In this document: positions 1 through 64,000 of the stretch, in pieces
Numbering within the stretch: the stretch's first letter is position 1
Layout: each line of letters begins with the position of its first letter
NCBI RefSeq assembly: GCF_900172345.1
Contig: NZ_FWFY01000001.1
Span: 248,001 to 312,000, forward strand
Origin: Limimaricola soesokkakensis
Lineage (GTDB): Bacteria; Pseudomonadota; Alphaproteobacteria; Rhodobacterales; Rhodobacteraceae
Direction: 5' to 3'
Length of the DNA: 64,000 nucleotides
The notes under the pieces: generated by a model
Database searches by the model: none
Told to the model about the DNA's origin: nothing
What the model saw: only the letters and a program-made list of their open reading frames with translations
Translations under genes and position numbers: made by a program

Positions 1-1
1 T

Positions 2-160
2 TGGGCTTGGCTCCTCGTGCCGGTCTTGTGCTTCCTGCTGGTCCATTACGCGGAGCAAACCGGATCGTGGCGCGATGCGGTGATGCGCATTGCAAGCAGC
101 ACGCTGATAGCCGCGGGCTGTCTGGTGCTGTTGCTTCTGGCCGTCGTTACGACAACCTAG
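2..160 (+). CDS. C-terminal fragment of a membrane protein (5' end outside window)
   Basis: This is an open frame that enters from the left edge and ends at a TAG at 158-160, giving 52 visible residues. They form two hydrophobic segments (about residues 1-16 and 33-49) separated by a short polar stretch (HYAEQTGSWRD). It therefore looks like the last two membrane helices of an integral membrane protein. Too little is visible to name a family. A hairpin follows the stop (162-187), which supports a real gene end here. Confidence 0.5.
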   Translation, partial: WAWLLVPVLCFLLVHYAEQTGSWRDAVMRIASSTLIAAGCLVLLLLAVVTTT

Positions 161-161
161 G

Positions 162-191
162 AGCGGCGTCCGGTTGCCGCAGCCGCTTTCT
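162..191 (+). terminator. candidate intrinsic terminator after the first partial gene
   Basis: AGCGGC (162-167) pairs with GCCGCT (182-187) and is followed by TTTCTC. The stem is short (6 bp) with a 14-nt loop, so this is only a plausible terminator for the membrane-protein fragment. Confidence 0.35.
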
Positions 192-323
192 CAGTCCTCC
201 ACGAGCCGACGGCATCTGTCGTGACAAGGCCCAGATGTTGTCGGCATGGTGCCATGACCGCAGGCCAAGTTCTTCCAATGGGTCGGCACGTCTGCCGAAG
301 CCAGAGCAAGAAAGAGGATGGAC

Positions 324-719
324 ATGGCACTATACGATCTCGTTCGCTGCAAGATGGCTCTGCCGGCCGAAATCACCGCTGTCACCGAGTGGCGCACCAG
401 AAGTTTCGGACGTGGCTTTCAGACCTTCGAGATCGATGGCGAGGGTGCCCTGCGCCTGTTTCGCCTCGAGCGGCAGCTGCACGAGGATCACCCGCCTCGG
501 CCAGCTTTGCTGGATCCTGATTATACCGATTGGCTTCGGACCTGGACTAGGCTCGAGACCGGCCTTTCGGCCATGCAGGACTTCAACGGTGTTCTGACGC
601 TCGAAGGACGCGACACCGATGGGGAGGAGTGGATGATCGAGACCAAGGTTGTCTCCGGTCAATGCGAACCTTTCCGTATCAGCCGCGGCCGGGTGGAACT
701 GCCCGCAGTGGCCGCCTGA
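324..719 (+). CDS. hypothetical protein
   Basis: I do not recognise this 131-residue protein. Two ATGs are possible (318 and 324). The AAAGAGG at 311-317 abuts the first but lies 6 nt before the second, so 324 (MALYDLVRCK) is preferred. The product is soluble and mixed-charge, with no signal peptide or membrane segment. It is rich in Trp, Arg and acidic residues and has a low-complexity Pro-Ala end. It sits alone between a partial membrane gene and a DUF1612 gene, at a window end that looks accessory. Codon usage is G+C-rich with clean third-position bias, which supports coding. Confidence 0.6.
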   Translation: MALYDLVRCKMALPAEITAVTEWRTRSFGRGFQTFEIDGEGALRLFRLERQLHEDHPPRPALLDPDYTDWLRTWTRLETGLSAMQDFNGVLTLEGRDTDGEEWMIETKVVSGQCEPFRISRGRVELPAVAA

Positions 720-952
720 GGGTCGTGCCAGCGTTCGAATAACGCAAGCTTCGGGCTGCACTGGTTGTCGACGCATTCATGCGCCCACCTCTCATGCCGC
801 TGATGGCCGAGCGCCGATCAGATGTGTCGGCGGGGCAATGGTGAAGCCAAGTCCATGGGGCCTGTCTGGCCGCAAGCCTCTGCGAGGTGGACAAGTACTC
901 GGGTATCTGTCCAGTCTGGCGGGCGCGGCACCGGGGCGGATGAGGGCGATGC

Positions 953-2107
953 ATGGCCAAGACGAGCAGGAGCGGTGGGCCGAGCGCGCTCGACCTGCTG
1001 CGGGTCGAAGTGCTCGCTGCGCGGATCGAAGCCTTCGGCCGGGCCGATCCAGATGCCGGCAATCTATGGCGCTCGGAGCTGGCGGTGGCCGAGGCAGTGG
1101 CCTCGGTGGCACTCGAAGGGCGCCGACTGTCCGAGACCGAGCTGTTACCGCGGATCGCGGGCGGTGGTTCCGGCCAAGGCGACCCGGTCGCGGGTGAACT
1201 GGCGCTGGGGCTGATCCGCGCCCTCAAGATGCCCGGCGACCCGATAGCGCATCCCGACAAGACGATCGCCCGGCTCGAACGGCTGGCAGGAGGGCTTGCG
1301 GAAGTCGAACGGGGGGCGAACTCGGAGGAGGTCTTTGCCGACCCGGCGGCGCTTGCCGCGTGTCTCTCGGCCTTACATCCCGACGATCCACCGATTCTCG
1401 CAGCGCTGAGGGTCAGCGCGGCCTATGGCCTTGCGACGGAGCGGGCCCACCCGATGGTCGAGCGAGCCTTGTTCATGGCGGTCGAGAGCGCCCGGCGCCG
1501 CCTCACGCCGGGACCCGGCGTTGTCGTAGCCTTCGAGGAGGACCCGATGCGCGGCCTGTCGGGACGGGTCGACGCCGATTGGGTCGCGACCCCCGCGCTG
1601 GCGCTCTCTGTAGGGCGCTACCGGCCCTGGTCCCCGGGCAGCGTCGCGGGGATGACCGAGTTACTCGATGGGCTGGGCACGGTATTGGGCATGGAAATCG
1701 GGCGGATCGGCCGGGCGCGTGACTGGCTGCGCCGGGCCCGCGCCTGCGGCGAGGGGCGACACGGCCGGTCGCGGCTGGGTGATGCGGCACAGGCATTCGC
1801 CTCGGCGCCCTGCCTGACCTCGAACCTTTTGGCGGAGCGCATCGGTGTGACGCCGCGTGGCGCGACCAACCTGATCGACGAGCTGGTGAGCCTCGGCCTG
1901 CTGCGCGAGATCACCCGTAGACGGACGGCCCGGATCTGGTCGGTGCCGGGCCTGGCCGAACGCTTGGCGGCGCGGCCGCGACGGGCGGGGCCGGCGCCTA
2001 CGCCCGCGCCTCAACCGGACCCCGAGGCGATGACGCGCGCCTTCGCCGAGCTCGACGCGGCGCTGGGCCGGGCCGATGCGCTGCTGGGGCGCCGCCGCAA
2101 AGGCTGA
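953..2107 (+). CDS. DUF1612 / RHE_PE00001-type helix-turn-helix protein
   Basis: This 384-residue soluble protein resembles the DUF1612 family with a C-terminal HTH DNA-binding domain, first named from Rhizobium etli plasmid proteins (family recalled, not searched). The central part (about residues 160-265) carries the conserved WSPGSVAGMTELLDGLG stretch. Residues about 283-320 (LTSNLLAERIGVTPRGATNL then LIDELVSLGLL) look like a winged HTH followed by a basic wing. An Arg/Pro-rich tail follows. GAGGGCG at 942-948 is the likely ribosome site for the ATG at 953. Relatives are frequent on plasmids and islands of rhizobia and Rhodobacterales, and their function is not established. Confidence 0.7.
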   Translation: MAKTSRSGGPSALDLLRVEVLAARIEAFGRADPDAGNLWRSELAVAEAVASVALEGRRLSETELLPRIAGGGSGQGDPVAGELALGLIRALKMPGDPIAHPDKTIARLERLAGGLAEVERGANSEEVFADPAALAACLSALHPDDPPILAALRVSAAYGLATERAHPMVERALFMAVESARRRLTPGPGVVVAFEEDPMRGLSGRVDADWVATPALALSVGRYRPWSPGSVAGMTELLDGLGTVLGMEIGRIGRARDWLRRARACGEGRHGRSRLGDAAQAFASAPCLTSNLLAERIGVTPRGATNLIDELVSLGLLREITRRRTARIWSVPGLAERLAARPRRAGPAPTPAPQPDPEAMTRAFAELDAALGRADALLGRRRKG

Positions 2108-2218
2108 GCCGCCGCATCGCGCCGCCGGGCCAGTTCCCGCCAAGTGAAGCCGTACAAGCCTTTCCTTCCCTGTCGCCGCACCATATCCGTATGTCGCCGT
2201 GACCAGTTAGGACCGATG

Positions 2219-3100
2219 ATGACCGTTGCGCCGACCACCGAAGTGAGCCGCCTCCTGCGGGAAGAATTCGACAGCGTTCTCGACGCTTGGTTCGCCACCC
2301 AGAAGCGCGAGGGCGTGCGACGCCCCGACCTGTTCTCCGACCGCGAGAGCCGGCGCCAGCTGTCCGATCTGCTGCGGGCCTTCTCCGAGGCGCTGTCGCG
2401 CATCGACATCACCGAGGCCGTCGACATTGATGCCGACAACTGGTCCGAACTTCGCATGGCGCTGTCGGAGATCACGCTGGTGCGCACCGAGCGCGGCGTC
2501 GCGCCATGGGAGATGACGGCCTTCATGCTGGCGCTGAAGCAGCCCGTCTTCGAGATGCTGAGCAAGAACCTCGCGGATCGGACCGACCGTCTGCTCGCCG
2601 AGGCTGCCGATTTCGGCCGCGTGGTCGATGCGCTTGCAATGCATATCAACGAATACTTCATCGCCGAGCGCGACGAGATCATAGAACGCCAGCGGGCCGA
2701 GATGATGGAGCTCTCCACCCCGGTGGTGCAGCTGTGGGAACGGGTGCTGACCATCCCGCTGATCGGCACGCTCGATTCGATGCGGGCGCAGGAGGTGATG
2801 GAGAACCTGCTGAATTCCATCGTCGAGCACAGCGCCGAGGTAGTGATCGTCGATATCACCGGCGTGCGTGTGGTCGACACGCAGGTCGCGCAGCACCTGC
2901 TGCGGACCGCCGCGGCGGTCCGACTGATGGGGGCCGAGGCGATCATCTCGGGCATCTCGCCCAAGATCGCCCAGACCATGGTCGAGCTTGGCGTCGACGT
3001 GGGCGAGGTGACGACCCGCCCCTCGATCCGTGCCGCGCTCGCCGAGGCATTCCGTCGCGTCGGCTTCCAGATCAGCCGCATCGAGGACACCCGTGTCTGA
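2219..3100 (+). CDS. rsbR: RsbR-like stressosome scaffold protein (RsbRD N-domain + STAS)
   Basis: This 293-residue protein begins with an all-helical sensor-like domain (about 10-170) of the RsbRD N-terminal type and ends with a STAS domain (about 170-285). The STAS domain keeps VVDT with Thr221, equivalent to RsbR Thr171 of Bacillus. An IAQT motif with Thr253 lies where the second regulatory phosphosite is expected. In stressosomes RsbR forms the mixed core with RsbS, which holds RsbT until a signal releases it. The start at 2219 is chosen because AGGA at 2209-2212 lies 6 nt upstream; the adjacent ATG at 2216 would be only 3 nt away. It is the first gene of a five-gene overlapping operon. 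Confidence 0.85.
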   Translation: MTVAPTTEVSRLLREEFDSVLDAWFATQKREGVRRPDLFSDRESRRQLSDLLRAFSEALSRIDITEAVDIDADNWSELRMALSEITLVRTERGVAPWEMTAFMLALKQPVFEMLSKNLADRTDRLLAEAADFGRVVDALAMHINEYFIAERDEIIERQRAEMMELSTPVVQLWERVLTIPLIGTLDSMRAQEVMENLLNSIVEHSAEVVIVDITGVRVVDTQVAQHLLRTAAAVRLMGAEAIISGISPKIAQTMVELGVDVGEVTTRPSIRAALAEAFRRVGFQISRIEDTRV

Positions 3101-3455
3101 AGCGGCCTCGATCTACACCGTCGACAAGGTCCTGCTCGTCGCGATTCGCGACAACATCACCGACACCGACATCATCAACCTGCAGGAGGATCTCTCCGAG
3201 CGGATCGTGAGTGAGGCGGCGCGTGGCGTGGTGATCGATATTGCCGCGCTCGAGATCGTCGATACCTTCGTCGGCCGCATCCTCGCGCAGCTTTCCTCGA
3301 TTTCGCGGCTGTTGGCGGCCGAGACCTACATCGTGGGCATGCGCCCGGCGGTGGCGATGACGCTGGTCGAACTTGGCATGGATCTGCCGGGCTCGAAAAC
3401 GGCGCTGTCGCTGAGCCACGCGCTGCGCGCGCTGAAGGCCAAGGGTCTGGCGTGA
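3093..3455 (+). CDS. rsbS: RsbS-like STAS-domain stressosome protein
   Basis: This 120-residue protein is a single STAS domain. IVDTFVGR places Thr58 where Bacillus RsbS carries its RsbT-phosphorylated Ser59. It would be the small core subunit that sequesters RsbT and releases it after phosphorylation. The GTG start at 3093 has GAGG at 3083-3086 and overlaps the end of rsbR by 8 nt, which implies translational coupling. The switch residue is Thr rather than Ser; both are phosphorylatable. Confidence 0.85.
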   Translation: MSEAASIYTVDKVLLVAIRDNITDTDIINLQEDLSERIVSEAARGVVIDIAALEIVDTFVGRILAQLSSISRLLAAETYIVGMRPAVAMTLVELGMDLPGSKTALSLSHALRALKAKGLA

Positions 3456-3859
3456 GCGGCCCGCCGGCGCAGCCGGCGGGGCGGGTGGAGTTGCGGCAGG
3501 AGCGCGATGTCGCGGCAGCCCGTATCGCGGTGTCGAAGGCGATGGACGCGCTGAACGCGCGGGCGCTGCGCAAGACCCGCTTCGTCACTGCCGTGAGCGA
3601 GATCGCCCGCAACGCGCTCGACCATGGGGGCGGCGGCGTGCTCGAGATCTATCGCCTTGATCGCCCGCGCCGCATCATGATCCGCTGCAGCGATCAGGGG
3701 CCCGGCATCGCCGATATCGATCAGGCGATGACGGACGGCTTCTCGACCGCGCGGAGCATGGGCAAGGGGCTCGGTGGTGCGCGGCGGCTGGTCGATGCCT
3801 TTCGCATCGAAAGTCGCGTCGGGGCGGGCACCACGATCGAGATGGAGGCCAATCCATGA
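3452..3859 (+). CDS. rsbT: RsbT-like serine/threonine switch kinase
   Basis: This 135-residue protein is one GHKL (HATPase_c) domain of the RsbT/RsbW class. The N-box has Glu50 and Asn54 (SEIARNALDH), the G1 box is DQGPGI (81-86) and the G2 box is GKGLGG (104-109). In Bacillus, RsbT phosphorylates RsbR and RsbS, leaves the stressosome and activates a partner, the RsbU phosphatase. No RsbU is encoded here; the partner is probably one of the next two gene products. It starts at a GTG overlapping the rsbS stop (GTGA, 3452-3455). Confidence 0.88.
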   Translation: MSGPPAQPAGRVELRQERDVAAARIAVSKAMDALNARALRKTRFVTAVSEIARNALDHGGGGVLEIYRLDRPRRIMIRCSDQGPGIADIDQAMTDGFSTARSMGKGLGGARRLVDAFRIESRVGAGTTIEMEANP

Positions 3860-4854
3860 GACATGTCGTCGATATATCCGATCCCAGTGCCGTGGCCGAG
3901 GCGCGGCGGCTGGCGCGCGCTCTGGCCGACGAGTGCGGGCTTTCGGTCGAGCGCACCGAGGCGATGGCGATCGTGGTCACGGAAATGGCCACCAACCTCC
4001 TGCGTCATGCCCGCGGCGGGCAACTCCTGCTGCAGCGCCAACCCGGTACCAGGTCCCGCGTCTGTATCGCCGCCATCGATGCCGGACCCGGTATCGCCGA
4101 TATCGGCCTCGCCCTGTCCGATGGATTTTCCACCGGTTCGAGCGCCGGTGGCGGGCTCGGTGCGATGCGCCGCTTGGCCGATAGCTTCGAGATCCGCTCG
4201 ACGCCGGGGCAGGGTACCGTGGCCGTCTGCGGCTTTGGCCCGGCGCCGGTGCTGGCGGGGGTCGAGATCGGCGCCTTTCTGATGAACTACCCCGGCGACC
4301 GCGCCTGTGGCGACGCGGTCTTCGCGCGCGATGTCGCCGGTCGTGTCGACCTGCTCGCCGTCGACGGGCTGGGCCACGGCCCGCGCGCCGAAGTGGCGGC
4401 GGCCGAAGCGGTGGCGGGAATCGAACCCCTCCGCGGCGAGGACCCTGCGCGGCTGTTGTCCGAGTTGTCCGCCCGGCTTGCCGGCAGCCGCGGATCCGTG
4501 GCGGCGCTGGCGCAGATCGAGGCGGCGGATGGGCGGCTGCGACTGGCCGGAATAGGCAACATCGCGGCGCTCTTGGTGAGGGCCGATGGGCAGGTGCGAC
4601 GTCTAATAAGCCGCGAGGGGCGGCTAGGCGGCGCGGTGCGCCTGCCCCCGGTCGAGAGCGCGGAGATGGGCCGGGGCGACGTGCTCATCCTGCATAGCGA
4701 CGGCCTTTCGACGCTGCGCAGCCACGCGGAACTGCCCCCACTTGCAGGAATGAGCAGCGCGATGATCGCGGCACATCTGATGCGCGACCGTAACAAGGGA
4801 CGCGACGATTGTTGCGTGCTGGTGGCGCGGCTCGCTTCGGAGGACGCCGAATGA
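3856..4854 (+). CDS. RsbT-like ATPase domain fused to RsbX-like SpoIIE/PP2C phosphatase
   Basis: This is a 332-residue two-domain fusion. Residues about 5-125 repeat the RsbT-type GHKL fold: N-box Glu43/Asn47, DAGPGI 75-80 and GGGLGA 98-103. Residues about 135-328 form a compact SpoIIE/PP2C phosphatase with metal-binding acidic motifs GD (152-153), DGLGHG (170-175), SDG (281-283) and DD (317-318). RsbX resets stressosomes by dephosphorylating RsbR and RsbS, and this domain is the natural candidate. The ATG overlaps the rsbT stop (ATGA). Whether the N-terminal domain is an active kinase or only a docking module cannot be read from sequence. Confidence 0.82.
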   Translation: MRHVVDISDPSAVAEARRLARALADECGLSVERTEAMAIVVTEMATNLLRHARGGQLLLQRQPGTRSRVCIAAIDAGPGIADIGLALSDGFSTGSSAGGGLGAMRRLADSFEIRSTPGQGTVAVCGFGPAPVLAGVEIGAFLMNYPGDRACGDAVFARDVAGRVDLLAVDGLGHGPRAEVAAAEAVAGIEPLRGEDPARLLSELSARLAGSRGSVAALAQIEAADGRLRLAGIGNIAALLVRADGQVRRLISREGRLGGAVRLPPVESAEMGRGDVLILHSDGLSTLRSHAELPPLAGMSSAMIAAHLMRDRNKGRDDCCVLVARLASEDAE

Positions 4855-6011
4855 GACTGACCACGCTGAAGATCGAGGCCGACGAGGACATCGTGCGGCT
4901 GCGCATGGTCGGTCAGGAGGTGGCGCGGCATTGCGGCTTTGCCAAGTTCGCCGAAACCCGGATCGTCACCGCGCTCCTCGAGCTGGGGCGCAACATCATC
5001 CAGCATGGCGGCGGCGGGCGGATGACCCTGTCGCTGGAACCGGTGGCCGGCAACCTCGAGCTTGCGGTGGAGGCGATCGATCAGGGGCCGGGCATCCCCG
5101 ATCTGGAAGCCCGCCTCGCCGGGGGCGACCCTCTGCCCGGCGCCGGACGCCAGCCGGGGCTCGGCCTCGGGCTACGCGGCGTGCAGCGCATCGCCGACCG
5201 GATGGAGGTCGACAGCGGTCCCGAAGGGACTCGGATCAAGGCCGGCTTCGACACCCGTCTCGCCGCGAACGAGGCGGCGCGCATCGGCGCCGCGATCGGC
5301 GAGGCGCTGGCGGCGCTGCGTCGCGCCGATCCCGCCGCGATGCTGGCGCAGCAGAACCGCGACCTGCTCGACGCCATCGAGGAACGGGACCTGCTCATGG
5401 CCGAGGTGCATCACCGCACCAAGAACAACCTCGCTCTCGTCACCGGGTTGATGCGGCTCAGCCGCAACGCGGCCCAGAGCGAGGAGACCAAGCGGGTGCT
5501 GCGCGATCTGGAGCTTCGGGTGCGGGCGATCACCACGATCCACGATCAGCTGCAACGCGCCGCCGCCGCCGATCACGCGCCGCTGCTGCCGCTCTTGCGC
5601 GATGTGGCCGAGCACACGCGTCAGGCATTCTCGACGCCCGATCAGGAGGTCACGGTAGTCGTCACCGGCGAGGCGCTGAGCCTGTCGGGCAATGCCGCGA
5701 CCGATCTCGCCCTCGCGGCGGGCGAGCTGATGACCAATGCCTGCAAGCACGCCTTCGCGGATCGCGAACGCGGTCGCCTCCATGTCTCGCTCACGCGGGA
5801 GGAGGGGATGCTGAAGCTGGTGGTCTCCGACGATGGCTGCGGTCTCGCGCCGGGGATGGAACGGCCGGAACGCTCGGATTCGCTCGGATGGCGGATGATC
5901 CGGACCATGGTGCAGAAGCATGGCGGCTTCGTGCGCACCTCCGGCGGCAGCGAGGGGCTGACGGTGGAATTGGGCTTTGACGAGGCGCAGCTCGGCCTGC
6001 ATCAGGCCTGA
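4851..6011 (+). CDS. soluble histidine kinase: RsbT-like ATPase domain + HisKA_2 + HATPase
   Basis: This 386-residue cytoplasmic protein has no membrane segment. Residues about 1-135 are a third RsbT-like GHKL domain (Glu44, Asn48, DQGPGI 78-83, GLGLGLRG). A helical linker (about 140-183) leads to a HisKA_2 dimerisation/phosphoacceptor domain (EVHHRTKNN, His187/His188). A second, kinase-type HATPase follows (GELMTNACKH, then DDGCGL 327-332). It starts with ATGA overlap at 4851, so all five genes are translationally coupled. The kinase may be the output of the stressosome module. HisKA_2 kinases commonly feed PhyR-type general stress signalling in alphaproteobacteria, but no response regulator lies beside it here. 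Confidence 0.85.
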   Translation: MRLTTLKIEADEDIVRLRMVGQEVARHCGFAKFAETRIVTALLELGRNIIQHGGGGRMTLSLEPVAGNLELAVEAIDQGPGIPDLEARLAGGDPLPGAGRQPGLGLGLRGVQRIADRMEVDSGPEGTRIKAGFDTRLAANEAARIGAAIGEALAALRRADPAAMLAQQNRDLLDAIEERDLLMAEVHHRTKNNLALVTGLMRLSRNAAQSEETKRVLRDLELRVRAITTIHDQLQRAAAADHAPLLPLLRDVAEHTRQAFSTPDQEVTVVVTGEALSLSGNAATDLALAAGELMTNACKHAFADRERGRLHVSLTREEGMLKLVVSDDGCGLAPGMERPERSDSLGWRMIRTMVQKHGGFVRTSGGSEGLTVELGFDEAQLGLHQA

Positions 6012-6014
6012 GCG

Positions 6015-6057
6015 CAAAAGAAAGGCGGCGGTTCCCGGGAGGAAGGAAGCCGCCGCC
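6015..6057 (-). terminator. intrinsic terminator, probably bidirectional
   Basis: On the minus strand a GC-rich stem (GCGGCGG arm near 6049-6055 against CCGCCGC near 6024-6030) is followed by TTTCTTTT, so it ends the DUF1127 transcript. The same hairpin can stop the plus-strand stressosome operon, which ends at 6011. Confidence 0.65.
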
Positions 6058-6061
6058 GCTA

Positions 6062-6100
6062 TTTCGAGACTTGCTGGGGAGGATCAGCGCCGTCTCGAAA
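6062..6100. repeat. perfect 9-bp inverted repeat downstream of the kinase gene
   Basis: TTTCGAGAC (6062-6070) and GTCTCGAAA (6092-6100) are exact reverse complements separated by 21 nt. They lie in the convergent gap between the kinase and the DUF1127 gene, beside the terminator. The repeat could be RNA structure protecting 3' ends or a protein site. Confidence 0.5.
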
Positions 6101-6146
6101 GGTAAACACCAAGACGCTGGAAAAGGTCCGCGCCTTGGCCAAAAGG

Positions 6147-6356
6147 TCAGGCGCGCCGCGCCGCCTGGGTCGCGATGTCCTCGATCATGGCGCGGTGGAT
6201 GCCCAGATCGGCCAGCTCGCGCTCGCTGAGCGCCGAGAGTTCGCGACGGGTGATGCGATAGGCCTGCGATTGGGCGCGGCGCTCGGCGATGCCGGCGAAG
6301 AGGCGAGCGAGCAGGGAGGCGGGGCGGGCGGTCTGGTTGGTGCTGAAGGTCGTCAT
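6147..6356 (-). CDS. DUF1127 small protein
   Basis: This 69-residue basic protein ends with the DUF1127 signature (RRELSALSERELADLGI then HRAMIEDIA), a short Arg-rich helix-turn-helix-like unit found in many alphaproteobacterial small proteins. Some family members affect RNA turnover or C1/phosphate metabolism and interact with RNA; a specific role is not known here. The start MTTFSTNQTA at 6356 is chosen because AGGATCAAGAG precedes it and because the upstream extension (to 6419) has no family similarity. A strong terminator follows on its strand. Confidence 0.8.
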   Translation of the reverse strand: MTTFSTNQTARPASLLARLFAGIAERRAQSQAYRITRRELSALSERELADLGIHRAMIEDIATQAARRA

Positions 6357-6540
6357 GTCTCTTGATCCTTGGGCGTCGAAGGCGGCCTCTTGGCCGCGAT
6401 ATGAGGTAGGCGTCGTCATCGGCGCCGATGAGCCCCATCTGGACCTTCGGACCCGCCGCTACCACATCCAAGCACGCCGCAGCGCCCTGCAGACACTGCA
6501 TGGCCCGTCACCCCTTCGATGCCCCTTGGAACAAGAATTT

Positions 6541-6554
6541 CCGAACCGTTTCGG
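6541..6554. promoter_or_regulatory. LacI-type palindrome or weak hairpin just 3' of the LacI gene
   Basis: CCGAACCGTTTCGG has matching arms CCGAA/TTCGG. It resembles the operator between the LacI gene and the glucosidase gene (shared pattern CGAAnCGnTTCG). It lies 5 nt beyond the LacI-gene stop. It could be a second operator, perhaps acting on the DUF1127 promoter side, or a small terminator hairpin, since AAATTCTTG follows on the minus strand. Confidence 0.4.
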
Positions 6555-6558
6555 GGTG

Positions 6559-7584
6559 CTAACTGTTAGGCGGCGCGATCGATCCCGCTTCGACGATTTC
6601 GAACCCGCCCAACTGCTGCAACTCGGCCAGCGGCTTGCCCTCGATCGCGCCGATCAGTCCCTGCGCCAGCGGCTCCCAGCTCAGCGCCAGTGCCGAGCGC
6701 GTGCCGGAGCTGGCCGGCAGGGACATCAGGTCCTCGCCCGGCAGCATGTCGTCATGCACCACCACCGACACGTCGCCCGGCACCTTCAGCCCGAGCATCG
6801 ACAGCGCGTTGTAGATGCCCTTGGCGATCAGCATGTTGCCTGCGATCAGGGCGGTCGGCGCTGCCTCACCATTCATCATCCGCAACGTGGCAAGGGCTCC
6901 GACGCTTTCGGTCATCTGCCCGTGTTCGTGCAGATCGGGGTCGATTCCGAGGCCGGCCTCGCGCAGCGCCATTTCCCAACCGGTCCGGCGATGCGCCGCG
7001 TAGCAGGTGGCGGCGATGCCGTTGACGAAGCCGATCCGCCGATGCCCGGCGCGCAGGAGCATCGCCGTCAATTCGCGCCCGACGGCGATGTTGTCGATGT
7101 CATAGAACGGGTAATCGGGCTTCGCTGTGCCGCGTCCATGCATCACCATCGGCACGCCGCGGCGGCGCAGATAGGCGACCCGCGGGTCGTTCTCCTCCGG
7201 CTCAATCAGCACGAAGCCATCGAGCGAGCCGCCATCGATCAGCCGACGATGCACCGCGACCACGTCCTCGCCCTCTTCGGCGGCATGCAGCACGAACAGC
7301 CGGCCGCGCCGCGAGAACGCGCTCGACAGCCCGCGCACCATCTGCACGAACATGCTGTCGCGCGGGGTCCGGTCCTGCGGCGGCAGCACCAGCCCGACAA
7401 TGCCGGAGCGCCCGGAGGCGAGTTTGCGGGCCGAAAGGTTCGGCCGGTAATTCAGGGCGTTGGCCGCTTCGCGCACACGGATCTTGGTCTCGGCGCTGAC
7501 ATCGTCATGATCGTTGAGCGCGCGGCTCACCTGCGTGACCGACAGGCCGGTGCTGGCCGCGATGTCCTTGAGCGTTGCCGACAT
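6559..7584 (-). CDS. LacI-family transcriptional regulator of the adjacent alpha-glucosidase
   Basis: This 341-residue protein has an N-terminal LacI HTH (about 3-25, TLKDIAASTGLSVTQVSRAL) and a hinge (VREAANALNYRPN). A periplasmic-binding-like sugar effector domain (about 60-335) follows. The start MSATLKDIA at 7584 is preferred over an upstream ATG at 7689 because LacI proteins begin immediately before the HTH. The gene is divergent from the glucosidase with an operator-like palindrome between them. By analogy with AglR it probably represses alpha-glucoside use until an inducing sugar binds. The exact ligand is not deducible, and no ABC transporter genes are adjacent. Confidence 0.85.
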   Translation of the reverse strand: MSATLKDIAASTGLSVTQVSRALNDHDDVSAETKIRVREAANALNYRPNLSARKLASGRSGIVGLVLPPQDRTPRDSMFVQMVRGLSSAFSRRGRLFVLHAAEEGEDVVAVHRRLIDGGSLDGFVLIEPEENDPRVAYLRRRGVPMVMHGRGTAKPDYPFYDIDNIAVGRELTAMLLRAGHRRIGFVNGIAATCYAAHRRTGWEMALREAGLGIDPDLHEHGQMTESVGALATLRMMNGEAAPTALIAGNMLIAKGIYNALSMLGLKVPGDVSVVVHDDMLPGEDLMSLPASSGTRSALALSWEPLAQGLIGAIEGKPLAELQQLGGFEIVEAGSIAPPNS

Positions 7585-7610
7585 GTCTTTCCCTCGATGC
7601 GCGGTTGCAA

Positions 7611-7638
7611 CTTGCCAACCCGAAACGCTTCGGGCAAG
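7611..7638. promoter_or_regulatory. LacI-type operator in the divergent promoter region
   Basis: CCCGAA (7619-7624) and TTCGGG (7629-7634) flank ACGC, giving the CGAAACGCTTCG core typical of LacI-family operators. A second nested pair, CTTGCC (7611-7616) and GGCAAG (7633-7638), extends the symmetry. It is the only clear palindrome in the 97-bp gap and would serve both divergent genes. Confidence 0.65.
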
Positions 7639-7681
7639 CCTGATCGAAACCCCCGGCTCCCAAGGGACGAAAGGATTCGAG

Positions 7682-9268
7682 ATGAGCAAGGCGAATTGGT
7701 GGAAGGGCGCGGTGATCTACCAGATCTACCCGCGCTCCTATCAGGACGGCAATGACGACGGCATCGGCGATCTCAAGGGGATCACCGCGCGGTTGCCGCA
7801 TATCGCCGATCTCGGCGCCGACGCGATCTGGCTGTCGCCGATCTTCACCTCGCCGATGGCCGACATGGGCTACGACGTGTCGAACTACACCGACATCGAC
7901 CCCACCTTCGGCACTCTCGCGGATTTCGACGAGATGGTCGCCTGCGCGCACGAGCTCGGGCTCAAGGTGATGATCGACCAAGTGCTGTCGCACAGCTCGA
8001 ACCAGCACCCTTTCTTCGAGGAGAGCCGTTCGAGCCGCGACAACCCCAAGGCCGACTGGTACGTCTGGGCCGACCCCAAGCATGACGGATCGGCACCGAA
8101 CAACTGGCAGGCCATCTTCGGCGGCATCGCATGGGAATGGGAGCCGCGTCGCCGGCAGTATTACTTCCACAACTTCCTGAAGGAGCAGCCCGATTTCAAC
8201 TTCCATAATCCGGAAGTGCAGGAATGGCTGCTCGGCACCATGCGGTTCTGGCTCGATCGCGGCGTAGACGGCTTCCGCCTCGACACGGTGAACTTCTACT
8301 TCCATGACAAGCATCTGCGCGACGACCCGGCTGATTTCCGTTTGAACGGCACCCAGGCGGTCAAGCCTTACGACATGCAGTACCACATCTTCTCGAAGAA
8401 CCAGCCCGACAACATCGCCTTCCTCGAAAAGATGCGGAAGCTGATGGATGAATACGAGGACCGCACGCTGGTCGGCGAGGTCGGCGAGAGCCACCACCCG
8501 ATCGAGATCATGGGCGAGTACACCTCTGCCAACCGGCTGCACATGGCCTACAGCTTCGAGATGCTGGGCCCGAAATTCACCGCCGAGCATTTCCGCCACC
8601 AGATCGACCAGTTCTTCAAGCTGGCACCCAAGGGCTGGCCCTGCTGGGCGATGTCGAACCATGACGTGCCGCGCCACGTGACGCGCTGGGCCGAGCATGG
8701 CGACCAGGACGCGGTGGCCAAGCTCGCCGCGGCGATGTTGCTGACGATGGAGGGCTCGATCTGCCTCTATCAGGGCGAGGAGCTGGGCCAGACCGAGACC
8801 GAACTGGAGTTTCACGAACTGACCGACCCGCAGGGCATCAACTTCTGGCCCGCCGACAAGGGGCGCGACGGTTGCCGCACGCCGATGGTCTGGGAAAAGG
8901 ACGCCCCCCATGCGGGCTTTGGCCGGGTCGAGCCCTGGCTGCCGGTAAAGGCGCCGCAGGCCGCGCGCGCGGTCGACACGCAAAAGGGCGTCGAGGGCTC
9001 CGTTCTCGAAACCTACCGGGCGCTGCTGAAGCTGCGCCGCGAGACGCCCGACCTGCGCGAGGGCCGCACCATGTTCGCCGAGACCGAGGAGCCGGTACTG
9101 GCCTTCCATCGCGGCGAGAAGACGGTCTGCGCCTTCAACCTGTCGAACCAGCCGCAGGAGATCGAGATCGATGGCATCGATGAGACGCTGTTCGCGCTCG
9201 AGGCCCAGACCGACAATGGCAAGGTCTGGCTCGGCCCCAACGGCGCGCTGATCGCCCGGCTGAAGTAA
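7682..9268 (+). CDS. aglA: GH13 alpha-glucosidase
   Basis: This 528-residue cytoplasmic enzyme of the alpha-amylase superfamily (GH13, oligo-1,6-/alpha-glucosidase type) hydrolyses terminal alpha-linked glucose from disaccharides such as maltose, sucrose or trehalulose. The (beta/alpha)8 barrel opens with WWKGAVIYQIYPRSYQD. Catalytic residues are Asp201 (GFRLDTVNF), Glu266 (LVGEVGE) and Asp328 (SNHDVPR). There is no signal peptide, so substrate must be imported. The start at 7682 directly precedes the barrel, so the long upstream open frame overlapping the LacI gene is not coding. It is controlled by the divergent LacI protein. Substrate preference cannot be settled from sequence. Confidence 0.9.
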   Translation: MSKANWWKGAVIYQIYPRSYQDGNDDGIGDLKGITARLPHIADLGADAIWLSPIFTSPMADMGYDVSNYTDIDPTFGTLADFDEMVACAHELGLKVMIDQVLSHSSNQHPFFEESRSSRDNPKADWYVWADPKHDGSAPNNWQAIFGGIAWEWEPRRRQYYFHNFLKEQPDFNFHNPEVQEWLLGTMRFWLDRGVDGFRLDTVNFYFHDKHLRDDPADFRLNGTQAVKPYDMQYHIFSKNQPDNIAFLEKMRKLMDEYEDRTLVGEVGESHHPIEIMGEYTSANRLHMAYSFEMLGPKFTAEHFRHQIDQFFKLAPKGWPCWAMSNHDVPRHVTRWAEHGDQDAVAKLAAAMLLTMEGSICLYQGEELGQTETELEFHELTDPQGINFWPADKGRDGCRTPMVWEKDAPHAGFGRVEPWLPVKAPQAARAVDTQKGVEGSVLETYRALLKLRRETPDLREGRTMFAETEEPVLAFHRGEKTVCAFNLSNQPQEIEIDGIDETLFALEAQTDNGKVWLGPNGALIARLK

Positions 9269-9277
9269 CGCCCATGC

Positions 9278-9301
9278 GGCGCGGCCCGCCCGAGGCCGCG
9301 C
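9278..9301 (+). terminator. GC-rich hairpin after the alpha-glucosidase gene
   Basis: GGCGCGGC (9278-9285) pairs with GCCGCGCC (9294-9301) around an 8-nt loop. The position 10 nt after the stop fits a terminator, although no T-tract follows. Confidence 0.5.
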
Positions 9302-9377
9302 CGTGCCTCCTCCAAGCCGTCTTTTGACCCTCCGGCAAAACTGCTAGGAGGGCACAACCGGCTAAAGGATCGGACCG

Positions 9378-10877
9378 ATGACCCCCAAGACCCATGCCCG
9401 GACCGGCGTTCCGGGGCTCGATGACGTTCTCTCCGGAGGGCTCACGCGCAACCATGTCTTTCTTCTCGAAGGGGCGCCCGGCACGGGTAAGACCACGACA
9501 GCGATGCGGTTCCTGCTCGAGGGGGCGGAGCGAGGCGAGGCCTGCCTCTACGTGACGCTGTCCGAGACCGAGGAGGAACTGCACGACAGCGCTGCCTCGC
9601 ATGGCTGGACGCTGGACAACCGGATCTCGATCTTCGAGGTGGTTCCCGCCGAAAGCCTGCTCGACGCCGACCAGCAGCAGAGTCTGCTCTATTCGTCCGA
9701 TCTCGAATTGGGCGAGGCGACGCGGCAGATCTTCGCCGCCTTCGAACGAGTCCGACCGCAGCGCGTAGTGATCGACAGCCTCTCGGAAATCCGGCTGCTG
9801 GCGCAGGGCTCCTTGCGCTACCGCCGCCAGATCCTTGCCATGAAGCATTACTTCGCCCGTCAAGACGCCACGGTGCTGATGCTCGACGACCTGACGGCCG
9901 AGGCGCATGACCGCACGGTGCATAGCGTCGTGCATGGCGTGATCCAACTCGAGGAACTGGCGCCTGATTACGGCGCCGAACGACGGCGGCTGCGGGTCAC
10001 CAAATATCGCGGCCAGCGCTATCGCGGCGGCTATCACGATTTCGCCATCAAGACCGGCGGGATCGAGGTGTTTCCGCGCCTCGTGGCTCTCGAACACCGC
10101 ACCGACTTCGACCGCCGCCCCAACGGTAGCGGCATCCCGGCGCTCGACCAGCTGCTTGGCGGCGGTATCGAGCAGGGCTCGAGCACGCTGGTGCTGGGAC
10201 CATCCGGCACCGGCAAAAGCTTGTTCTCGCTGCAATTCGCCTTGGCCGCCATCGATCGTGGCGAACGCGCGGCGCTCTTTGTCTTCGACGAGGAGCTGGG
10301 CCTTATGGAGGCCCGGCTGGCCAAGCTTGGCATCGACATCCCTGCACTGCGCGCCAGCGGCGCCCTGCAGGTCGAGCAGGTGGATGCGGCCGAAATGTCG
10401 CCCGGCGAGTTCGCGCAGAAGGTCCGCGACAGCGTGGTCGAACGCGAGGTGCGCTGCGTCGTGATCGACAGCATGACCGGCTATCAAGCAGCAATGCCGC
10501 AGGAGAACGCGCTGGTGCTGCACATCCACGAGCTGCTGCAATTCCTGAACCGTCAGGGCGCCTCGACATTCCTCACCGTTGCGCAGCACGGTCTGGTGGG
10601 CGACATGAAGTCACCGATCGACGTCACCTATCTGGCCGATACCGTGATCCTGTTGCGCTACTTCGAAGCGATGGGAAAAGTGCGCCGCGCGGTCTCGATC
10701 ATCAAGAAGCGCACCGGGGCGCACGAGGACACCATCCGCGAATACCGGATCGGCGCCGCTGGGCTCGAGCTCGGTGCGCCGCTGCAAGGATTCCAGGGTG
10801 TATTGCGCGGCGTGCCGGATTTCGTCGGGTCCGCCGATCCGCTGATGAAGGTAGGCGCCGATGACGCGGGGCTTTGA
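9378..10877 (+). CDS. KaiC-family double-domain ATPase
   Basis: This 499-residue protein has two RecA/KaiC domains, with P-loops GAPGTGKT (32-39) and GPSGTGKS (about 274-281). In canonical KaiC the CI domain has a Glu-Glu pair after the P-loop and the CII domain has adjacent Ser/Thr phosphosites. Here the first Glu of the CI pair is replaced (VTLSET), the CII equivalent reads DEE, and the Ser431-Thr432 position appears as Thr417-Tyr418 (DVTYLADT). No kaiA or kaiB is in view, so a true clock is doubtful. It is followed with 17-nt overlap by a hybrid histidine kinase, a common pairing for non-clock KaiC homologues that act as signalling ATPases. Confidence 0.85.
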   Translation: MTPKTHARTGVPGLDDVLSGGLTRNHVFLLEGAPGTGKTTTAMRFLLEGAERGEACLYVTLSETEEELHDSAASHGWTLDNRISIFEVVPAESLLDADQQQSLLYSSDLELGEATRQIFAAFERVRPQRVVIDSLSEIRLLAQGSLRYRRQILAMKHYFARQDATVLMLDDLTAEAHDRTVHSVVHGVIQLEELAPDYGAERRRLRVTKYRGQRYRGGYHDFAIKTGGIEVFPRLVALEHRTDFDRRPNGSGIPALDQLLGGGIEQGSSTLVLGPSGTGKSLFSLQFALAAIDRGERAALFVFDEELGLMEARLAKLGIDIPALRASGALQVEQVDAAEMSPGEFAQKVRDSVVEREVRCVVIDSMTGYQAAMPQENALVLHIHELLQFLNRQGASTFLTVAQHGLVGDMKSPIDVTYLADTVILLRYFEAMGKVRRAVSIIKKRTGAHEDTIREYRIGAAGLELGAPLQGFQGVLRGVPDFVGSADPLMKVGADDAGL

Positions 10878-12906
10878 TCTCGCCCGGGCGCTGATCCTCG
10901 CGCCGGAAGGGCGGGACGCGCAGCTCGCGGCGGCGCTGCTGTCAGAGATCGGCCAGGAATCGACCATCTGCGACGACATCCCGAGCTTTGCAGCCCGGTT
11001 GGACGAGAACACCGCGTTCGGCCTTCTCACCGAAGAAACGGTGCGACATGCCGATCTCAGCGTGCTGGCGGCAGCCATCGAGGCGCAGCCGAGCTGGTCG
11101 GCGCTCCCCTTCATCGTGTTGACCCGGCATGGCGGCGGCCCGGAGCGCAATCCCGAGGCGGCGAGGCTGTCCGAAATCCTCGGCAACGTTACCTTCCTCG
11201 AACGGCCGTTCCACGCCACCACCTTCGTCAGCGTCGCACGCGGCGCCCGGCGCGGCCGAGATCGCCAGTTCGAGGCCCGCGCTGCGGTCGAGCGGCTGCA
11301 TCGCAGCGAAGAGACGCTGCGCACCGCCCTCAAGGCCGGTCGCCTCGGGGCCTGGGAATTCCATCCTGCGACGCAGGAGCTGATGTCCTCGCCGACACTG
11401 CGCGCGATCTTCGGGCGGTCCGAGATGGCGCCCTTCGGTTTCGGAGACTTCATCGACAGCCTGCATCCCGGCGACAAGGCCCACGTGATCGAGACGATCG
11501 AGGGGGCCACGCGCGAGGGCACCGATTACGAGGTCGAGTTTCGCGTGATCTGGCCCGATGGCAGTCTGCGCTGGGTCGCGGCTCTGGCGCGGATCGAGCG
11601 CGGGCCGGAAGGCGAGGTGCGGCTGGTTGGGGTGACCACGGATGTCACCGCCCGCAAGCAGGTCGAGGCGATCCACCGTGAGCAGACCGAGGAACTCGAG
11701 CGGCGTGTGGCGCAACGGACCGCCGAGTTGGAAAGCGCCCATGCCCGGGTGCTGGAGGAGATCCGTCAACGCGAGCGCACCGAGGGCCAGCTCCTGCAAA
11801 GCCAGAAGATGGAGGCGATCGGCCAGCTCACCGGTGGCGTCGCGCATGATTTCAACAACCTGCTGATGGCGGTGATGGGCAATCTGGACCTGCTGTCGCG
11901 CCATGTCGCCGAGGATGCGCGCGCGACCCGCCTGATCGACGGCGCGATCCAGGGCGCGCAGCGCGGCGCGGCACTGACCCAGCGCCTGCTGGCCTTTGCC
12001 CGGCGACAGGAGCTCAGCGTCGAGCCGCGCGATCTCGCCGAACTGGTGCGCGGCTCCGAGGAACTGTTGCGCCGATCCGTCGGTGATCTGGTGGAGCTAC
12101 GCTTCGACCTGCCGCAGGGGCTGCCCCGTGCGCAGGTGGACGGTAACCAGTTCGACCTCGCGCTCCTCAACCTCGCGGTCAATGCCCGCGACGCGATGAC
12201 CGGCGGCGGTAGCCTCGATGTAGCGCTGGCGCTGTGCGACGTTGCCGAGGCTTCAGATCTCGCCCCCGGCAGCTATCTGCGGCTTTCGGTCACCGATACC
12301 GGGAGCGGCATGGACGCCGCCACGCTGGAACAGGCGACTCATCCCTTCTTCTCGACCAAGGAGCTGGGCAAGGGCACCGGGCTCGGCCTGTCGATGATCC
12401 ATGGCCTCGCTCAGCAACTCGGCGGCGCGCTGCGACTGTCGAGTGCGCCGGGGCAGGGCACCCGCGCCGAACTCTGGCTGCCCACTGCAACGGTCGGAAC
12501 CAGAGCCGAGGCCGCCCGTGCCGCCGAGGCCGCCCCGGCATCGGGCGAACGGCGTGGCGCCCTGCGCATCCTCTTCGTCGATGACGACGCGCTCATCGCG
12601 ATGAGCACCGTCGATCTGTTGGAGGATCTGGGCCATCAGGTGATCGAGGCTTCCTCGGGGCCAGAGGCGCTGAAGGTGATCGAAAGCGCCGAGCCGATCG
12701 ACCTGCTGATCACCGATTTCTCGATGCCGCGAATGAATGGTGGCGAGTTGGCACGTGCCGCGCGCAAGCTGCGCCCTGCACTGCCCATCTTGCTGGCGAC
12801 CGGCTATGCGGAGCTCCCGGAGGGCGAGGCGCTCGAGCTTCCGCGTCTCGCCAAGCCCTACATGCAGCGCCAACTCGCGGAGGGGATCGCGCGCCTCGGT
12901 CTTTGA
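10861..12906 (+). CDS. hybrid sensor histidine kinase (pseudo-receiver, PAS, HisKA, HATPase, REC)
   Basis: This is a 681-residue soluble kinase. Residues about 8-130 look like a degenerate receiver without the phospho-Asp. A PAS/PAC sensor (about 150-265) is followed by a coiled coil and a HisKA domain ([11 protein letters not shown], His near 327). The HATPase ([25 protein letters not shown]) and a C-terminal receiver (about 565-680; VDDDAL, phospho-Asp in [14 protein letters not shown], Lys in LAKPY) complete it. The start codon lies inside the kaiC-like gene (17-nt overlap), so the two are co-expressed. The pair probably works together, with the ATPase as input or scaffold and this kinase handling phosphotransfer. 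The downstream regulator is unknown. Confidence 0.85.
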
Positions 12907-12935
12907 GGCGGAGCTGTCCGCGACCCATGGCTTGC

Positions 12936-12950
12936 GTTCGCCCTTTGTGC
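12936..12950 (+). promoter_or_regulatory. possible LexA box upstream of ruvC
   Basis: GTTC at 12936-12939, seven bases, then GTGC at 12947-12950. This differs by one base from the alphaproteobacterial LexA site GTTC-N7-GTTC. It lies about 70 nt upstream of ruvC, where SOS control of ruvCAB would be expected. Confidence 0.3.
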
Positions 12951-13018
12951 TAGGGATCGGAAAAACCAGACAGAACAGGCCGGGGCGGAGAGCAGCCGCG
13001 ATCGGCGGATGGGGGCAC

Positions 13019-13540
13019 ATGCGAGTCATCGGTATCGATCCGGGTCTGCGAAATCTCGGCTGGGGCGTGATCGAGGTCACGGGCGCGCGGCTGCGGCACG
13101 TCGCCAACGGCACCTGCCATTCCGAGGGAGACGACCTGGCCGAGCGGCTGCTGTCGCTGGCCCACCAGCTGCGCGCGGTAATCGCCGAGCATGGCCCCGA
13201 GGCGGCGGCGGTCGAGCATGTCTTCGTGAATTCCGACGGCGCCGGTACGCTCAAGCTGGGGCAGGCGCGTGGTATCGCGTTGATGATCCCGGCCGAGGCG
13301 GGCCTTGCGGTGGGCGAGTACATGCCTTCGACCATCAAGAAGGCGGTGGTCGGCAACGGCGCTGCGGCCAAGGCGCAGGTGCAGCACATGGTGAAGCTCC
13401 AACTCCCCGGCGTGAGACTCGACGGACCCGACGCGGCCGACGCGCTCGCGGTCGCGATCTGCCATGCGCATCACCTGCAATCGGCGGGGCATCTCGCGGC
13501 CGCTGTGGCCCGGGCCGAGGCGGCGAGGGCGCGCGCATGA
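13019..13540 (+). CDS. ruvC: crossover junction endodeoxyribonuclease RuvC
   Basis: This 173-residue resolvase cuts Holliday junctions symmetrically after RuvAB branch migration. The RNase H-like fold begins with Asp7 in [10 protein letters not shown]. Further catalytic acids are the Glu in AVEHVF and two Asp residues in [15 protein letters not shown]. The ATG at 13019 is the start because the protein must begin at MRVIGIDPG; the upstream frame lies in the preceding kinase. It is followed with a 4-nt ATGA overlap by ruvA. Confidence 0.95.
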
Positions 13541-14226
13541 TCGGCCGTATCGCCGGACGGCTCGAATACCGCGCCGCCGATCACGTCCTGATCGACGTGC
13601 GCGGCGTCGGCTACGTGGTCTATGTCTCCGACCGGGTGCTGGCGCAGCTCCCTGGGTCGGGCGAGGCGGTGGCGCTCTATACCGAGCTTCTGGTGCGCGA
13701 GGACATCCTGCAGCTCTTCGGCTTTCCGACGCTGGTGGAAAAGGAATGGCACCGGCTGCTGCTGACGGTGCAGGGCATCGGCGCCAAGGCGTCTCTGGCG
13801 ATCCTCGGCGCGCTGGGCGCGGACGGGCTGTCGCGCGCCATCGCCCTGGCCGACTGGTCGGCCGTCGCGCGCGCCAAGGGGGTGGGTCCCAAGACCGCGC
13901 AGCGCGTGGTCAACGAGTTGAAGGACAAGGCCCCGTCGATCATGGCGATGGGCGCGCAGCCCGCTGCGATGCGGGGAGACGACGCGGCTGCGGTGATCGA
14001 GGATGCGCCCGCCGAAGTAGCCGCCCCCAAGCGTTCGGCACCCAGGAAGAAGGATGAGGGCAACGCCGCGGCGCAGGCCGAGGCGCTCTCGGCGCTGGGC
14101 AATCTTGGCTACGGTCTTTCGGAGGCGGCGGGTGCTGTGGCCGAGGCCGCGCATGAAACGCCGGATGCGGACACGGCAGGCCTGATCCGCGCGGCGCTGC
14201 GCAAGCTCGCCCCCAAGGAGCGGTGA
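13537..14226 (+). CDS. ruvA: Holliday junction branch migration protein RuvA
   Basis: This 229-residue protein binds the four-way junction and loads RuvB. It has an N-terminal OB fold ([12 protein letters not shown]), a central pair of helix-hairpin-helix motifs ([16 protein letters not shown] and [18 protein letters not shown]), and a flexible acidic/Ala-rich linker (about 145-185). The C-terminal RuvB-binding helix bundle includes [15 protein letters not shown]. Length is slightly above the usual 200 residues because of the linker. The ATGA overlap with ruvC indicates coupling. Confidence 0.95.
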
Positions 14227-14301
14227 GATGACGCGCGCCGAAGCAGCGGCAGGTTGCCGCGACGCCTTACAATGCCGCCTTGCGATGCTTAGGACTGGAC
14301 G

Positions 14302-15336
14302 ATGACCGACGCCCCCGATCCCGCGCTGCGCCCCGAACGGCTTCCCGAGGACCACGACCGTGCCTTGCGGCCGCAGGGCCTGAACGAGTTCATCGGCCAG
14401 GCCGAGGCGCGCGCCAACCTGCGCATCTTCATCGAAAGCGCGCGGATCCGTGGCGAGGCGATGGACCACACGCTGTTCCATGGCCCCCCGGGGCTGGGCA
14501 AGACGACGTTGGCGCAGATCATCTCGCGCGAACTCGGCGTGGGCTTCCGCATGACCTCCGGGCCGGTGCTGGCCAAGGCTGGCGATCTCGCCGCGATCCT
14601 CACCAATCTCGAACCGCGCGACGTGCTGTTCATCGACGAGATTCACCGGTTGAACCCGGCGGTTGAGGAGGTGCTGTACCCCGCGCTCGAGGATTACGCG
14701 CTCGATCTGGTGATCGGCGAAGGCCCGGCCGCGCGCACCGTGCGGATCGAGCTGCAGCCCTTCACGCTGGTCGGCGCGACAACCCGGCTCGGCCTGCTGA
14801 CCACGCCGCTGCGCGACCGCTTCGGCATCCCGACGCGGTTGCAGTTCTACAGCGTCGACGAGCTGCACGAGATCGTCACCCGCAACGCGCGGCTCCTCGG
14901 AACCCCTGCCGATGACGACGGCGCGCGTGAGATCGCGCGGCGCGCGCGCGGCACCCCGCGCATCGCGGGGAGGCTGTTGCGCCGCGTCGTCGATTTCGCG
15001 GTGGTCGAGGGCGACGGGCGCGTCACCCGCGAGATCGCCGACAGCGCGCTGACGCGGCTCGGCGTCGATGACCTCGGCCTCGACGGGGCCGACCGGCGCT
15101 ACCTGCGGCTCATCGCCGAGGCCTATGGCGGTGGCCCGGTCGGGATCGAGACGCTGTCGGCTGCCCTGTCGGAAAGCCGCGATGCGCTGGAGGAGGTGAT
15201 CGAGCCCTTCCTGCTGCAACAGGGGCTGATCCAGCGCACGCCGCGCGGCCGGATGCTGGCCCATGCGGCATGGCGCCATCTTGGGCTAGCGGTGCCGCGC
15301 GGCCCGGAATCGGGGCAGGGCGTGCTGTTCGACTGA
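14302..15336 (+). CDS. ruvB: Holliday junction branch migration DNA helicase RuvB
   Basis: This 344-residue AAA+ motor drives branch migration with RuvA. Features are the RuvB N-terminal [12 protein letters not shown] motif, Walker [10 protein letters not shown] (61-69), Walker [10 protein letters not shown], sensor GATTRLGLL and a C-terminal winged helix ([17 protein letters not shown]). It follows ruvA by 75 nt, which hold no gene. A GC-rich hairpin follows the stop. Confidence 0.96.
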
Positions 15337-15338
15337 AG

Positions 15339-15360
15339 CCCCGGCGCTTGCCCGCCGGGG
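15339..15360 (+). terminator. hairpin after ruvB
   Basis: CCCCGGCG (15339-15346) pairs perfectly with CGCCGGGG (15353-15360) around a 6-nt loop, directly after the ruvB stop. No T-tract follows, so read-through into the next gene is possible. Confidence 0.5.
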
Positions 15361-15400
15361 TCATGGCGCGTATCCCGACCCGGAAACAGGAGGACCGGTC

Positions 15401-16024
15401 ATGCTGGATGCGAAAGCTGTCGAGGCGATGTTCACCCGGGACGATGGCGGCTACATGTGCGCTCGCTGGGGCCGGCCGATCGCGCCGGTGGTGTTCGGCG
15501 TCGAGGATGAGACGCTTTCGGTGATGAAATCGGCGCTGCAGGCGCTGTGCCAGCTTGCCGATCACGACATGGCCGAGACCGACCCCGAGCTCGGGGTGAA
15601 CCTGCTGGTCTTCTTCTGTCGCGAATGGGACGAACTCACCGCCGTACCCGATCTCGACAAGCTGGTGCCGGGCCTGCCCGATCTCTTGTCCAAGCTCGAG
15701 GCGGGCGATGCCAGCCAGTACCGCGCCTTTCGTTTCGAGCCCGACGGCGCGATCCGGGCAGGGATCGTGTTCCTGCGCATGAAGGGCGAGGCGGCCGAGA
15801 CGCCCGCTGACGTGCTGGCACTGAGCCAGGCGGTGCTCTCGATGCTCACATGGTCCGAAAGCGCCTTCGACGACACCTCGCCGCTGGCCTCGGCGCCGGA
15901 CGGCACGGTGGTGCTCAAGCCCGAGATCGCGGCGCTGATCAAGGCGGCCTACGACCCGGTGCTGCCCGCCGCCTCCGACGATCCGGCCACAGCGCTGCGG
16001 CTTGCTGCGCGGATGGGACATTGA
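15401..16024 (+). CDS. conserved hypothetical protein between ruvB and ybgC
   Basis: This 207-residue soluble, acidic protein has no recognised domain, signal peptide or membrane span. Notable stretches are GRPIAPVVFGVEDETL and NLLVFFCREWDEL. I believe homologues occupy the same place in other Rhodobacterales (recall, not searched). The AGGAGG just upstream of the ATG is a strong ribosome site. The stop overlaps the TTG start of ybgC by 4 nt, so the two are translated together. Function unknown. Confidence 0.8.
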   Translation: MLDAKAVEAMFTRDDGGYMCARWGRPIAPVVFGVEDETLSVMKSALQALCQLADHDMAETDPELGVNLLVFFCREWDELTAVPDLDKLVPGLPDLLSKLEAGDASQYRAFRFEPDGAIRAGIVFLRMKGEAAETPADVLALSQAVLSMLTWSESAFDDTSPLASAPDGTVVLKPEIAALIKAAYDPVLPAASDDPATALRLAARMGH

Positions 16025-16428
16025 GCCACAAGCTGCAGATCCGCGTCTATTACGAGGATACCGACCTCGCGGGGATCGTCTATTACGCGAACTACCTGAA
16101 GTTCATCGAACGCGCGCGCACCGAATGGGTGCGGGGGCTCGGGATCGACCAGTCCCGGCTCAAATCCGAGACCGGGATCGTTTTTGCCGTGCGACGGATC
16201 GAGGCCGACTATCTGACGCCGGCGCGATTCGACGATCTGCTGGAGGTCGAGACGACGCCGGCCCGGATCGGCGGCGCCAGGATCGAGCTGGAGCAGCGCG
16301 TGCTTCGTGGCGAGGATACCTGTTTTGCAGCGCGCGTGACGCTGGCGGCGCTGTCCGCGAGCGGCGCACCGGCGCGGCTCCCGGCGGATCTGCGGGAACG
16401 GCTCGCCTCCGCTGGCGCTGGTTCCTGA
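16021..16428 (+). CDS. ybgC: YbgC-type acyl-CoA thioesterase
   Basis: This 135-residue single hot-dog-fold thioesterase hydrolyses short or medium acyl-CoA or acyl-ACP thioesters and is the usual first gene of tol-pal clusters. The signature YYEDTDLAGIVYYANYLKF contains the catalytic Asp (DTD). The start is TTG at 16021, overlapping the previous stop (TTGA); no ATG lies in frame between the upstream stop and the conserved HKLQIRVYYEDTD. Here an SDR gene separates it from tolQ. Confidence 0.9.
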   Translation: MSHKLQIRVYYEDTDLAGIVYYANYLKFIERARTEWVRGLGIDQSRLKSETGIVFAVRRIEADYLTPARFDDLLEVETTPARIGGARIELEQRVLRGEDTCFAARVTLAALSASGAPARLPADLRERLASAGAGS

Positions 16429-16504
16429 TCGCACAAACCCGGAACCATCCTCCTTGCCATGCCGTTGCCCGCGGGCAGCGCCACCGACAGCAAGGAGTTT
16501 CACG

Positions 16505-17266
16505 ATGCGTTACAAGGGGAAAACGGTTCTTGTCACGGGCGCGGCCTCGGGGATCGGCGCGGCCACGGCACGGCGATTCTCGCGCGAAGGCGCGAATGTG
16601 GTGCTGTCCGACACCGACTCGGACAAGCTGGCCCAGGTGGTGCGCGACCTTCCGGCGGCGCATACGCGAACCATCACCGGCGATATCGCCAAGCCCGCCG
16701 ACTGCGAGGCGATGGTCACCACCGCGGTGGAGAATTTCGGCGGGCTCGACATCCTCGTGGCCAATGCGGGATTTGCGGTGATGGGGCCGATGGAGGAGGT
16801 CTCCGACGAGAATTTCGCCGGGGTGATCGAGAACAATCTCACCGGGACCTACCGCACCATCAAGGCGGCTTGGGAGCCGCTCAAGAAATCCAAGGGCACG
16901 ATCATCGCGACCTCTTCGGTTTCAGGCATGCGCGGCGATTTCGGAGCCTTTGCCTACGCGACCTCCAAGGCCGGCATCTCGAACCTGGTACGCTCGCTCG
17001 CGCTCGACTTCCAGCGCCATGGCATTCGAGTCAACGCGGTGGCGCCGGGTTTCACCGAGACCGGGCTGACGGCCGACATGATGAACAACGCGAAGTTCCT
17101 CGAGCGGATGCACAGCCGCATCCCGATGGGCCGCGATGGCCAGCCCGAGGAGATCGCCGGCGTGGTGGCGTTCCTTGCCAGCGAGGATGCCAGTTTCGTC
17201 AACGGGGTGATCCTGCCGGTGGATGGCGGGCTGACCGCCTCGAACGGCCAGCCGCCTTTGGCCTGA
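16505..17266 (+). CDS. SDR-family NAD(P)-dependent oxidoreductase
   Basis: This 253-residue classical short-chain dehydrogenase has the Rossmann motif TGAASGIG (11-18), NAG (VANAGF), the catalytic Ser in ATSSVSG, Tyr151 and Lys155 (YATSK), and a C-terminal DGGLTAS typical of FabG-like reductases. The acidic residue after beta-2 (SDTDSD) suggests NAD(H) preference. AAGGAG at 16492-16497 fits the ATG at 16505. The substrate is unknown. It sits between ybgC and tolQ but has its own spacing and a downstream hairpin, so it may be transcribed separately. Confidence 0.85.
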   Translation: MRYKGKTVLVTGAASGIGAATARRFSREGANVVLSDTDSDKLAQVVRDLPAAHTRTITGDIAKPADCEAMVTTAVENFGGLDILVANAGFAVMGPMEEVSDENFAGVIENNLTGTYRTIKAAWEPLKKSKGTIIATSSVSGMRGDFGAFAYATSKAGISNLVRSLALDFQRHGIRVNAVAPGFTETGLTADMMNNAKFLERMHSRIPMGRDGQPEEIAGVVAFLASEDASFVNGVILPVDGGLTASNGQPPLA

Positions 17267-17287
17267 GCGAAGGGCAGGGTGGGCAAG

Positions 17288-17314
17288 GGGCGCGGGATTG
17301 GATGATCCGCGCCC
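17288..17314 (+). terminator. hairpin after the SDR gene
   Basis: GGGCGCGG (17288-17295) pairs with CCGCGCCC (17307-17314), with AT/AT extending the stem past one bulged G. It lies 21 nt after the SDR stop and upstream of tolQ, so it probably separates the SDR transcript from the tol operon. Confidence 0.5.
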
Positions 17315-17480
17315 GTTCCGCTTGCGCGGAGTTCCGCCGATCCGGGTTGGGACGACAGGCGGAGGGCTGTTGCCTGTCACGACGCCGTGCAAAGCGCGAA
17401 GTGGATTTCGCGCCACGGATCGGTTATGCGCGCCACTAGCGGCCCGCGAGAGGCCACGCGCGTCACTAAAGAGCAGGCAG

Positions 17481-18155
17481 ATGGATCAGGTTGTAGACTT
17501 CTCGATGTGGGGGCTCTTTGCCCGCGCGACGATCACCGTCAAATTCGTCATGATCGCGCTGATCCTGGCCTCGATCTGGTGCTGGGCCGTGATCGTCGAC
17601 AAGGTGATCCAGTACCGCGCCGCCCGCGCCGAGGCCGCGCGCTTTGACCGCGCCTTCTGGTCCGGCGAGCCGCTCGACCAGCTGTTCGACGAGATCGGCG
17701 CCGACCCGAGGGGTGCCTCGCAGCGCATCTTCGCCGCCGGCATGACCGAGTGGCGCCGCTCGCACCGCCAGGATGGTGGGCTGATCGCCGGCGCGCAGGC
17801 GCGCATCGACCGCGGCATGGACGTGGCCATCGCCAAGGAGGCCTCGCGGCTTCAGCGCGGTCTGCCGGTGCTCGCCACGACTGGTTCGACCGCGCCCTTC
17901 GTGGGGCTGTTCGGCACGGTCTTCGGCATTATGAACGCCTTCATCGAGATCGCCGAGGCTCAGAACACCAACCTCGCCGTGGTGGCGCCGGGCATCGCCG
18001 AGGCGCTGCTCGCCACCGGCCTCGGCCTGATGGCCGCGATTCCGGCGGTGATCTTCTACAACAAGCTCTCGGCCGATTCCGACCGGCTGCTAGGCGGTTA
18101 CGAAGCCTTCGCGGACGAGTTCTCGACCATCCTGTCGCGCCAGCTGGACAGCTGA
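17481..18155 (+). CDS. tolQ: Tol-Pal proton channel subunit TolQ
   Basis: This 224-residue inner-membrane protein of the MotA/TolQ/ExbB family forms, with TolR, the proton channel that energises TolA. Three membrane segments are visible: about 10-35, and two C-terminal ones around 130-155 (GSTAPFVGLFGTVFGIM) and 165-190 (APGIAEALLATGLGLMAAIP). The start MDQVVDFSMWGLF at 17481 fits the family. The 214-bp gap upstream holds the SDR terminator and presumably the operon promoter; I see no gene in it. Confidence 0.95.
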   Translation: MDQVVDFSMWGLFARATITVKFVMIALILASIWCWAVIVDKVIQYRAARAEAARFDRAFWSGEPLDQLFDEIGADPRGASQRIFAAGMTEWRRSHRQDGGLIAGAQARIDRGMDVAIAKEASRLQRGLPVLATTGSTAPFVGLFGTVFGIMNAFIEIAEAQNTNLAVVAPGIAEALLATGLGLMAAIPAVIFYNKLSADSDRLLGGYEAFADEFSTILSRQLDS

Positions 18156-18156
18156 G

Positions 18157-18654
18157 ATGGGCGCAGGTGTCATGAAATCGGGCGGCGGCGGCGGCAATCG
18201 CCGCGGACGCCGCAGGGGCCGGGCGCAGCCGATGGCCGAGATCAACATCACGCCCTTCGTGGACGTGATGCTGGTGCTGCTGATCATCTTCATGGTCGCG
18301 GCGCCGCTGATGACCGTGGGCATCCCGGTGGAACTGCCGCAGACCGCCGCCTCGGCGCTGCCTTCCGACGAGGAAGAGCCGCTGACGGTGACTGTCACCG
18401 CTGAGGGCGGGCTGCTGATCCAGACCACCGAGGTGCCGCAGGGCGAGCTGATCACGCGGCTGCAGGCGATCGCCGCCGAGCGGTCGAGCAACCGCATCTT
18501 CCTGCGCGCCGACGGCGCCAATGCCTGGGATCGGGTCGCCGAGGTGATGGGCGCGCTCAATGCTGGCGGCTTCTCGAATATCGGTCTCGTCACGGATGTC
18601 GGCGGCTCGGATTTCGGGGCAGGCGCGCCGACCGCGCTGCCCTCGGGCGGCTGA
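18157..18654 (+). CDS. tolR: Tol-Pal proton channel subunit TolR
   Basis: This 165-residue protein has a Gly/Arg-rich cytoplasmic start, one membrane helix with the essential Asp (NITPFVDVMLVLLIIFMV) and a periplasmic ExbD/TolR domain. It starts one base after the tolQ stop. It transmits proton flow through TolQ to TolA. The C-terminal tail is Gly/Ala-rich. Confidence 0.95.
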   Translation: MGAGVMKSGGGGGNRRGRRRGRAQPMAEINITPFVDVMLVLLIIFMVAAPLMTVGIPVELPQTAASALPSDEEEPLTVTVTAEGGLLIQTTEVPQGELITRLQAIAAERSSNRIFLRADGANAWDRVAEVMGALNAGGFSNIGLVTDVGGSDFGAGAPTALPSGG

Positions 18655-18664
18655 GGCATTCGCG

Positions 18665-19876
18665 ATGAGCACGGGGGGCTACATCTCGGGCATCGGCCAT
18701 GCCGGCCTGCTCATCTGGCTCGTCATGGGCTGGGGGTTCGACAGCGAGCCTCTGGACTTCGAGGTCGCACCCGTTTCCGTGGTCTCGGGCGAGGAATACG
18801 CGGCTCTCGTCGCCGCCACCTCGCCGCAGCCGCAGACCGAGCTGCCACCCGCGCTTGAGAGCCCGGTGGTCGAGGAAACCCCGCCCGCGCCCGAGACACC
18901 GGTCGAGACTCCGGCCGAGGCGGCACCGCCGCCGCCCGCCCCCGAGGCACCGGCCGAGGAGACCCCGCCGCCGCCCGCGCCGGAGCCGCTGCCCGAGCCG
19001 CCGGCCGAGATGGCCGAGGAGATCGCTCCACCGCCGCCGCCGCCTGCCGCCGCGCCCGCGCCGACCCAGGTGCCCGAGATCGCCGAGCGCCCGGTGCCGC
19101 GCCCGGCGCCGCGCGTGGCGCCTGAGGCCGTCGCGCCGCCGCCGCCGGATGCGCAGGTGGCCGATGTCGTGCGCGAGGCGGCGACGCCCGAAGCCGAGAG
19201 CGCCGAGGTAGCCGAGATCGAGGAAGAGGCCACCGCGCCGGAGGAGGCCACGACCGAGATCGTGACCGAGGCCGAGGAGCCCGCCTCGGCGCCCGAAACC
19301 CCGCCCGCGCCGCAGGTGGCGGCGCTGGCGCCGCCTTCGGCGCCGCGCCCGCCGTCGCGCCCCGCGCGCGCCGCCCCCGAACCCGAACCGGCACCCGAAA
19401 CCCCGGCGCAGACCCAGACGGCCGCCTCCGAGAACGTCACGCCCGAGCCCGAACCGGCGCCGAGCACCGACACGAGCGACGCCGTGGCGGATGCGCTGGC
19501 CGCGGCCCTGGCCTCGACGCCTGCACCATCGGCCCCGGCCGCCGCCGCCAATCCCGGCCCGCCGATGACCGGTGCCGAGCAGGATGCGTTCCGCTTCGCG
19601 GTGCAGCAGTGCTGGAACGTCGATGTCGGCTCCGAAGCCGCGCGGGTGACGTTGACCGTGGCCTTCGACCTCGACCCGCAGGGGCGGGTGCAGGGCGACG
19701 TGCGGCGCATTTCCGGCGCGGGCGGCAGCGACGGCGCGATCGAGGCGGCCTTCCAAGCCGCCCGGCGCGCGATCCTGCGGTGCCAGCGCGACGGTTACGT
19801 GCTGCCCGCCGACAAGTACGAGCAGTGGAAGGAGGTCGAGATGACCTTCGATCCTTCCGGCATGAGGATGCGCTGA
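18665..19876 (+). CDS. tolA: TolA-like energy-transducing protein with Pro/Glu/Ala-rich linker
   Basis: This 403-residue protein has one N-terminal membrane helix (about 8-22), a very long low-complexity periplasmic linker (about 45-305) dominated by Pro, Ala and Glu, and a C-terminal TonB/TolA-type domain (about 310-403; [28 protein letters not shown]). TolA spans the periplasm to reach Pal and TolB. In enterobacteria the linker is a Lys/Ala coiled coil; here repeated Pro runs suggest an extended polyproline rod. Position between tolR and tolB supports the call. Confidence 0.88.
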
Positions 19877-19995
19877 TGTTTCGGCCCGCTCACGAAACCG
19901 TTGAACCCGCGCGCCCGAAGGGGCGTTGCCCAAACACACGCCGCTGCGCACAAAGGGGCGCCAGACCCCCGCGGCCTGACGGAACGAGGACCAAG

Positions 19996-21327
19996 ATGCT
20001 GACCAGAACCATCGCGCTTCTGCTGGCGCCGCTCGTCGCGGCGACCGTGCTTCCCGCCCCCGTGACCGCCCAGAGCGGCCCCTTGCGGATCACCATCTCC
20101 GAGGGCGTGATCGAGCCGCTGCCCTTCGCCGTGCCGGGCTTCCAGGCCGAGACCGCCGGTGCTGAGCAGATCGCCGCCGACATCACCCGCGTCGTGGCGC
20201 AGGATCTGAGCGGCACCGGGCTGTTCCGCGAAATCCCGGCCTCGTCCTTCATCTCCACGCCGGCGAGCTTCGCCAGCCCGGTCGCCTATCCAGACTGGCG
20301 CGCGATCAACGCGCAGGCGCTGATCACCGGGGCGGTCGCCGTCAATGGCGACCAGCTTACCGTGAAGTTCCGCCTCTACGACGTCTTTACCGGCGCCGAA
20401 CTGGGCGAGGGGCTGCAATTCGCGGGCACCACGGGCGGCTGGCGCCGCATGGGTCACAAGGTGGCCGACGCGGTCTATTCGCGCATCACCGGCGAGAGCG
20501 GCTATTTCGACAGCCGCGTCGTCTTCGTCTCCGAGAGCGGCCCCAAGGACAACCGTGCCCGCCGTCTCGGCATCATGGATTACGACGGCGAGAACCGGCA
20601 ATTCCTGACCGACAGCAACTCGCTCGTGCTAGCGCCGCGCTTCTCGCCCAATGGCGACCGGGTGCTCTATACCAGCTATGAGAGCGGCTTCCCGCGGATC
20701 AACCTTCTGGACGTGGCCAGCGTCGGCCGACGGCAGATCACCACGGTCGAGGGCGAAATGGCTTTCAGCCCTCGCTTTTCTAAGGATGGCGGCGCGGTGA
20801 TCTACTCGGTTTCGACGGGGGGCAACACCGACATCTACCGCACCGAACTCGGCTCCGGCTCGCATAGTCGCCTCACCTCGGCGCCCTCGATCGAAACCTC
20901 GCCCTCGCTGTCGCCCGATGGCAGCCAGATCGTGTTTGAGAGCGACCGTTCCGGCACCCAGCAGCTCTACGTCATGCCCGCGTCGGGCGGCGAGCCGCGG
21001 CGCATTTCCTTCGGCGAAGGGCGCTACGGCTCCCCGGTCTGGTCGCCGCGCGGCGATCTGATCGCCTTCACCAAGCAGAATGCGGGCCGGTTCCATATCG
21101 GCGTGATGCGCACCGACGGCTCCGAGGAGCGGCTGCTCACCTCCTCCTTCCTCGACGAGAGCCCGACCTGGGCGCCGAACGGGCGGGTGCTGATGTTCAC
21201 GCGCGAGACGCAGGGCGCCTCGGGCGGGCCGCAGATCTATTCGGTCGACATCTCGGGCCGCAATCTCAAGCAGGTGCCGACGGGCGGCTTCGCCTCCGAT
21301 CCGTCCTGGGGACCGTTGCAGCAGTAA
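19996..21327 (+). CDS. tolB: Tol-Pal periplasmic beta-propeller protein TolB
   Basis: This 443-residue protein has a signal peptide (about 1-26, cleavage after VTAQ). An N-terminal alpha/beta domain ([23 protein letters not shown]) precedes a six-bladed WD40-like propeller with repeated SPDG/SPNG motifs ([26 protein letters not shown]). It binds Pal and peptidoglycan-associated partners at the outer membrane. GAGGA at 19985-19989 supports the ATG at 19996. The 119-nt gap after tolA has no clear gene. Confidence 0.95.
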
Positions 21328-21403
21328 TGACGCGGCGTTTGCATGGGGGCGACCCCGTGCTACGCATGCCAATAATCACTCCTCGAGGGGCAGGACCAAA
21401 CAC

Positions 21404-21955
21404 ATGAACAAGTATCTCACCGCTTCCATCCTCGTCGGCGCGCTGGCTCTTTCGGCCTGCACGCGGCCCGACCGCTTCGGCGGCGGCGCAGGCGCGGGCG
21501 CCGACGGCATGGGCGCCGGCGCCGGCATGGGTGCCGGTTTCGACCAGTCGGCGATCGGGCAGGGCGGCCTCGGCGCCGGCAACCCCAACAGCCCCGAGTA
21601 CTTCGCTCAGAGCATCGGCGACCGGGTGCTGTTCGCGGTCGACCAGTCGACGCTGAGCTCCGAGGCCATGGCAACGCTGGACGGCCAGGCCCAGTGGCTG
21701 ATGACCAACACCGACTACCTCGCGGTGATCGAGGGCCATGCCGACGAGCAGGGCACGCGCGAATACAACGTGGCTCTCGGCGCGCGGCGCGCCAACGCGG
21801 CGCGCGAATACCTGATTTCGCGCGGCGTGCCGGCCTCGCGCCTGCGTACGATCTCCTACGGCAAGGAGCGCCCGGTCGCGACCTGTTCCGATCCGAGCTG
21901 CTACGCGCAGAACCGTCGCGCGGTCACCGTGATCGCGGCCGGGGCGCTGAGCTGA
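21404..21955 (+). CDS. pal: peptidoglycan-associated lipoprotein Pal
   Basis: This 183-residue outer-membrane lipoprotein has a lipobox LSAC (Cys19). A Gly/Ala/Met-rich flexible tether (about 27-50) and an OmpA-like peptidoglycan-binding domain (about 70-180) follow. The binding core is IEGHADEQGTREYNVALG and ANAAREYL. It links the outer membrane to the wall and to TolA/TolB during constriction. The stop overlaps the start of cpoB by one base. Confidence 0.95.
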   Translation: MNKYLTASILVGALALSACTRPDRFGGGAGAGADGMGAGAGMGAGFDQSAIGQGGLGAGNPNSPEYFAQSIGDRVLFAVDQSTLSSEAMATLDGQAQWLMTNTDYLAVIEGHADEQGTREYNVALGARRANAAREYLISRGVPASRLRTISYGKERPVATCSDPSCYAQNRRAVTVIAAGALS

Positions 21956-22788
21956 TGATGGCCCCCCTGCGCAGCCTCGCGCTCCTGTGCGCCCTTGCGG
22001 CTCCGGCCGCGGGGCTTGCGCAGGGGCAGGACAAGACGCTCGCCGACATCCGTCAGGAACTGTCGGTTCTCTATGGCGATATCCAGTCGCTCAGGGGCGA
22101 GCTCAACACCACCGGTGCCGCACCGCAGGCGGTGGGCGGCAATTCCGCGCTCGAACGGCTCAATGCCATCGAGGCGCAGCTTCAGGGGTTGACCTCGAAG
22201 ACCGAGGAGCTGGAGTTCCGCATCAATCGGATCACCACCGACGGCACCAACCGCGTCGGCGATCTCGAATTCCGGATCTGTGAGCTCGACGAGAACTGCG
22301 ACATCAGCCAGCTCGGCGACACGCCGTCGCTCGGTGGTGTCGACAGCGCCTCGAACGTGCCCACCCCTGCGGCGCCGGCCACGACCGGCTCCGGACCCGC
22401 GCTGGCGATTGGCGAGAAGGCGGATTTCGAGCGGGCGTCGGAGGCGCTCGCTCAAGGTGACTTTCGCGGCGCCGCTGACCAGTTTGCGGCCTATCTCCAG
22501 ACCTACCCGGGTGGTGCGCTGAGCGCCGAGGCGCTTTACAAGCGCGGCGAGGCGCTTTCCGGTCTCGGCGACAACGCGGGCGCGGCACGAGCCTATCTCG
22601 ACAGCTTCTCGGGCGATCCCGACGGCAAGGTCGCGGCGCAGGCGCTGCTGGAACTCGGCCAGTCGCTGGCGGCGCTGGGGCAGGTGCCCGATGCCTGCGT
22701 GACGCTGGGCGAGGTCGGCTCCCGTTTTCCGGGCAACCCGGCCGCGACCGAGGCACAGACCGCGATGCAGAGCCTGTCCTGTCAGTGA
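21955..22788 (+). CDS. cpoB: cell division coordinator CpoB (YbgF)
   Basis: This 277-residue periplasmic protein has a signal peptide (about 1-22), an N-terminal coiled-coil trimerisation segment (about 28-95, heptad-like LERLNAIEAQLQGL), a linker and C-terminal TPR repeats (about 160-275; GDFRGAADQFAAYLQTYP, AEALYKRGEALSGLGD). It couples Tol-Pal constriction to peptidoglycan synthesis in E. coli. The adjacent ATGs at 21955 and 21958 are equally possible. The stop overlaps the GTG of tilS. Confidence 0.92.
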   Translation: MMAPLRSLALLCALAAPAAGLAQGQDKTLADIRQELSVLYGDIQSLRGELNTTGAAPQAVGGNSALERLNAIEAQLQGLTSKTEELEFRINRITTDGTNRVGDLEFRICELDENCDISQLGDTPSLGGVDSASNVPTPAAPATTGSGPALAIGEKADFERASEALAQGDFRGAADQFAAYLQTYPGGALSAEALYKRGEALSGLGDNAGAARAYLDSFSGDPDGKVAAQALLELGQSLAALGQVPDACVTLGEVGSRFPGNPAATEAQTAMQSLSCQ

Positions 22789-24023
22789 CCGCCGAACCGG
22801 ACGATCTCGTCCGTAGCGCGACCCGATGCCTTGAGACCGGGCCCCGCAACGGGCTCGGTCTCGCCGTTTCGGGGGGCGGCGATTCCATGGCTTTGCTGCA
22901 CATGATCGGTCCCGCAGCTCGCGCGCGCGGTCTGGCCTGCCGCGTGGCGACCGTCGATCACGGCCTGCGCCCCGAAGCGCGGGCCGAGGCCGAGCGCGTG
23001 GCCGCGGCCTGCGCGCGCCTCGATCTGCCGCATGAGATCCTCGACTGGACCGGCTGGGACGAGCGCGGCAACCTGCAGGATGCGGCCCGTCGCGCGCGGC
23101 AGGCGTTGCTGGCGGATTGGGCCAGGCGTCATAATCTCGACGCGGTGGCGCTTGGCCACACGCGTGACGATCAGGCCGAAACCGTCCTGATGCGGCTCGC
23201 GCGCGGCTCCGGCGTCGACGGGCTGTCGGGCATGGCGCCAGCGCGCACGGCGGCCGGGCTGCTCTGGTTGCGCCCCTTGCTGGATCTCGGTCGCGTCGAA
23301 CTGAGGGATTGGCTGGAGAGCCGAGGCATCGGTTGGGACGAAGACCCCTCCAACGCCGATATAAGGTTCCAAAGGGTACGGGCACGCCGCGCCCTGACGG
23401 TGCTCGAGCCGGTCGGGGTGACGCCGAACGGCCTCGTGGCCACCGCCGAGCGGATGGCCTTGGCCCGTGCGGCGCTGGAGCATCTCGCGGATACGCTGTC
23501 TGCCAGGGCCGTGCATCTCGCGGCGGGGGCGGTGGCGATCGACCAAAGGGCCCTGACCGAAGCTCCGGAGGAAACACGGCTGCGACTGGTCTCCGCTGCG
23601 CTGCGCTGGATCGCGGGTAGCGACTACCGTCCCCGGATCGAGGCGCTGCGGGCGGCCCTTGCCGGAGCGAGTGTCAGGCGTCGCACGCTGGGCGGCGTCG
23701 TGCTGGAGACCTGGCGCGGCACGTTGTGGTTGAGCCGGGAGGTCGCGGCAACGGGGCCCGATGCCAAGCCCGATGCCTTGTGGGACGGGCGCTGGCAGCT
23801 GTCGGGGCCCGAGCTTTCGGGTGCGCATGTCGCGGCGCTCGGGGAGAGGGGCATGCCGCTTTGTCCCAAGTGGCGCGAATTGGGGCTGCCGCGCGCGGCG
23901 CTGCTGGCCAGCCCGGCGGTCTGGCGGGGCGAGACGCTCGTAGCAGCCCCCTGCGCCGGCGAGCCCGGTGAATGGTCCGCGCGGATTGTCGCGGATTTCC
24001 CTTATCGGGTGCTTCCGCATTGA
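22785..24023 (+). CDS. tilS: tRNA(Ile)-lysidine synthase TilS
   Basis: This 412-residue enzyme converts the anticodon C34 of tRNA-Ile(CAU) to lysidine with ATP and lysine. The PP-loop SGGGDS is at 29-34. VDHGLRPEA and GHTRDDQAETVLMRLARGSG follow, and a divergent C-terminal domain recognises tRNA. The start is GTG overlapping the cpoB stop (GTGA). Its position between cpoB and ftsH is standard for Rhodobacterales. Confidence 0.93.
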   Translation: MTAEPDDLVRSATRCLETGPRNGLGLAVSGGGDSMALLHMIGPAARARGLACRVATVDHGLRPEARAEAERVAAACARLDLPHEILDWTGWDERGNLQDAARRARQALLADWARRHNLDAVALGHTRDDQAETVLMRLARGSGVDGLSGMAPARTAAGLLWLRPLLDLGRVELRDWLESRGIGWDEDPSNADIRFQRVRARRALTVLEPVGVTPNGLVATAERMALARAALEHLADTLSARAVHLAAGAVAIDQRALTEAPEETRLRLVSAALRWIAGSDYRPRIEALRAALAGASVRRRTLGGVVLETWRGTLWLSREVAATGPDAKPDALWDGRWQLSGPELSGAHVAALGERGMPLCPKWRELGLPRAALLASPAVWRGETLVAAPCAGEPGEWSARIVADFPYRVLPH

Positions 24024-24103
24024 AGATACCGCGCCAATCTCTATCTTGATTCCATGGTCCGCGTGCCATTAAGCGCGGCCAAACCAATTTCGGAGGAAAT
24101 CCT

Positions 24104-26020
24104 TTGGGCAACGCGCGCAACATCGCCTTCTGGGTCGTGCTCTTCTTGCTGATCCTGGCGCTGTTCAACCTGTTCAGCGGCGGGCAGTCCACGCTCCAGT
24201 CGAATTCCCGCAACTATTCCGACTTCGTCGAGGCGGTGGAGACCGGCAACGTGTCGCAGGTCACGCTTGATGGCGAGGAAGTGCGCTATCGCGGTACCGA
24301 CGGGCGCGACTACGTCACCATCAAGCCCGAGGATGCCGAGGTCACGCAGCTTTTGATCGAGCGTGACATCCCGGTGAGCGCGCGCAGCCAGGAGCAGTCG
24401 GGCTTCACCACCTTCCTGCTGTCGCTGTTGCCCTTCCTGCTGCTGATCGGTGTCTGGATCTACTTCATGAACCGGATGCAGGGCGGTGGCCGTGGCGGTG
24501 CCATGGGCTTTGGAAAGAGCCGTGCCAAGCTGCTCACGGAAAAGCATGGCCGTGTCACCTTCGACGACGTGGCGGGCATCGACGAGGCGAAGGACGAACT
24601 CGAAGAGATCGTCGAATTCCTGCGCAACCCGCAGAAGTTCTCGCGCCTTGGCGGCAAGATCCCCAAGGGTGCGCTGCTGGTGGGCCCTCCGGGCACCGGT
24701 AAGACGCTTCTGGCGCGCGCCATCGCGGGCGAGGCGGGCGTGCCATTCTTCACCATTTCGGGCTCCGACTTTGTCGAGATGTTCGTGGGCGTTGGTGCTT
24801 CCCGCGTGCGCGACATGTTCGAGCAGGCCAAGAAGAACGCGCCCTGCATCGTGTTCATCGACGAGATCGACGCCGTGGGCCGGTCGCGTGGCGTAGGCTA
24901 TGGCGGCGGCAATGACGAGCGCGAGCAGACGCTGAACCAGCTCTTGGTCGAGATGGACGGCTTCGAGGCGAACGAGGGCATCATCATCGTCGCGGCGACC
25001 AACCGTCCCGACGTGCTCGACCCGGCTCTGCTGCGCCCCGGCCGCTTCGACCGCCAGGTGCAGGTGCCGAACCCCGACATCAAGGGCCGCGAGAAGATCC
25101 TCGGCGTGCATGCCCGCAAGGTGCCGCTTGGCCCCGACGTGGACCTGCGCATCATCGCGCGCGGCACGCCCGGCTTCTCGGGCGCGGACCTTGCCAACCT
25201 CGTGAACGAGGCGGCGCTGATGGCCGCACGTGTCGGCCGCCGGTTCGTCACGATGATCGATTTCGAGAACGCCAAGGACAAGGTCATGATGGGCTCGGAG
25301 CGCCGCTCCATGGTCATGACCGAGGACGAAAAGAAGCTGACCGCCTATCACGAGGCCGGTCACGCCATCGTCGGCCTCAACGTCCCGCAGCACGACCCGA
25401 TCCACAAGGCGACGATCATCCCGCGCGGCCGTGCGCTCGGTCTGGTGCTGTCGCTGCCCGAGCGCGACCAGCTCTCGGTCACCTACACCAAGTACAAGTC
25501 CAAGATCGCCATGGCGATGGGCGGCAAGGTCGCCGAGGAGCTGATCTTCGGCAAGGAGAACGTGACCTCGGGCGCTACCTCGGACATCCAGCAGGTGACC
25601 AAGATCGCCCGTGCGATGGTCACGCAGTTCGGCTTTTCGGACAAGATCGGCCATATCGACTACGCCAACGAGCAGCAGAGCTATCTCGGCTCCTACTCCG
25701 GCGGGGCGAGCCACTCGGCCGAGACCCAGAAGATCATCGACGAAGAGGTTCGCCGGATCATCGACGAGGGCTACGAGACCGCCAAGCGCATCCTGACCGA
25801 GCGCCGCGAGGATCTGGAGCGTCTGGCGCAGGGTCTTCTCGAATACGAGACGCTAACCGGCAACGAGATCACCCGCGTGATCGCGGGCGAGCCGCTGAAC
25901 CGGGGCGATGACGACGACAGCCAGAAGCCCGAGCAGGGCGGCGGCGCGTCGATCACCGCGATCCCGAAGACGCGCAAGCCCAAGCCGACGGATGGCGGGC
26001 TACCCGAGCCCAGCGCCTGA
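24104..26020 (+). CDS. ftsH: ATP-dependent zinc metalloprotease FtsH
   Basis: This 638-residue inner-membrane protease degrades misfolded membrane and regulatory proteins. It has a first TM (about 6-24), a periplasmic domain, a second TM (about 104-122), an AAA domain with Walker A GPPGTGKT (about 194-201) and second-region GRFDRQV, then the zinc site HEAGH (416-420). The start is TTG at 24104: GGAGGA at 24092-24097 is ideally placed and the sequence [10 protein letters not shown] matches the family N-terminus. A clear intrinsic terminator follows. Confidence 0.96.
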
Positions 26021-26043
26021 TCAGACGTTCCACGTGAATCGAA

Positions 26044-26077
26044 AAGAGCCCCGGCCCCGCAAGGCGCCGGGGCTTTT
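26044..26077 (+). terminator. intrinsic terminator after ftsH
   Basis: GCCCCGGC (26048-26055) pairs with GCCGGGGC (26066-26073), with AAAAGA before and TTTT after. This is a classic intrinsic terminator that closes the tol-tilS-ftsH region. Confidence 0.88.
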
Positions 26078-26140
26078 CATGCGCGCTTGAGCAATACCGG
26101 GCGGACTGGCATGAGGAACGCAACCATCGCAGGAGTTTCC

Positions 26141-26740
26141 ATGCCCGCCCTTGCCCCTACCGGTTATACCGGCCGCATCACTTGGCTGGGCCGCGTGCCG
26201 CATCGCGACGCCGCGCCGATCGAAACCGAGGCGCTGAGCGAGATGCCCCTCGGCTTCGGCGGTATGGAGGGAGAGGTCCATGCCGGCCTGACCCGGCCCT
26301 CCTGTTCGCGCGTCACCGCGCAGCATTCCAAGGGCACCGAGATCCGCAACACCCGCCAGCTCAGCCTGCTTGGGGCCGAGGAGCTGGACGAGATCGCGGC
26401 GAGGCTGGGGCTGGACGCGCTCGACCCCGCTTGGCTCGGTGCGTCCGTGGTGGTGGCGGGCCTGCCGGATTTCAGCCACCTGCCGCCATCGGCACGGCTA
26501 CAGGGGCCCGATGGCTGCACGCTGGTCGTCGACATGCAGAACCGGCCCTGCCAGTTCCCTGCAATGACCATCGAAGCGGCCCGTCCCGGCCATGGCAAGG
26601 CGTTCAAGCAGGCCTCCAAGGGGCTACGGGGGGTCACGGCCTGGGTCGAGCGTCCGGGTACGCTTCGCCCCGGCGATGCGCTGCGACTGCACCTGCCCGA
26701 CCAGAGGGCGTGGCGTCCCGAGGCCCGAAACGACGCTTAA
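26141..26740 (+). CDS. MOSC domain-containing protein
   Basis: This 199-residue protein has a single MOSC fold, the sulfur-carrier domain also found at the C-terminus of molybdenum-cofactor sulfurases. Conserved elements are VHAGLTRPSC, the GTEIRNTRQLSLLGAEEL region and MQNRPCQFP with Cys. MOSC enzymes move sulfur or act in Mo-cofactor-dependent reduction; the substrate here is unknown. The start at 26141 has AGGAG 6 nt upstream. ATGs further upstream (26087, 26111) extend into sequence that looks non-coding. Confidence 0.82.
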   Translation: MPALAPTGYTGRITWLGRVPHRDAAPIETEALSEMPLGFGGMEGEVHAGLTRPSCSRVTAQHSKGTEIRNTRQLSLLGAEELDEIAARLGLDALDPAWLGASVVVAGLPDFSHLPPSARLQGPDGCTLVVDMQNRPCQFPAMTIEAARPGHGKAFKQASKGLRGVTAWVERPGTLRPGDALRLHLPDQRAWRPEARNDA

Positions 26741-26821
26741 GGACGCAGAAGGGTCGCGCCGACGCGGCACGGACCGGCCCGCAATCGCGAGGCTGGACGG
26801 CAGGGAGAGGGGAGAGCGGAC

Positions 26822-28498
26822 ATGGTGCAGAAATCGGATATCGAGATCGCCCGCGCGGCGGACAAGCTGCCGATCCGGGAGATTGGCGCGCGGCTGGGCA
26901 TCGGCGAGGCCGACCTGCTGCCTTACGGGCATGACAAGGCCAAGATCTCGCAACGCTTCATTGACAGCCTCGAAGGCCAGCCCGATGGCAAGCTGATCCT
27001 GGTGACGGCGATCAATCCGACCCCCGCCGGCGAAGGCAAGACCACCACCACCGTTGGGCTAGGCGATGCGATCAACCGGATCGGCCGCCGCGCCGCGATC
27101 TGCATCCGCGAAGCCTCGCTCGGGCCGAATTTCGGCATGAAGGGCGGGGCGGCAGGCGGCGGTTACGCGCAGATCGTGCCGATGGAGGAGATGAACCTCC
27201 ATTTCACCGGCGATTTCCACGCGATCACCAGTGCCCACAACCTGCTCGCGGCGATGATCGACAACCACATCTACTGGGGCAACGATCTCGACATCGACAC
27301 CCGCCGCATCACATGGCGCCGGGTGATCGACATGAACGACCGGGCGCTGCGGCAGATCACCGCGAGCCTTGGCGGCGTGACCAACGGTTTCCCGCGCGAG
27401 GCGGGGTTCGACATCACCGTCGCGTCCGAAGTCATGGCAATCCTCTGCCTCGCCACCGATTTGCGCGATCTGCAAGGGCGGCTGGGCGACATGATCGTGG
27501 CCTACAGGCGTGACAGGTCGCCGGTCTTTGCCCGCGACCTCAAGGCCGATGGCGCGATGACGGTGTTGCTGCGCGATGCGATGCAGCCCAACCTCGTGCA
27601 GACGCTCGAGAACAACCCCGCCTTCGTGCATGGCGGCCCTTTCGCCAACATCGCGCATGGCTGCAACTCGGTCATTGCCACCCGGACGGCGCTCAAGCTT
27701 GCCGATTTCGTGGTGACCGAGGCCGGCTTCGGCGCCGATCTGGGGGCGGAAAAGTTCTTCGACATCAAGTGCCGCAAGGCCGGTCTGCATCCCGACGCGG
27801 CGGTGCTGGTGGCGACGATCCGGGCGCTGAAGATGAATGGCGGCACCGCCAAGGAGGATCTCGGCACGCCGGATGCCGAGGCCGTCGCGCGCGGCTGCGC
27901 CAATCTCGGGCGGCACCTCGCCAATCTCAAGGGCTTCGGCGTGCCGGTGATCGTGGCGATCAACCACTTCGCGGGCGACAGCGAGGCGGAGATCGCGGCC
28001 GTCATGGACTATGTTCACCAGCACGGCTCCGAGGCGGTGCTGTGCCGGCATTGGGCCGAGGGCGGCAAGGGCGCCGAGGCGCTGGCCGAGCGGGTCGTGA
28101 AGCTGGCCGAGAGCGGCGCTTCCGCCTTCGCACCGCTCTACGAGGACGAGATGGGCCTCTTCGACAAGATCGACACCATCGCCCGGCGCATCTACCACGC
28201 CGATCAGGCCATCGCGGATGCCAAGATCCGCGACCAGCTCCATGCTTGGGAGGCACAGGGCTACGGCCATCTGCCGGTCTGCATGGCCAAGACGCAATAT
28301 TCCTTCACCACCGATCCGACCCGTCGCGGCGCGCCTACCGGCCACGACGTGCCGGTCCGTGAGGTGCGGCTGTCGGCGGGGGCGGGCTTCGTCGTCGCGG
28401 TCTGCGGCGAGATCATGACCATGCCCGGCCTGCCGAGCCGCCCCGCCGCCGAGAAGATCCGCCTGTGCGAAGCCGGCCATGTCGAGGGTCTGTTCTAG
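26822..28498 (+). CDS. fhs: formate--tetrahydrofolate ligase
   Basis: This 558-residue enzyme makes 10-formyl-tetrahydrofolate from formate, THF and ATP. The nucleotide-binding motif [14 protein letters not shown] is near residues 64-77. [16 protein letters not shown] and [13 protein letters not shown] are further family signatures. GGGGAGAG just before the ATG is the ribosome site. It is grouped with folD, the next step of the C1-folate branch, with a chorismate mutase gene between. Confidence 0.96.
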
Positions 28499-28520
28499 GC
28501 CGCCGCACTGTGGGAAAAGG

Positions 28521-28543
28521 CCCCCGAACGAGCTTTCGGAGGG
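28521..28543 (+). promoter_or_regulatory. hairpin that can sequester the chorismate mutase ribosome site
   Basis: CCCCCGAA (28521-28528) pairs with TTCGG-A-GG (28535-28542) with one internal mismatch and a 6-nt loop. The 3' arm contains the GGAGGG Shine-Dalgarno (28538-28543) for the ATG at 28550. It may act as a weak fhs terminator or lower translation of the next gene. Confidence 0.4.
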
Positions 28544-28549
28544 TTTCGA

Positions 28550-28855
28550 ATGACGGCAGCGGCCGAAATCGGCGACATGGCGGCGCTCAGGCGCGAGATC
28601 GACGCGATCGATGCGGAGCTGGTGCGCTTGCTGGCGCGCCGCTCGACGATGATCGAACGTGCGATCGAGCTGAAACCGGGCGAGGGACTGCCCGCGCGGA
28701 TCGAGAGCCGGGTGCAGGACGTGCTCGACAAGGTGATCGCCCGCGCCCATGCCGAGGGGCTCGATACCGGCCTTGCGGAGCGGCTGTGGCGCGAGATGAT
28801 GGAGCATTTCATCGCACGCGAGGAAGAGGTTCTGGGCAAGGGAGACGCCGAATGA
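28550..28855 (+). CDS. monofunctional chorismate mutase (AroQ class)
   Basis: This 101-residue all-helical protein converts chorismate to prephenate for Phe/Tyr synthesis. The AroQ pattern is visible: [20 protein letters not shown] with the helix-1 Arg, Lys in [11 protein letters not shown]-x-x-V-x-D spacing in [13 protein letters not shown], and a terminal helix ([14 protein letters not shown]). It lies between fhs and folD, and its stop overlaps the folD ATG (ATGA). The operon partner is metabolically unrelated, which may reflect shared chorismate/folate demand. Confidence 0.85.
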
Positions 28856-29745
28856 GCGCCACCATCATCGACGGCAAGGCCTTCGCCGCCGACATCCGTA
28901 GCCGGGTGGCCGAACAGGTCGCGGCGTTGAAAACCGATCACGGTATCACCCCCGGTCTCGCCGTGGTGCTGGTCGGCTCCGACGCGGCCTCCGAGGTCTA
29001 TGTACGGTCCAAGGGCCGGATGACGGTCGAGGTCGGCATGGAGAGCTTCGAGCATCGCCTGCCCGAAGAGACCTCCGAGGCCGATCTGCTGGCGCTTATC
29101 GCGCAGCTGAACGCCGACCCGGCAGTGCATGGCATCCTGGTGCAGCTGCCGCTGCCTGGGCACATGAATTCCGACGCGGTGATCAACGCCATCGATCCGA
29201 CCAAGGACGTGGACGGGTTTCACATCTCCAATGTCGGCCTGTTGGGCACCGGGCAGAAGGCGATGGTGCCCTGCACGCCGCTGGGTTGCCTGATGATGCT
29301 GCGCGAGCATCTGGGTGACATGTCGGGCAAGGAGGCCATCGTCATCGGTCGCTCCAACATCGTCGGCAAGCCGATGGCGCATCTTCTGCTGGGCGAGAGC
29401 TGCACGGTAAGCATCGCGCACAGCCGTACGAAGGACATCGCCGACGTGGTGCGCCGCGCCGACATCGTGGTGGCGGCGGTGGGCCGGCCCAAGATGATCA
29501 AGGGCGACTGGATCAAGCCGGGCGCCACGGTGATCGACGTGGGCATCAACCGTGTCGAGGCCGAGGGCGGCAAGACACGGCTCGTGGGCGATGTCGATTT
29601 CGACGCAGCCCGCGAGGTCGCGGGGGCGATCACCCCGGTGCCCGGCGGTGTCGGACCGATGACCATCGCCTGCCTGCTCGCCAACACGCTGACCGCCGCT
29701 TGTCGGGCGAACGGCCTGCCAGAGCCCGAGGGGCTGACGGTCTGA
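28852..29745 (+). CDS. folD: bifunctional methylene-THF dehydrogenase / methenyl-THF cyclohydrolase FolD
   Basis: This 297-residue enzyme interconverts methylene-, methenyl- and 10-formyl-THF with NADP. Catalytic Lys lies in [16 protein letters not shown] is the substrate motif, and [16 protein letters not shown] with [12 protein letters not shown] are FolD signatures. It is translated from an ATGA overlap with the chorismate mutase gene. Together with Fhs it forms the formate-to-methylene-THF route. Confidence 0.96.
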
Positions 29746-29752
29746 TCCCGGG

Positions 29753-30442
29753 CTAGAAGCGCCTGCGTCCCCGCCCCGTGCCCTTGCGTGCGGGGTAGGG
29801 GACGAGCAGGGGCTTGGCACCCGTGAGCACCGCGAAAGCCGGGCTGCCGATCAGCGCCGCGAACTCCGGTGCGGTGGCGGGCATGCCGCCGGTATAGGCG
29901 CCATAGGCAGGCAGGATCATTCGGTCCGCGTCGAACAGGAAGCATGGCCTTGTTCCGCCGCAACCGGGCAAGCCGAGCTTGGGATGGTAATGCCCTGACA
30001 ATTCGCCCCGCGCGCCCGGCTCGGCAATGTGGCGGAAGACGAGCGGACCGATGACCAGCTCGGCGTGATGCTCGCCCGGCAGTCCCGCCGGTCCGGGATC
30101 GTGATTGCCCTCGACCCAGTGCCAGGCGCGTCCTTCGATCAGCGAGACGAGATGCGCGCGGTCCTCGCCGTCCAGCCCGTTCGCGGCGTCGAGATCGTCG
30201 AAGCTGTCGCCCAAACAGAGCACGCCGCCAGCGCCCGTTTCCAGAAGATCCGCCTCCAGCCGCTCCAGCGTCGCGCGGGTCTCGTAGGGCGGCAGCATGG
30301 TGCCGCGACGGCGCGCGATGCGCTCGGACTTGCCGAAATGCAGGTCCGAGACGATTAGCAGGTCCCGCGCGGCCCAGTAGAGCGCGCCGGAGCCCAGCGC
30401 ACAGAGCGTCTCGCCTTGAAAGGGGATCTCGATTCCGTTCAT
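29753..30442 (-). CDS. pdeM: ligase-associated DNA damage response endonuclease PdeM (metallophosphatase)
   Basis: This calcineurin-like metallophosphoesterase of about 229 residues has the metal motifs SDLHFGKSER, GDSFDD, EGNHD and GHYHPK. It belongs to the PdeM family encoded with Lhr-type helicase, exonuclease and ATP-dependent ligase genes in DNA repair clusters. The start MNGIEIPFQGE at 30442 matches the domain; an in-frame ATG at 30475 with GGGAGG upstream is an alternative and would lie 16 nt after the helicase stop. It is downstream of the helicase on the same strand and tail-to-tail with folD. No ligase or exonuclease gene is adjacent. Confidence 0.85.
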   Translation of the reverse strand: MNGIEIPFQGETLCALGSGALYWAARDLLIVSDLHFGKSERIARRRGTMLPPYETRATLERLEADLLETGAGGVLCLGDSFDDLDAANGLDGEDRAHLVSLIEGRAWHWVEGNHDPGPAGLPGEHHAELVIGPLVFRHIAEPGARGELSGHYHPKLGLPGCGGTRPCFLFDADRMILPAYGAYTGGMPATAPEFAALIGSPAFAVLTGAKPLLVPYPARKGTGRGRRRF

Positions 30443-30491
30443 GGAACGGTCCCATGCCCGCGTGGGACGCCGCATGCAAGCGGGACCTCCC

Positions 30492-32924
30492 TCACACCCC
30501 CGCGACGTTGGGGGCTCCGAAGGCCGCGAGACCCGATTCCTTCAACAGGCGGGCCGCCTCCTCCTCGGCCAGCCGCTCGCGGCCGGCACCCGCGACGGGC
30601 ACCCGGTCGCGCTCGAGCAGCATAGCGGCGGCCAGCGGGGTGGGGCGGGTGGCGCGGACGAGATCGACCCGGCCCTTGGTGCGCTCTAGCATTTCCTCGA
30701 CCCGGGCGAAGTCGACGAGACCGCGCATCGCCTCTTCGCGGGTGACCCGCAGGATCAGGTGCTCGGGGTCGTATTTCGCCAGCGTGTCGTACAGGATGTC
30801 GGAGCTGAACGTCGCCTGCCGGCCGGTCTTGCGGACCTGCGGCAGGTTCTTCTCGATCAGCCCGGCGATGCTCGCCACGCCCCGGAAGGTGCGCTTCATC
30901 ACTGCGTTCGAGGTCAGCCAGCCTTCCAGCCCCTCGCGCAACTCGCGCGCCTCGAATAGCGGCGCCGGATCGGTGAGCTCGTCGAGCCCCCAGATCAGCG
31001 TCGCGTAGTCGGTGCCGACGAAGCCTAAGGGGTGCAGGCCCAGCGTCTCCATCCGCCGTGTCAGAAGCAGACCCAGCGTCTGCTGCGCGTGGCGGCCCGC
31101 GAAGGTGTGGAAGCAGGCATGGTGACGCCCGTCATGCTCGAAGGTCTCCACGAGGATGCGGCCCCGCTCGGGCATCTTCGACACCTCACGCTGGAGATGC
31201 AGCCAGTCGCGCGTATGGGGCGGCAGTTCGGGCCAGTCGGGGCGTTGCAGATCGTCGAGGATGCGATGCGCGAGCTGCGCCGAGGTTGGCATCTTGGCCC
31301 CGGCATAGGTGGCGATGCGCGGTTCGCGATCGGCGCGGCGAGTGACCTCCACCGTCATTTCGCGCAGCGTCTCGTAGCGCACGACCTGCCCGCCGATGAG
31401 AAACGTGTCGCCCGGGGTGAGCGATGAGGCGAATCCTTCCTCGACCTCGCCCAAGGGCTTGCCGCCGCCGCCGCGCATCCGCACCTTCAGCATGTCGGCA
31501 TCTTGGATCGTGCCGATATTCATGCGGATGCGCAAACTGGAGCGCGGGTCGCGCAGCTGCCACAGCCCGTCGGGGCGCCGCAGCAATCGCTTCCACTTGT
31601 CATAGGCGCGCAGCGCATAGCCGCCGGTGGCCACGAAATCGAGGCAGTCGTCGAATTGCGCCCGGCTGATCCCGGCATAGGGACCGACGCTCTTCACCTC
31701 GGAAAAGAGCGCGTCCTCATCGAAAGGTCCGGCGCAGGCGGTGATCATGATGTGCTGGCAAAGCACGTCGAGGGGGCCGGGGCCGCGCGGGCTGCCGTCG
31801 AGCTCGTGGTCACGCACCGCCTCGAGCGCCGCCATGCATTCGACCACCTCGAAACGATTGGCGGGCACCAGAAGCGCCTTGGATGGCGCGTTGTAGTGGT
31901 GGTTGGCCCGGCCGATGCGCTGCACAAGCCGCTTGATGTTCTTGGGCGCGCCGATCTGGATCACCAGATCCACGTCGCCCCAGTCGATCCCGAGATCGAG
32001 ACTGCCGGTGCAGACGATGGCGCGCAGCTCGCCCGCGACCATCGCGGCCTCGACATTCTCGCGCACCTGTCGTGACAGGCTGCCATGGTGGATGCCAATC
32101 GGCAGATCGTCCTCATTGGCGAGCCAGAGCTTGTGAAAGAAGATCTCGGCCTGGGCGCGGGTGTTGTGGAAGATCAGCGTGGTCTTGTGTTGTTTCACCT
32201 GCGCCAGCACCTCGCGCACGGCATAGCCGCCGCCTGCGCCGGCCCATGGCGGTGGCGCCTCAGTGCGCAACATCGAGATGTCGGGGTCGGGGCCGGGATC
32301 GGCCTCGATAATCTCGCACGGGTCGGGATGCCGCGCGAGTTGCGCGGCCAGCGCCTCGGGGTCGTCCACCGTGGCCGAAAGCCCGACCCGGCGCAGCCCA
32401 GGGGCCAGGCTTTCGAGCCGTCCCAGCGACAGCATCAGCTGGTCGCCGCGCTTGCCCTCCATCAGCGCGTGGATCTCATCGACCACGACCCGTTGCAGCC
32501 CGGCAAAGATGCGCGGTGCGTCCTCGTAGGAGATCATCAGCGCGAGGCTCTCGGGCGTGGTCAGCAGTACATGCGGCGGATCGGCGCGCTGGCGTTTCTT
32601 GGCGGTCTGCTTGGTGTCGCCGGTCCGATCCTCGATCCGGATCGGCAGACCCATTTCTTCGACCGGGATGGTCAAGTTGCGCCTGATGTCAGTGGCGAGA
32701 GCCTTCAGCGGCGAGACGTAGAGCGTGTGGAGCCCCTTGTGATCGCCCTCCGCCAGCTCGGCAAGCGTCGGCAGGAAACCCGCGAGCGTCTTGCCGCCAC
32801 CGGTCGGTGCGATGAGCATGAGCGCGGCCGCGTCGGACCGGTCGAGCATTTCCTGCTGGTGCGGGTGAACGCTCCAGCCGCGTTTGGAAAACCAGTCCTC
32901 GAAAATGGGGGGCAGGGCGCTCAT
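30492..32924 (-). CDS. lhr: ligase-associated DEXH-box helicase (Lhr-like)
   Basis: This superfamily 2 DNA helicase of about 810 residues has Walker A APTGGGKT near residue 42, TPESLALM, DEIH (VVDEIHALMEGKRGDQ), SATV and motif VI QRIGRANH. A C-terminal Lhr core domain and winged helix follow. It probably translocates on ssDNA during repair with PdeM. ATGs at 32933 and 32924 are both possible; the second is preceded by GGGGGT. It lies directly downstream of the MarR gene (gap of 22-31 nt). Confidence 0.9.
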   Translation of the reverse strand: MSALPPIFEDWFSKRGWSVHPHQQEMLDRSDAAALMLIAPTGGGKTLAGFLPTLAELAEGDHKGLHTLYVSPLKALATDIRRNLTIPVEEMGLPIRIEDRTGDTKQTAKKRQRADPPHVLLTTPESLALMISYEDAPRIFAGLQRVVVDEIHALMEGKRGDQLMLSLGRLESLAPGLRRVGLSATVDDPEALAAQLARHPDPCEIIEADPGPDPDISMLRTEAPPPWAGAGGGYAVREVLAQVKQHKTTLIFHNTRAQAEIFFHKLWLANEDDLPIGIHHGSLSRQVRENVEAAMVAGELRAIVCTGSLDLGIDWGDVDLVIQIGAPKNIKRLVQRIGRANHHYNAPSKALLVPANRFEVVECMAALEAVRDHELDGSPRGPGPLDVLCQHIMITACAGPFDEDALFSEVKSVGPYAGISRAQFDDCLDFVATGGYALRAYDKWKRLLRRPDGLWQLRDPRSSLRIRMNIGTIQDADMLKVRMRGGGGKPLGEVEEGFASSLTPGDTFLIGGQVVRYETLREMTVEVTRRADREPRIATYAGAKMPTSAQLAHRILDDLQRPDWPELPPHTRDWLHLQREVSKMPERGRILVETFEHDGRHHACFHTFAGRHAQQTLGLLLTRRMETLGLHPLGFVGTDYATLIWGLDELTDPAPLFEARELREGLEGWLTSNAVMKRTFRGVASIAGLIEKNLPQVRKTGRQATFSSDILYDTLAKYDPEHLILRVTREEAMRGLVDFARVEEMLERTKGRVDLVRATRPTPLAAAMLLERDRVPVAGAGRERLAEEEAARLLKESGLAAFGAPNVAGV

Positions 32925-32955
32925 CACCCCCATCTAGGGCGCGCGCCCCCCGCTT

Positions 32956-33561
32956 TCAAAGCGCGGCGAGCTTCTGCGCCAGATCGTCGCGCAGCCGACC
33001 GATCCGGTTCTCCAGATCCGCCTCGTCGGCGGTGGCGCCGGTTTCGGACCAGTGCGAGAACCGCTCCAGCAGCGGCAACAGGGTTTCGCGCTCCTCCACC
33101 GTCCAGTCGGAAAGAAACCCGCCCAGAAGCAGGAACTTGTAGCGCCGCACCGCCTCGACGATGGCCAGCCCCGAGGGGGTGAGCGCAACGATGGTTCGCC
33201 GCGCGTCCGCTTGGCTCGCGGCGCGTTCGGCAAAGCCGCGCGCGATCAGGTCCGAGACAATTCGGCTGGCGCGCGACGGGTCAATGTTGAGCCGCTGCGC
33301 CACGGTCGAAACCATGGTCTCCTCGGCGGGATCGTCGCCGAACTCGTTGGCAGGCGCATGGATCGCGATCATCACGTCGAGCTGCGCGAGATCGAGCGGC
33401 AGCCCCAGTTCAGAGAGCGCCCGGTGCCCCAGCTCGCGCGTGCGCACCCGTCGGCGCCAGCGTTGCAGCACCGCGTCGAAGGCGAGTGCCGCCCGCGTCA
33501 CCTCCGGATCGATCCCGGCCCGCGCCATGTCCCCGATCAGTTCCTCGTCGCGTTCGGCCAT
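32956..33561 (-). CDS. MarR-family transcriptional regulator
   Basis: This 201-residue winged-helix regulator has its DNA-binding core around 75-150 (STVAQRLNIDPSRASRIVSDL, wing RAASQADARRTIVALT). The start MAERDEELIG at 33561 is preferred because AAAGGCGGGG precedes it; an extension to 33594 is possible. It is divergent from a DHA2 efflux pump, the usual arrangement for a repressor that releases the pump gene when it binds a drug-like ligand. An inverted repeat lies between the genes. Confidence 0.87.
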   Translation of the reverse strand: MAERDEELIGDMARAGIDPEVTRAALAFDAVLQRWRRRVRTRELGHRALSELGLPLDLAQLDVMIAIHAPANEFGDDPAEETMVSTVAQRLNIDPSRASRIVSDLIARGFAERAASQADARRTIVALTPSGLAIVEAVRRYKFLLLGGFLSDWTVEERETLLPLLERFSHWSETGATADEADLENRIGRLRDDLAQKLAAL

Positions 33562-33587
33562 TCCCCGCCTTTCCAAATTGCATGCCA

Positions 33588-33610
33588 TTGACATGAATCT
33601 GCTAGTGTCA
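33588..33610. promoter_or_regulatory. inverted repeat in the MarR/efflux intergenic region
   Basis: TGACA (33589-33593) and TGTCA (33606-33610) are separated by 12 nt, overlapping a TTGACA-like -35 (33588-33593). A MarR dimer bound here would block the plus-strand promoter for the transporter. The site is inferred from symmetry only. Confidence 0.4.
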
Positions 33611-33699
33611 CATATCTGGCGTCACCGCCCCGTTTCCGCAAGCCTCTCCGCCCTTCGGCGGAGCGTGCAGACTTGTACTCTGATAGCCCGGAGTTTCGC

Positions 33700-35187
33700 A
33701 TGACCGCCACACCCCAAGCCATGGAGACGCCCGGCCATCATCGGCGACTGGCCATCTGGGCGGTGGCGGTGACGCTTTTCGTGGCCTCGACCGGCCAGAC
33801 CATCGTATCCACGGCGCTGCCGGTGATCACCGCCGATCTCGGAGGGCTGAACCGGATGACCTGGGTGGTCACGGCCTATCTTCTGGCCTCGACCGTCGGT
33901 GCGCCGATCTTCGGCAAGCTGGGCGACCTGTTCGGTCGCAAGGCGGTGATGCAGGCCGGGCTGGGGGTGTTCACGCTTGGCGCACTGATCTGCGGCGTCG
34001 CGCCGTCGATGGAAGTGCTGATTGCGGGACGCGCGGTCCAAGGGCTGGGCGGTGGGGGCCTGATCGTGGTGGCGATGGCGGTGGTGGCCGACCTGCTGCC
34101 CCCGCGCGAACGTAGCCGCGTGCAGGGCGCGCTGGGCGGGGTGTTCGGCCTCTCCACGGTAGTGGGACCGCTGGTCGGGGGCTTTCTGGTGCAAAGCCTC
34201 GGCTGGCACTGGATCTTCTTCGCCAACCTGCCGGTGGTCGCCGTCGCATGGGTCGTGCTGCAATCGGCGCTGCGGGGCCGCGCGCCGGGCGCCCGGCCTC
34301 GGATCGACGTGGCGGGGGCGGCGCTCTTGACCGCGACTTTGTCGGGGCTGGTGCTGGTAACGAGCATGGGCGGCACCGTGCTGGGCTGGGGCGAGCCGGC
34401 GATGCTAGCGCTGATCGGCGCGACGTTGGCGTCGCTCATGGGGTTCCTCTTCGTCGAAAGCCGTGCCGTGGCGCCGATCCTGCCGCTATCGCTGTTCCGG
34501 CTCAACGCGGTGGCGGTGGTCAACGCGGCGGGGCTGTTGGTCGGCATGGCGATGTTTGGCACGATCACCTTCTTGCCTCTCTATCTGCAAGTGGTGCAGG
34601 GAGTCTCGCCGGTGTTGTCGGGGATGTTCCTGCTTCCGATGATGGGGGGGCTGATCGGCGCCTCGATGGTCTCAGGGCGGGTGATGGGCCGTACGGGCCG
34701 CTACAAGGCTTTACCGGTGGCTTCCACCGCGCTGTTGGCCTTGGCGATGCTGGGTCTGTCACGGCTTGGTCCCGACACGCCGCTCTGGCAGGTCTTGGCA
34801 TTGATGATGGCCACCGGGCTTGGCATCGGGCCGATGATGAGCGTCGGCGTCGCGGCGATCCAGAACGCGGTGCCGCGCTCGATGCTGGGTGTAGGCACCG
34901 CAAGCGCCAACATGTTCCGGCTTATCGGCGGCTCGCTCGGCACCTCTATCTTCGGGGCGGTGTTCGGCGCCGGACTGGCGCAGAACCTCGCGGGCCGCGT
35001 CGAGGGGGCGGGGCTCGGCACGATCAGCCGCGACAGCGTGATGGCGCTAGATCCGCAGCTGCGCGAGAGCGTGCTGGCAGGCTTCGCCGCGGCGCTCGAC
35101 CCGATCTTCCTGCTGGCGGCAGGGATAGCCACGTTGGCCTTCGCCGTCACGCTGCTCTTGCGAGAGGTGCCCTTGGCCGAAGCGTGA
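33700..35187 (+). CDS. MFS multidrug efflux transporter, DHA2 (EmrB/QacA) type
   Basis: This 495-residue integral membrane protein has about 14 hydrophobic segments, as expected for the DHA2 family. Motif A is GKLGDLFGRK after TM2 and motif C-like GGVFGLSTVVGPLVGGFL is in TM5, typical of proton-drug antiporters. The start MTATPQAMETPG at 33700 has CGGAG 6-7 nt upstream. It is divergent from the MarR gene, which likely controls it. No membrane-fusion partner is adjacent. Substrates unknown. Confidence 0.88.
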   Translation: MTATPQAMETPGHHRRLAIWAVAVTLFVASTGQTIVSTALPVITADLGGLNRMTWVVTAYLLASTVGAPIFGKLGDLFGRKAVMQAGLGVFTLGALICGVAPSMEVLIAGRAVQGLGGGGLIVVAMAVVADLLPPRERSRVQGALGGVFGLSTVVGPLVGGFLVQSLGWHWIFFANLPVVAVAWVVLQSALRGRAPGARPRIDVAGAALLTATLSGLVLVTSMGGTVLGWGEPAMLALIGATLASLMGFLFVESRAVAPILPLSLFRLNAVAVVNAAGLLVGMAMFGTITFLPLYLQVVQGVSPVLSGMFLLPMMGGLIGASMVSGRVMGRTGRYKALPVASTALLALAMLGLSRLGPDTPLWQVLALMMATGLGIGPMMSVGVAAIQNAVPRSMLGVGTASANMFRLIGGSLGTSIFGAVFGAGLAQNLAGRVEGAGLGTISRDSVMALDPQLRESVLAGFAAALDPIFLLAAGIATLAFAVTLLLREVPLAEA

Positions 35188-35193
35188 GGGGAT

Positions 35194-36504
35194 TCAGCGC
35201 ACCACCGCGCCCTCGCGCACGAACATGTTGTCCCAGGCCCGGTCGATCAGCTCGGGCGTCATCTGGTACGGGATTCCCTCGAACTCGCAGATCGAGATGA
35301 TCTGGTCGATCAGGAATACCGGCTGGTAGTTGGCATAGACATTGCCGATGGTCGGGTACTTGGCCTTGAGCAGATGGATCAGCGCGGCTTGGCTCAGCGG
35401 CATCTTCTTCTTGCGCGCCACCAGCGCGAAGATCTTGAGGAAATCCTCCTGGCTCGGCCCGTCCACGCGGATCTTGAAGAAGATCCGGCGCAACGCAGCC
35501 TGGTCGAAGATTTCGTTGGGATGGAAGTTGGTGGAAAAGATCACCAGCGTGTCGAAGGGCACTTCGAACTTTTCGCCGGATTGCAGCGCGAGGATGTCGC
35601 GGTTCTCCTCGAGCGGCACGATCCAGCGGTTCACCAGCTTCTGGGGCGGTTCGGCCTGTCGACCCAGATCGTCGACGATGAAGACGCCGCCGGTGGCCTT
35701 GAGCTGCAACGGTGCCTGATAGGTTCGCGCCACCGGGTTGTAGACGAGATCGAGCATGTCGAGCGACAACTCGCCCCCGGTGACGACCGTGGGTCGCTCG
35801 CAGCGCACGTAGCGGGTGTCGAAGCGCGTGGTCGAACGGCGCAGCGCGTTCGGGTCCTCCGGCGCATCCTCGATGCTGGCATGGATGATCGGGTCGTAGA
35901 CGGTGATGACCTGCCCGCCATATTCGAGCGCGCGCGGCACGTAGACGAGATCGCCCAGCGCCGCGCGAATGCCGTTCGAGATCGAGGATTTGCCGTTACC
36001 GGGAGGACCGTACATGAGGATCGAGCGTCCGGCGCCGATGGCGGGCCCGAGCTGGCCGATCAGCCCGGGCGGCAGCACTAGATGCCCCATCGCCGCCTGC
36101 AGCCTGTCGCGGGTCATGGTCAGGTTGCGTACCGACTGCTTGGCAACCTGCTCACGGTAATCGGTGAGCGGCACCGGCATGGCACCGAAATATTCCGATT
36201 GCGCCAGCGCGTCGAGCGCCCGGGCCCGGCCTGCCTCGGTGAGCTGGTAGGGCATTTCGGCACTGGCACCGGGACCGGTGAGCGTGCCCATCGCCTCGAT
36301 CAGCTTCTGACCGCGCAACAGGTCGACGAGTTCCTGTGCGACGTTGACGGGCAGACAGGTGGCTCGGGCGACCTCGCTGACCAATCGGGCATTCATGCGG
36401 AAGATCGTTTTGAGGGCGATGTCGCGCATCATCACCATCGGCAGTCCGGCCGCCTCGAGGCTGCGCGGTACCTGCGGCGCCATCGCGCCGATCTGCATGT
36501 TCAT
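35194..36504 (-). CDS. AAA ATPase at the end of the Tad locus
   Basis: This 436-residue soluble ATPase has a helical/winged N-terminal part (about 20-110). An AAA domain follows, with Walker A GPPGNGKSS near residue 165, Walker B FIVDDLGR, sensor STNFHPNE and Arg finger AALRRIFFKI. I recall close relatives next to tad genes in Rhodobacterales (not searched). GGGAG precedes the ATG at 36504. It is tail-to-tail with the efflux gene (6-nt gap) and 88 nt after the TPR gene. Its role in pilus assembly or regulation is unproven. Confidence 0.75.
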   Translation of the reverse strand: MNMQIGAMAPQVPRSLEAAGLPMVMMRDIALKTIFRMNARLVSEVARATCLPVNVAQELVDLLRGQKLIEAMGTLTGPGASAEMPYQLTEAGRARALDALAQSEYFGAMPVPLTDYREQVAKQSVRNLTMTRDRLQAAMGHLVLPPGLIGQLGPAIGAGRSILMYGPPGNGKSSISNGIRAALGDLVYVPRALEYGGQVITVYDPIIHASIEDAPEDPNALRRSTTRFDTRYVRCERPTVVTGGELSLDMLDLVYNPVARTYQAPLQLKATGGVFIVDDLGRQAEPPQKLVNRWIVPLEENRDILALQSGEKFEVPFDTLVIFSTNFHPNEIFDQAALRRIFFKIRVDGPSQEDFLKIFALVARKKKMPLSQAALIHLLKAKYPTIGNVYANYQPVFLIDQIISICEFEGIPYQMTPELIDRAWDNMFVREGAVVR

Positions 36505-36592
36505 CGAGATCTCCCGTCACTGCCGCGGCCATTCGGCCCTGCCGCCAAAGCGTCGCAGGCGATTGTGGCAGCAGCGGGGAAGCAGCCCGGCG

Positions 36593-37444
36593 CTAGTTGG
36601 TCGCGCCACCTTCGAGGGCGTTCAGCGCCCGCGCGGCCTCTTCAAAATGCTGCGGATGCGTCTCGACCGCGTCGCGCAGCAGCCCCTTGCCGATCGTCAC
36701 GTCGTTCTGCTTGATCGCGGCGAGCGCCAGCGTGTAGAGCAGCTGCGCCCGCTCGGTCTGGGTCATCGGCACCACAGGCAGCTGGTAGTTGCGCTGGGCA
36801 CCCCGCGCGAGAACGAGGTTGTTCTTGGCGGTGAAGAGCCCCGGCTCCTGCCGCAGCGCGTCAGTGAAGAGCCGCTCGGCGCCGTTGTAGTCGCCGCGGG
36901 TGAGCTTGGAATAACCCCAGTTGTTGAGCACGCCCGCGGGCGTCGTGGTCAGCCCAGCCGCGGTCTCGTAGAAGCTGTCGGCGCGGCTCCATTCCTCGTT
37001 GCTGTCGGCGACCATCGCCTCGAGCCGGTAGCGCTGGAAGGTTTCGAAGGTCGGCGGAATGCCGTCGAGCACGGCCTCGGCCTCGTCCCAGGCATTGGTG
37101 CGGATCAGCGCGTCGGCCAGCTCGACGCTGTCGGCCGGGCCGGATTCCGGATGCGCGACCACCTTGCGCCACGCGGCCACGCCCTCGGCGCTGCGCTTGG
37201 CGCGGACCAGCGAGGTGGCCAGACCACGCTGCGGGGCGATGGCAGAGGGCTCCGCCGTGACGAGGCGCTGAAAATAGGCGACGCTCTCGGATGGCTCGGC
37301 CACCGTCAGCATGATCTCGTTGAGGTCGGCGTCGCGGGCCTCGCGCAGATCCCCGACCGCGCGCGACACTTGGCCCTCGGAATCGCCGCATCCCACGAGG
37401 ATCAGCGCCGACAACAGGGCGCAACAGCTGAGGGGAAGGCGCAT
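36593..37444 (-). CDS. TPR lipoprotein of the Tad locus
   Basis: This 283-residue protein has a lipoprotein signal (lipobox LVGC, start MRLPLSCCALL at 37444) followed by degenerate tetratricopeptide repeats (NWGYSKLTRGDYNGAERLF, AKNNLVLARGAQRNY). It lies 26 nt after the TadD gene on the same strand. TadD-type lipoproteins assist assembly of the outer-membrane secretin or the pilus. This is probably a second member of that group. Confidence 0.78.
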   Translation of the reverse strand: MRLPLSCCALLSALILVGCGDSEGQVSRAVGDLREARDADLNEIMLTVAEPSESVAYFQRLVTAEPSAIAPQRGLATSLVRAKRSAEGVAAWRKVVAHPESGPADSVELADALIRTNAWDEAEAVLDGIPPTFETFQRYRLEAMVADSNEEWSRADSFYETAAGLTTTPAGVLNNWGYSKLTRGDYNGAERLFTDALRQEPGLFTAKNNLVLARGAQRNYQLPVVPMTQTERAQLLYTLALAAIKQNDVTIGKGLLRDAVETHPQHFEEAARALNALEGGATN

Positions 37445-37470
37445 GGGCGCGTCCTTTGTGCTCGACATCC

Positions 37471-38028
37471 TCACAGCGCGGTCAGGATCGCGTATTGCCC
37501 CGATCCGCGCCGCACCAGCTGGAACTCTTCCGTTTCCTGCGGGCCAGCATAGAGCGCACCGTCACGCTTGGCGAGGGCCCGGCGCAGGTTGTCGCGTACC
37601 ATGTCATCGCCGCCATCCACCAGCGCGAAGGCGCGGCGAAAGCTCTCGGCCGCCTCCGCGGCGCGGTCGGTCTCCATCAGCACCACGCCGAGATTGTTCC
37701 AGGCCGGCGCGAAGTCCGGATCCTCGGCCACGGCGCGGCGCAGCAGCCGCTCCGCCTGGCCTAGACGGCCCAGCCGCAGATTGGCCGAGCCCATCGCCGA
37801 GAGCGTGTCGACGTCGAGCCCCTGCTGGCCAGCGGCGCGGCCATAGGCGTTCAGCGCCAGTTCCGGCTCGTTCGCCGCCATCAGCCGGTGCCCGACGATC
37901 AACCCGTCCACATCGGGCTCCCCGGAGGGGCCGGGGGCATAGACGCCGCCCGCGGATGCGGAGAGGCCGCCCGCATCCGAGCAGGCGGCCAGCAAGGCGA
38001 GGGCGGCAAGAATGGCGATCGATCGCAT
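37471..38028 (-). CDS. tadD: TadD-like TPR pilus assembly lipoprotein
   Basis: This 185-residue lipoprotein (lipobox LLAAC) contains TPR repeats (ELALNAYGRAAGQQG, GRLGQAERLLRRAVAEDPDFAPAWNN split over two helices). It matches TadD in size, repeats and position directly after tadC (11-nt gap). It is likely periplasmic or outer-membrane anchored and needed for secretin function. Confidence 0.82.
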   Translation of the reverse strand: MRSIAILAALALLAACSDAGGLSASAGGVYAPGPSGEPDVDGLIVGHRLMAANEPELALNAYGRAAGQQGLDVDTLSAMGSANLRLGRLGQAERLLRRAVAEDPDFAPAWNNLGVVLMETDRAAEAAESFRRAFALVDGGDDMVRDNLRRALAKRDGALYAGPQETEEFQLVRRGSGQYAILTAL

Positions 38029-38039
38029 ATGTGAGAGGG

Positions 38040-39026
38040 TCAGTTCCCGGCAGCCCCGCCGCCAAGGGTCATGTAGATGTCGAAGATCGACGGCCCGATC
38101 AGGATGATCAGCAGCGGCGGCACCGTCAACATCATCGTCGCCAAAGTCATCTTGGTGGGCAGGGTGTTGGCCTTTTCCTCGGCACGCATCACACGCTTGT
38201 CGCGCATCTCGGCCGAGAAGACCCGCAGCGCTTCGGCGATGGAGGTACCGAATTGCTGGCTTTGCACCAGCACCGTGACGAAGCTTGAAATATCGACCAC
38301 GCCGCAGCGCTCTGACAGGTCACGCAGCACCAGGGACTTGTCCTTGCCAGCTTTCATTTCATGCGCGACCTGGCTGTATTCGAAGGCGAGGTCCGGATAG
38401 CCCGCCCGCAGTTCGTGGCTGACGCGGATGATCGACTGGTCTAGCGATTGGCCCGCCTCGACGCAGACCAGCATCATGTCGAGACTGTCGGGGAAACCGT
38501 CGGTGATCTGTTGCTTGCGCGCCTCGCGGCGCCGGGTGACCCAGTATTTCGGTCCCATGTAGCCGATCGCAGCCGGGATCAGCGTCGCGGCGATCAGGTC
38601 CTGCGTCGTGGCCTCGCCGCGGCTCAGCGCCCAGATCAATCCGGCCAGTAGCGCGCTGATGCCCAAAGCGAACTGGCTGAAATGGTAGATCCGTACCGCG
38701 TTGCGCGCGCGGTAGCCCGCCTGCATCAGCCGTAGCCGCACGGCCGAGAGCTCCTCGGCGTTCTGCGGCTCGAGAAACGTGGCGTAGCGATCGAGCTTGT
38801 CGGCTGCCGATGGCGCCCGCAGCCGGTCGACCGAACTGGCTTGGGCTTCGCCCACCTCGCGCGCGTTCTGGGCCCTGAGCTTGTCGAGCGGGTCCTCGCG
38901 GCGGCGCAGTAGGGCTGGCAGCGTCAGGAGGATCATCGCGAGGCCGAGCAGACCCACCACGATGAGTGGTCCGGCCGGGCCGAGCTGTTCGACGAGGATC
39001 GCCTGGATCTGCTGGAACACGGGCAT
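38040..39026 (-). CDS. tadC: TadC inner-membrane platform protein
   Basis: This 328-residue type II secretion F-domain protein has an N-terminal TM, two central TMs (about 110-150) and a C-terminal TM. The GspF-like cytoplasmic domain contains LDMMLVCVEAGQSLDQSI and FVTVLVQSQQFGTSIAEAL. With TadB it forms the base on which the TadA ATPase acts. It starts 3 nt after the tadB stop. Confidence 0.9.
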   Translation of the reverse strand: MPVFQQIQAILVEQLGPAGPLIVVGLLGLAMILLTLPALLRRREDPLDKLRAQNAREVGEAQASSVDRLRAPSAADKLDRYATFLEPQNAEELSAVRLRLMQAGYRARNAVRIYHFSQFALGISALLAGLIWALSRGEATTQDLIAATLIPAAIGYMGPKYWVTRRREARKQQITDGFPDSLDMMLVCVEAGQSLDQSIIRVSHELRAGYPDLAFEYSQVAHEMKAGKDKSLVLRDLSERCGVVDISSFVTVLVQSQQFGTSIAEALRVFSAEMRDKRVMRAEEKANTLPTKMTLATMMLTVPPLLIILIGPSIFDIYMTLGGGAAGN

Positions 39027-39029
39027 GGC

Positions 39030-39998
39030 TCAGACCTTAATGTTGACGAGGGCACGCATGACGATGACGTTCACAGTCAAGAAGGCGCCGACCACGAAGC
39101 AGGCCGGGATGAACACTGCCGTATCCCTCACCTCGTCGTAGTAGTTGGGGTCCATCAGGTTGATCCCCACCAGCGCCGCCAGCGGGAAGCCGGAAAGGAA
39201 CATGCCCGACCATTTGGCCTCGGCGGTGATTGCCTTGACCCTCCGGAACAGTCGGAACCGGGCGCGCACCACCTTGGCGAGGCCGTCGAGGATCTCGGCG
39301 AGGTTACCGCCGGCCTGTCGCTGGATCGTCACCGCCACGGCGAGAAAGCGCAGATCCTGCATGTCGAGCCGCTCGGCCATGGCCTTCAGGCTTTCGCTCA
39401 TGTCGCGTCCATAGGCGGCCTCGTCGGCGATCACGCCCATCTCCGAACCGAGCGGATCAGGCACCTCGCGCGCGACGATGCCGATGGCCGATGAGAAGGG
39501 GTGACCCACGCGCAGCGATCGCACCATCAACTCGATCGCTTCGGGCAGTTGCGACTCGATCAGCCCGAGGCGCTTCTTGGCCTTGTTGTTGACCCAGACA
39601 TAGACGCCGCCCACCCCCATCGCCGCGCCGACCGCGATCCGAATGGGCAGGCTCGCCGCCGTGCCTATCGAGAGGCCGGCGAAGGCCAGAAGCCCCAGCC
39701 CCGCCATCAGCAGCACCAGCTGGGTCGGGGTGAAGGCGATATTGGCCTTCTGCGCCTTGTGGGCGAGGATCGAGTAGAGCGGCACGCGGCGCGATTTCAG
39801 GTGCTGCGTCATCTCCTTGCGCAGCTGCTCAAGCACCTCTTCGCGCCGGCCGCCCTTCTCCAGCAGCGTCAGGCGGCGGTTGACCCGGTTGTTGAGGCTG
39901 ATCGAGCGTCCGAAGATGGTGAGGTAGAGCCCCTCGACCAGCACCAGGACGGCGACGAAGACGAGGCCGTAGATGATCGGTTCCGCGCTGAGGTTCAT
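39030..39998 (-). CDS. tadB: TadB inner-membrane platform protein
   Basis: This 322-residue T2SF-family protein pairs with TadC. An N-terminal TM (about 8-28), a central TM pair (about 92-132), the GspF domain (LPEAIELMVRSLRVGHPF, LAVAVTIQRQAGGNLAEIL) and C-terminal TMs (about 265-320) are visible. It starts 4 nt after the tadA stop, so tadA, tadB and tadC are coupled. Confidence 0.9.
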   Translation of the reverse strand: MNLSAEPIIYGLVFVAVLVLVEGLYLTIFGRSISLNNRVNRRLTLLEKGGRREEVLEQLRKEMTQHLKSRRVPLYSILAHKAQKANIAFTPTQLVLLMAGLGLLAFAGLSIGTAASLPIRIAVGAAMGVGGVYVWVNNKAKKRLGLIESQLPEAIELMVRSLRVGHPFSSAIGIVAREVPDPLGSEMGVIADEAAYGRDMSESLKAMAERLDMQDLRFLAVAVTIQRQAGGNLAEILDGLAKVVRARFRLFRRVKAITAEAKWSGMFLSGFPLAALVGINLMDPNYYDEVRDTAVFIPACFVVGAFLTVNVIVMRALVNIKV

Positions 39999-40002
39999 GT
40001 TC

Positions 40003-41502
40003 CTACTCCGCCGCCATCGGTTCGAAGATCGTCGCCGGCAGGTCGTAGCCCCAGAGGCGGAACCGCTCCGAGAAGTGGCTGCGCACGCCGGTGGCCGTGA
40101 AATGGCCGATGATCTTGTTGTCGGGGGTGAGACCGACGCGGCGGTAGCGGAACACCTCCTGCATCGAGATCACGTCGCCTTCCATGCCGGTGATCTCGGT
40201 GATCGAGGTCATCCGGCGCGAGCCGTCCTGCAGGCGGCTGGCCTGCACGATCAGGTTCACGGCGCTGGCGATCTGGCTGCGCACCGCCTTGATCGGCATC
40301 TCGATCCCGGCCATCGCGATCATGTTCTCGAGACGCGAGATACCGTCCCGGGCCGAGTTAGCGTGGATCGTGGTCATCGAGCCGTCATGGCCGGTGTTCA
40401 TCGCCTGCAGCATGTCGATCACCTCCTCGCCGCGCGTTTCGCCGACGATGATCCGGTCAGGCCGCATCCTGAGCGCGTTCTTGAGGCAATCGCGCTGGCT
40501 CACCGCACCGCGGCCCTCGACGTTGGCGGGGCGGCTTTCCATCCGGCCGACATGGGTCTGCTGGAGCTGAAGCTCGGCGGTGTCCTCGATCGTCAGGATC
40601 CGTTCGTTGTTGTCGATGAAGGATGACAGGGCGTTCAGGGTCGTGGTCTTGCCCGAACCGGTGCCGCCCGAGACGATGATGTTCAGCCGCGTCGCCACCG
40701 CCGCTTCGAGATAGGCGGCCATCTCCTCAGTCATCGCGCCGAAGCGGATCAGGTCGTCGATGCCGAGCTTATCCTTCTTGAACTTGCGGATCGAGACAAG
40801 GCTGCCATCCACCGCGATCGGCCCGACCATGGCGTTGAAGCGTGATCCATCGGCGAGGCGCGCGTCGACATAGGGGTTCGATTCGTCGACCCGGCGGCCG
40901 ACGGCAGAGACGATCTTGTCGATGATCCGCAGCAGGTGCCGTTCGTCCTTGAAGGTGATGTCGGTCAATTGCAGCTTGCCGCCCCGTTCCACGAAGATCT
41001 GGTGCGGGCCGTTGACGAGGATGTCGTTGACGCTGTCATCCTTGAGCAGCGTCTCGAGCGGGCCAAGCCCGGTGACCTCGAAAAAGAGATCTTGGTTGAG
41101 GCTCTGACGCTCGTCGCGGTTCAGAACGACTCCCATGGTGTCGAGCGTTTCGGTCGCGATCGAATTTATCTCGTTGCGCAGATCCTGCTCGCTCGCCTTG
41201 TCGAGTGCGGCGAGGTTGAGCGTGTCGAGCAGCGCCTTGTGCACCTCGAGCTTGATCTCGGCCAGCCGTTCCTTGCGGCGACGCTCCTTGTCGGCGGGCG
41301 CGGCCTCGGCGGCACGGCGCGCGGCGTCGGCTGCAGGAACCGACCGGCGCATCGAAGCGGTGGCGGGGCCGGGCAGGGCTAGCGCCGGTGTCGAGGGCGC
41401 TGCCGCTTGCGGCGCGGGGGCCGCGGGCTTGGCCGCCGGGGTGCGGGCAGCGGTTGCACCGGCGTTCCGGCTCGGATCGGGCTTCCTGTATTTCGAGAAC
41501 AT
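40003..41502 (-). CDS. tadA: TadA/CpaF pilus assembly ATPase
   Basis: This 499-residue secretion ATPase of the GspE/VirB11 class powers Flp pilus extension and retraction. An Ala/Pro-rich N-terminus (about 15-75) precedes the ATPase core: Walker [10 protein letters not shown] (279-287), Asp box [13 protein letters not shown], Walker [11 protein letters not shown] and His box [17 protein letters not shown] lies 6 nt before the ATG at 41502. The longer frame upstream overlaps tadZ and is rejected. Confidence 0.93.
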
Positions 41503-41530
41503 GGTGCTCTCCTGGCTGCGGCGCCGGCCC

Positions 41531-42766
41531 TCAGGCCTTGGCCTCGGCGACGTTGACCTTGTGAACGGAACGGGCAAGCTTGGCGATCTCGCGCCGCAGC
41601 GGGTTCTTGGCCGCGCCCTCGGCCAGCGGCGTGCCGTGATCGGCGCTCTGCGTGACCGCGCGGCCCCCATCGGGAAGCTGCACCTCGATAGAGATGCCCA
41701 GCGAGTCGGCGAGCCTCTTGGCCCGGCTCTTGCCCGACAGATCGGTAAAGCCGGGCGCGCGGTTGAGCACGAAGCGCAGCTTCTCGAAGGGTAGCTCCTC
41801 GGATTGCAGCGCCCGCTTGAGTCGCATCGTGTTCTGAGCCGAACGCATGTCGAGTTCGAGCGTGGCGAAGTAGACATGCGCCGCCTGCAGCACCGTCTCC
41901 GACCAGTCGACCACGCTAGAAGGCATGTCGATCACGACGTAGTCGAAATTGACGCGCGCCATCTCGATCAGCCGCGCCACGTCAGCGGGACCCATGAGAT
42001 CGAGCGGCACCAGCTCGGCCGGAGAGGTCAGCACGTGAAGCCGCTCCTGATGCACCATCATCGCGGCGAGCAAGCTCTCGCTGTCGGCGCCCGCGGTATC
42101 GCTCAGGATTTCCAGCACCGCCTCGCGGCGCGGCAGGTCGAGATAAGTGGCGGTGGTGCCGAATTGCAGGTCGAGATCGATCAGGCAGACCCGCGGCGGC
42201 GCCTTGCGGTCGATATTGGCCAGCTCCCAGGCAAGGTTCACCGCGAGCGTCGTGGCGCCGCTGCCGCCTGCAAGGCCCTGCACCGGGATCACCACGCCGG
42301 AGCGGTCATTGGTGGCGCGGGGCTCCGTCGGCTCGGCTTCGGGCAGAAGCGGCCCGGCGCCCGAGCGCAGCCGCTCGATCGCCTGGGCCAGTTCGCCCTC
42401 GGGCAAGGGATAGGGCACGAATTCGTCGCCGCCCTCGCGCAGAAGTTGGTGCAGCGCGGCCGGGCTCACGTCATCGGCGATCAACACCACCTTGATGCCG
42501 CGCCGCTTTGCATGGGCGATGATGTCCGCGATCAGCGGCAGCTGGCGCTCGTCTTCCTTGCTCAGGGCGACCGCCACGAATTCGAGTTCCGCGGCCTCGG
42601 GCTGCTCGAGGAAGGCGAGGGCGTCCGCGAAGCCGAGATCACCCCAGTTCTCGCCCATCGCGGCCTCCATGTCCTCGATCAGCAGGTCGAACTGCTGCAC
42701 GTCACGACTGATCGTGCAGGCCGCGATCGGCTGGGGTTCGGGTTGCAGGGGGGCCGTGCTGCTCAT
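41531..42766 (-). CDS. cpaE: TadZ/CpaE localisation ATPase
   Basis: This 411-residue protein has an atypical receiver-like N-terminal domain (about 15-135) and a MinD/ParA-like ATPase domain (about 158-400). The P-loop is deviant (GLAGGSGATT, 164-173) and lacks the first MinD lysine. CLIDLDLQFGTTATYLDL is the Walker A' region. TadZ/CpaE places the pilus machine at the pole. It lies 28 nt upstream of tadA. AAGGA just before the ATG is the ribosome site. A 192-bp gap with a UUCG hairpin precedes it. Confidence 0.88.
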   Translation of the reverse strand: MSSTAPLQPEPQPIAACTISRDVQQFDLLIEDMEAAMGENWGDLGFADALAFLEQPEAAELEFVAVALSKEDERQLPLIADIIAHAKRRGIKVVLIADDVSPAALHQLLREGGDEFVPYPLPEGELAQAIERLRSGAGPLLPEAEPTEPRATNDRSGVVIPVQGLAGGSGATTLAVNLAWELANIDRKAPPRVCLIDLDLQFGTTATYLDLPRREAVLEILSDTAGADSESLLAAMMVHQERLHVLTSPAELVPLDLMGPADVARLIEMARVNFDYVVIDMPSSVVDWSETVLQAAHVYFATLELDMRSAQNTMRLKRALQSEELPFEKLRFVLNRAPGFTDLSGKSRAKRLADSLGISIEVQLPDGGRAVTQSADHGTPLAEGAAKNPLRREIAKLARSVHKVNVAEAKA

Positions 42767-42796
42767 TCCTTCGTATCCTCTGTCAAGGCGGGAGGG

Positions 42797-42810
42797 CCCG
42801 CCGAAGCGGG
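42797..42810 (-). promoter_or_regulatory. UUCG-tetraloop hairpin in the tadZ leader
   Basis: On the minus strand CCCGC, TTCG, GCGGG form a 5-bp stem with the very stable C(UUCG)G loop, about 30 nt upstream of the tadZ ATG. The wider 192-bp gap (42767-42958) has an AT-richer part near 42850-42915 that may hold a promoter; no gene is visible. Confidence 0.45.
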
Positions 42811-42958
42811 TCGGGCGGCCCGGAAGACGGTGCAGAGACCATCCCCTCCACCGGTTCAGTTTTGCAGATCAATGATGGCTGCAATGGGGCTGAAAAACTG
42901 TAATTGTTGGGGCGCTGGCAACGATCACGACGCACGGTTCGAATTTGTCACACCGGGC

Positions 42959-43612
42959 TCAAGGCGCCGCGGCTTCGACACCATCGCCGCCAGATCCGCC
43001 CTCGCCGAGCGTGCTTTCGGGCACCGCGCTTTCCACGTAGCCCTCAAAGATCACCGCGGCGTATTTGCCGTTGAGAAGGTTGGGGTGGCCGCGCACGAAG
43101 CCCGACACCTCGGTGACGGTTCGCCGGTTGGCCCGCTCGGGATCGGTCGTGGCGATCAGGGGCCGGGTTTCGCCGAAGGAGGCCACCGCCTCGAGGCGGC
43201 TCGCATCGAGGCCCTGTGACACCAGATAGGCCACCGCCGCTCGGGCCCGGCGCAAGCCCAGCGCCTGATTGTAGCTGGCCGGGCCGACGAGGTCGGTATG
43301 GCCGTAGACCCGGAATCGCAGCTCCGGATAGCGACGGATCCAGGCCGCTTGGCGCTGCAGCACGGCGAGCGCATTGGCATCGAGCTGGGCGGAATCGAAG
43401 GCGAAGGTGATCGTGGTGTCGACCTCGGCCGCGAACTGCCGCGCCAGGTTCACGCGCAGGCCCTCGGAGGCGCTGCTATGGGCGATGACGTTGTCGCGCG
43501 TCGCCGTGCCGAAGGCCGGCCCGGCACGGCCAGCTTCGTCGTCGAAGCCGGGAGGCGCTGCACAGGCGGCGAGCGAAAGGGCGCAGCCCAAGGCGGTCAG
43601 GACGCGGCGCAT
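42959..43612 (-). CDS. OmpA-family lipoprotein of the Tad locus
   Basis: This 217-residue protein has a lipobox LAAC (signal from MRRVLTALG at 43612, GGGAG 7 nt upstream). A C-terminal OmpA-like peptidoglycan-binding domain (about 65-165) contains FAFDSAQLDANALAVL, YGHTDLVGPASYNQALG and RRTVTEV. It lies between the secretin and tadZ, the place where RcpB/TadG-like accessory envelope proteins occur. It probably anchors the secretin to the wall. Confidence 0.85.
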   Translation of the reverse strand: MRRVLTALGCALSLAACAAPPGFDDEAGRAGPAFGTATRDNVIAHSSASEGLRVNLARQFAAEVDTTITFAFDSAQLDANALAVLQRQAAWIRRYPELRFRVYGHTDLVGPASYNQALGLRRARAAVAYLVSQGLDASRLEAVASFGETRPLIATTDPERANRRTVTEVSGFVRGHPNLLNGKYAAVIFEGYVESAVPESTLGEGGSGGDGVEAAAP

Positions 43613-43625
43613 CGCGGATCTCCCT

Positions 43626-45056
43626 TCAGTCGAGCACATAGCCGTAGGAGCCCGAGAAATCCTGTCGCGCGATTTCGCCGGCGGTGCCACTCTGGGGCGC
43701 GCGGTCGGCCGAGACGCGCCCGAACAGGAACAGCTCGCGCTCGGAAGGCGGACGGACCCGGTCGGTCGGCATGGCCAGCGTCTCGCCGCGGGTCGGGGTC
43801 ACCAGATGCGGCGTGATGATGATCACCAACTCGGATTGCTGGCGGGTGTATTCGGCGGAACGGAACAGCGCGCCCAGCACGGGAATGTCCCCAAGCCAAG
43901 GCACCTGACCGTTGAGGTCCTGAAAATCGTCCGAAAGGAGGCCTGCGATGGCAAAGCTTTCGCCATCGCGCATTTCCACGGTCGTCGCGGTCTCGCGCCG
44001 GCGGAATGCGTCGATGGTAAAGCCGTCCGCGGTGAAGCCGTTGCTCGGGTCGATCGAGCTGACCGACGCCTTGAGCTCGAGATTGATCAGGTCGCCTTCC
44101 ACCACGCGAGGCACGAAGGTCAGCTCGACGCCGAACGGCTTGTACTCGATCGTGGCCGTGCCGTTTTCCTGGCTCACCGGGACCGGATATTCACCGCCTG
44201 CAAGAAAGCTCGCTTCCTGGCCCGACAGGGCGGTGAGATTGGGTTCGGCCAGCGTGCGCACGACGCCGCGGCTTTCCAGTGCCTCGAGCAGCAGCCCCAC
44301 CTCGACGCCACCGGCGTTGAAGCCGAACAGGGTGGAGGCATTGGCCGAGCTGGAGCTGGGAAGGGAGCCGCCGAGCGCGGAGCCCAGAGCCGTGGAGTTT
44401 CCAAGCGTGTTGGTGCCCACCGCGAGGCCAAGATTGTCGCCGAAGGCGGTGCCGCGTGCGCCCAGCGAGGCCGAGAGCGACTTGCTCACCGAACGCTGCA
44501 TCTCCGAGAAACGGACCTTGAGCATCACCTGCTGCGTACCGCCGACGCTCATCAGGTTCGATACCCGGTCGGGGGCATAACGTTGAGCCAACTCCAGCGC
44601 CCGGTCGAGTTTGCCGATCGAACTGACCACGCCGGACATGACGATACCGTCATTGGCGGTGCGGACCTCGATCGGCTCGCCGGGCAGGATCTGCTCCAGC
44701 CGTTCCTTGAATTCGGCAATGTCAGGGGTGACATGCACTTCGACATTGGTGATCAGCCGCCCGTTCTCGCCCAGCACGGTGAGCGTGGTGCGTCCGGGCG
44801 CCTTGCCCAGCACATAGATGGTGCGATCGGTCAGCGAAGAGATGTCGGCGATGCCGGGATTGGCAATCGACAATTCGGTGAAGGGCACGTCGCTTTCGAC
44901 CACAACGGCGCGGTTCATCGGCACCTGCAGGGCGCGCGACGGCGCGCCGGCCCGAACCTGGAGCGCCTCGGCATGCGCCTCGGCCGTCGGACCCAGCCCT
45001 GCAAGGCTCAGCGCGAGGCCGGCGAGGCCGGCTCTCAGGGTGTGTCGGATGCTCAT
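43626..45056 (-). CDS. cpaC: CpaC/RcpA outer-membrane secretin
   Basis: This 476-residue protein has a signal peptide (about 1-31) and an N-terminal pilus domain (VPMNRAVVVESDVPFTELSI, YVLGKAPGRTTLTVL). A BON-like segment and a secretin domain (about 240-440; VGLLLEALESRGVVRTLAEP, VPWLGDIPVLGALFRS) follow. It forms the outer-membrane gate for the Flp pilus. The start MSIRHTLRAG at 45056 has GAGGCGG upstream; the longer frame to 45383 overlaps cpaB and is rejected. Confidence 0.92.
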   Translation of the reverse strand: MSIRHTLRAGLAGLALSLAGLGPTAEAHAEALQVRAGAPSRALQVPMNRAVVVESDVPFTELSIANPGIADISSLTDRTIYVLGKAPGRTTLTVLGENGRLITNVEVHVTPDIAEFKERLEQILPGEPIEVRTANDGIVMSGVVSSIGKLDRALELAQRYAPDRVSNLMSVGGTQQVMLKVRFSEMQRSVSKSLSASLGARGTAFGDNLGLAVGTNTLGNSTALGSALGGSLPSSSSANASTLFGFNAGGVEVGLLLEALESRGVVRTLAEPNLTALSGQEASFLAGGEYPVPVSQENGTATIEYKPFGVELTFVPRVVEGDLINLELKASVSSIDPSNGFTADGFTIDAFRRRETATTVEMRDGESFAIAGLLSDDFQDLNGQVPWLGDIPVLGALFRSAEYTRQQSELVIIITPHLVTPTRGETLAMPTDRVRPPSERELFLFGRVSADRAPQSGTAGEIARQDFSGSYGYVLD

Positions 45057-45171
45057 TCGGCCGCCTCGCTGCAGGTCGTGCGTCGGGGTCTTGGGATCGC
45101 CCCGTCCGCGCCGAGCCTGCCCGAGGGGACGGGGCATTGCAACGCGCGCCGCCCTGTTGCGCGGGGTTGTG

Positions 45172-45196
45172 GGCGTCCGGCCACAGGCCGAACGCC
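45172..45196 (-). terminator. long hairpin between cpaB and cpaC
   Basis: GGCGTCCGGCC (45172-45182) and GGCCGAACGCC (45186-45196) form an 11-bp stem with one mismatch on the plus strand (G-U wobble in the minus transcript) and a 3-nt loop. It begins 11 nt after the cpaB stop. A second hairpin (45100-45107 with 45127-45134, 8 bp) follows before cpaC. No T-tract is present, so attenuation or 3'-end protection fits as well as termination. Confidence 0.5.
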
Positions 45197-45207
45197 ACGG
45201 AGCAGGC

Positions 45208-46077
45208 TCAGTTGGTGCAGGGGATCGCGATCTCGACCACCTCGGCGCCGCGCCGGGTGCGCACGGTGCAGACTTCCGGGGCGGGCGCAGGTGCTGCGAT
45301 GATCTGCGGCTCTTCTTTCTCTTCCTCGACGATGCCGAGCAGGCTGCGCTGATCGACCTCGACGGCACCCGCGACGCTGTCATCGCGCAGCCCGACCAGC
45401 GACAGCGCCAGCGTGCCGGTGGATTGCGCCTGTGCCAGCTTGGCGACCTGCTGCGGCGAGGCCTGCACGGTCACGGTGCGCGCCACCATGGCTTCTGAGC
45501 GGCCTTGGTCGGCGGTCTGATCGACACCTACCAGTTCGAGGCCGGTTTCGATCAGCTTGGTGACCTCACGCGAGTTGCCACCCACCGAGACTGAGCCGGT
45601 CCAGTAGACATCGACCCGGTCGCCCGGCCGCAGGAAGCCGGAGACGCCGCTGGTCGCGTTGACGCTGATCGCGAAGGCGCGCATGCCCGCGCCGAGCCGC
45701 GTGCTGATCCCGGCATCGCCGCCCGGCGCGGTGATCTTGGCGGCGAGGATCGGCTCGTTCGGCTCCATCGGCCGAAGCACCAGGCGCGGCACATCCTCGC
45801 CCTCGGGGAACAGCGCCTCGAGATCAGGGAAGGTGCCTTCAGGCAGGAACGCCTCGGTGTACTGGATCGGCTTGAGATCCTCGCGGGTGATCACGGTGCC
45901 GTAGGGCAGGGGGTTCTTCACCCCTACCACCTCGACGGTCGGCAGGCGGTTGGCTGCGGCTGCGCGCTCGGCTGCCAAAACGGCCTCCTGCTGATCGAAA
46001 TAGCCCTTCACCATGTAGACCGCATAGCTTGCAAGGCCAAGGCCCAGCGCGAAGACGATACCAAATACAGCTCTCAT
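45208..46077 (-). CDS. cpaB: CpaB/RcpC Flp pilus assembly protein
   Basis: This 289-residue protein has an N-terminal membrane anchor (about 3-22), a SAF domain (about 45-115; GTVITREDLKPIQYTEAFLP) and a RcpC/CpaB domain (GMRAFAISVNATSGVSGFL, PGDRVDVYWTGS). It acts in the periplasm with the secretin CpaC. Two Cys residues near the C-terminus (EVCTV, IPCTN) could form a disulfide. It follows the second pilin gene by 30 nt. Confidence 0.92.
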   Translation of the reverse strand: MRAVFGIVFALGLGLASYAVYMVKGYFDQQEAVLAAERAAAANRLPTVEVVGVKNPLPYGTVITREDLKPIQYTEAFLPEGTFPDLEALFPEGEDVPRLVLRPMEPNEPILAAKITAPGGDAGISTRLGAGMRAFAISVNATSGVSGFLRPGDRVDVYWTGSVSVGGNSREVTKLIETGLELVGVDQTADQGRSEAMVARTVTVQASPQQVAKLAQAQSTGTLALSLVGLRDDSVAGAVEVDQRSLLGIVEEEKEEPQIIAAPAPAPEVCTVRTRRGAEVVEIAIPCTN

Positions 46078-46107
46078 CTCACGTCTCCTTCCTCGATCGG
46101 CTACAAA

Positions 46108-46305
46108 TCAGTTCCGTAATGAGCCAATGAACGTCCTCGCTGCATCCATATTTGTGCCATAGGCCTCTTCAGGTGTTCCGGCGGCCGAAACGAAGATCGC
46201 CATGATGGAAACGGTGAGGCCAATGATTGCTGCAGTCAGTACGACCCAATCGACAGTTACAGCGCCTTCGTCCTGATACCAAATAGCTTCGATGTCTCTC
46301 GTCAT
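46108..46305 (-). CDS. second Flp-type pilin
   Basis: This 65-residue prepilin has a 14-residue acidic leader ending in Gly14, then AVTVDWVVLTAAI, nearly identical to the upstream Flp pilin through the hydrophobic helix, with a divergent C-terminus (AAGTPEEAYGTNMD). Processing would occur after Gly14, leaving Asp at +5 and Trp at +6 instead of the usual Glu-Tyr. The gene and its flanks (about 46080-46420) are visibly less G+C-rich than the neighbours. AGGA lies 8 nt before the ATG. It may be a minor pilin or a variant major pilin. Confidence 0.8.
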   Translation of the reverse strand: MTRDIEAIWYQDEGAVTVDWVVLTAAIIGLTVSIMAIFVSAAGTPEEAYGTNMDAARTFIGSLRN

Positions 46306-46421
46306 GCTGCAATTCCTGCTATCAATGCTATAAACTAGGATGAGCTGTTCGGATCTTCGCAGTAGATTATGGCGGCTCGATGGGCTTACAGGGCCGTGCC
46401 TGGGGCATCTCACCACTGGAT

Positions 46422-46451
46422 GATAAGAAAGGCCGCACCTTAGTGCGGCCT
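46422..46451 (-). terminator. intrinsic terminator/attenuator after flp
   Basis: GGCCGCAC (46431-46438) and GTGCGGCC (46443-46450) form a perfect stem with a 4-nt loop; on the minus strand TTTCTTATC follows. This would let flp be expressed at far higher levels than the assembly genes downstream. Confidence 0.82.
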
Positions 46452-46491
46452 CTCGTGCTTGACGGCATCCGTGTTCGGATCTGAACGGAAC

Positions 46492-46677
46492 TTAGTACGT
46501 TTTTCCGACTTGGCCGCTCAGGTCGCTGCTGATGTCTCCGGCCAGCGTTTTGGCGCCGGTGGTCACCTGCGTCATGATCGCGACGCCGAGGCCGACGATG
46601 GCGGCAGTGAGCACGACCCAATCGACGGTGACGGCGCCGGCTTCGTCGCGGGAGAATTTCTTGAAGAAGTTGAGCAT
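46492..46677 (-). CDS. flp: Flp family type IVb major pilin
   Basis: This 61-residue prepilin has the leader MLNFFKKFSRDEAG, then AVTVDWVVLTAAIVGLGVAI forming the polymerisation helix, and a short Thr/Ser/Gly-rich C-terminus. Cleavage is expected after Gly14, with Asp19 (+5) and Trp20 (+6) in place of the canonical Glu-Tyr. AGGAGG about 9 nt upstream of the ATG is a strong ribosome site. A terminator follows, making flp a largely separate high-expression unit. Confidence 0.9.
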   Translation of the reverse strand: MLNFFKKFSRDEAGAVTVDWVVLTAAIVGLGVAIMTQVTTGAKTLAGDISSDLSGQVGKTY

Positions 46678-46985
46678 GTGAGGACCCTCCTATGGGTGAT
46701 GATTTCGTTCCCTACCCGTGCGGACTGTCTGGTGTCTGTCAGGCTCTGACCCGATAACCGCAGTGGATGTACCCATATGGACGTCGGATTGGGGCGGGAG
46801 TTTGTCGGTCTTGGCGCGTTTTCACAGCACGTGAAGCTTGCGCCTATCCGCATGTGGGGCCCCTCCCTATACCAAAGGCCGTGTCGAATTTTCATCAACG
46901 GCGAAATCCCCGCGTCCGGGGGGCATCGTTGCCGGATGCGCAACGCTAGGCTGAAGCCGGAATCACGGTACCACGAGGCGGGCGG
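46678..46985. other. 308-bp divergent intergenic region, flp / lytic transglycosylase
   Basis: No gene is visible. It must carry the flp promoter (minus) and the transglycosylase promoter (plus). A TTCAC-AGCAC-GTGAA inverted repeat at 46821-46835 is the only obvious symmetric site. I could not assign convincing -35/-10 boxes. Confidence 0.5.
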
Positions 46986-47819
46986 ATGCGGATCGGCAGG
47001 AGATTACCCGGAATCGCCCTGGCGGTGGCGCTGGGATTCGCGCTGGCGGGCGAGGTCGCAGCCGAGCGAATCGGAACCGACTTCACCTTCCGGCGCATCG
47101 CCGTGCCGCAGCCCGGTGCTCGGCGCATCACCGTGCAGATCTCTCCCGCCGCGCCGGTCGCACCCGCCGCCCCCTCGGCACCCGCTGCTGCAGGATCTGC
47201 CTCCGGCGCCGGGAGGAAGAGCGGCGATGCGACGGCGGCCTGGTTCTGGAGCGCGGTGTCGCCACGGCTGGCCGATGGTGGGCCGGGACGGCTGGAGCCG
47301 GCGCTGGCGGCGCTGCGCGACGCACCGCCCGGCGCGGCGCCGGGGCCACGGCTGCAGCAGCTGCAGGAGATCGCCGGGCGGTATGGAGCCGACATCATGC
47401 GGGCCACGATCGGCACCCGCGTGTCGCCGGCGCTGGTGTTGGCGGTGATCTCGGTCGAAAGCGCCGGCCGGGCCGATGCGATCAGTTCCGCGGGCGCGCA
47501 GGGGCTGATGCAGCTGATGCCGGCTACGGCGGCACGATTCGGGGTGAAGGACCGCGCGATCGCGCCGGAGAACATTCGCGGCGGGATCGCCTATCTCGAC
47601 TGGTTGATGGAGCATTTCGGCCGCGACCCGATCCTCGCTCTCGCAGGGTACAATGCGGGCGAAGGATCGGTGCGCGACAATGCCGGCGTGCCGCCCTACG
47701 CCGAGACCCGTGCCTATGTGCCCAAGGTGCTCGCGGCGTGGACGGTGGCGCGCGGGCTGTGCCTGACGCCGCCGGTGCTGATGAGCGACGGGTGCGTCTT
47801 CTCGGTCAACAGCCTCTGA
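46986..47819 (+). CDS. secreted lytic transglycosylase (SLT domain)
   Basis: This 277-residue protein has a signal peptide (about 1-26) and a Pro/Ala linker (55-75). The SLT goose-lysozyme-like domain spans about 125-250: catalytic Glu158 in VISVESAG, GLMQLMPATAARFG and ALAGYNAGEGSV. It cleaves peptidoglycan and leaves 1,6-anhydro-muramyl ends. Being divergent from flp, it may open the wall for pilus passage, though general wall turnover is equally likely. Confidence 0.88.
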   Translation: MRIGRRLPGIALAVALGFALAGEVAAERIGTDFTFRRIAVPQPGARRITVQISPAAPVAPAAPSAPAAAGSASGAGRKSGDATAAWFWSAVSPRLADGGPGRLEPALAALRDAPPGAAPGPRLQQLQEIAGRYGADIMRATIGTRVSPALVLAVISVESAGRADAISSAGAQGLMQLMPATAARFGVKDRAIAPENIRGGIAYLDWLMEHFGRDPILALAGYNAGEGSVRDNAGVPPYAETRAYVPKVLAAWTVARGLCLTPPVLMSDGCVFSVNSL

Positions 47820-48107
47820 TCAGGCGAATTGCGCTGCCGCCTCGGGATGCCTGCGCGCCCAGAGTGCGACATAGGAGCAGGCGGGGACGATGCGGAAACC
47901 CTCGGCCTTCGCGTCCTCGACCATAGCCGCGACGAGGGCGGCGGCGTGGCCCTGCCCCTCCTGCTCGCGCGGCACGCCGGTATGCGTGGCAATGCGGGTA
48001 GCGCCCCGCGCCAGCCAAGTCAGCTCGGCCTCGGCGCCGCCGCCGAGGTCGAGCGCGTAGCGGCCCCTGTCGGGGCCGCCTTCGCGGCGGATCTCTCGAT
48101 CAGACAA
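47820..48107 (-). CDS. small GNAT (YjdJ-type) N-acetyltransferase
   Basis: This 95-residue minimal GNAT fold has the acetyl-CoA loop [16 protein letters not shown] and the C-terminal [15 protein letters not shown] typical of the YidJ/YjdJ group. The substrate is unknown. Its stop abuts the transglycosylase stop with no gap, and its start overlaps the CoA transferase B gene by 8 nt, so it is the last gene of that operon. Confidence 0.85.
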
Positions 48108-48726
48108 TGGTCGCCTCGGTAGCGTCGCGGATATCCTGCTCGGTCACGCCGGGCGCCGTCTCCACGATCTTCAGCCCGCCCTCGACCACGTCGAGCACAC
48201 CGAGATTGGTGATCACCCGGTCGACCACGCCCTTGCCGGTGAGCGGCAACGTGCATTCCTTCAGCAGCTTGCTGTCGCCATGCTTGGAGGTGTGGTCCAT
48301 CACCACCACGACGCGGCCGACGCCGGCGACTAGATCCATCGCGCCGCCCATGCCCTTCACCAGCTTTCCGGGAATCATCCAGTTCGCCAGATCGCCGTTC
48401 TCGGCCACTTCCATCGCGCCGAGGATCGCCATCGCGATCTTGCCACCGCGGATCATGCCAAAGCTGGTGGCGCTGTCGAAATAGGCGGTATGCGGCAGCT
48501 CGGTGATGGTCTGCTTGCCCGCGTTGATGAGATCCGGGTCGATCTCGTCCTCGGTCGGGAAGGGGCCCATGCCGAGCATGCCGTTCTCAGATTGCAGCGT
48601 CACGTGCACCCCCTCGGGAATGTAGTTCGGCACCAGGGTCGGAATGCCGATCCCGAGGTTCACATAGGTGCCGTCCTCAAGTTCCTGCGCGGCCCGTGCC
48701 GCCATCTGCTTGCGATCCCAGCCCAT
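48100..48726 (-). CDS. scoB: 3-oxoacid CoA-transferase subunit B
   Basis: This 208-residue subunit carries the catalytic Glu in the [10 protein letters not shown] motif. [17 protein letters not shown] and [19 protein letters not shown] are further signatures. With subunit A it transfers CoA from succinyl-CoA (or acetyl-CoA) to acetoacetate or a similar 3-oxoacid. GGGAGG lies 7 nt before the ATG at 48726. It is adjacent to subunit A on the same strand. Confidence 0.9.
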
Positions 48727-48728
48727 GA

Positions 48729-49424
48729 TCAAGCCTCCCTGATGGTGCGCTGTTCGATGCGCTTTTCGTGCTCGCCCTGGATCAGGCGGTGCACGTAGAT
48801 GCCGGGCAGGTGGATATGGTCGGGGTCGAGCGATCCGGCGGGTACGATTTCCTCGACCTCGGCCACGCAGACGCGCCCTGCCATCGCAGCGGGCGGGTTG
48901 AAGTTGCGGGCGGTCTTACGAAAGACGAGGTTGCCGGTCTCGTCGGCCTTCCACGCCTTTACAATTGATAGGTCGGCCACGATGCCGCGCTCGAGAATGT
49001 AGGTCTCGCCGTCGAAGACCTTTTCTTCCTTGCCCTCGGCCACCTTCGTGCCGACGCCGGTTTTGGTGTAGAAGCCGGGGATGCCGGAGCCGCCGGCGCG
49101 CATCCGCTCGGCGAGCGTGCCCTGCGGCGTGAACTCCAGTTCCAGCTCGCCCGAGAGATACTGGCGCATGAATTCGGCGTTCTCGCCCACATAGGAGGAG
49201 ATCATCTTCTTCACCTGTCGGGTCTGCAACAGAAGCCCCAGGCCGAAATCATCGACGCCCGCATTGTTCGACGCGAAGGTCAGATCCTTCGTGCCCGCGT
49301 CGCGGATGGCGGCGATCAGAAGCTCTGGAATGCCGCAGAGGCCAAAGCCTCCGGCGGCGATCAGCATCCCGTCGGACAGGAGCCCGTCGAGCGCGGCGGC
49401 CGCGTCCGGATAGATCTTGTTCAT
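48729..49424 (-). CDS. scoA: 3-oxoacid CoA-transferase subunit A
   Basis: This 231-residue subunit has the family I signature [31 protein letters not shown] and the [15 protein letters not shown] segment. It builds the heterodimeric CoA transferase with the next gene product. The start [12 protein letters not shown] at 49424 follows GGGGGAG. It is separated from topA by a 12-bp-stem hairpin. Confidence 0.9.
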
Positions 49425-49485
49425 GCGTCTCCCCCTGTTGTCACGGGGGCGAGACTTGCGCCGGCAGCGCGCGAAGTCAATGCGG

Positions 49486-49514
49486 ATGCCGCGCCGCAGC
49501 GGGCGGCGCGGCAT
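49486..49514 (-). terminator. 12-bp perfect hairpin after topA
   Basis: ATGCCGCGCCGC (49486-49497) and GCGGCGCGGCAT (49503-49514) are perfect complements with a 5-nt loop, 17 nt past the topA stop. It has the stem expected of a terminator but no T-tract. Confidence 0.6.
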
Positions 49515-49531
49515 TCAACCCGTTCGCGGGC

Positions 49532-52252
49532 CTATTCGGCCGCCTCGTCGGGGGCCTCGGCCTTCTTCGCAGGCGCTTTCTTGGCGGGGGTCTTCTTGGC
49601 CGCCGTCGATTTGGGCGTGGTCTTCTTGGTCGCAGTGGTTTTGCCGGCCGCGGTCTTCTTGGCAGCCGGCTTCTTCGCTGCCGCCTTCTTGGCCGGGGCC
49701 TTCTTCTTGCCGCCCTTGGCGGCCTTCTCATCGACCAGGGCGATCGCCTGCTCCAGCGTCACCGCCTCGGGCTCCATGTCCTTGGGCAGGGTCGCGTTGA
49801 CCTTCTCCCACTTCACATAGGGGCCGTAACGCCCCGGCATCACGGAAATCGCGCCGCCAGAGGGGTGCTCGCCCAGCTCCTTGAGCGCCTTGGCAGCCGC
49901 GCCGCGGCCGCCGCGTCCTGCTGCCTTCTGCGCCAGCACCTCGACCGCGCGGTTCATGCCGATCTCGAAGACCTCGTCGACCTCCTTGAGGTTGGCATAG
50001 AGCTTGCCGTGCTTGACGAAGGGGCCGAAGCGCCCCAACCCGGCCTCGACCGGTTCGCCATCCTCCGGGTGATGACCGACGAGGCGTGGCAGCGACAGGA
50101 GCGTCAGCGCCTTGTCGAGGTCCATCGCGTCGGCCTGCCAGCCCTTGGGCAGCGAGGCACGCGGCGGCTTGGGCTGATCCTCGGTCGGCTCGCCGCGCTG
50201 GACATAGGGTCCGAAGCGTCCGGTCTTGAGCCAGATCTCGTCGCCGCCATCCTCACCCAGCACCCGGTCGGCGCCGGTGTCGGCGCCGTCACCGCCGATG
50301 GGACGGGTATAGCGGCATTCGGGATAGTTGCCGCAGCCGACGAAGCCGCCGGTGCGCGAGGTCTTCAGATGCAGCTTGCCGGTGCCGCATTGCGGGCAGA
50401 TGCGCGGATCGGAGCCATCCTCGCGCGGCGGATAGAGTTGCGGCGCCAGCGCCGCGTCGAGCACGTCGAGCACCTCGGTGATGCGCAGCTCCGAGGTTTC
50501 GGCGATGGCGGCCGAGAAATCGCGCCAGAACTGGGCCAGCAGCTCCTTGTAATCCGCCTTGCCAGCCGAGACGTCGTCGAGCTGCTCCTCGAGCTCGGCG
50601 GTGAAGTCGTACTCCACGTAGCGCTTGAAGAAGTTCAGCAGGAAGATCGTGACGATCCGGCCCTTGTCCTGCGGGATCAGCCGGTTCTTGTCCTTGGTGA
50701 CGTAGTCGCGGTCCTGAATCGTGCCGATGACGCTGGCGTAGGTCGAGGGACGGCCAATGCCGAGCTCTTCCATCCGCTTCACCAACGTCGCCTCGGTGTA
50801 GCGCGGCGGTGGCTGGGTGTAGTGCTGCAGCGCCAGAACGGCGTCGGGTCCGCCGAGCACGGCAGCGTCCGTGTTCTCTTCGGTCGCCCTGGCGAAGGCA
50901 GCCTTGAGCGTGCCGGAGGCGAACTTGGCAGCCTCGCCTTGATGGATCTGCGGCAGGCGGCGGTCGTCGTCGCTTTCGACGTCGTCGCGACCCTCTTCAT
51001 AGACCTTGAGGAAGCCGTCGAAGAGCACGACCTGGCCGGTGGCGCGCAGCACGACCTGCTCGTCCCGGCTGGCGATGTCGACGGTGGTGCGCTCCATCCG
51101 CGCCGCTTCCATCTGGCAGGCGAGGGTGCGCTTCCAGATCAGGTCGTAGAGCTTGCGCTGGTCCGCTTCCAGCCGCGCCAGCTTCGACGCGTCGCGCGAC
51201 ATGTCGGTAGGCCGAATGCACTCGTGGGCTTCCTGCGCGTTCTTGGCCTTGTTCTTGTACATGCGCGGGCTCTTGGGCACGTAGGCCTCGCCGTAGCGCG
51301 ACTTGATCTCGTCGCGGGCGGCCATCACCGCCTCGGGCGCCATGTCGATGCCGTCGGTCCGCATGTAGGTGATGTAGCCTGCCTCGTAGAGGCGCTGGGC
51401 GGCCGACATCGTGGCGCGCGCGCCCATGCCGAACTTGCGGCTGGCTTCCTGCTGCAGCGTCGAGGTCATGAAGGGCGCGGAGGGGTTGCGTGACGCCGGC
51501 TTCGCCTCGACCGAAGACACGGTGAGATCGCGCGAGGCCACCGCCTGCACCGCCATCTCTGCCTGGGTCCGGTCGGCGATGTCAAAGCGGTCGAGCTTCT
51601 TGCCGGCCAGAACGGTGAGGCGCGCTTCGTATTCCTGGCCACGCGGCGTGACCAGCTGCGCCTTCACGCTCCAGTATTCGCGGGGCTTGAACGCCTCGAT
51701 CTCCATCTCGCGCTCGACGATGAGCCGCAGGCAGACCGACTGCACCCGACCGGCGGATTTCGCGCCGGGCAGCTTGCGCCACAGCACGGGCGACAGGTTG
51801 AAACCCACGAGGTAGTCGAGGGCGCGGCGCGCCAGATAGGCGTGCACCAAGGGCGCGTCGACCTCGCGCGGGTTCTTCATCGCCTCGGTCACGGCGGCCT
51901 TGGTGATCGCGTTGAACACGACGCGGCTGACCGGCGTGTCCTTCTTGAGCACCTTGCGCGCGGTCAGCGCCTCCTGCAGGTGCCACGAGATCGCCTCCCC
52001 CTCGCGATCGGGGTCGGTGGCGAGGATCAGGTTCGGGTCGGATTTGAGCGCGTCGGCGATCGCCTTCACGTGCTTGCGCGAATCCGCACCGACTTCCCAG
52101 CGCATGTCGAAATCATTGTCGGTATCGACCGAACCATCCTTGGGCGGCAGGTCACGGACATGCCCGTAGGAGGCGAGAACGGTATAGTCCGACCCGAGAT
52201 AAGTGTTGATCGTCTTGGCCTTGGCCGGAGATTCGACGACGACGACGGGCAT
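49532..52252 (-). CDS. topA: DNA topoisomerase I
   Basis: This 906-residue type IA topoisomerase relaxes negative supercoils. The TOPRIM domain starts at MPVVVVESPAKAKTI (DTDNDFDM region, ATDPDREGEAISWH). The active Tyr is in YITYMRTDG near residue 325. Zinc-finger and TopA C-terminal repeat units (CPQCGTGKLHLK, GCGNYPECRY, FVKHGKLYANL) follow. The protein ends in a Lys/Ala/Thr-rich histone-like tail of about 60 residues, common in this order. Start at 52252. Confidence 0.95.
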   Translation of the reverse strand: MPVVVVESPAKAKTINTYLGSDYTVLASYGHVRDLPPKDGSVDTDNDFDMRWEVGADSRKHVKAIADALKSDPNLILATDPDREGEAISWHLQEALTARKVLKKDTPVSRVVFNAITKAAVTEAMKNPREVDAPLVHAYLARRALDYLVGFNLSPVLWRKLPGAKSAGRVQSVCLRLIVEREMEIEAFKPREYWSVKAQLVTPRGQEYEARLTVLAGKKLDRFDIADRTQAEMAVQAVASRDLTVSSVEAKPASRNPSAPFMTSTLQQEASRKFGMGARATMSAAQRLYEAGYITYMRTDGIDMAPEAVMAARDEIKSRYGEAYVPKSPRMYKNKAKNAQEAHECIRPTDMSRDASKLARLEADQRKLYDLIWKRTLACQMEAARMERTTVDIASRDEQVVLRATGQVVLFDGFLKVYEEGRDDVESDDDRRLPQIHQGEAAKFASGTLKAAFARATEENTDAAVLGGPDAVLALQHYTQPPPRYTEATLVKRMEELGIGRPSTYASVIGTIQDRDYVTKDKNRLIPQDKGRIVTIFLLNFFKRYVEYDFTAELEEQLDDVSAGKADYKELLAQFWRDFSAAIAETSELRITEVLDVLDAALAPQLYPPREDGSDPRICPQCGTGKLHLKTSRTGGFVGCGNYPECRYTRPIGGDGADTGADRVLGEDGGDEIWLKTGRFGPYVQRGEPTEDQPKPPRASLPKGWQADAMDLDKALTLLSLPRLVGHHPEDGEPVEAGLGRFGPFVKHGKLYANLKEVDEVFEIGMNRAVEVLAQKAAGRGGRGAAAKALKELGEHPSGGAISVMPGRYGPYVKWEKVNATLPKDMEPEAVTLEQAIALVDEKAAKGGKKKAPAKKAAAKKPAAKKTAAGKTTATKKTTPKSTAAKKTPAKKAPAKKAEAPDEAAE

Positions 52253-52350
52253 GGGGAATCCTCGGGACAGGGGAGGGGCGCTTTGGGCGGGCAACATGTG
52301 GCGGGGGCCGCCGCAATGTCAATGCGCCCTCTGTCCGGTAGCGTTCGGGC

Positions 52351-53502
52351 TTACCCCGCGCCATTCGCGGGGCCGTGCCGCGCCAGCAGACCGCCCGGCT
52401 GTCGGGCGACTTGGCCTGACAGTTCAAGATCGACAAGCGCCTGGCTGACCTGAGCGGCGGGCAGGCCGAGATCGCGCAGTAGTTGATCTTCGGCAAGCGG
52501 CGCAGCGCCGAGTCGGTTGAGAATGCGCACCGACACTGCGTCGCTCGGGCTCTCGCGCGGTTCCGGTGGGGCGTTTGAGTGCTTTGGCAACGCCGATGTC
52601 GATGGTGCGATGCGGCCGATGATGTCGAGCACGTCCCTGGCGCCCCGGACCAATATCGCACCATCGCGGATCAGCAGGTTGCAGCCGCCGGCGCGTGCAT
52701 CGAAGGGGTGTCCCGGCACCGCCATCACCTCGCGTCCCGCATCGAGCCCGGCACGCGCGGTGATCAGGCTGCCAGAGCGCGCCGCCGCCTCGACCACCAG
52801 CACCGCCCGCGACAGCCCGGCGACGATGCGGTTGCGCGCCGGGAAATGTCGCCCCTGCGGCGCGAGCCCGGGCGGCTGTTCGGAAAGGATCAGCCCGTCG
52901 CGGGCGATGCGCGCCGTCAGATCCGCGTTCTCCGGCGGGTAGACGACATCGACGCCCCCGGCGGCGACGGCGATGGTGCCGCCGGTCAATGCGGCCTCAT
53001 GTGCGTGCGCATCGATGCCGCGTGCCAGACCCGACACCACGATCCAACCTGCCTCCGACAACTCGGCCGCCAGCCGACGCGCCATGCGCAGCCCCAGTGA
53101 CGAGGCGTTTCGGGCACCCACCAAGGCCAGCATCGGGCGGCGCAGCAGGGCCGCGCGGCCGCGTAGCCAGAGAAGCGGAGGGGCGTCGGGCAGGGTGGCG
53201 AGATCGGCAGGGTAGAGCGGATCGCCATGCGCCAGCAGATGCGCGCCTGCGGATCGGGCCGCCGCCATCTCGGCACGTGCGGCCTCGACCGAGCAAGGGG
53301 CATAATCCTCGATGCCGGCAGCGCGGGCGACGTCGGGCAGCGCATCCAGCGCGGCCCGGGCCGAACCATGCTCGGCCAGCAGGCGCCAGTAAGTGGCGAT
53401 GCCCACGCGGCGAGAGCGCAACAGGCGGAGGCGGGACAGCGTGTCTTCTTCCGAGGTGGGTGGGAGTGGGGGGTGAGCGGAAGAAGTCGGTTCCTGGGAC
53501 AT
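52351..53502 (-). CDS. dprA: DNA-processing protein DprA
   Basis: This 383-residue protein loads RecA on incoming single-stranded DNA. An N-terminal SAM-like part precedes the Rossmann DprA domain ([61 protein letters not shown]). A C-terminal winged helix (about 310-375) follows. It is co-oriented with topA. In Rhodobacter-type bacteria it is also needed for uptake of gene transfer agent DNA. A TTAACC motif lies upstream. Confidence 0.93.
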
Positions 53503-53592
53503 CCGCGCCTCGCCTGTTGCCCGCTCAGATTTAAGGCGACTCGGTTAATGAGGCGTAAACCGCAGCGGGCATGGTGGGTAGGTATGCGGAGG

Positions 53593-55026
53593 TCAGCTTC
53601 CCGACCCGCCCACCGTCAGTCCGCCGATCGTCAGGGAGGGCTGGCCCACCCCCACCGGCACCCATTGCCCGGCCTTGCCGCAATTACCGATCCCGGGGTC
53701 AAGCGCGAGATCGTTGCCGATGGCGCGGATCTTCTGCAGCGCCGTGGCACCGTCGCCGATCAGCGTCGCGCCCTTGACCGGGGCGCCCACCTTACCGTTC
53801 TTCACCCGGTAGGCCTCGGTGCAGGAAAAGACGAACTTGCCACTCGTGATATCGACCTGTCCGCCGCCGAACCCCACGGCCCAGATCCCGTCCTTCAAAT
53901 CCGCTACCATCCCGGCCGGGTCGTCGTTTCCGGCCAGCATATAGGTGTTGGTCATGCGCGGCATCGGCGTGTGGGCAAAACTCTCGCGACGGCCATTGCC
54001 GGTGGGGGCCACGCCCATCAGCCGCGCGTTCTGCCGGTCCTGCATGTAACCCACCAGCTTGCCGTCCTCGATCAGCGTGGTGCGGTTCGACGGAGTGCCC
54101 TCGTCATCGAAGGTGAGCGAGCCGCGCCGGTCGGGGATGGTGCCGTCATCGAGCACGGTGACGCCCCTGGCGGCGACCTGGCTGCCCATCAGACCGGCGA
54201 AGGCCGAAGATCCCTTGCGATTGAAGTCGCCCTCGAGCCCGTGGCCCACCGCCTCGTGCAGCAGGATCCCGGGCCAGCCCGGCCCCAGCACCACGTCCAT
54301 CACACCGGCGGGTGCTGCCTCGGCGTCGAGGTTCACCAGCGCGATCCTGAGCGCCTCGCGAACCACCGGCTCCCAGTGGTCGCGCGCCATCAGCCCGTCG
54401 AGGCCGAAGCGACCGCCGCCGCCCATATGGCCGCTCTCGCGGCGTCCGTCCTTCTCGACGATGACACCGATCGAGATCCGCGCCATCGGGCGGATGTCGG
54501 TATAAAGACCGTCCTCGGGCCGCAGGATCGCCACCTCCTGGTGCGAGGCGGCGAGGCTCGCGGTGACCTGTACCACCTTTGGATCGAGCGCACGGGCAAA
54601 GGCGTCTATCTCGCGCAGCAGATCGACCTTCACCCCGAAGGCGGCGCCGGCGATCGGGTCGGCATCGGTATAGAGGTGCCTATTGGTGCGGGCGGGCGCC
54701 TCCGCGAGGCTGCCGCCGCCATCGCCCACCGCGAGCCGTGCGGTCGCCACCGCGCGCTTCAGCGCCGCCTCGTCGATACTGGTCGAATGCGCATAGCCCG
54801 AGGTCTCGCCACGCACCGCGCGCAGCCCGAAGCCCTCGGCCGCGTCGAAATTGGCGTGCTTCATACGGCCATCGTCGAAGCCCAGCACCTCGGAGCGGCG
54901 GCGCTCCAAGAACAGCTCGCCGTCATCGGCGCCGGCCACCGCCTCGCGCAGCAGCCGCAATGCCCCGGCGCGGTCGAGATGGGTGGCGAAAGGGTCGAAG
55001 GCGGGCTCGGCCTGTCGTGCGGTCAT
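53593..55026 (-). CDS. tldD: metalloprotease TldD
   Basis: This 477-residue subunit of the TldD/TldE(PmbA) protease carries the zinc motif HEAVGH (257-262) with GLEGD following, plus [20 protein letters not shown] and [20 protein letters not shown]. TldDE degrades unfolded peptides and processes some modified peptides. The start [12 protein letters not shown] at 55026 is chosen; the much longer open frame to 56262 runs antisense through coxB and is spurious. tldE is not in the window. It is divergent from coxB. Confidence 0.93.
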
Positions 55027-55215
55027 CTGGCGTCCTCGTCGGGGGTCTGGGCGGGGAATGAAGGCGACGGGCAGGTAGGGCGAGCGTCCGTTTGCCGCAA
55101 CCCGACAGCTTGTTCTGCGCGACAGTTTATGGGAATAGACCCGCGGACGACAGGGGATTCCGCCGCGGCGGGGGCCTCGGGGCGCCGACTTACGCCACAC
55201 ACGCAAGGTAGAGAC

Positions 55216-56073
55216 ATGCACCTCACAAAGCCCCTCGCCGTGCTCGGGACCGCCGCCGCCACACTGACGGCGGGCATGGTCTCGGCACAGGAGCAGATCG
55301 CCGAACTGCCGATCATCGGCCGTCCGGTCGATGGGGCCGTGGGCTGGCAGCCCGCCGCGACCAAGCTGGCGCGCGACATCCACTGGCTCGACGGTATGCT
55401 GCTCGTCATCATCACCGCGATCACGCTCTTCGTTACCGGCCTGCTGGCCTTCGTGATCCTGCGCTACAATCGCAAGTCCAACCCCAACCCGGCGACCTTC
55501 ACCCACAACTCGCCGCTCGAGATCGCCTGGACCGTGGTGCCGATCGTCATCCTGATCTTCATCGGCGCCTTCTCCCTGCCGGTGCTGTTCGACCAGCAGG
55601 AGATCCCCGAGGGCGACGTGCACATCAAGGTGACCGGCTTCCAGTGGTACTGGGGCTACGAGTATCCCGACGAGGAGGTCGCCTTCGAGAGCTTCATGAT
55701 CGGCGCGGGCATGGGCAACCTCAACGAAGAGATCCTGGCCGAGCTGAACGAAGCCGGCTACGGCGCCGACGAGTTCAAGCTGGCGACCGACACCGCCGTG
55801 GTGGTCCCCGTCGGCGCGACCGTGGTGATGGACGTCACCGCCGCCGACGTGATCCACTCCTGGACCATTCCCGCCTTCGGCGTGAAGCAGGACGCGGTGC
55901 CGGGCCGGATCGCCCAACTTTGGTTCGAGGCCGAGCAGGAAGGCGTCTATTTCGGCCAGTGCTCCGAGCTCTGCGGCAAGGACCACGCCTACATGCCGAT
56001 CACCGTCAAGGTGGTGAGCCCCGAGGCCTATGAGCAGTGGCTCGCGGGCGCCAAGGAAGAGTTCCCGGCCTGA
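55216..56073 (+). CDS. coxB: cytochrome c oxidase subunit II (aa3 type)
   Basis: This 285-residue protein has a signal peptide (about 1-24), two TM helices (about 60-80 and 97-120) and a periplasmic CuA domain. CuA ligands include His in [13 protein letters not shown] (about Cys249 and Cys253), His in KDHAYM and its Met. Trp/Tyr-rich [12 protein letters not shown] is the electron entry patch. It receives electrons from cytochrome c. The 189-bp gap upstream is shared with divergent tldD. Subunit I is not in the window, as usual in Paracoccus-type genomes. Confidence 0.95.
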
Positions 56074-56096
56074 GCCGGGTCGTGAACCGAGGGGCA

Positions 56097-56112
56097 GGGC
56101 GCGCAGGCGCCC
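56097..56112 (+). terminator. hairpin in the coxB-ctaB spacer
   Basis: GGGCGC (56097-56102) and GCGCCC (56107-56112) with a 4-nt loop lie shortly after the coxB stop, followed by further GC-rich symmetry. The 172-bp spacer has no convincing separate gene. It may lower expression of assembly genes relative to coxB. Confidence 0.3.
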
Positions 56113-56245
56113 GCCCGACGGGGCGGCGCCGCCGCCATTCGACATGACGACCGGCCGGGACCGCCCGGCCGCGCAGCCGGGGGCGAGGCACCCCGCGACC
56201 GCGCCAGCAGCCACGGCGGATGATGACCGCCGGACGGGAGCCCGC

Positions 56246-57214
56246 ATGACCGATGCCAGCATGACCGATCTGAGCTATCCCGGGGCCCCCGAGGCCGGGC
56301 TCAAGGACTACTTCGCGCTGCTCAAGCCGCGGGTGATGTCGCTCGTGGTCTTCACTGCGCTGGTGGGCCTGCTCGTGGCCCCGGTCGCGGTGAACCCGTT
56401 CCTGGGCTTCGTGGCGATCCTGTGCATCGCGGTGGGCGGCGGCGCTTCCGGCGCGCTCAACATGTGGTGGGACGCCGACATCGACGCGATCATGCGCCGC
56501 ACCAAGTCGCGTCCGATCCCCGCTGGCAAGACCACGCCCGGCGACGCGCTGGCGCTGGGCCTGGCGCTGTCGGGCTTCTCTGTGCTGGTGCTGTTCCTCG
56601 CCGCCGGCCCTCTCGCCGCGGGGCTGCTGGCCTTCACCATCTTCTTCTACGCCGTGATCTACACGATGTGGCTCAAGCGCTCGACGCCGCAGAACATCGT
56701 CATCGGCGGCGCCGCGGGCGCCTTTCCTCCGATGATCGGCTGGGCCGCCGCCACCGGCAACATCGCCATCGAAAGCGTCCTGATGTTCGCACTGACCTTC
56801 ATGTGGACGCCACCGCATTTCTGGGCGCTGGCGCTGTTCGTGAAGTCGGATTACGGCGATGCGGGCGTGCCGATGCTGACCGAGACGCATGGCCGCCGCT
56901 CCACCCGCCGCCATATCCTCGCCTACACCGTGCTTCTGGTGCCGGTGGCGCTGGGCCTCGGATTTACCTCGATCGGCGGGCCGATCTACCTTGCCATCGC
57001 CGTGGTGTTGAACCTGCAGTTTCTGGGCGGTGCGTGGCAGCTGTTCCGCCGCAGCGAGGAGCAGGCCGAGGCCGATGGCTACGCCGCCGAGAAGAAGGTC
57101 TTCAAGATCTCGCTCGGCTATCTCTTCCTGCATTTCGGCGCGCTTCTGATCGAGGCGGCGCTGCGTCCCTGGGGCGGTTCCTGGCAGATCCTGTCGGGGC
57201 TGGTCGGGGCATAA
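56246..57214 (+). CDS. ctaB: protoheme IX farnesyltransferase (heme O synthase)
   Basis: This 322-residue UbiA-family membrane enzyme adds a farnesyl group to heme B for heme A/O oxidases. About nine TM segments are visible. The prenyl-diphosphate/Mg motif [15 protein letters not shown] is near residue 75, and [11 protein letters not shown] near 190. GGGAG before the ATG at 56246 supports this start; an in-frame ATG at 56145 adds a low-complexity extension and is less likely. Confidence 0.93.
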
Positions 57215-57226
57215 GGAGACATGTCC

Positions 57227-57424
57227 ATGCGTGTCGAACATGAACTGCATCACCGCCGGCGGGGCCGCAACTGGGGCGTCGGGCTGCTGCTTGTCGGCTT
57301 CGTCGCCCTGATCTTCGGCCTGACCGTGGTCAAGACGCTATCGCTCGGCTCGATCGTCGAGCTGGAGCGCTTCGACCACGTGGCGCGCCCGCAACTCGTG
57401 CCGCAGGAGGGGGCCGCACAATGA
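57227..57424 (+). CDS. small single-span membrane protein of the cox operon
   Basis: This 65-residue protein has a His/Arg-rich N-terminus (HELHHRRRGRNWG), one TM helix (about 18-36) and a short periplasmic tail. A similar small gene sits between ctaB and ctaG in Rhodobacter and Paracoccus relatives. AGGAG is 8 nt before the ATG at 57227 and 2 nt before the ATG at 57221, so 57227 is preferred. The stop overlaps the ctaG ATG by 4 nt. Function unassigned; an oxidase assembly role is inferred from context. Confidence 0.8.
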   Translation: MRVEHELHHRRRGRNWGVGLLLVGFVALIFGLTVVKTLSLGSIVELERFDHVARPQLVPQEGAAQ

Positions 57425-58035
57425 CCGATCGCGACCGCAAGCTGCGCCGTACCGCGCTGCAGATGGTCGGCGTGGTCGTCGTGATGGGCGCCCTAGCCTG
57501 GGCGGCCGTGCCCTTCTACTCGTGGTTCTGCCGCGTCACCGGCTTCGGCGGCGCCACCTCGGTGGCCGAGGCGGGCTCGGACACGGTGCTGGACCAGACC
57601 ATCACCGTGCGCTTCGACGCCTCGCTCGACCGCGGCATGCCGTGGGAGTTCAAGCCGGTCGAGCGCGAGATGGAGATCCGGATCGGCGAGACGGGCCTCG
57701 CCTTCTACGAGGCGCACAACCCGACCGACCGGGCCGTCGCGGGTCAGGCGAGCTACAACGTCGCGCCCTATTCGGCGGGCGGCTATTTCGAGAAGATCGA
57801 ATGTTTCTGCTTCACCGAGCAGGTGTTGCAGCCCGGCGAGACGGTGCTGATGCCGGTCAGTTTCTTCGTGGACCCCGAGATCGTCGAGGACCGCGAGGCG
57901 AAGTATGTCCACGAGATCACGCTGAGCTACACCTTTTACGAGATCGACCTGCCTGAGGACACGGAGACGGCGGCACTGGCGCCGGGCAACGAGTCTTTGA
58001 CACGCACCGCCGCTCAGGCGATAGACACGAACTGA
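57421..58035 (+). CDS. ctaG: cytochrome c oxidase assembly protein CtaG (Cox11)
   Basis: This 204-residue protein delivers copper to the CuB site of subunit I. One N-terminal TM (about 12-34) is followed by a periplasmic immunoglobulin-like domain. The copper motif CFCFTEQ near residue 122 and the upstream Cys in [12 protein letters not shown] are conserved. ATGA overlap with the small upstream gene shows coupling. Confidence 0.94.
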
Positions 58036-58060
58036 ACGAAAGGCCCGAGGGACCGAACGA

Positions 58061-58861
58061 ATGGCGCATGAAAAGAACCACGATTACCACATCCTGGCCC
58101 CGTCCATCTGGCCGTTCCTGTCGGCCACCGGCGCCTTCGCCATGCTGTTCGGCGCGGTCGTCTGGATGCACGGCTCCGGCCCCTGGCTGTTCCTGATCGG
58201 CCTCGCGGCGGTGCTCTACACCATGTATGGCTGGTGGGCCGACGTGATCGGCGAAAGCCGCCAAGGCGACCACACCCCGGTGGTGCGGATCGGCCTGCGC
58301 TATGGCTTCATCATGTTCATCATGTCCGAAGTCATGTTCTTCGCGGCATGGTTCTGGGCCTTCTTCAAGAACGCGCTCTACCCGATGGGCCCCGAAAGCC
58401 CGATGGTCGACGGCACTTGGCCGCCCGAGGGCATCACCACCTTCGATCCCTGGCACCTGCCGCTGATCAACACGCTGATCCTGCTGTGCTCGGGCGCGGC
58501 GGCGACCTGGGCGCACCACGCGCTGGTGCATGAGAACAACCGCAAGGATATGCGCAACGGTCTGCTGATCGCCATCGGCCTCGGCGTGATCTTCACTGCG
58601 TTCCAGGCGCTGGAGTACTGGGAAGCGCCGTTCAGCTTCGGCGGCAACGTCTATGGCGGTGTGTTCTTCATGGCGACCGGCTTTCACGGCGCGCATGTGA
58701 TCATCGGCACGATCTTCCTCGCGGTCTGTCTGTACCGCCTGCAGCGCGGCGATTTCACCCCCGAGAAACATGTCGGATTCGAGGCGGCAGCTTGGTACTG
58801 GCACTTCGTCGACGTGGTGTGGCTGTTCCTGTTCTTCTCGATCTACGTTTGGGGCAGCTGA
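58061..58861 (+). CDS. coxC: cytochrome c oxidase subunit III
   Basis: This 266-residue membrane protein has seven TM helices. Family motifs include [14 protein letters not shown], the conserved Glu in [28 protein letters not shown] and the C-terminal [16 protein letters not shown]. It stabilises proton uptake in subunit I. It follows ctaG by 25 nt. Confidence 0.95.
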
Positions 58862-58903
58862 TACCGCAGGGCCTCGCGCCCGCCACAACAGCCCTCCCAA
58901 CAC

Positions 58904-58929
58904 GGACGCGCGGGCCCTCTCGCGCGTCC
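58904..58929 (+). terminator. 9-bp hairpin between coxC and surf1
   Basis: GGACGCGCG (58904-58912) and CGCGCGTCC (58921-58929) are perfect complements around an 8-nt loop, followed by TTCTCGTTTCC. It may be a partial terminator or attenuator, as surf1 starts 20 nt later. Confidence 0.55.
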
Positions 58930-58949
58930 TTCTCGTTTCCGGAGACAAG

Positions 58950-59618
58950 ATGCGACGCATTGTTCTACCGCTGCTGATGGGCGTCCTGGGCTGCGCGATC
59001 CTGATCGGCCTCGGGGTCTGGCAGGTGCAACGCCTGAGCTGGAAGACCGCGATCCTCGCCGATCTCGACGCGCGCATCCTCGCCGCCCCCGTGCCGCTCT
59101 CGGGCGTCGGCACCGCTGATCCACAGGCGCAGCGCTTCTTGCCGGTGGTGGCGGAGGGACGGCTCACCGGCGAGGAGATTCACGTGCTCAGCGCCGCCGA
59201 CGGGCCGGGTTACCGGGTGATCGGAGTGCTCGAGACCGGCGGGCGCCGGGTCATGGCTGATCTGGGCTTCGTGCCGCTCGGGGCTAAGGATCTGAGCCGC
59301 GCCACGCCGCAGGCGATGATCACCGGAAACCTGCATTGGCCGCAGGAGGTGGACGATTGGACCCCGGCCCCCGACACGGCCGCCAATATCTGGTATGCCC
59401 GCGACGTCGGGCCGATGGCCGCGGCGCTCGGCACCGCGCCGCTTCTGGTGGTGGCGCGTCGCATCACGCCGGCGATCGGAACCGCGCCCATGCCGCTTGA
59501 CAGCGGCGCCGTGCCGAACGACCACCTCGGTTACGCCATCACCTGGTTCTCGCTGGCCGCCGTCTGGGCCGTGATGACCGGATTCTTCCTGTGGCGCGGC
59601 CGCCGCGCCGCGTCCTGA
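58950..59618 (+). CDS. SURF1 family cytochrome oxidase assembly protein
   Basis: This 222-residue protein has the SURF1 layout of two TM helices (about 3-22 and 193-215) bracketing a periplasmic domain. Conserved features are GVWQVQRLSWKTAIL after TM1, VMADLGFVPLGAKD, and NDHLGYAITWFSLA before TM2. It assists heme A insertion into subunit I. GGAGA lies just upstream of the ATG at 58950. The end of the gene is 17 nt from thrC. Confidence 0.9.
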   Translation: MRRIVLPLLMGVLGCAILIGLGVWQVQRLSWKTAILADLDARILAAPVPLSGVGTADPQAQRFLPVVAEGRLTGEEIHVLSAADGPGYRVIGVLETGGRRVMADLGFVPLGAKDLSRATPQAMITGNLHWPQEVDDWTPAPDTAANIWYARDVGPMAAALGTAPLLVVARRITPAIGTAPMPLDSGAVPNDHLGYAITWFSLAAVWAVMTGFFLWRGRRAAS

Positions 59619-59635
59619 CTTCGAAGGACAGACCC

Positions 59636-61024
59636 ATGCGCTATGTCTCGACCCGCGGCCAGGCCCCGAGCCTTTCCTTCGAGGAGGCGATGCTGACCGG
59701 CCTCGCCCGCGATGGCGGTCTCTATGTCCCCGAAACCGTGCCGATGTTCGATCGCGCGCAGATCGCGGCCATGGCGGGTCAGCCCTACGAGGAGGTGGCC
59801 TTCCGGGTGATGCGCCCCTTCATCGGCGACGCCTTCACCGATGACCAGTTCCGCCGTCTGATCGCCAAGGCCTATGCGAGTTTTGCGCATCCGGCGCGGG
59901 CACCGCTCAGCCAGCTTGGTCCGAACCATCACCTGCTGGAGCTGTTCCACGGGCCGACCTTGGCCTTCAAGGACTTCGCCATGCAGCTGATCGGTCAGCT
60001 GTTCCAGGCATCTCTGGAACGCTCCGGCGAGCGTATCACGATCGTCGGCGCCACCTCGGGCGATACCGGCTCGGCGGCGATCGAGGCGTTCCGCGGGCTC
60101 GCCAATGTCGATGTGGTGATCCTCTACCCGCATGAGCGGATCTCCGAGGTGCAGCGTCGGCAGATGACCACGCCGCGCGAAAAGAACGTCCATACCCTCG
60201 CGGTGACCGGCGATTTCGACGATTGCCAAGCCGCGCTCAAGGACATGTTCAACGATTTCGCTTTCCGCGACGAGGTGCGGCTCGCAGGCGTGAACTCGAT
60301 CAACTGGGGCAGGGTGCTGGCGCAGGTGGTCTACTACTTCACGGCCGCCACCAGCCTTGGCGCGCCGCATCGCGAAATCGACTTCACGGTACCCACCGGC
60401 AATTTTGGCGACATCTATGCGGGTGACATCGCCCGGCGGATGGGCCTGACGATCGGGCGGCTGGTCATCGCCACCAACCGCAACGACATCCTGCACCGCA
60501 CCATCGAGAACGGCGAGCATCGCAAGTCGGGCGTGACGCCGACCATCAGCCCCTCGATGGACATCCAGGTGTCCTCGAATTTCGAGCGGGCCTTGTGGGA
60601 CGCCTATGGCCGCGACGGTGCCGCCGTGGCGCAGCTGATGGACGAGTTGAAGGCGAATGGCGGTTTCGCGGTGAGCCAGGGCGCAATCGGCCGGCTGCGC
60701 GACAGCTTTGCCTCGGGCCGCGCCAGCGAGGAGGACACCCGCGAGACGATCCGTCGCATCCACGAGCAGACCGGTGAACTGCTCTGCCCGCATTCGGCGG
60801 TGGGTGTGCACGTGGCCGAGGCACATCTCGGTACGAACCCGATGGTCACCCTCGCCACCGCGCATCCGGCCAAGTTCCCCGACGCGGTCGAGGCCGCCAC
60901 CACGATCCGGCCGCCCCTTCCAACCCGGATGGCGGGGCTGTATGACCGCGCGGAGCGGGTGACGCGGGTCGAGAACGATCTCGCCGCCCTGCAATCCGTC
61001 ATTCGGGAGAAGATCGCGCGGTGA
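59636..61024 (+). CDS. thrC: threonine synthase
   Basis: This 462-residue PLP enzyme converts O-phosphohomoserine to threonine. The N-terminal YVSTRGQAPSLSFEEAML, the PLP-lysine region HGPTLAFKDFAMQ, GATSGDTGSAAIEAF and PTGNFGDIYAG are characteristic. AAGGA precedes the ATG at 59636. It follows the oxidase assembly genes, as in many Rhodobacterales, and its stop overlaps the next GTG. Confidence 0.95.
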   Translation: MRYVSTRGQAPSLSFEEAMLTGLARDGGLYVPETVPMFDRAQIAAMAGQPYEEVAFRVMRPFIGDAFTDDQFRRLIAKAYASFAHPARAPLSQLGPNHHLLELFHGPTLAFKDFAMQLIGQLFQASLERSGERITIVGATSGDTGSAAIEAFRGLANVDVVILYPHERISEVQRRQMTTPREKNVHTLAVTGDFDDCQAALKDMFNDFAFRDEVRLAGVNSINWGRVLAQVVYYFTAATSLGAPHREIDFTVPTGNFGDIYAGDIARRMGLTIGRLVIATNRNDILHRTIENGEHRKSGVTPTISPSMDIQVSSNFERALWDAYGRDGAAVAQLMDELKANGGFAVSQGAIGRLRDSFASGRASEEDTRETIRRIHEQTGELLCPHSAVGVHVAEAHLGTNPMVTLATAHPAKFPDAVEAATTIRPPLPTRMAGLYDRAERVTRVENDLAALQSVIREKIAR

Positions 61025-62286
61025 GTGTCCAGCTTCACACCCTGTCCAATGGTTTCCGCATCGCCACGGAGCGGATGCCGGGGCTGCAATCGGCCTCGAT
61101 CGGCATTTGGGTGCTGGCTGGCGGACGCCATGAGACGGCGGACCAGAACGGCATCGCGCATTTCCTCGAGCACATGGCTTTCAAGGGTACCAAGACGCGC
61201 TCGGCGCTCGCCATTGCCGAGGCGATCGAGGATGTTGGCGGCTACATCAACGCCTATACCTCGCGGGAGATGACCGCCTATTACGCCCGCGTGCTGGGGC
61301 AGGACGTGGGGCTCGCGCTCGACGTGATTTCGGACATCCTGCTGAACCCGGTGTTCTCGGAGGAGGAGATCGAGGTCGAGCGCGGCGTGATCCTGCAGGA
61401 GATCGGCCAGGCGCTGGACACGCCCGACGACATCATCTTCGACTGGCTTCAGGAAGAGGCCTATCCGGACCAGCCGCTGGGGCGCACCATTCTCGGCCCG
61501 GCCGAGCGCGTAGCGCAGTTCAGCCGCGCCGATCTGCAGGATTTCACCCGGTCGCATTACGGGCCGGGCCAGCTGATCCTTTCCGCTGCGGGCGACGTGG
61601 ATCACGACGAGATCGTGCGCGCGGCAGAGCGTCTGTTCGGCGGGCTGGCGCCGCGTGTCACGGCACCGATCCAGCCGCCGGCGCGCTTCATGGGCGGCGA
61701 GAAGCGGGTGATCAAGCCGCTCGAGCAGGTGCATTTCGCGATGGCGCTAGAAGGTCCGCATTACCGCGACCCGGCGATCTACACCGCGCAGATCTATGCC
61801 ACCGCGCTCGGCGGCGGCATGTCCTCGCGGCTGTTCCAGAAGATCCGCGAGGATCGGGGGTTGTGCTACACCATATTCGCGCAGGCCGGGGCCTACGAGG
61901 ATACCGGCATGACCACGATCTATGCCGGCACCTCTGCCGAGGAGATCGGCGATCTGGCACGGATCACCATGGACGAGATGAAGCGCGCGGCGGGCGACAT
62001 GAGCGAGGCCGAGGTGGCCCGCGCCCGGGCGCAGATGAAGGCCGGGATGCTGATGGGGTTGGAGAGCCCCTCGAACCGGGCCGAGCGTCTGGCGCGGATG
62101 CTCGCGATCTGGGGGCGCGTGCCGGCGGTCGAGGAGGCGGTCGAGAAGATCGACGCCGTCACCGTCGAAGCGGTGCGCGATTTCGCTGCCCATGCTGCGG
62201 GCGGAGCGGGCAGCGCGCTGGCGCTCTATGGACCGGCCGAGACCGCGCCGCGTCTGGAGGAGCTGAAGGAAAGGCTCGCCGCCTGA
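61021..62286 (+). CDS. M16 family zinc metallopeptidase (mitochondrial-processing-peptidase-like)
   Basis: This 421-residue pitrilysin-type protease has the inverted zinc motif HFLEH (47-51) and the downstream Glu in VILQEIGQAL. GPAERVAQFSRADLQDF and GGGMSSRLFQKIREDRGLCY are family signatures. There is no signal peptide. It resembles the alpha-proteobacterial ancestor of the mitochondrial processing peptidase beta subunit; the substrate is unknown. The GTG start overlaps the thrC stop (GTGA). Confidence 0.92.
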   Translation: MSVQLHTLSNGFRIATERMPGLQSASIGIWVLAGGRHETADQNGIAHFLEHMAFKGTKTRSALAIAEAIEDVGGYINAYTSREMTAYYARVLGQDVGLALDVISDILLNPVFSEEEIEVERGVILQEIGQALDTPDDIIFDWLQEEAYPDQPLGRTILGPAERVAQFSRADLQDFTRSHYGPGQLILSAAGDVDHDEIVRAAERLFGGLAPRVTAPIQPPARFMGGEKRVIKPLEQVHFAMALEGPHYRDPAIYTAQIYATALGGGMSSRLFQKIREDRGLCYTIFAQAGAYEDTGMTTIYAGTSAEEIGDLARITMDEMKRAAGDMSEAEVARARAQMKAGMLMGLESPSNRAERLARMLAIWGRVPAVEEAVEKIDAVTVEAVRDFAAHAAGGAGSALALYGPAETAPRLEELKERLAA

Positions 62287-62870
62287 TGCTCGGCCAGCGC
62301 CGGCGGGTCCAGATCGAGACCGAGCGGCTCGTTTTGCGCCCGCCCGTGCATGGCGACTTCCGGGCCTGGGCGGCGCTGCGTCGCGATTCTGCGAACTTCC
62401 TGACCCGCTGGGAGCCGACCTGGGCCGCCGATCACCTGACCCGTCGCGCCTTCACGAACCGGGTCTATTGGGCACAGCGCTCGATCAGCCAGAACACGGC
62501 GCTGCCGCTGTTCCTGATCCGCCGCGCCGACCAGATGCTTCTCGGCGCGATCACCCTCGACAACATCCGGCGCGGTCCGGCGCAGGCGGGTACTACGGGC
62601 TACTGGATCGGCGAGCCCTTTGCGCGCATGGGGTATATGCGCGAGGCGGTGCAGGCGGTGGTGCACCATGCCTTCACCGTCATGGATCTGAGCCGGATCG
62701 AGGCGGGCTGCCTGCCCGAGAACACGCCGTCGCGACGGCTCCTTGAAAGCTGCGGCTACAAGTATGAAGGCGTGGCGCAAAGCTACCTGCAGATCGACGG
62801 GCGCTGGCGCAATCACGTGCTCTACGCCAATCTGAGGGCCGATCGGCGCGGTCGTACCGCAACGGGCTGA
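62286..62870 (+). CDS. GNAT N-acetyltransferase (RimJ-like)
   Basis: This 194-residue protein resembles the RimJ/RimL acetyltransferases. It has an N-terminal IETERLVLRPP, a GYWIGEPFARMGYMREAV acetyl-CoA loop and a C-terminal NTPSRRLLESCGYKYEG motif. These enzymes usually acetylate ribosomal or other protein N-termini. The start overlaps the M16 stop by one base (TGATG). Confidence 0.9.
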   Translation: MLGQRRRVQIETERLVLRPPVHGDFRAWAALRRDSANFLTRWEPTWAADHLTRRAFTNRVYWAQRSISQNTALPLFLIRRADQMLLGAITLDNIRRGPAQAGTTGYWIGEPFARMGYMREAVQAVVHHAFTVMDLSRIEAGCLPENTPSRRLLESCGYKYEGVAQSYLQIDGRWRNHVLYANLRADRRGRTATG

Positions 62871-62883
62871 GGAGGAGACCGCC

Positions 62884-64000
62884 ATGCTGAACGCCGCCAC
62901 GCCGGAGTTCCTCGACACTCTGAGGGACAGGCTTCCCGCGCCCGCCTTCCGTCAGGCCGGACCCGAACACCTCGAGGAGCCGCGCGGCCGCTACAAGGGG
63001 CAGGGCATGCTGCTCGCCCCCGGTTCGACCGAAGAGGTGGCGACGATCCTGCGCGCCTGTCACGCGGCGCGGGTGGGCGTGGTGCCGCATGGCGGCGGCA
63101 CCGGGCTTGTCGGCGGGCAGGTGATGCAGGACGGGGTGGCGCCGGTCATCCTGTCGCTGGCGCGTATGGACCGGATCCGCGACGTCTATCCAGCCGAAAA
63201 CGTGCTCGTGGCCGAGGCCGGCGCGATCCTTGCCGACGTCCAGAGTGCCGCGCGCGAGGCGAGACGAATGTTCCCGCTCTCGCTCGCCTCGGAGGGCTCG
63301 GCGCGGATCGGCGGTCTTCTGGCGACTAATGCGGGTGGCCTGAACGTGCTGCGTTACGGCAATGCCCGGGCACAATGCCTCGGGCTCGAGGTGGTGACGG
63401 CGCAGGGTGAGGTCTGGGCCGGGCTCACCCGGCTCTATAAGGACAACACGGGCTATGACCTGCGCGACCTGATGATCGGGGCGGAAGGCACCCTCGGGGT
63501 CATCACCGCCGCCGCGCTCAAGCTGGCGCCAGTTCCCGCCGCCTCAGGCACGGCGCTGTTCCAAGTGGCCTCGCCGCGCGCCGCGCTCGATCTCCTGGCG
63601 CTGGCGCGCGACCGGGTCGGCGACAACGTCACCGCCTTCGAACTGATGCACCGGCAGGGCCCCGAATTCCTGATCGAAGCCGGGCTCGACGCGCGGGTGC
63701 CTCTCGATCCCATGCCCGAATGGATGGTGCTGGTCGAACTGGGCCTGCCCGAAGGGCTGCGCCCCGAGGACAGCCTCGCCGCGATCTTCGAGGCGGCGGT
63801 AGCGGCCGGGTTGTCCGAGGACGGCGTCATCGCCTCGTCGGAGGCACAGGCCGCGGCGCTTTGGTCAGTGCGTGAGACGATCCCCGAGGCCAATCGCCGG
63901 ATCGGCTCGATCTCCTCGCACGACATCTCGGTGCCGCTCTCCTCGGTGCCGGACTTCATCGCGCAGGGCGGCCCGGCACTGCGCGCGCTTGGCGAAGTGC
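62884..64000 (+). CDS. FAD-linked oxidase (D-2-hydroxyacid/D-lactate dehydrogenase type), 3' end outside window
   Basis: About 372 residues are visible before the window ends. The N-terminal PCMH-type FAD-binding domain has the pyrophosphate loop PHGGGTGLVGGQ, then NAGGLNVLRYGNAR and YDLRDLMIGAEGTLG. The FAD-oxidase C domain has started (SSEAQAAALWSVRETIPEAN). It likely oxidises a D-2-hydroxyacid such as D-lactate or D-2-hydroxyglutarate. GAGGAGGAG 6 nt upstream is a strong ribosome site. It is last in the thrC-M16-GNAT run, with a 13-nt gap. Confidence 0.88.
   Translation, partial: MLNAATPEFLDTLRDRLPAPAFRQAGPEHLEEPRGRYKGQGMLLAPGSTEEVATILRACHAARVGVVPHGGGTGLVGGQVMQDGVAPVILSLARMDRIRDVYPAENVLVAEAGAILADVQSAAREARRMFPLSLASEGSARIGGLLATNAGGLNVLRYGNARAQCLGLEVVTAQGEVWAGLTRLYKDNTGYDLRDLMIGAEGTLGVITAAALKLAPVPAASGTALFQVASPRAALDLLALARDRVGDNVTAFELMHRQGPEFLIEAGLDARVPLDPMPEWMVLVELGLPEGLRPEDSLAAIFEAAVAAGLSEDGVIASSEAQAAALWSVRETIPEANRRIGSISSHDISVPLSSVPDFIAQGGPALRALGEV

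Follow-up and report, generated by a model that had tools for sequence, protein, structure and literature searches.

Which outputs the stressosomes of Gram-negative bacteria control is an open question, and a five-gene operon of the marine bacterium Limimaricola speaks to it. This stressosome operon, at 2219-6011 on the + strand of the 64,000-nucleotide stretch of DNA analysed here (the window), raises the question of how a scaffold of this kind might reach a histidine kinase and what that kinase would act on. It comprises the following features.

2108..2215, + strand: leader separating rsbR from the gene upstream, in which no EcfG-type promoter motif was found.
2219..3100, + strand: rsbR, encoding a STAS domain preceded by an RsbRD_N domain, for which a globin-like helical fold is predicted; T221 codon at 2879-2881, T253 codon at 2975-2977.
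3093..3455, + strand: rsbS, one STAS domain, GTG start; T58 codon at 3264-3266, at the place of S58 of Moorella RsbS.
3452..3859, + strand: rsbT, GTG start, encoding a free-standing GHKL protein of switch-kinase type; N-box residues E50/N54, G1 residue D81.
3856..4854, + strand: T-PP2C gene, an RsbT-type domain (about 3877-4224) joined to a predicted RsbX-type SpoIIE/PP2C phosphatase (about 4339-4833).
4851..6011, + strand: T-HisKA_2 gene, an RsbT-type domain (residues 1-138, 4851-5264), a helical linker, and HisKA_2 plus HATPase (about 5403-5981); H-box His188 codon at 5412-5414.

Open reading frames and Pfam searches bear out the five overlapping genes proposed by the first-pass annotation, with successive overlaps of 8, 4, 4 and 4 nt, as its range of 4-8 nt had it. 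These joints suggest co-expression of the five genes. An additional in-frame ATG for rsbR is located at 2216. When conservation of the gene order was checked, the five-gene unit was present in 7 of the 198 genomes sampled from the family, Limimaricola included. The six others share the identical order at 40-93% protein identity, with neighbouring genes overlapping by up to 8 nt or separated by up to 4 nt, and because order and tight joints recur in them, the arrangement is not due to chance. No receiver gene was found among the neighbours scanned around the Limimaricola operon.

Four GHKL domains are encoded in total according to Pfam: the HisKA_2 kinase's own and three RsbT-type domains, from here on referred to as T (free RsbT), T4 (phosphatase fusion) and T5 (kinase fusion). 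The G1 boxes of T, T4 and T5 read DQGPGI, DAGPGI and DQGPGI. In a whole-genome search with an RsbT profile, these three domains were the top matches (227.7, 99.4 and 79.2 bits), followed by a fourth match of 28.1 bits within a 495-aa frame. The three consecutive domains are thus of one family, as had been claimed. That they might belong to unrelated families had been named beforehand as grounds for giving up the stressosome reading, which stood up to this check.

RsbR consists of RsbRD_N (7.7e-17) and STAS (1.2e-14) domains and its closest solved relative is a chain of the Vibrio vulnificus stressosome (7o0i_B, 4.2e-37). T221 and T253 align with the VVDT and IAQT motifs of the solved RsbR chains 9o4r and 9o3o, and are predicted acceptor-type phospho-threonines. 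Up to an E-value of 0.1, Pfam detected no Protoglobin domain in Limimaricola RsbR, whereas the same search found one in loci L032, L105, L113 and L114; residues 1-150 of the aligned sequences contain no invariant histidine as a heme-ligand candidate. RsbS is a single STAS domain (2.9e-10) closest to Moorella RsbS (2vy9, 4.8e-24). Its acceptor position is threonine in 7 of 8 alignment rows and serine in the Protoglobin-type locus L032. RsbT matches HATPase_c (2.8e-10) and HATPase_c_2 (4.3e-9) and is predicted to be a free GHKL Ser/Thr kinase encoded in the same operon as RsbR and RsbS. At the gene level, the three appear to constitute an RsbRST stressosome core, in agreement with the first-pass annotation, since the closest solved relatives of RsbR and RsbS are stressosome proteins.

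The fourth protein, T-PP2C, combines HATPase_c_2 (9e-14) and SpoIIE (1.7e-14) domains. D153, D170, D282, D317 and D318 are unchanged in 11 of 11 sequences, and the metal-binding residues are presumably to be assigned among them. Its phosphatase domain is closest to 3zt9 (3.1e-17), which we take to be a Moorella protein, and to RsbX (3w40, 5e-10), suggesting a feedback phosphatase of the RsbX type. An RsbU identity was dropped, the only solved-structure PP2C matches being 3zt9, RsbX 3w40 and, weakly, Rv1364c. RsbX of V. vulnificus and of Vibrio-type RSTX modules is a single domain (PMC9237108), whereas T-PP2C bears an N-terminal RsbT-type domain (Pfam).

T-HisKA_2 contains two GHKL stretches and a HisKA_2 domain (8.7e-16, 58.2 bits against a cut-off of 22.3). 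H187, H188, R189, N192 and N296 are unchanged in 11 of 11 sequences, pointing to a HisKA_2/HWE histidine kinase with an H-box and an intact ATPase. No Pfam match to RsbU_N was found at the N-terminus, where HATPase_c_2 is located instead. In a structure model of middling confidence, like the others derived from 7 or 8 sequences, all from a single genus, this N-domain adopts the fold of SpoIIAB (1th8; Z 15.8, rmsd 2.0 over 123 residues in a second structure aligner); the Foldseek matches listed are kinases. PhyK was rejected as its identity (NF051872, 85.2 bits against a cut-off of 750, partial match 162-333). The literature searched (openly licensed PMC papers) yielded no description of a fusion between RsbT and a histidine kinase.

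Duplication and fusion of RsbT, already suspected from the operon, are supported by the profile search and by a phylogeny covering 97 RsbT-type domains sampled throughout the phylum. Each fused kind (T4, T5) forms one group (support 100/91 and 99/98), therefore the tripling is old, and a recent local duplication was ruled out by these phylum-wide classes. Two old RsbT duplications followed by fusions would account for the pattern, in a tree that is unrooted, includes no SpoIIAB-like outgroup and gives no order of duplications. Free RsbT is split in the best tree; a single group is not rejected (p-AU 0.448). The tree omits L137_T4 (removed by hand), the later loci L169-L181 and, for L117, L135 and L136, their worn N-termini. 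The fusion partner of the third copy varies between lineages: HisKA_2 in some, and in others a HisKA kinase, which in most cases has a receiver. T5 occurs at 27 of 54 typed stressosome loci, a non-random set in which two families were searched on purpose and L040 nearly equals the window, and all 27 also encode the T-phosphatase fusion. The phylum search gave 35 newly positive genomes, 23 of which were fetched, the other 12 being mostly weaker. The N-box Glu is kept in all T (42/42), T4 (32/32) and T5 (21/21) domains and the Asn in 42/42, 32/32 and 18/21, while the G2 region is more variable in T5 than in T and T4. T5 of L126 falls below Pfam detection.

We hypothesize, at roughly even odds (about 0.5), that the operon encodes a stressosome-type module with a built-in output, whose kinase carries an RsbT-type docking domain and phosphorylates PhyR as its likeliest target. 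This reading builds on the observed gene content and order, their conservation, the domain families, the active-site residues, the single grouping of each fused type, the PhyR gene that heads the operon in a related lineage and the PhyR, NepR and ECF sigma genes of the Limimaricola genome. RsbR, with its predicted globin-fold sensor domain and STAS domain, would assemble with RsbS into a scaffold. Upon a stress signal, RsbT would phosphorylate T58 of RsbS and T221 and T253 of RsbR; T4 would bring the RsbX-type feedback eraser to the phosphorylated STAS proteins, and T5 would let the scaffold hold and release the output kinase itself, replacing activation by free RsbT via an RsbU_N domain. Once released, T-HisKA_2 would pass phosphate in trans to a response regulator. 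PhyR is the likeliest one, and when phosphorylated it would take NepR off the ECF sigma factor. The kinase thus probably passes the alarm into the alphaproteobacterial general stress response. Through its RsbT-type domain the kinase could be linked physically to the scaffold. Testing this link and the proposed target would require five or six small proteins, which are predicted to be soluble. More tentatively, with the odds somewhat against it, we propose that the stressosome, the front half of the general stress response of Gram-positive bacteria, is wired directly into the alphaproteobacterial one (PhyR-NepR-EcfG) by a histidine kinase with a duplicated RsbT as its N-terminus, that the direct-output design, the scaffold holding and releasing output enzymes, occurs in several classes of the phylum, and that the RsbT-derived adaptor was swapped between kinase families. 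If true, two stress-response designs usually seen as alternatives would be parts of one circuit and an RsbT-type kinase would have turned adaptor.

Sigma-B is an improbable output, as the first-pass annotation had anticipated, because Pfam searches of the one draft genome for STAS and HATPase_c_2, by which the absence of a sigma-B cascade was judged, revealed neither a stand-alone STAS protein (RsbV) outside the operon (six STAS places, the four non-operon ones in frames of 436-621 aa) nor a small RsbW-like kinase (24 HATPase_c_2 matches, the 20 non-operon ones in frames of at least 342 aa). Beyond that annotation, the analysis points to an RsbX-type phosphatase, an old and phylum-wide duplication and PhyR as a concrete output candidate. 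In all five genomes of g455, a genus of another alphaproteobacterial family whose fifth gene is also T-HisKA_2, the operon is headed by a PhyR gene on the rsbR strand, 15-16 nt upstream of rsbR, which names a target for the kinase; the three of these PhyR proteins that were scored reach 309-310 bits and pass the NCBIfam cut-off of 240. No PhyR gene precedes rsbR in the nine other stressosome loci of that family. In g455, nepR is located elsewhere, therefore the operon PhyR may be an extra copy. In Limimaricola, genes for PhyR (366.9 bits), NepR, an ECF sigma factor and a HisKA_2 kinase lie together (G000:C23:528-532 kb); phyR does not adjoin the operon here or at the other family loci fetched. 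Full-length PhyR is encoded in 10 of 10 T-HisKA_2 genomes tested and NepR in 13 of 14 genomes, however, full-length PhyR is also found in 6 of 13 comparison genomes, therefore its co-occurrence with T-HisKA_2 is weak. An EcfG promoter before rsbR, considered as a sign of feedback, was dropped: a weak search with a loose consensus, which also matches 10 times in the window, found no motif in 13 upstream sequences from the family (300 nt each, but 183 nt at L046) or in six from other families, five of them before phyR. Limimaricola's own phyR does have such a motif.

HWE/HisKA2 kinases are described as coordinating the alphaproteobacterial stress response, and the known PhyR-system kinases carry other sensors, e.g. 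LOV (PMC12148442); the Limimaricola kinase shares their core family and differs in bearing an RsbT-type domain that would tie it to a STAS scaffold. The same stressosome might instead address a single-domain MrrA-like hub or another regulator, affecting the general stress response indirectly or never, which we consider unlikely but serious. According to PMC5964349, Caulobacter MrrA accepts phosphate from at least six kinases, and for R. sphaeroides PMC5830050 describes the role of PhyR as specialised, not general. The T-HisKA_2 genome search gave 20 matches, that is, 17 kinase-type places outside the operon once its own and the two other T domains are subtracted, and two of the 17 (C20 and C18) adjoin a receiver gene. 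The kinase tree neither shows nor rejects a single capture of HisKA_2 for the family and g455 (p-AU 0.464), which counts in favour of this alternative, and therefore the PhyR link of g455 may not carry over; the PhyR gene heading all five g455 operons nevertheless argues against another target.

Quite unlikely, in our view, is that the fused T domains pair with free RsbT as GHKL heterodimers and dock to no STAS protein, released RsbT still signalling and activating the kinase as it does RsbU_N proteins elsewhere. GHKL anti-sigma kinases are dimers, which counts in favour of such pairing, and T5 occupies the RsbU_N position of Protoglobin-type loci in all three scanned (L105, L113, L114). RsbT also binds the N-terminus and linker of RsbU and thereby activates it (PMC12143880). 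However, T4 and T5 have retained the N-box Glu and, for the most part, the Asn and the G boxes, as domains handling ATP and a STAS substrate would, which is not decisive.

The preferred module with a docked output kinase has several known counterparts. V. vulnificus has the order RsbR-RsbS-RsbT-RsbX without sigma-B, a histidine kinase downstream and the closest RsbR STAS domain; its RsbR carries a heme globin, whereas that of Limimaricola is of the RsbRD_N type, and its downstream kinases have RsbU_N or no detected docking domain instead of an RsbT-type domain. An interaction between RsbT and the downstream kinase could not be demonstrated there (PMC9237108). Bacillus subtilis RsbRST-RsbUVW-sigB-RsbX shares RsbR, RsbS, RsbT, an RsbX-type phosphatase and the conserved acceptor positions, but the Limimaricola operon lacks RsbU, RsbV, RsbW and sigB and has a histidine kinase as its output. 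RsbS and the PP2C domain (3zt9) are closest to the Moorella thermoacetica stressosome, whose output is an RsbU_N-bearing GGDEF protein (diguanylate cyclase) rather than a histidine kinase (PMC12143880).

A plain soluble partner switch, with the STAS proteins as ordinary antagonists and no large shell, is very improbable. In its favour, the predicted structure of RsbR has middling confidence (mean pLDDT 66.2); against it, the top matches are RsbR and RsbS proteins that form shells, and both RsbR threonines are invariant in 11 of 11 aligned sequences. The fixed stoichiometry once read from the gene overlaps is not supported, and subunit numbers are unequal in solved stressosomes, 7o0i containing 48 RsbR and 12 RsbS chains.

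The operon at positions 2219-6011 of the window consists of five genes, as the first-pass annotation had claimed: all five open reading frames are present and Pfam names their domains, giving RsbR, RsbS, RsbT, an RsbT-type domain fused to an RsbX-type phosphatase (T-PP2C, gene 4) and an RsbT-type domain fused to a HisKA_2 histidine kinase (T-HisKA_2, gene 5). The four joints overlap by 8, 4, 4 and 4 nt, likewise as annotated. The free, phosphatase-bound and kinase-bound RsbT-type domains are from here on referred to as T, T4 and T5. Within the 3.94-Mb draft genome of the host (G000), the window corresponds to G000:C23:248001-312000, and near-identical loci are found in named Limimaricola records (gene 5 is 98% identical in Limimaricola sp. 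G21655-S1). The five-gene unit is patchily distributed in Rhodobacteraceae, the family of the host. An RsbS search yielded a match in 8 of 198 family genomes, and 7/198, including G000, have the complete set in identical order, with joints varying between an 8-nt overlap and a 4-nt gap. The eighth RsbS-positive genome, G017, has a Protoglobin-type RsbR gene together with those for RsbS and RsbT, the locus lying at the end of a contig. Among the five-gene loci, the lowest identities to the window are 57% (RsbR), 61% (RsbS), 46% (RsbT), 40% (gene 4) and 42% (gene 5). Queries with five neighbor genes from the window found nothing in the five 16-17 kb loci of other genera, indicating that the five genes stay together while their surroundings change.

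The STAS half of RsbR is most similar to a stressosome protein of V. vulnificus and both acceptor-type threonines are conserved. Its N-terminal half is predicted to be all-helical (mean pLDDT of 66.2 for the whole protein) and the model of this half can be aligned with 3zta, the N-domain of Moorella RsbR (Z 14.0, rmsd 2.6, 139 residues), and with 2bnl, likewise an RsbR N-domain (Z 11.9, rmsd 2.7, 133 residues); globins align too. The alignment contains no invariant histidine in this half, so that the modeled N-terminus is likely a globin-like sensor without heme. In RsbS, the position of Moorella RsbS S58 is occupied by Thr, and RsbT matches SpoIIAB. In gene 4, the phosphatase half belongs to the RsbX type and has conserved aspartates. 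In the model of gene 5, residues 1-136 form a GHKL domain that adopts the SpoIIAB fold (1th8, Z 15.8, rmsd 2.0, 123 residues); behind it come a helical linker and a kinase part that closely resembles the blue-light kinase 4r3a (Z 18.7, rmsd 5.8, 191 residues).

RsbS profile matches were obtained in 14/385 genomes of the class and 38/398 of the phylum. Loci were fetched from 12/12 and 23/35 of the new positives, respectively, and gene order was read with local profiles. The three RsbT-type domains had been annotated as suggesting repeated duplication and fusion. In a maximum-likelihood tree of 97 such domains, based on 134 columns, which is few for that many rows, T4 forms one group (32 rows, support 100/91), as does T5 (21 rows, support 99/98), and free RsbT falls into one or two groups. 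Because T4 and T5 are each a single group, the three domains look like old classes that would have been inherited in parallel. The N-box Glu is kept in 95/95 rows of T, T4 and T5 and the N-box Asn in 92/95; the catalytic roles of both residues are known from SpoIIAB. Two consecutive genes for free RsbT, then one for free RsbX, are found in three loci: L116 (G479) 2013-5778, L132 (G697) 2000-4713 and L181 (G989) 6491-9152. This arrangement may represent the unfused state of the T-phosphatase fusion, or its fission; for the two of these loci represented in the tree, the domain is placed next to T4, though weakly supported (68/93). Further, very long kinases follow the RSTX genes in L117 (6418-9393), L135 (4602-7364) and L136 (4275-7436), whose first ~120 residues resemble worn-down GHKL domains by eye; profiles give no match.

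An RsbX-type gene is found in 54 of 55 loci examined (L176 is cut). The T-phosphatase fusion is present in 44 of the 54 typed loci, and 27 of the 54, all within these 44, carry a T domain on the gene that follows (called at ≥40 bits, the next value below being 10). A HisKA_2 core was detected by local profile in 14 of the 27 T5 loci, namely six family genomes, L040 (nearly equal to the window), L106-L108 and L169-L172, and Pfam returned HisKA_2 in 6/6 when run on L106, L107, L108, L169, L027 and L030. Pfam, run on 11 of the other 13, identified HisKA in 11/11 and a receiver in 10/11. In three Protoglobin-type loci (L105, L113 and L114), the next gene carries RsbU_N instead of a T domain; T5 thus takes the position of RsbU_N. 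RsbU_N-bearing kinases adjoining stressosome genes are already described (PMC9237108; PMC12143880). In the CC-licensed PMC literature searched, as judged mainly from listings, no report of an RsbT-histidine kinase fusion or of a stressosome-PhyR link was found. Seventeen loci combine the T-phosphatase fusion with a next gene that has no T domain, for example a HisKA kinase (L112, L121) or a GGDEF-EAL protein (L115 of G380, 6917-8347), the latter making cyclic-di-GMP the likely output of L115.

At the profile sensitivity used, the host genome yielded neither another stand-alone STAS protein nor another small HATPase_c_2 protein, which to that extent speaks against an RsbV/RsbW cascade. The host does encode its own general stress response locus, comprising PhyR (366.9 bits, cut-off 240), NepR, an ECF-type sigma gene, named EcfG from its position, and a HisKA_2 kinase. 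A search for an EcfG-type promoter before rsbR, a weak test, gave none. Full-length PhyR is encoded in 10/10 T-HisKA_2 genomes tested versus 6/13 others. It lies within 5 of 58 fetched loci scanned, L106 and L169-L172 (also L182, an extension of one of these), which represent the five genomes (G543 and G1007-G1010) of g455, a genus in another alphaproteobacterial family. There, phyR is located 15-16 nt before rsbR on the same strand, and the three of five operon-linked PhyR proteins tested all pass the NCBIfam PhyR cut-off. RsbS is found in 13/82 genomes of this second family, where phyR adjoins 5/5 T-HisKA_2 loci versus 0/9 others (Fisher p 0.0005, the five being one genus and thus one event). 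As g455 nepR is located away from the phyR at the head of the stressosome operon, the latter may encode an additional copy of PhyR; elsewhere in G543, PhyR is matched twice more over 250 positions. The Limimaricola kinase would need to act on PhyR in trans. Based on genomic association, we infer that T-HisKA_2 of the window may transfer phosphate to PhyR, a reading that draws on family-level knowledge and on another lineage, since the kinase-core tree is compatible both with a single HisKA_2 capture and with separate captures in the family and g455.

Two other parts of the window may be mentioned. The gene before rsbR (953-2107) encodes a helix-turn-helix protein weakly similar to DUF1403/RHE_PE00001; it precedes rsbR in all seven Limimaricola loci reaching that far, and loci of other genera give no match to it. 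At 9378-12906, directly before ruvC and ruvA, a gene for a double-domain KaiC-like ATPase overlaps by 17 nt with one for a PAS-HisKA-HATPase-receiver hybrid kinase, and both are matched in loci L040-L043 and L045.
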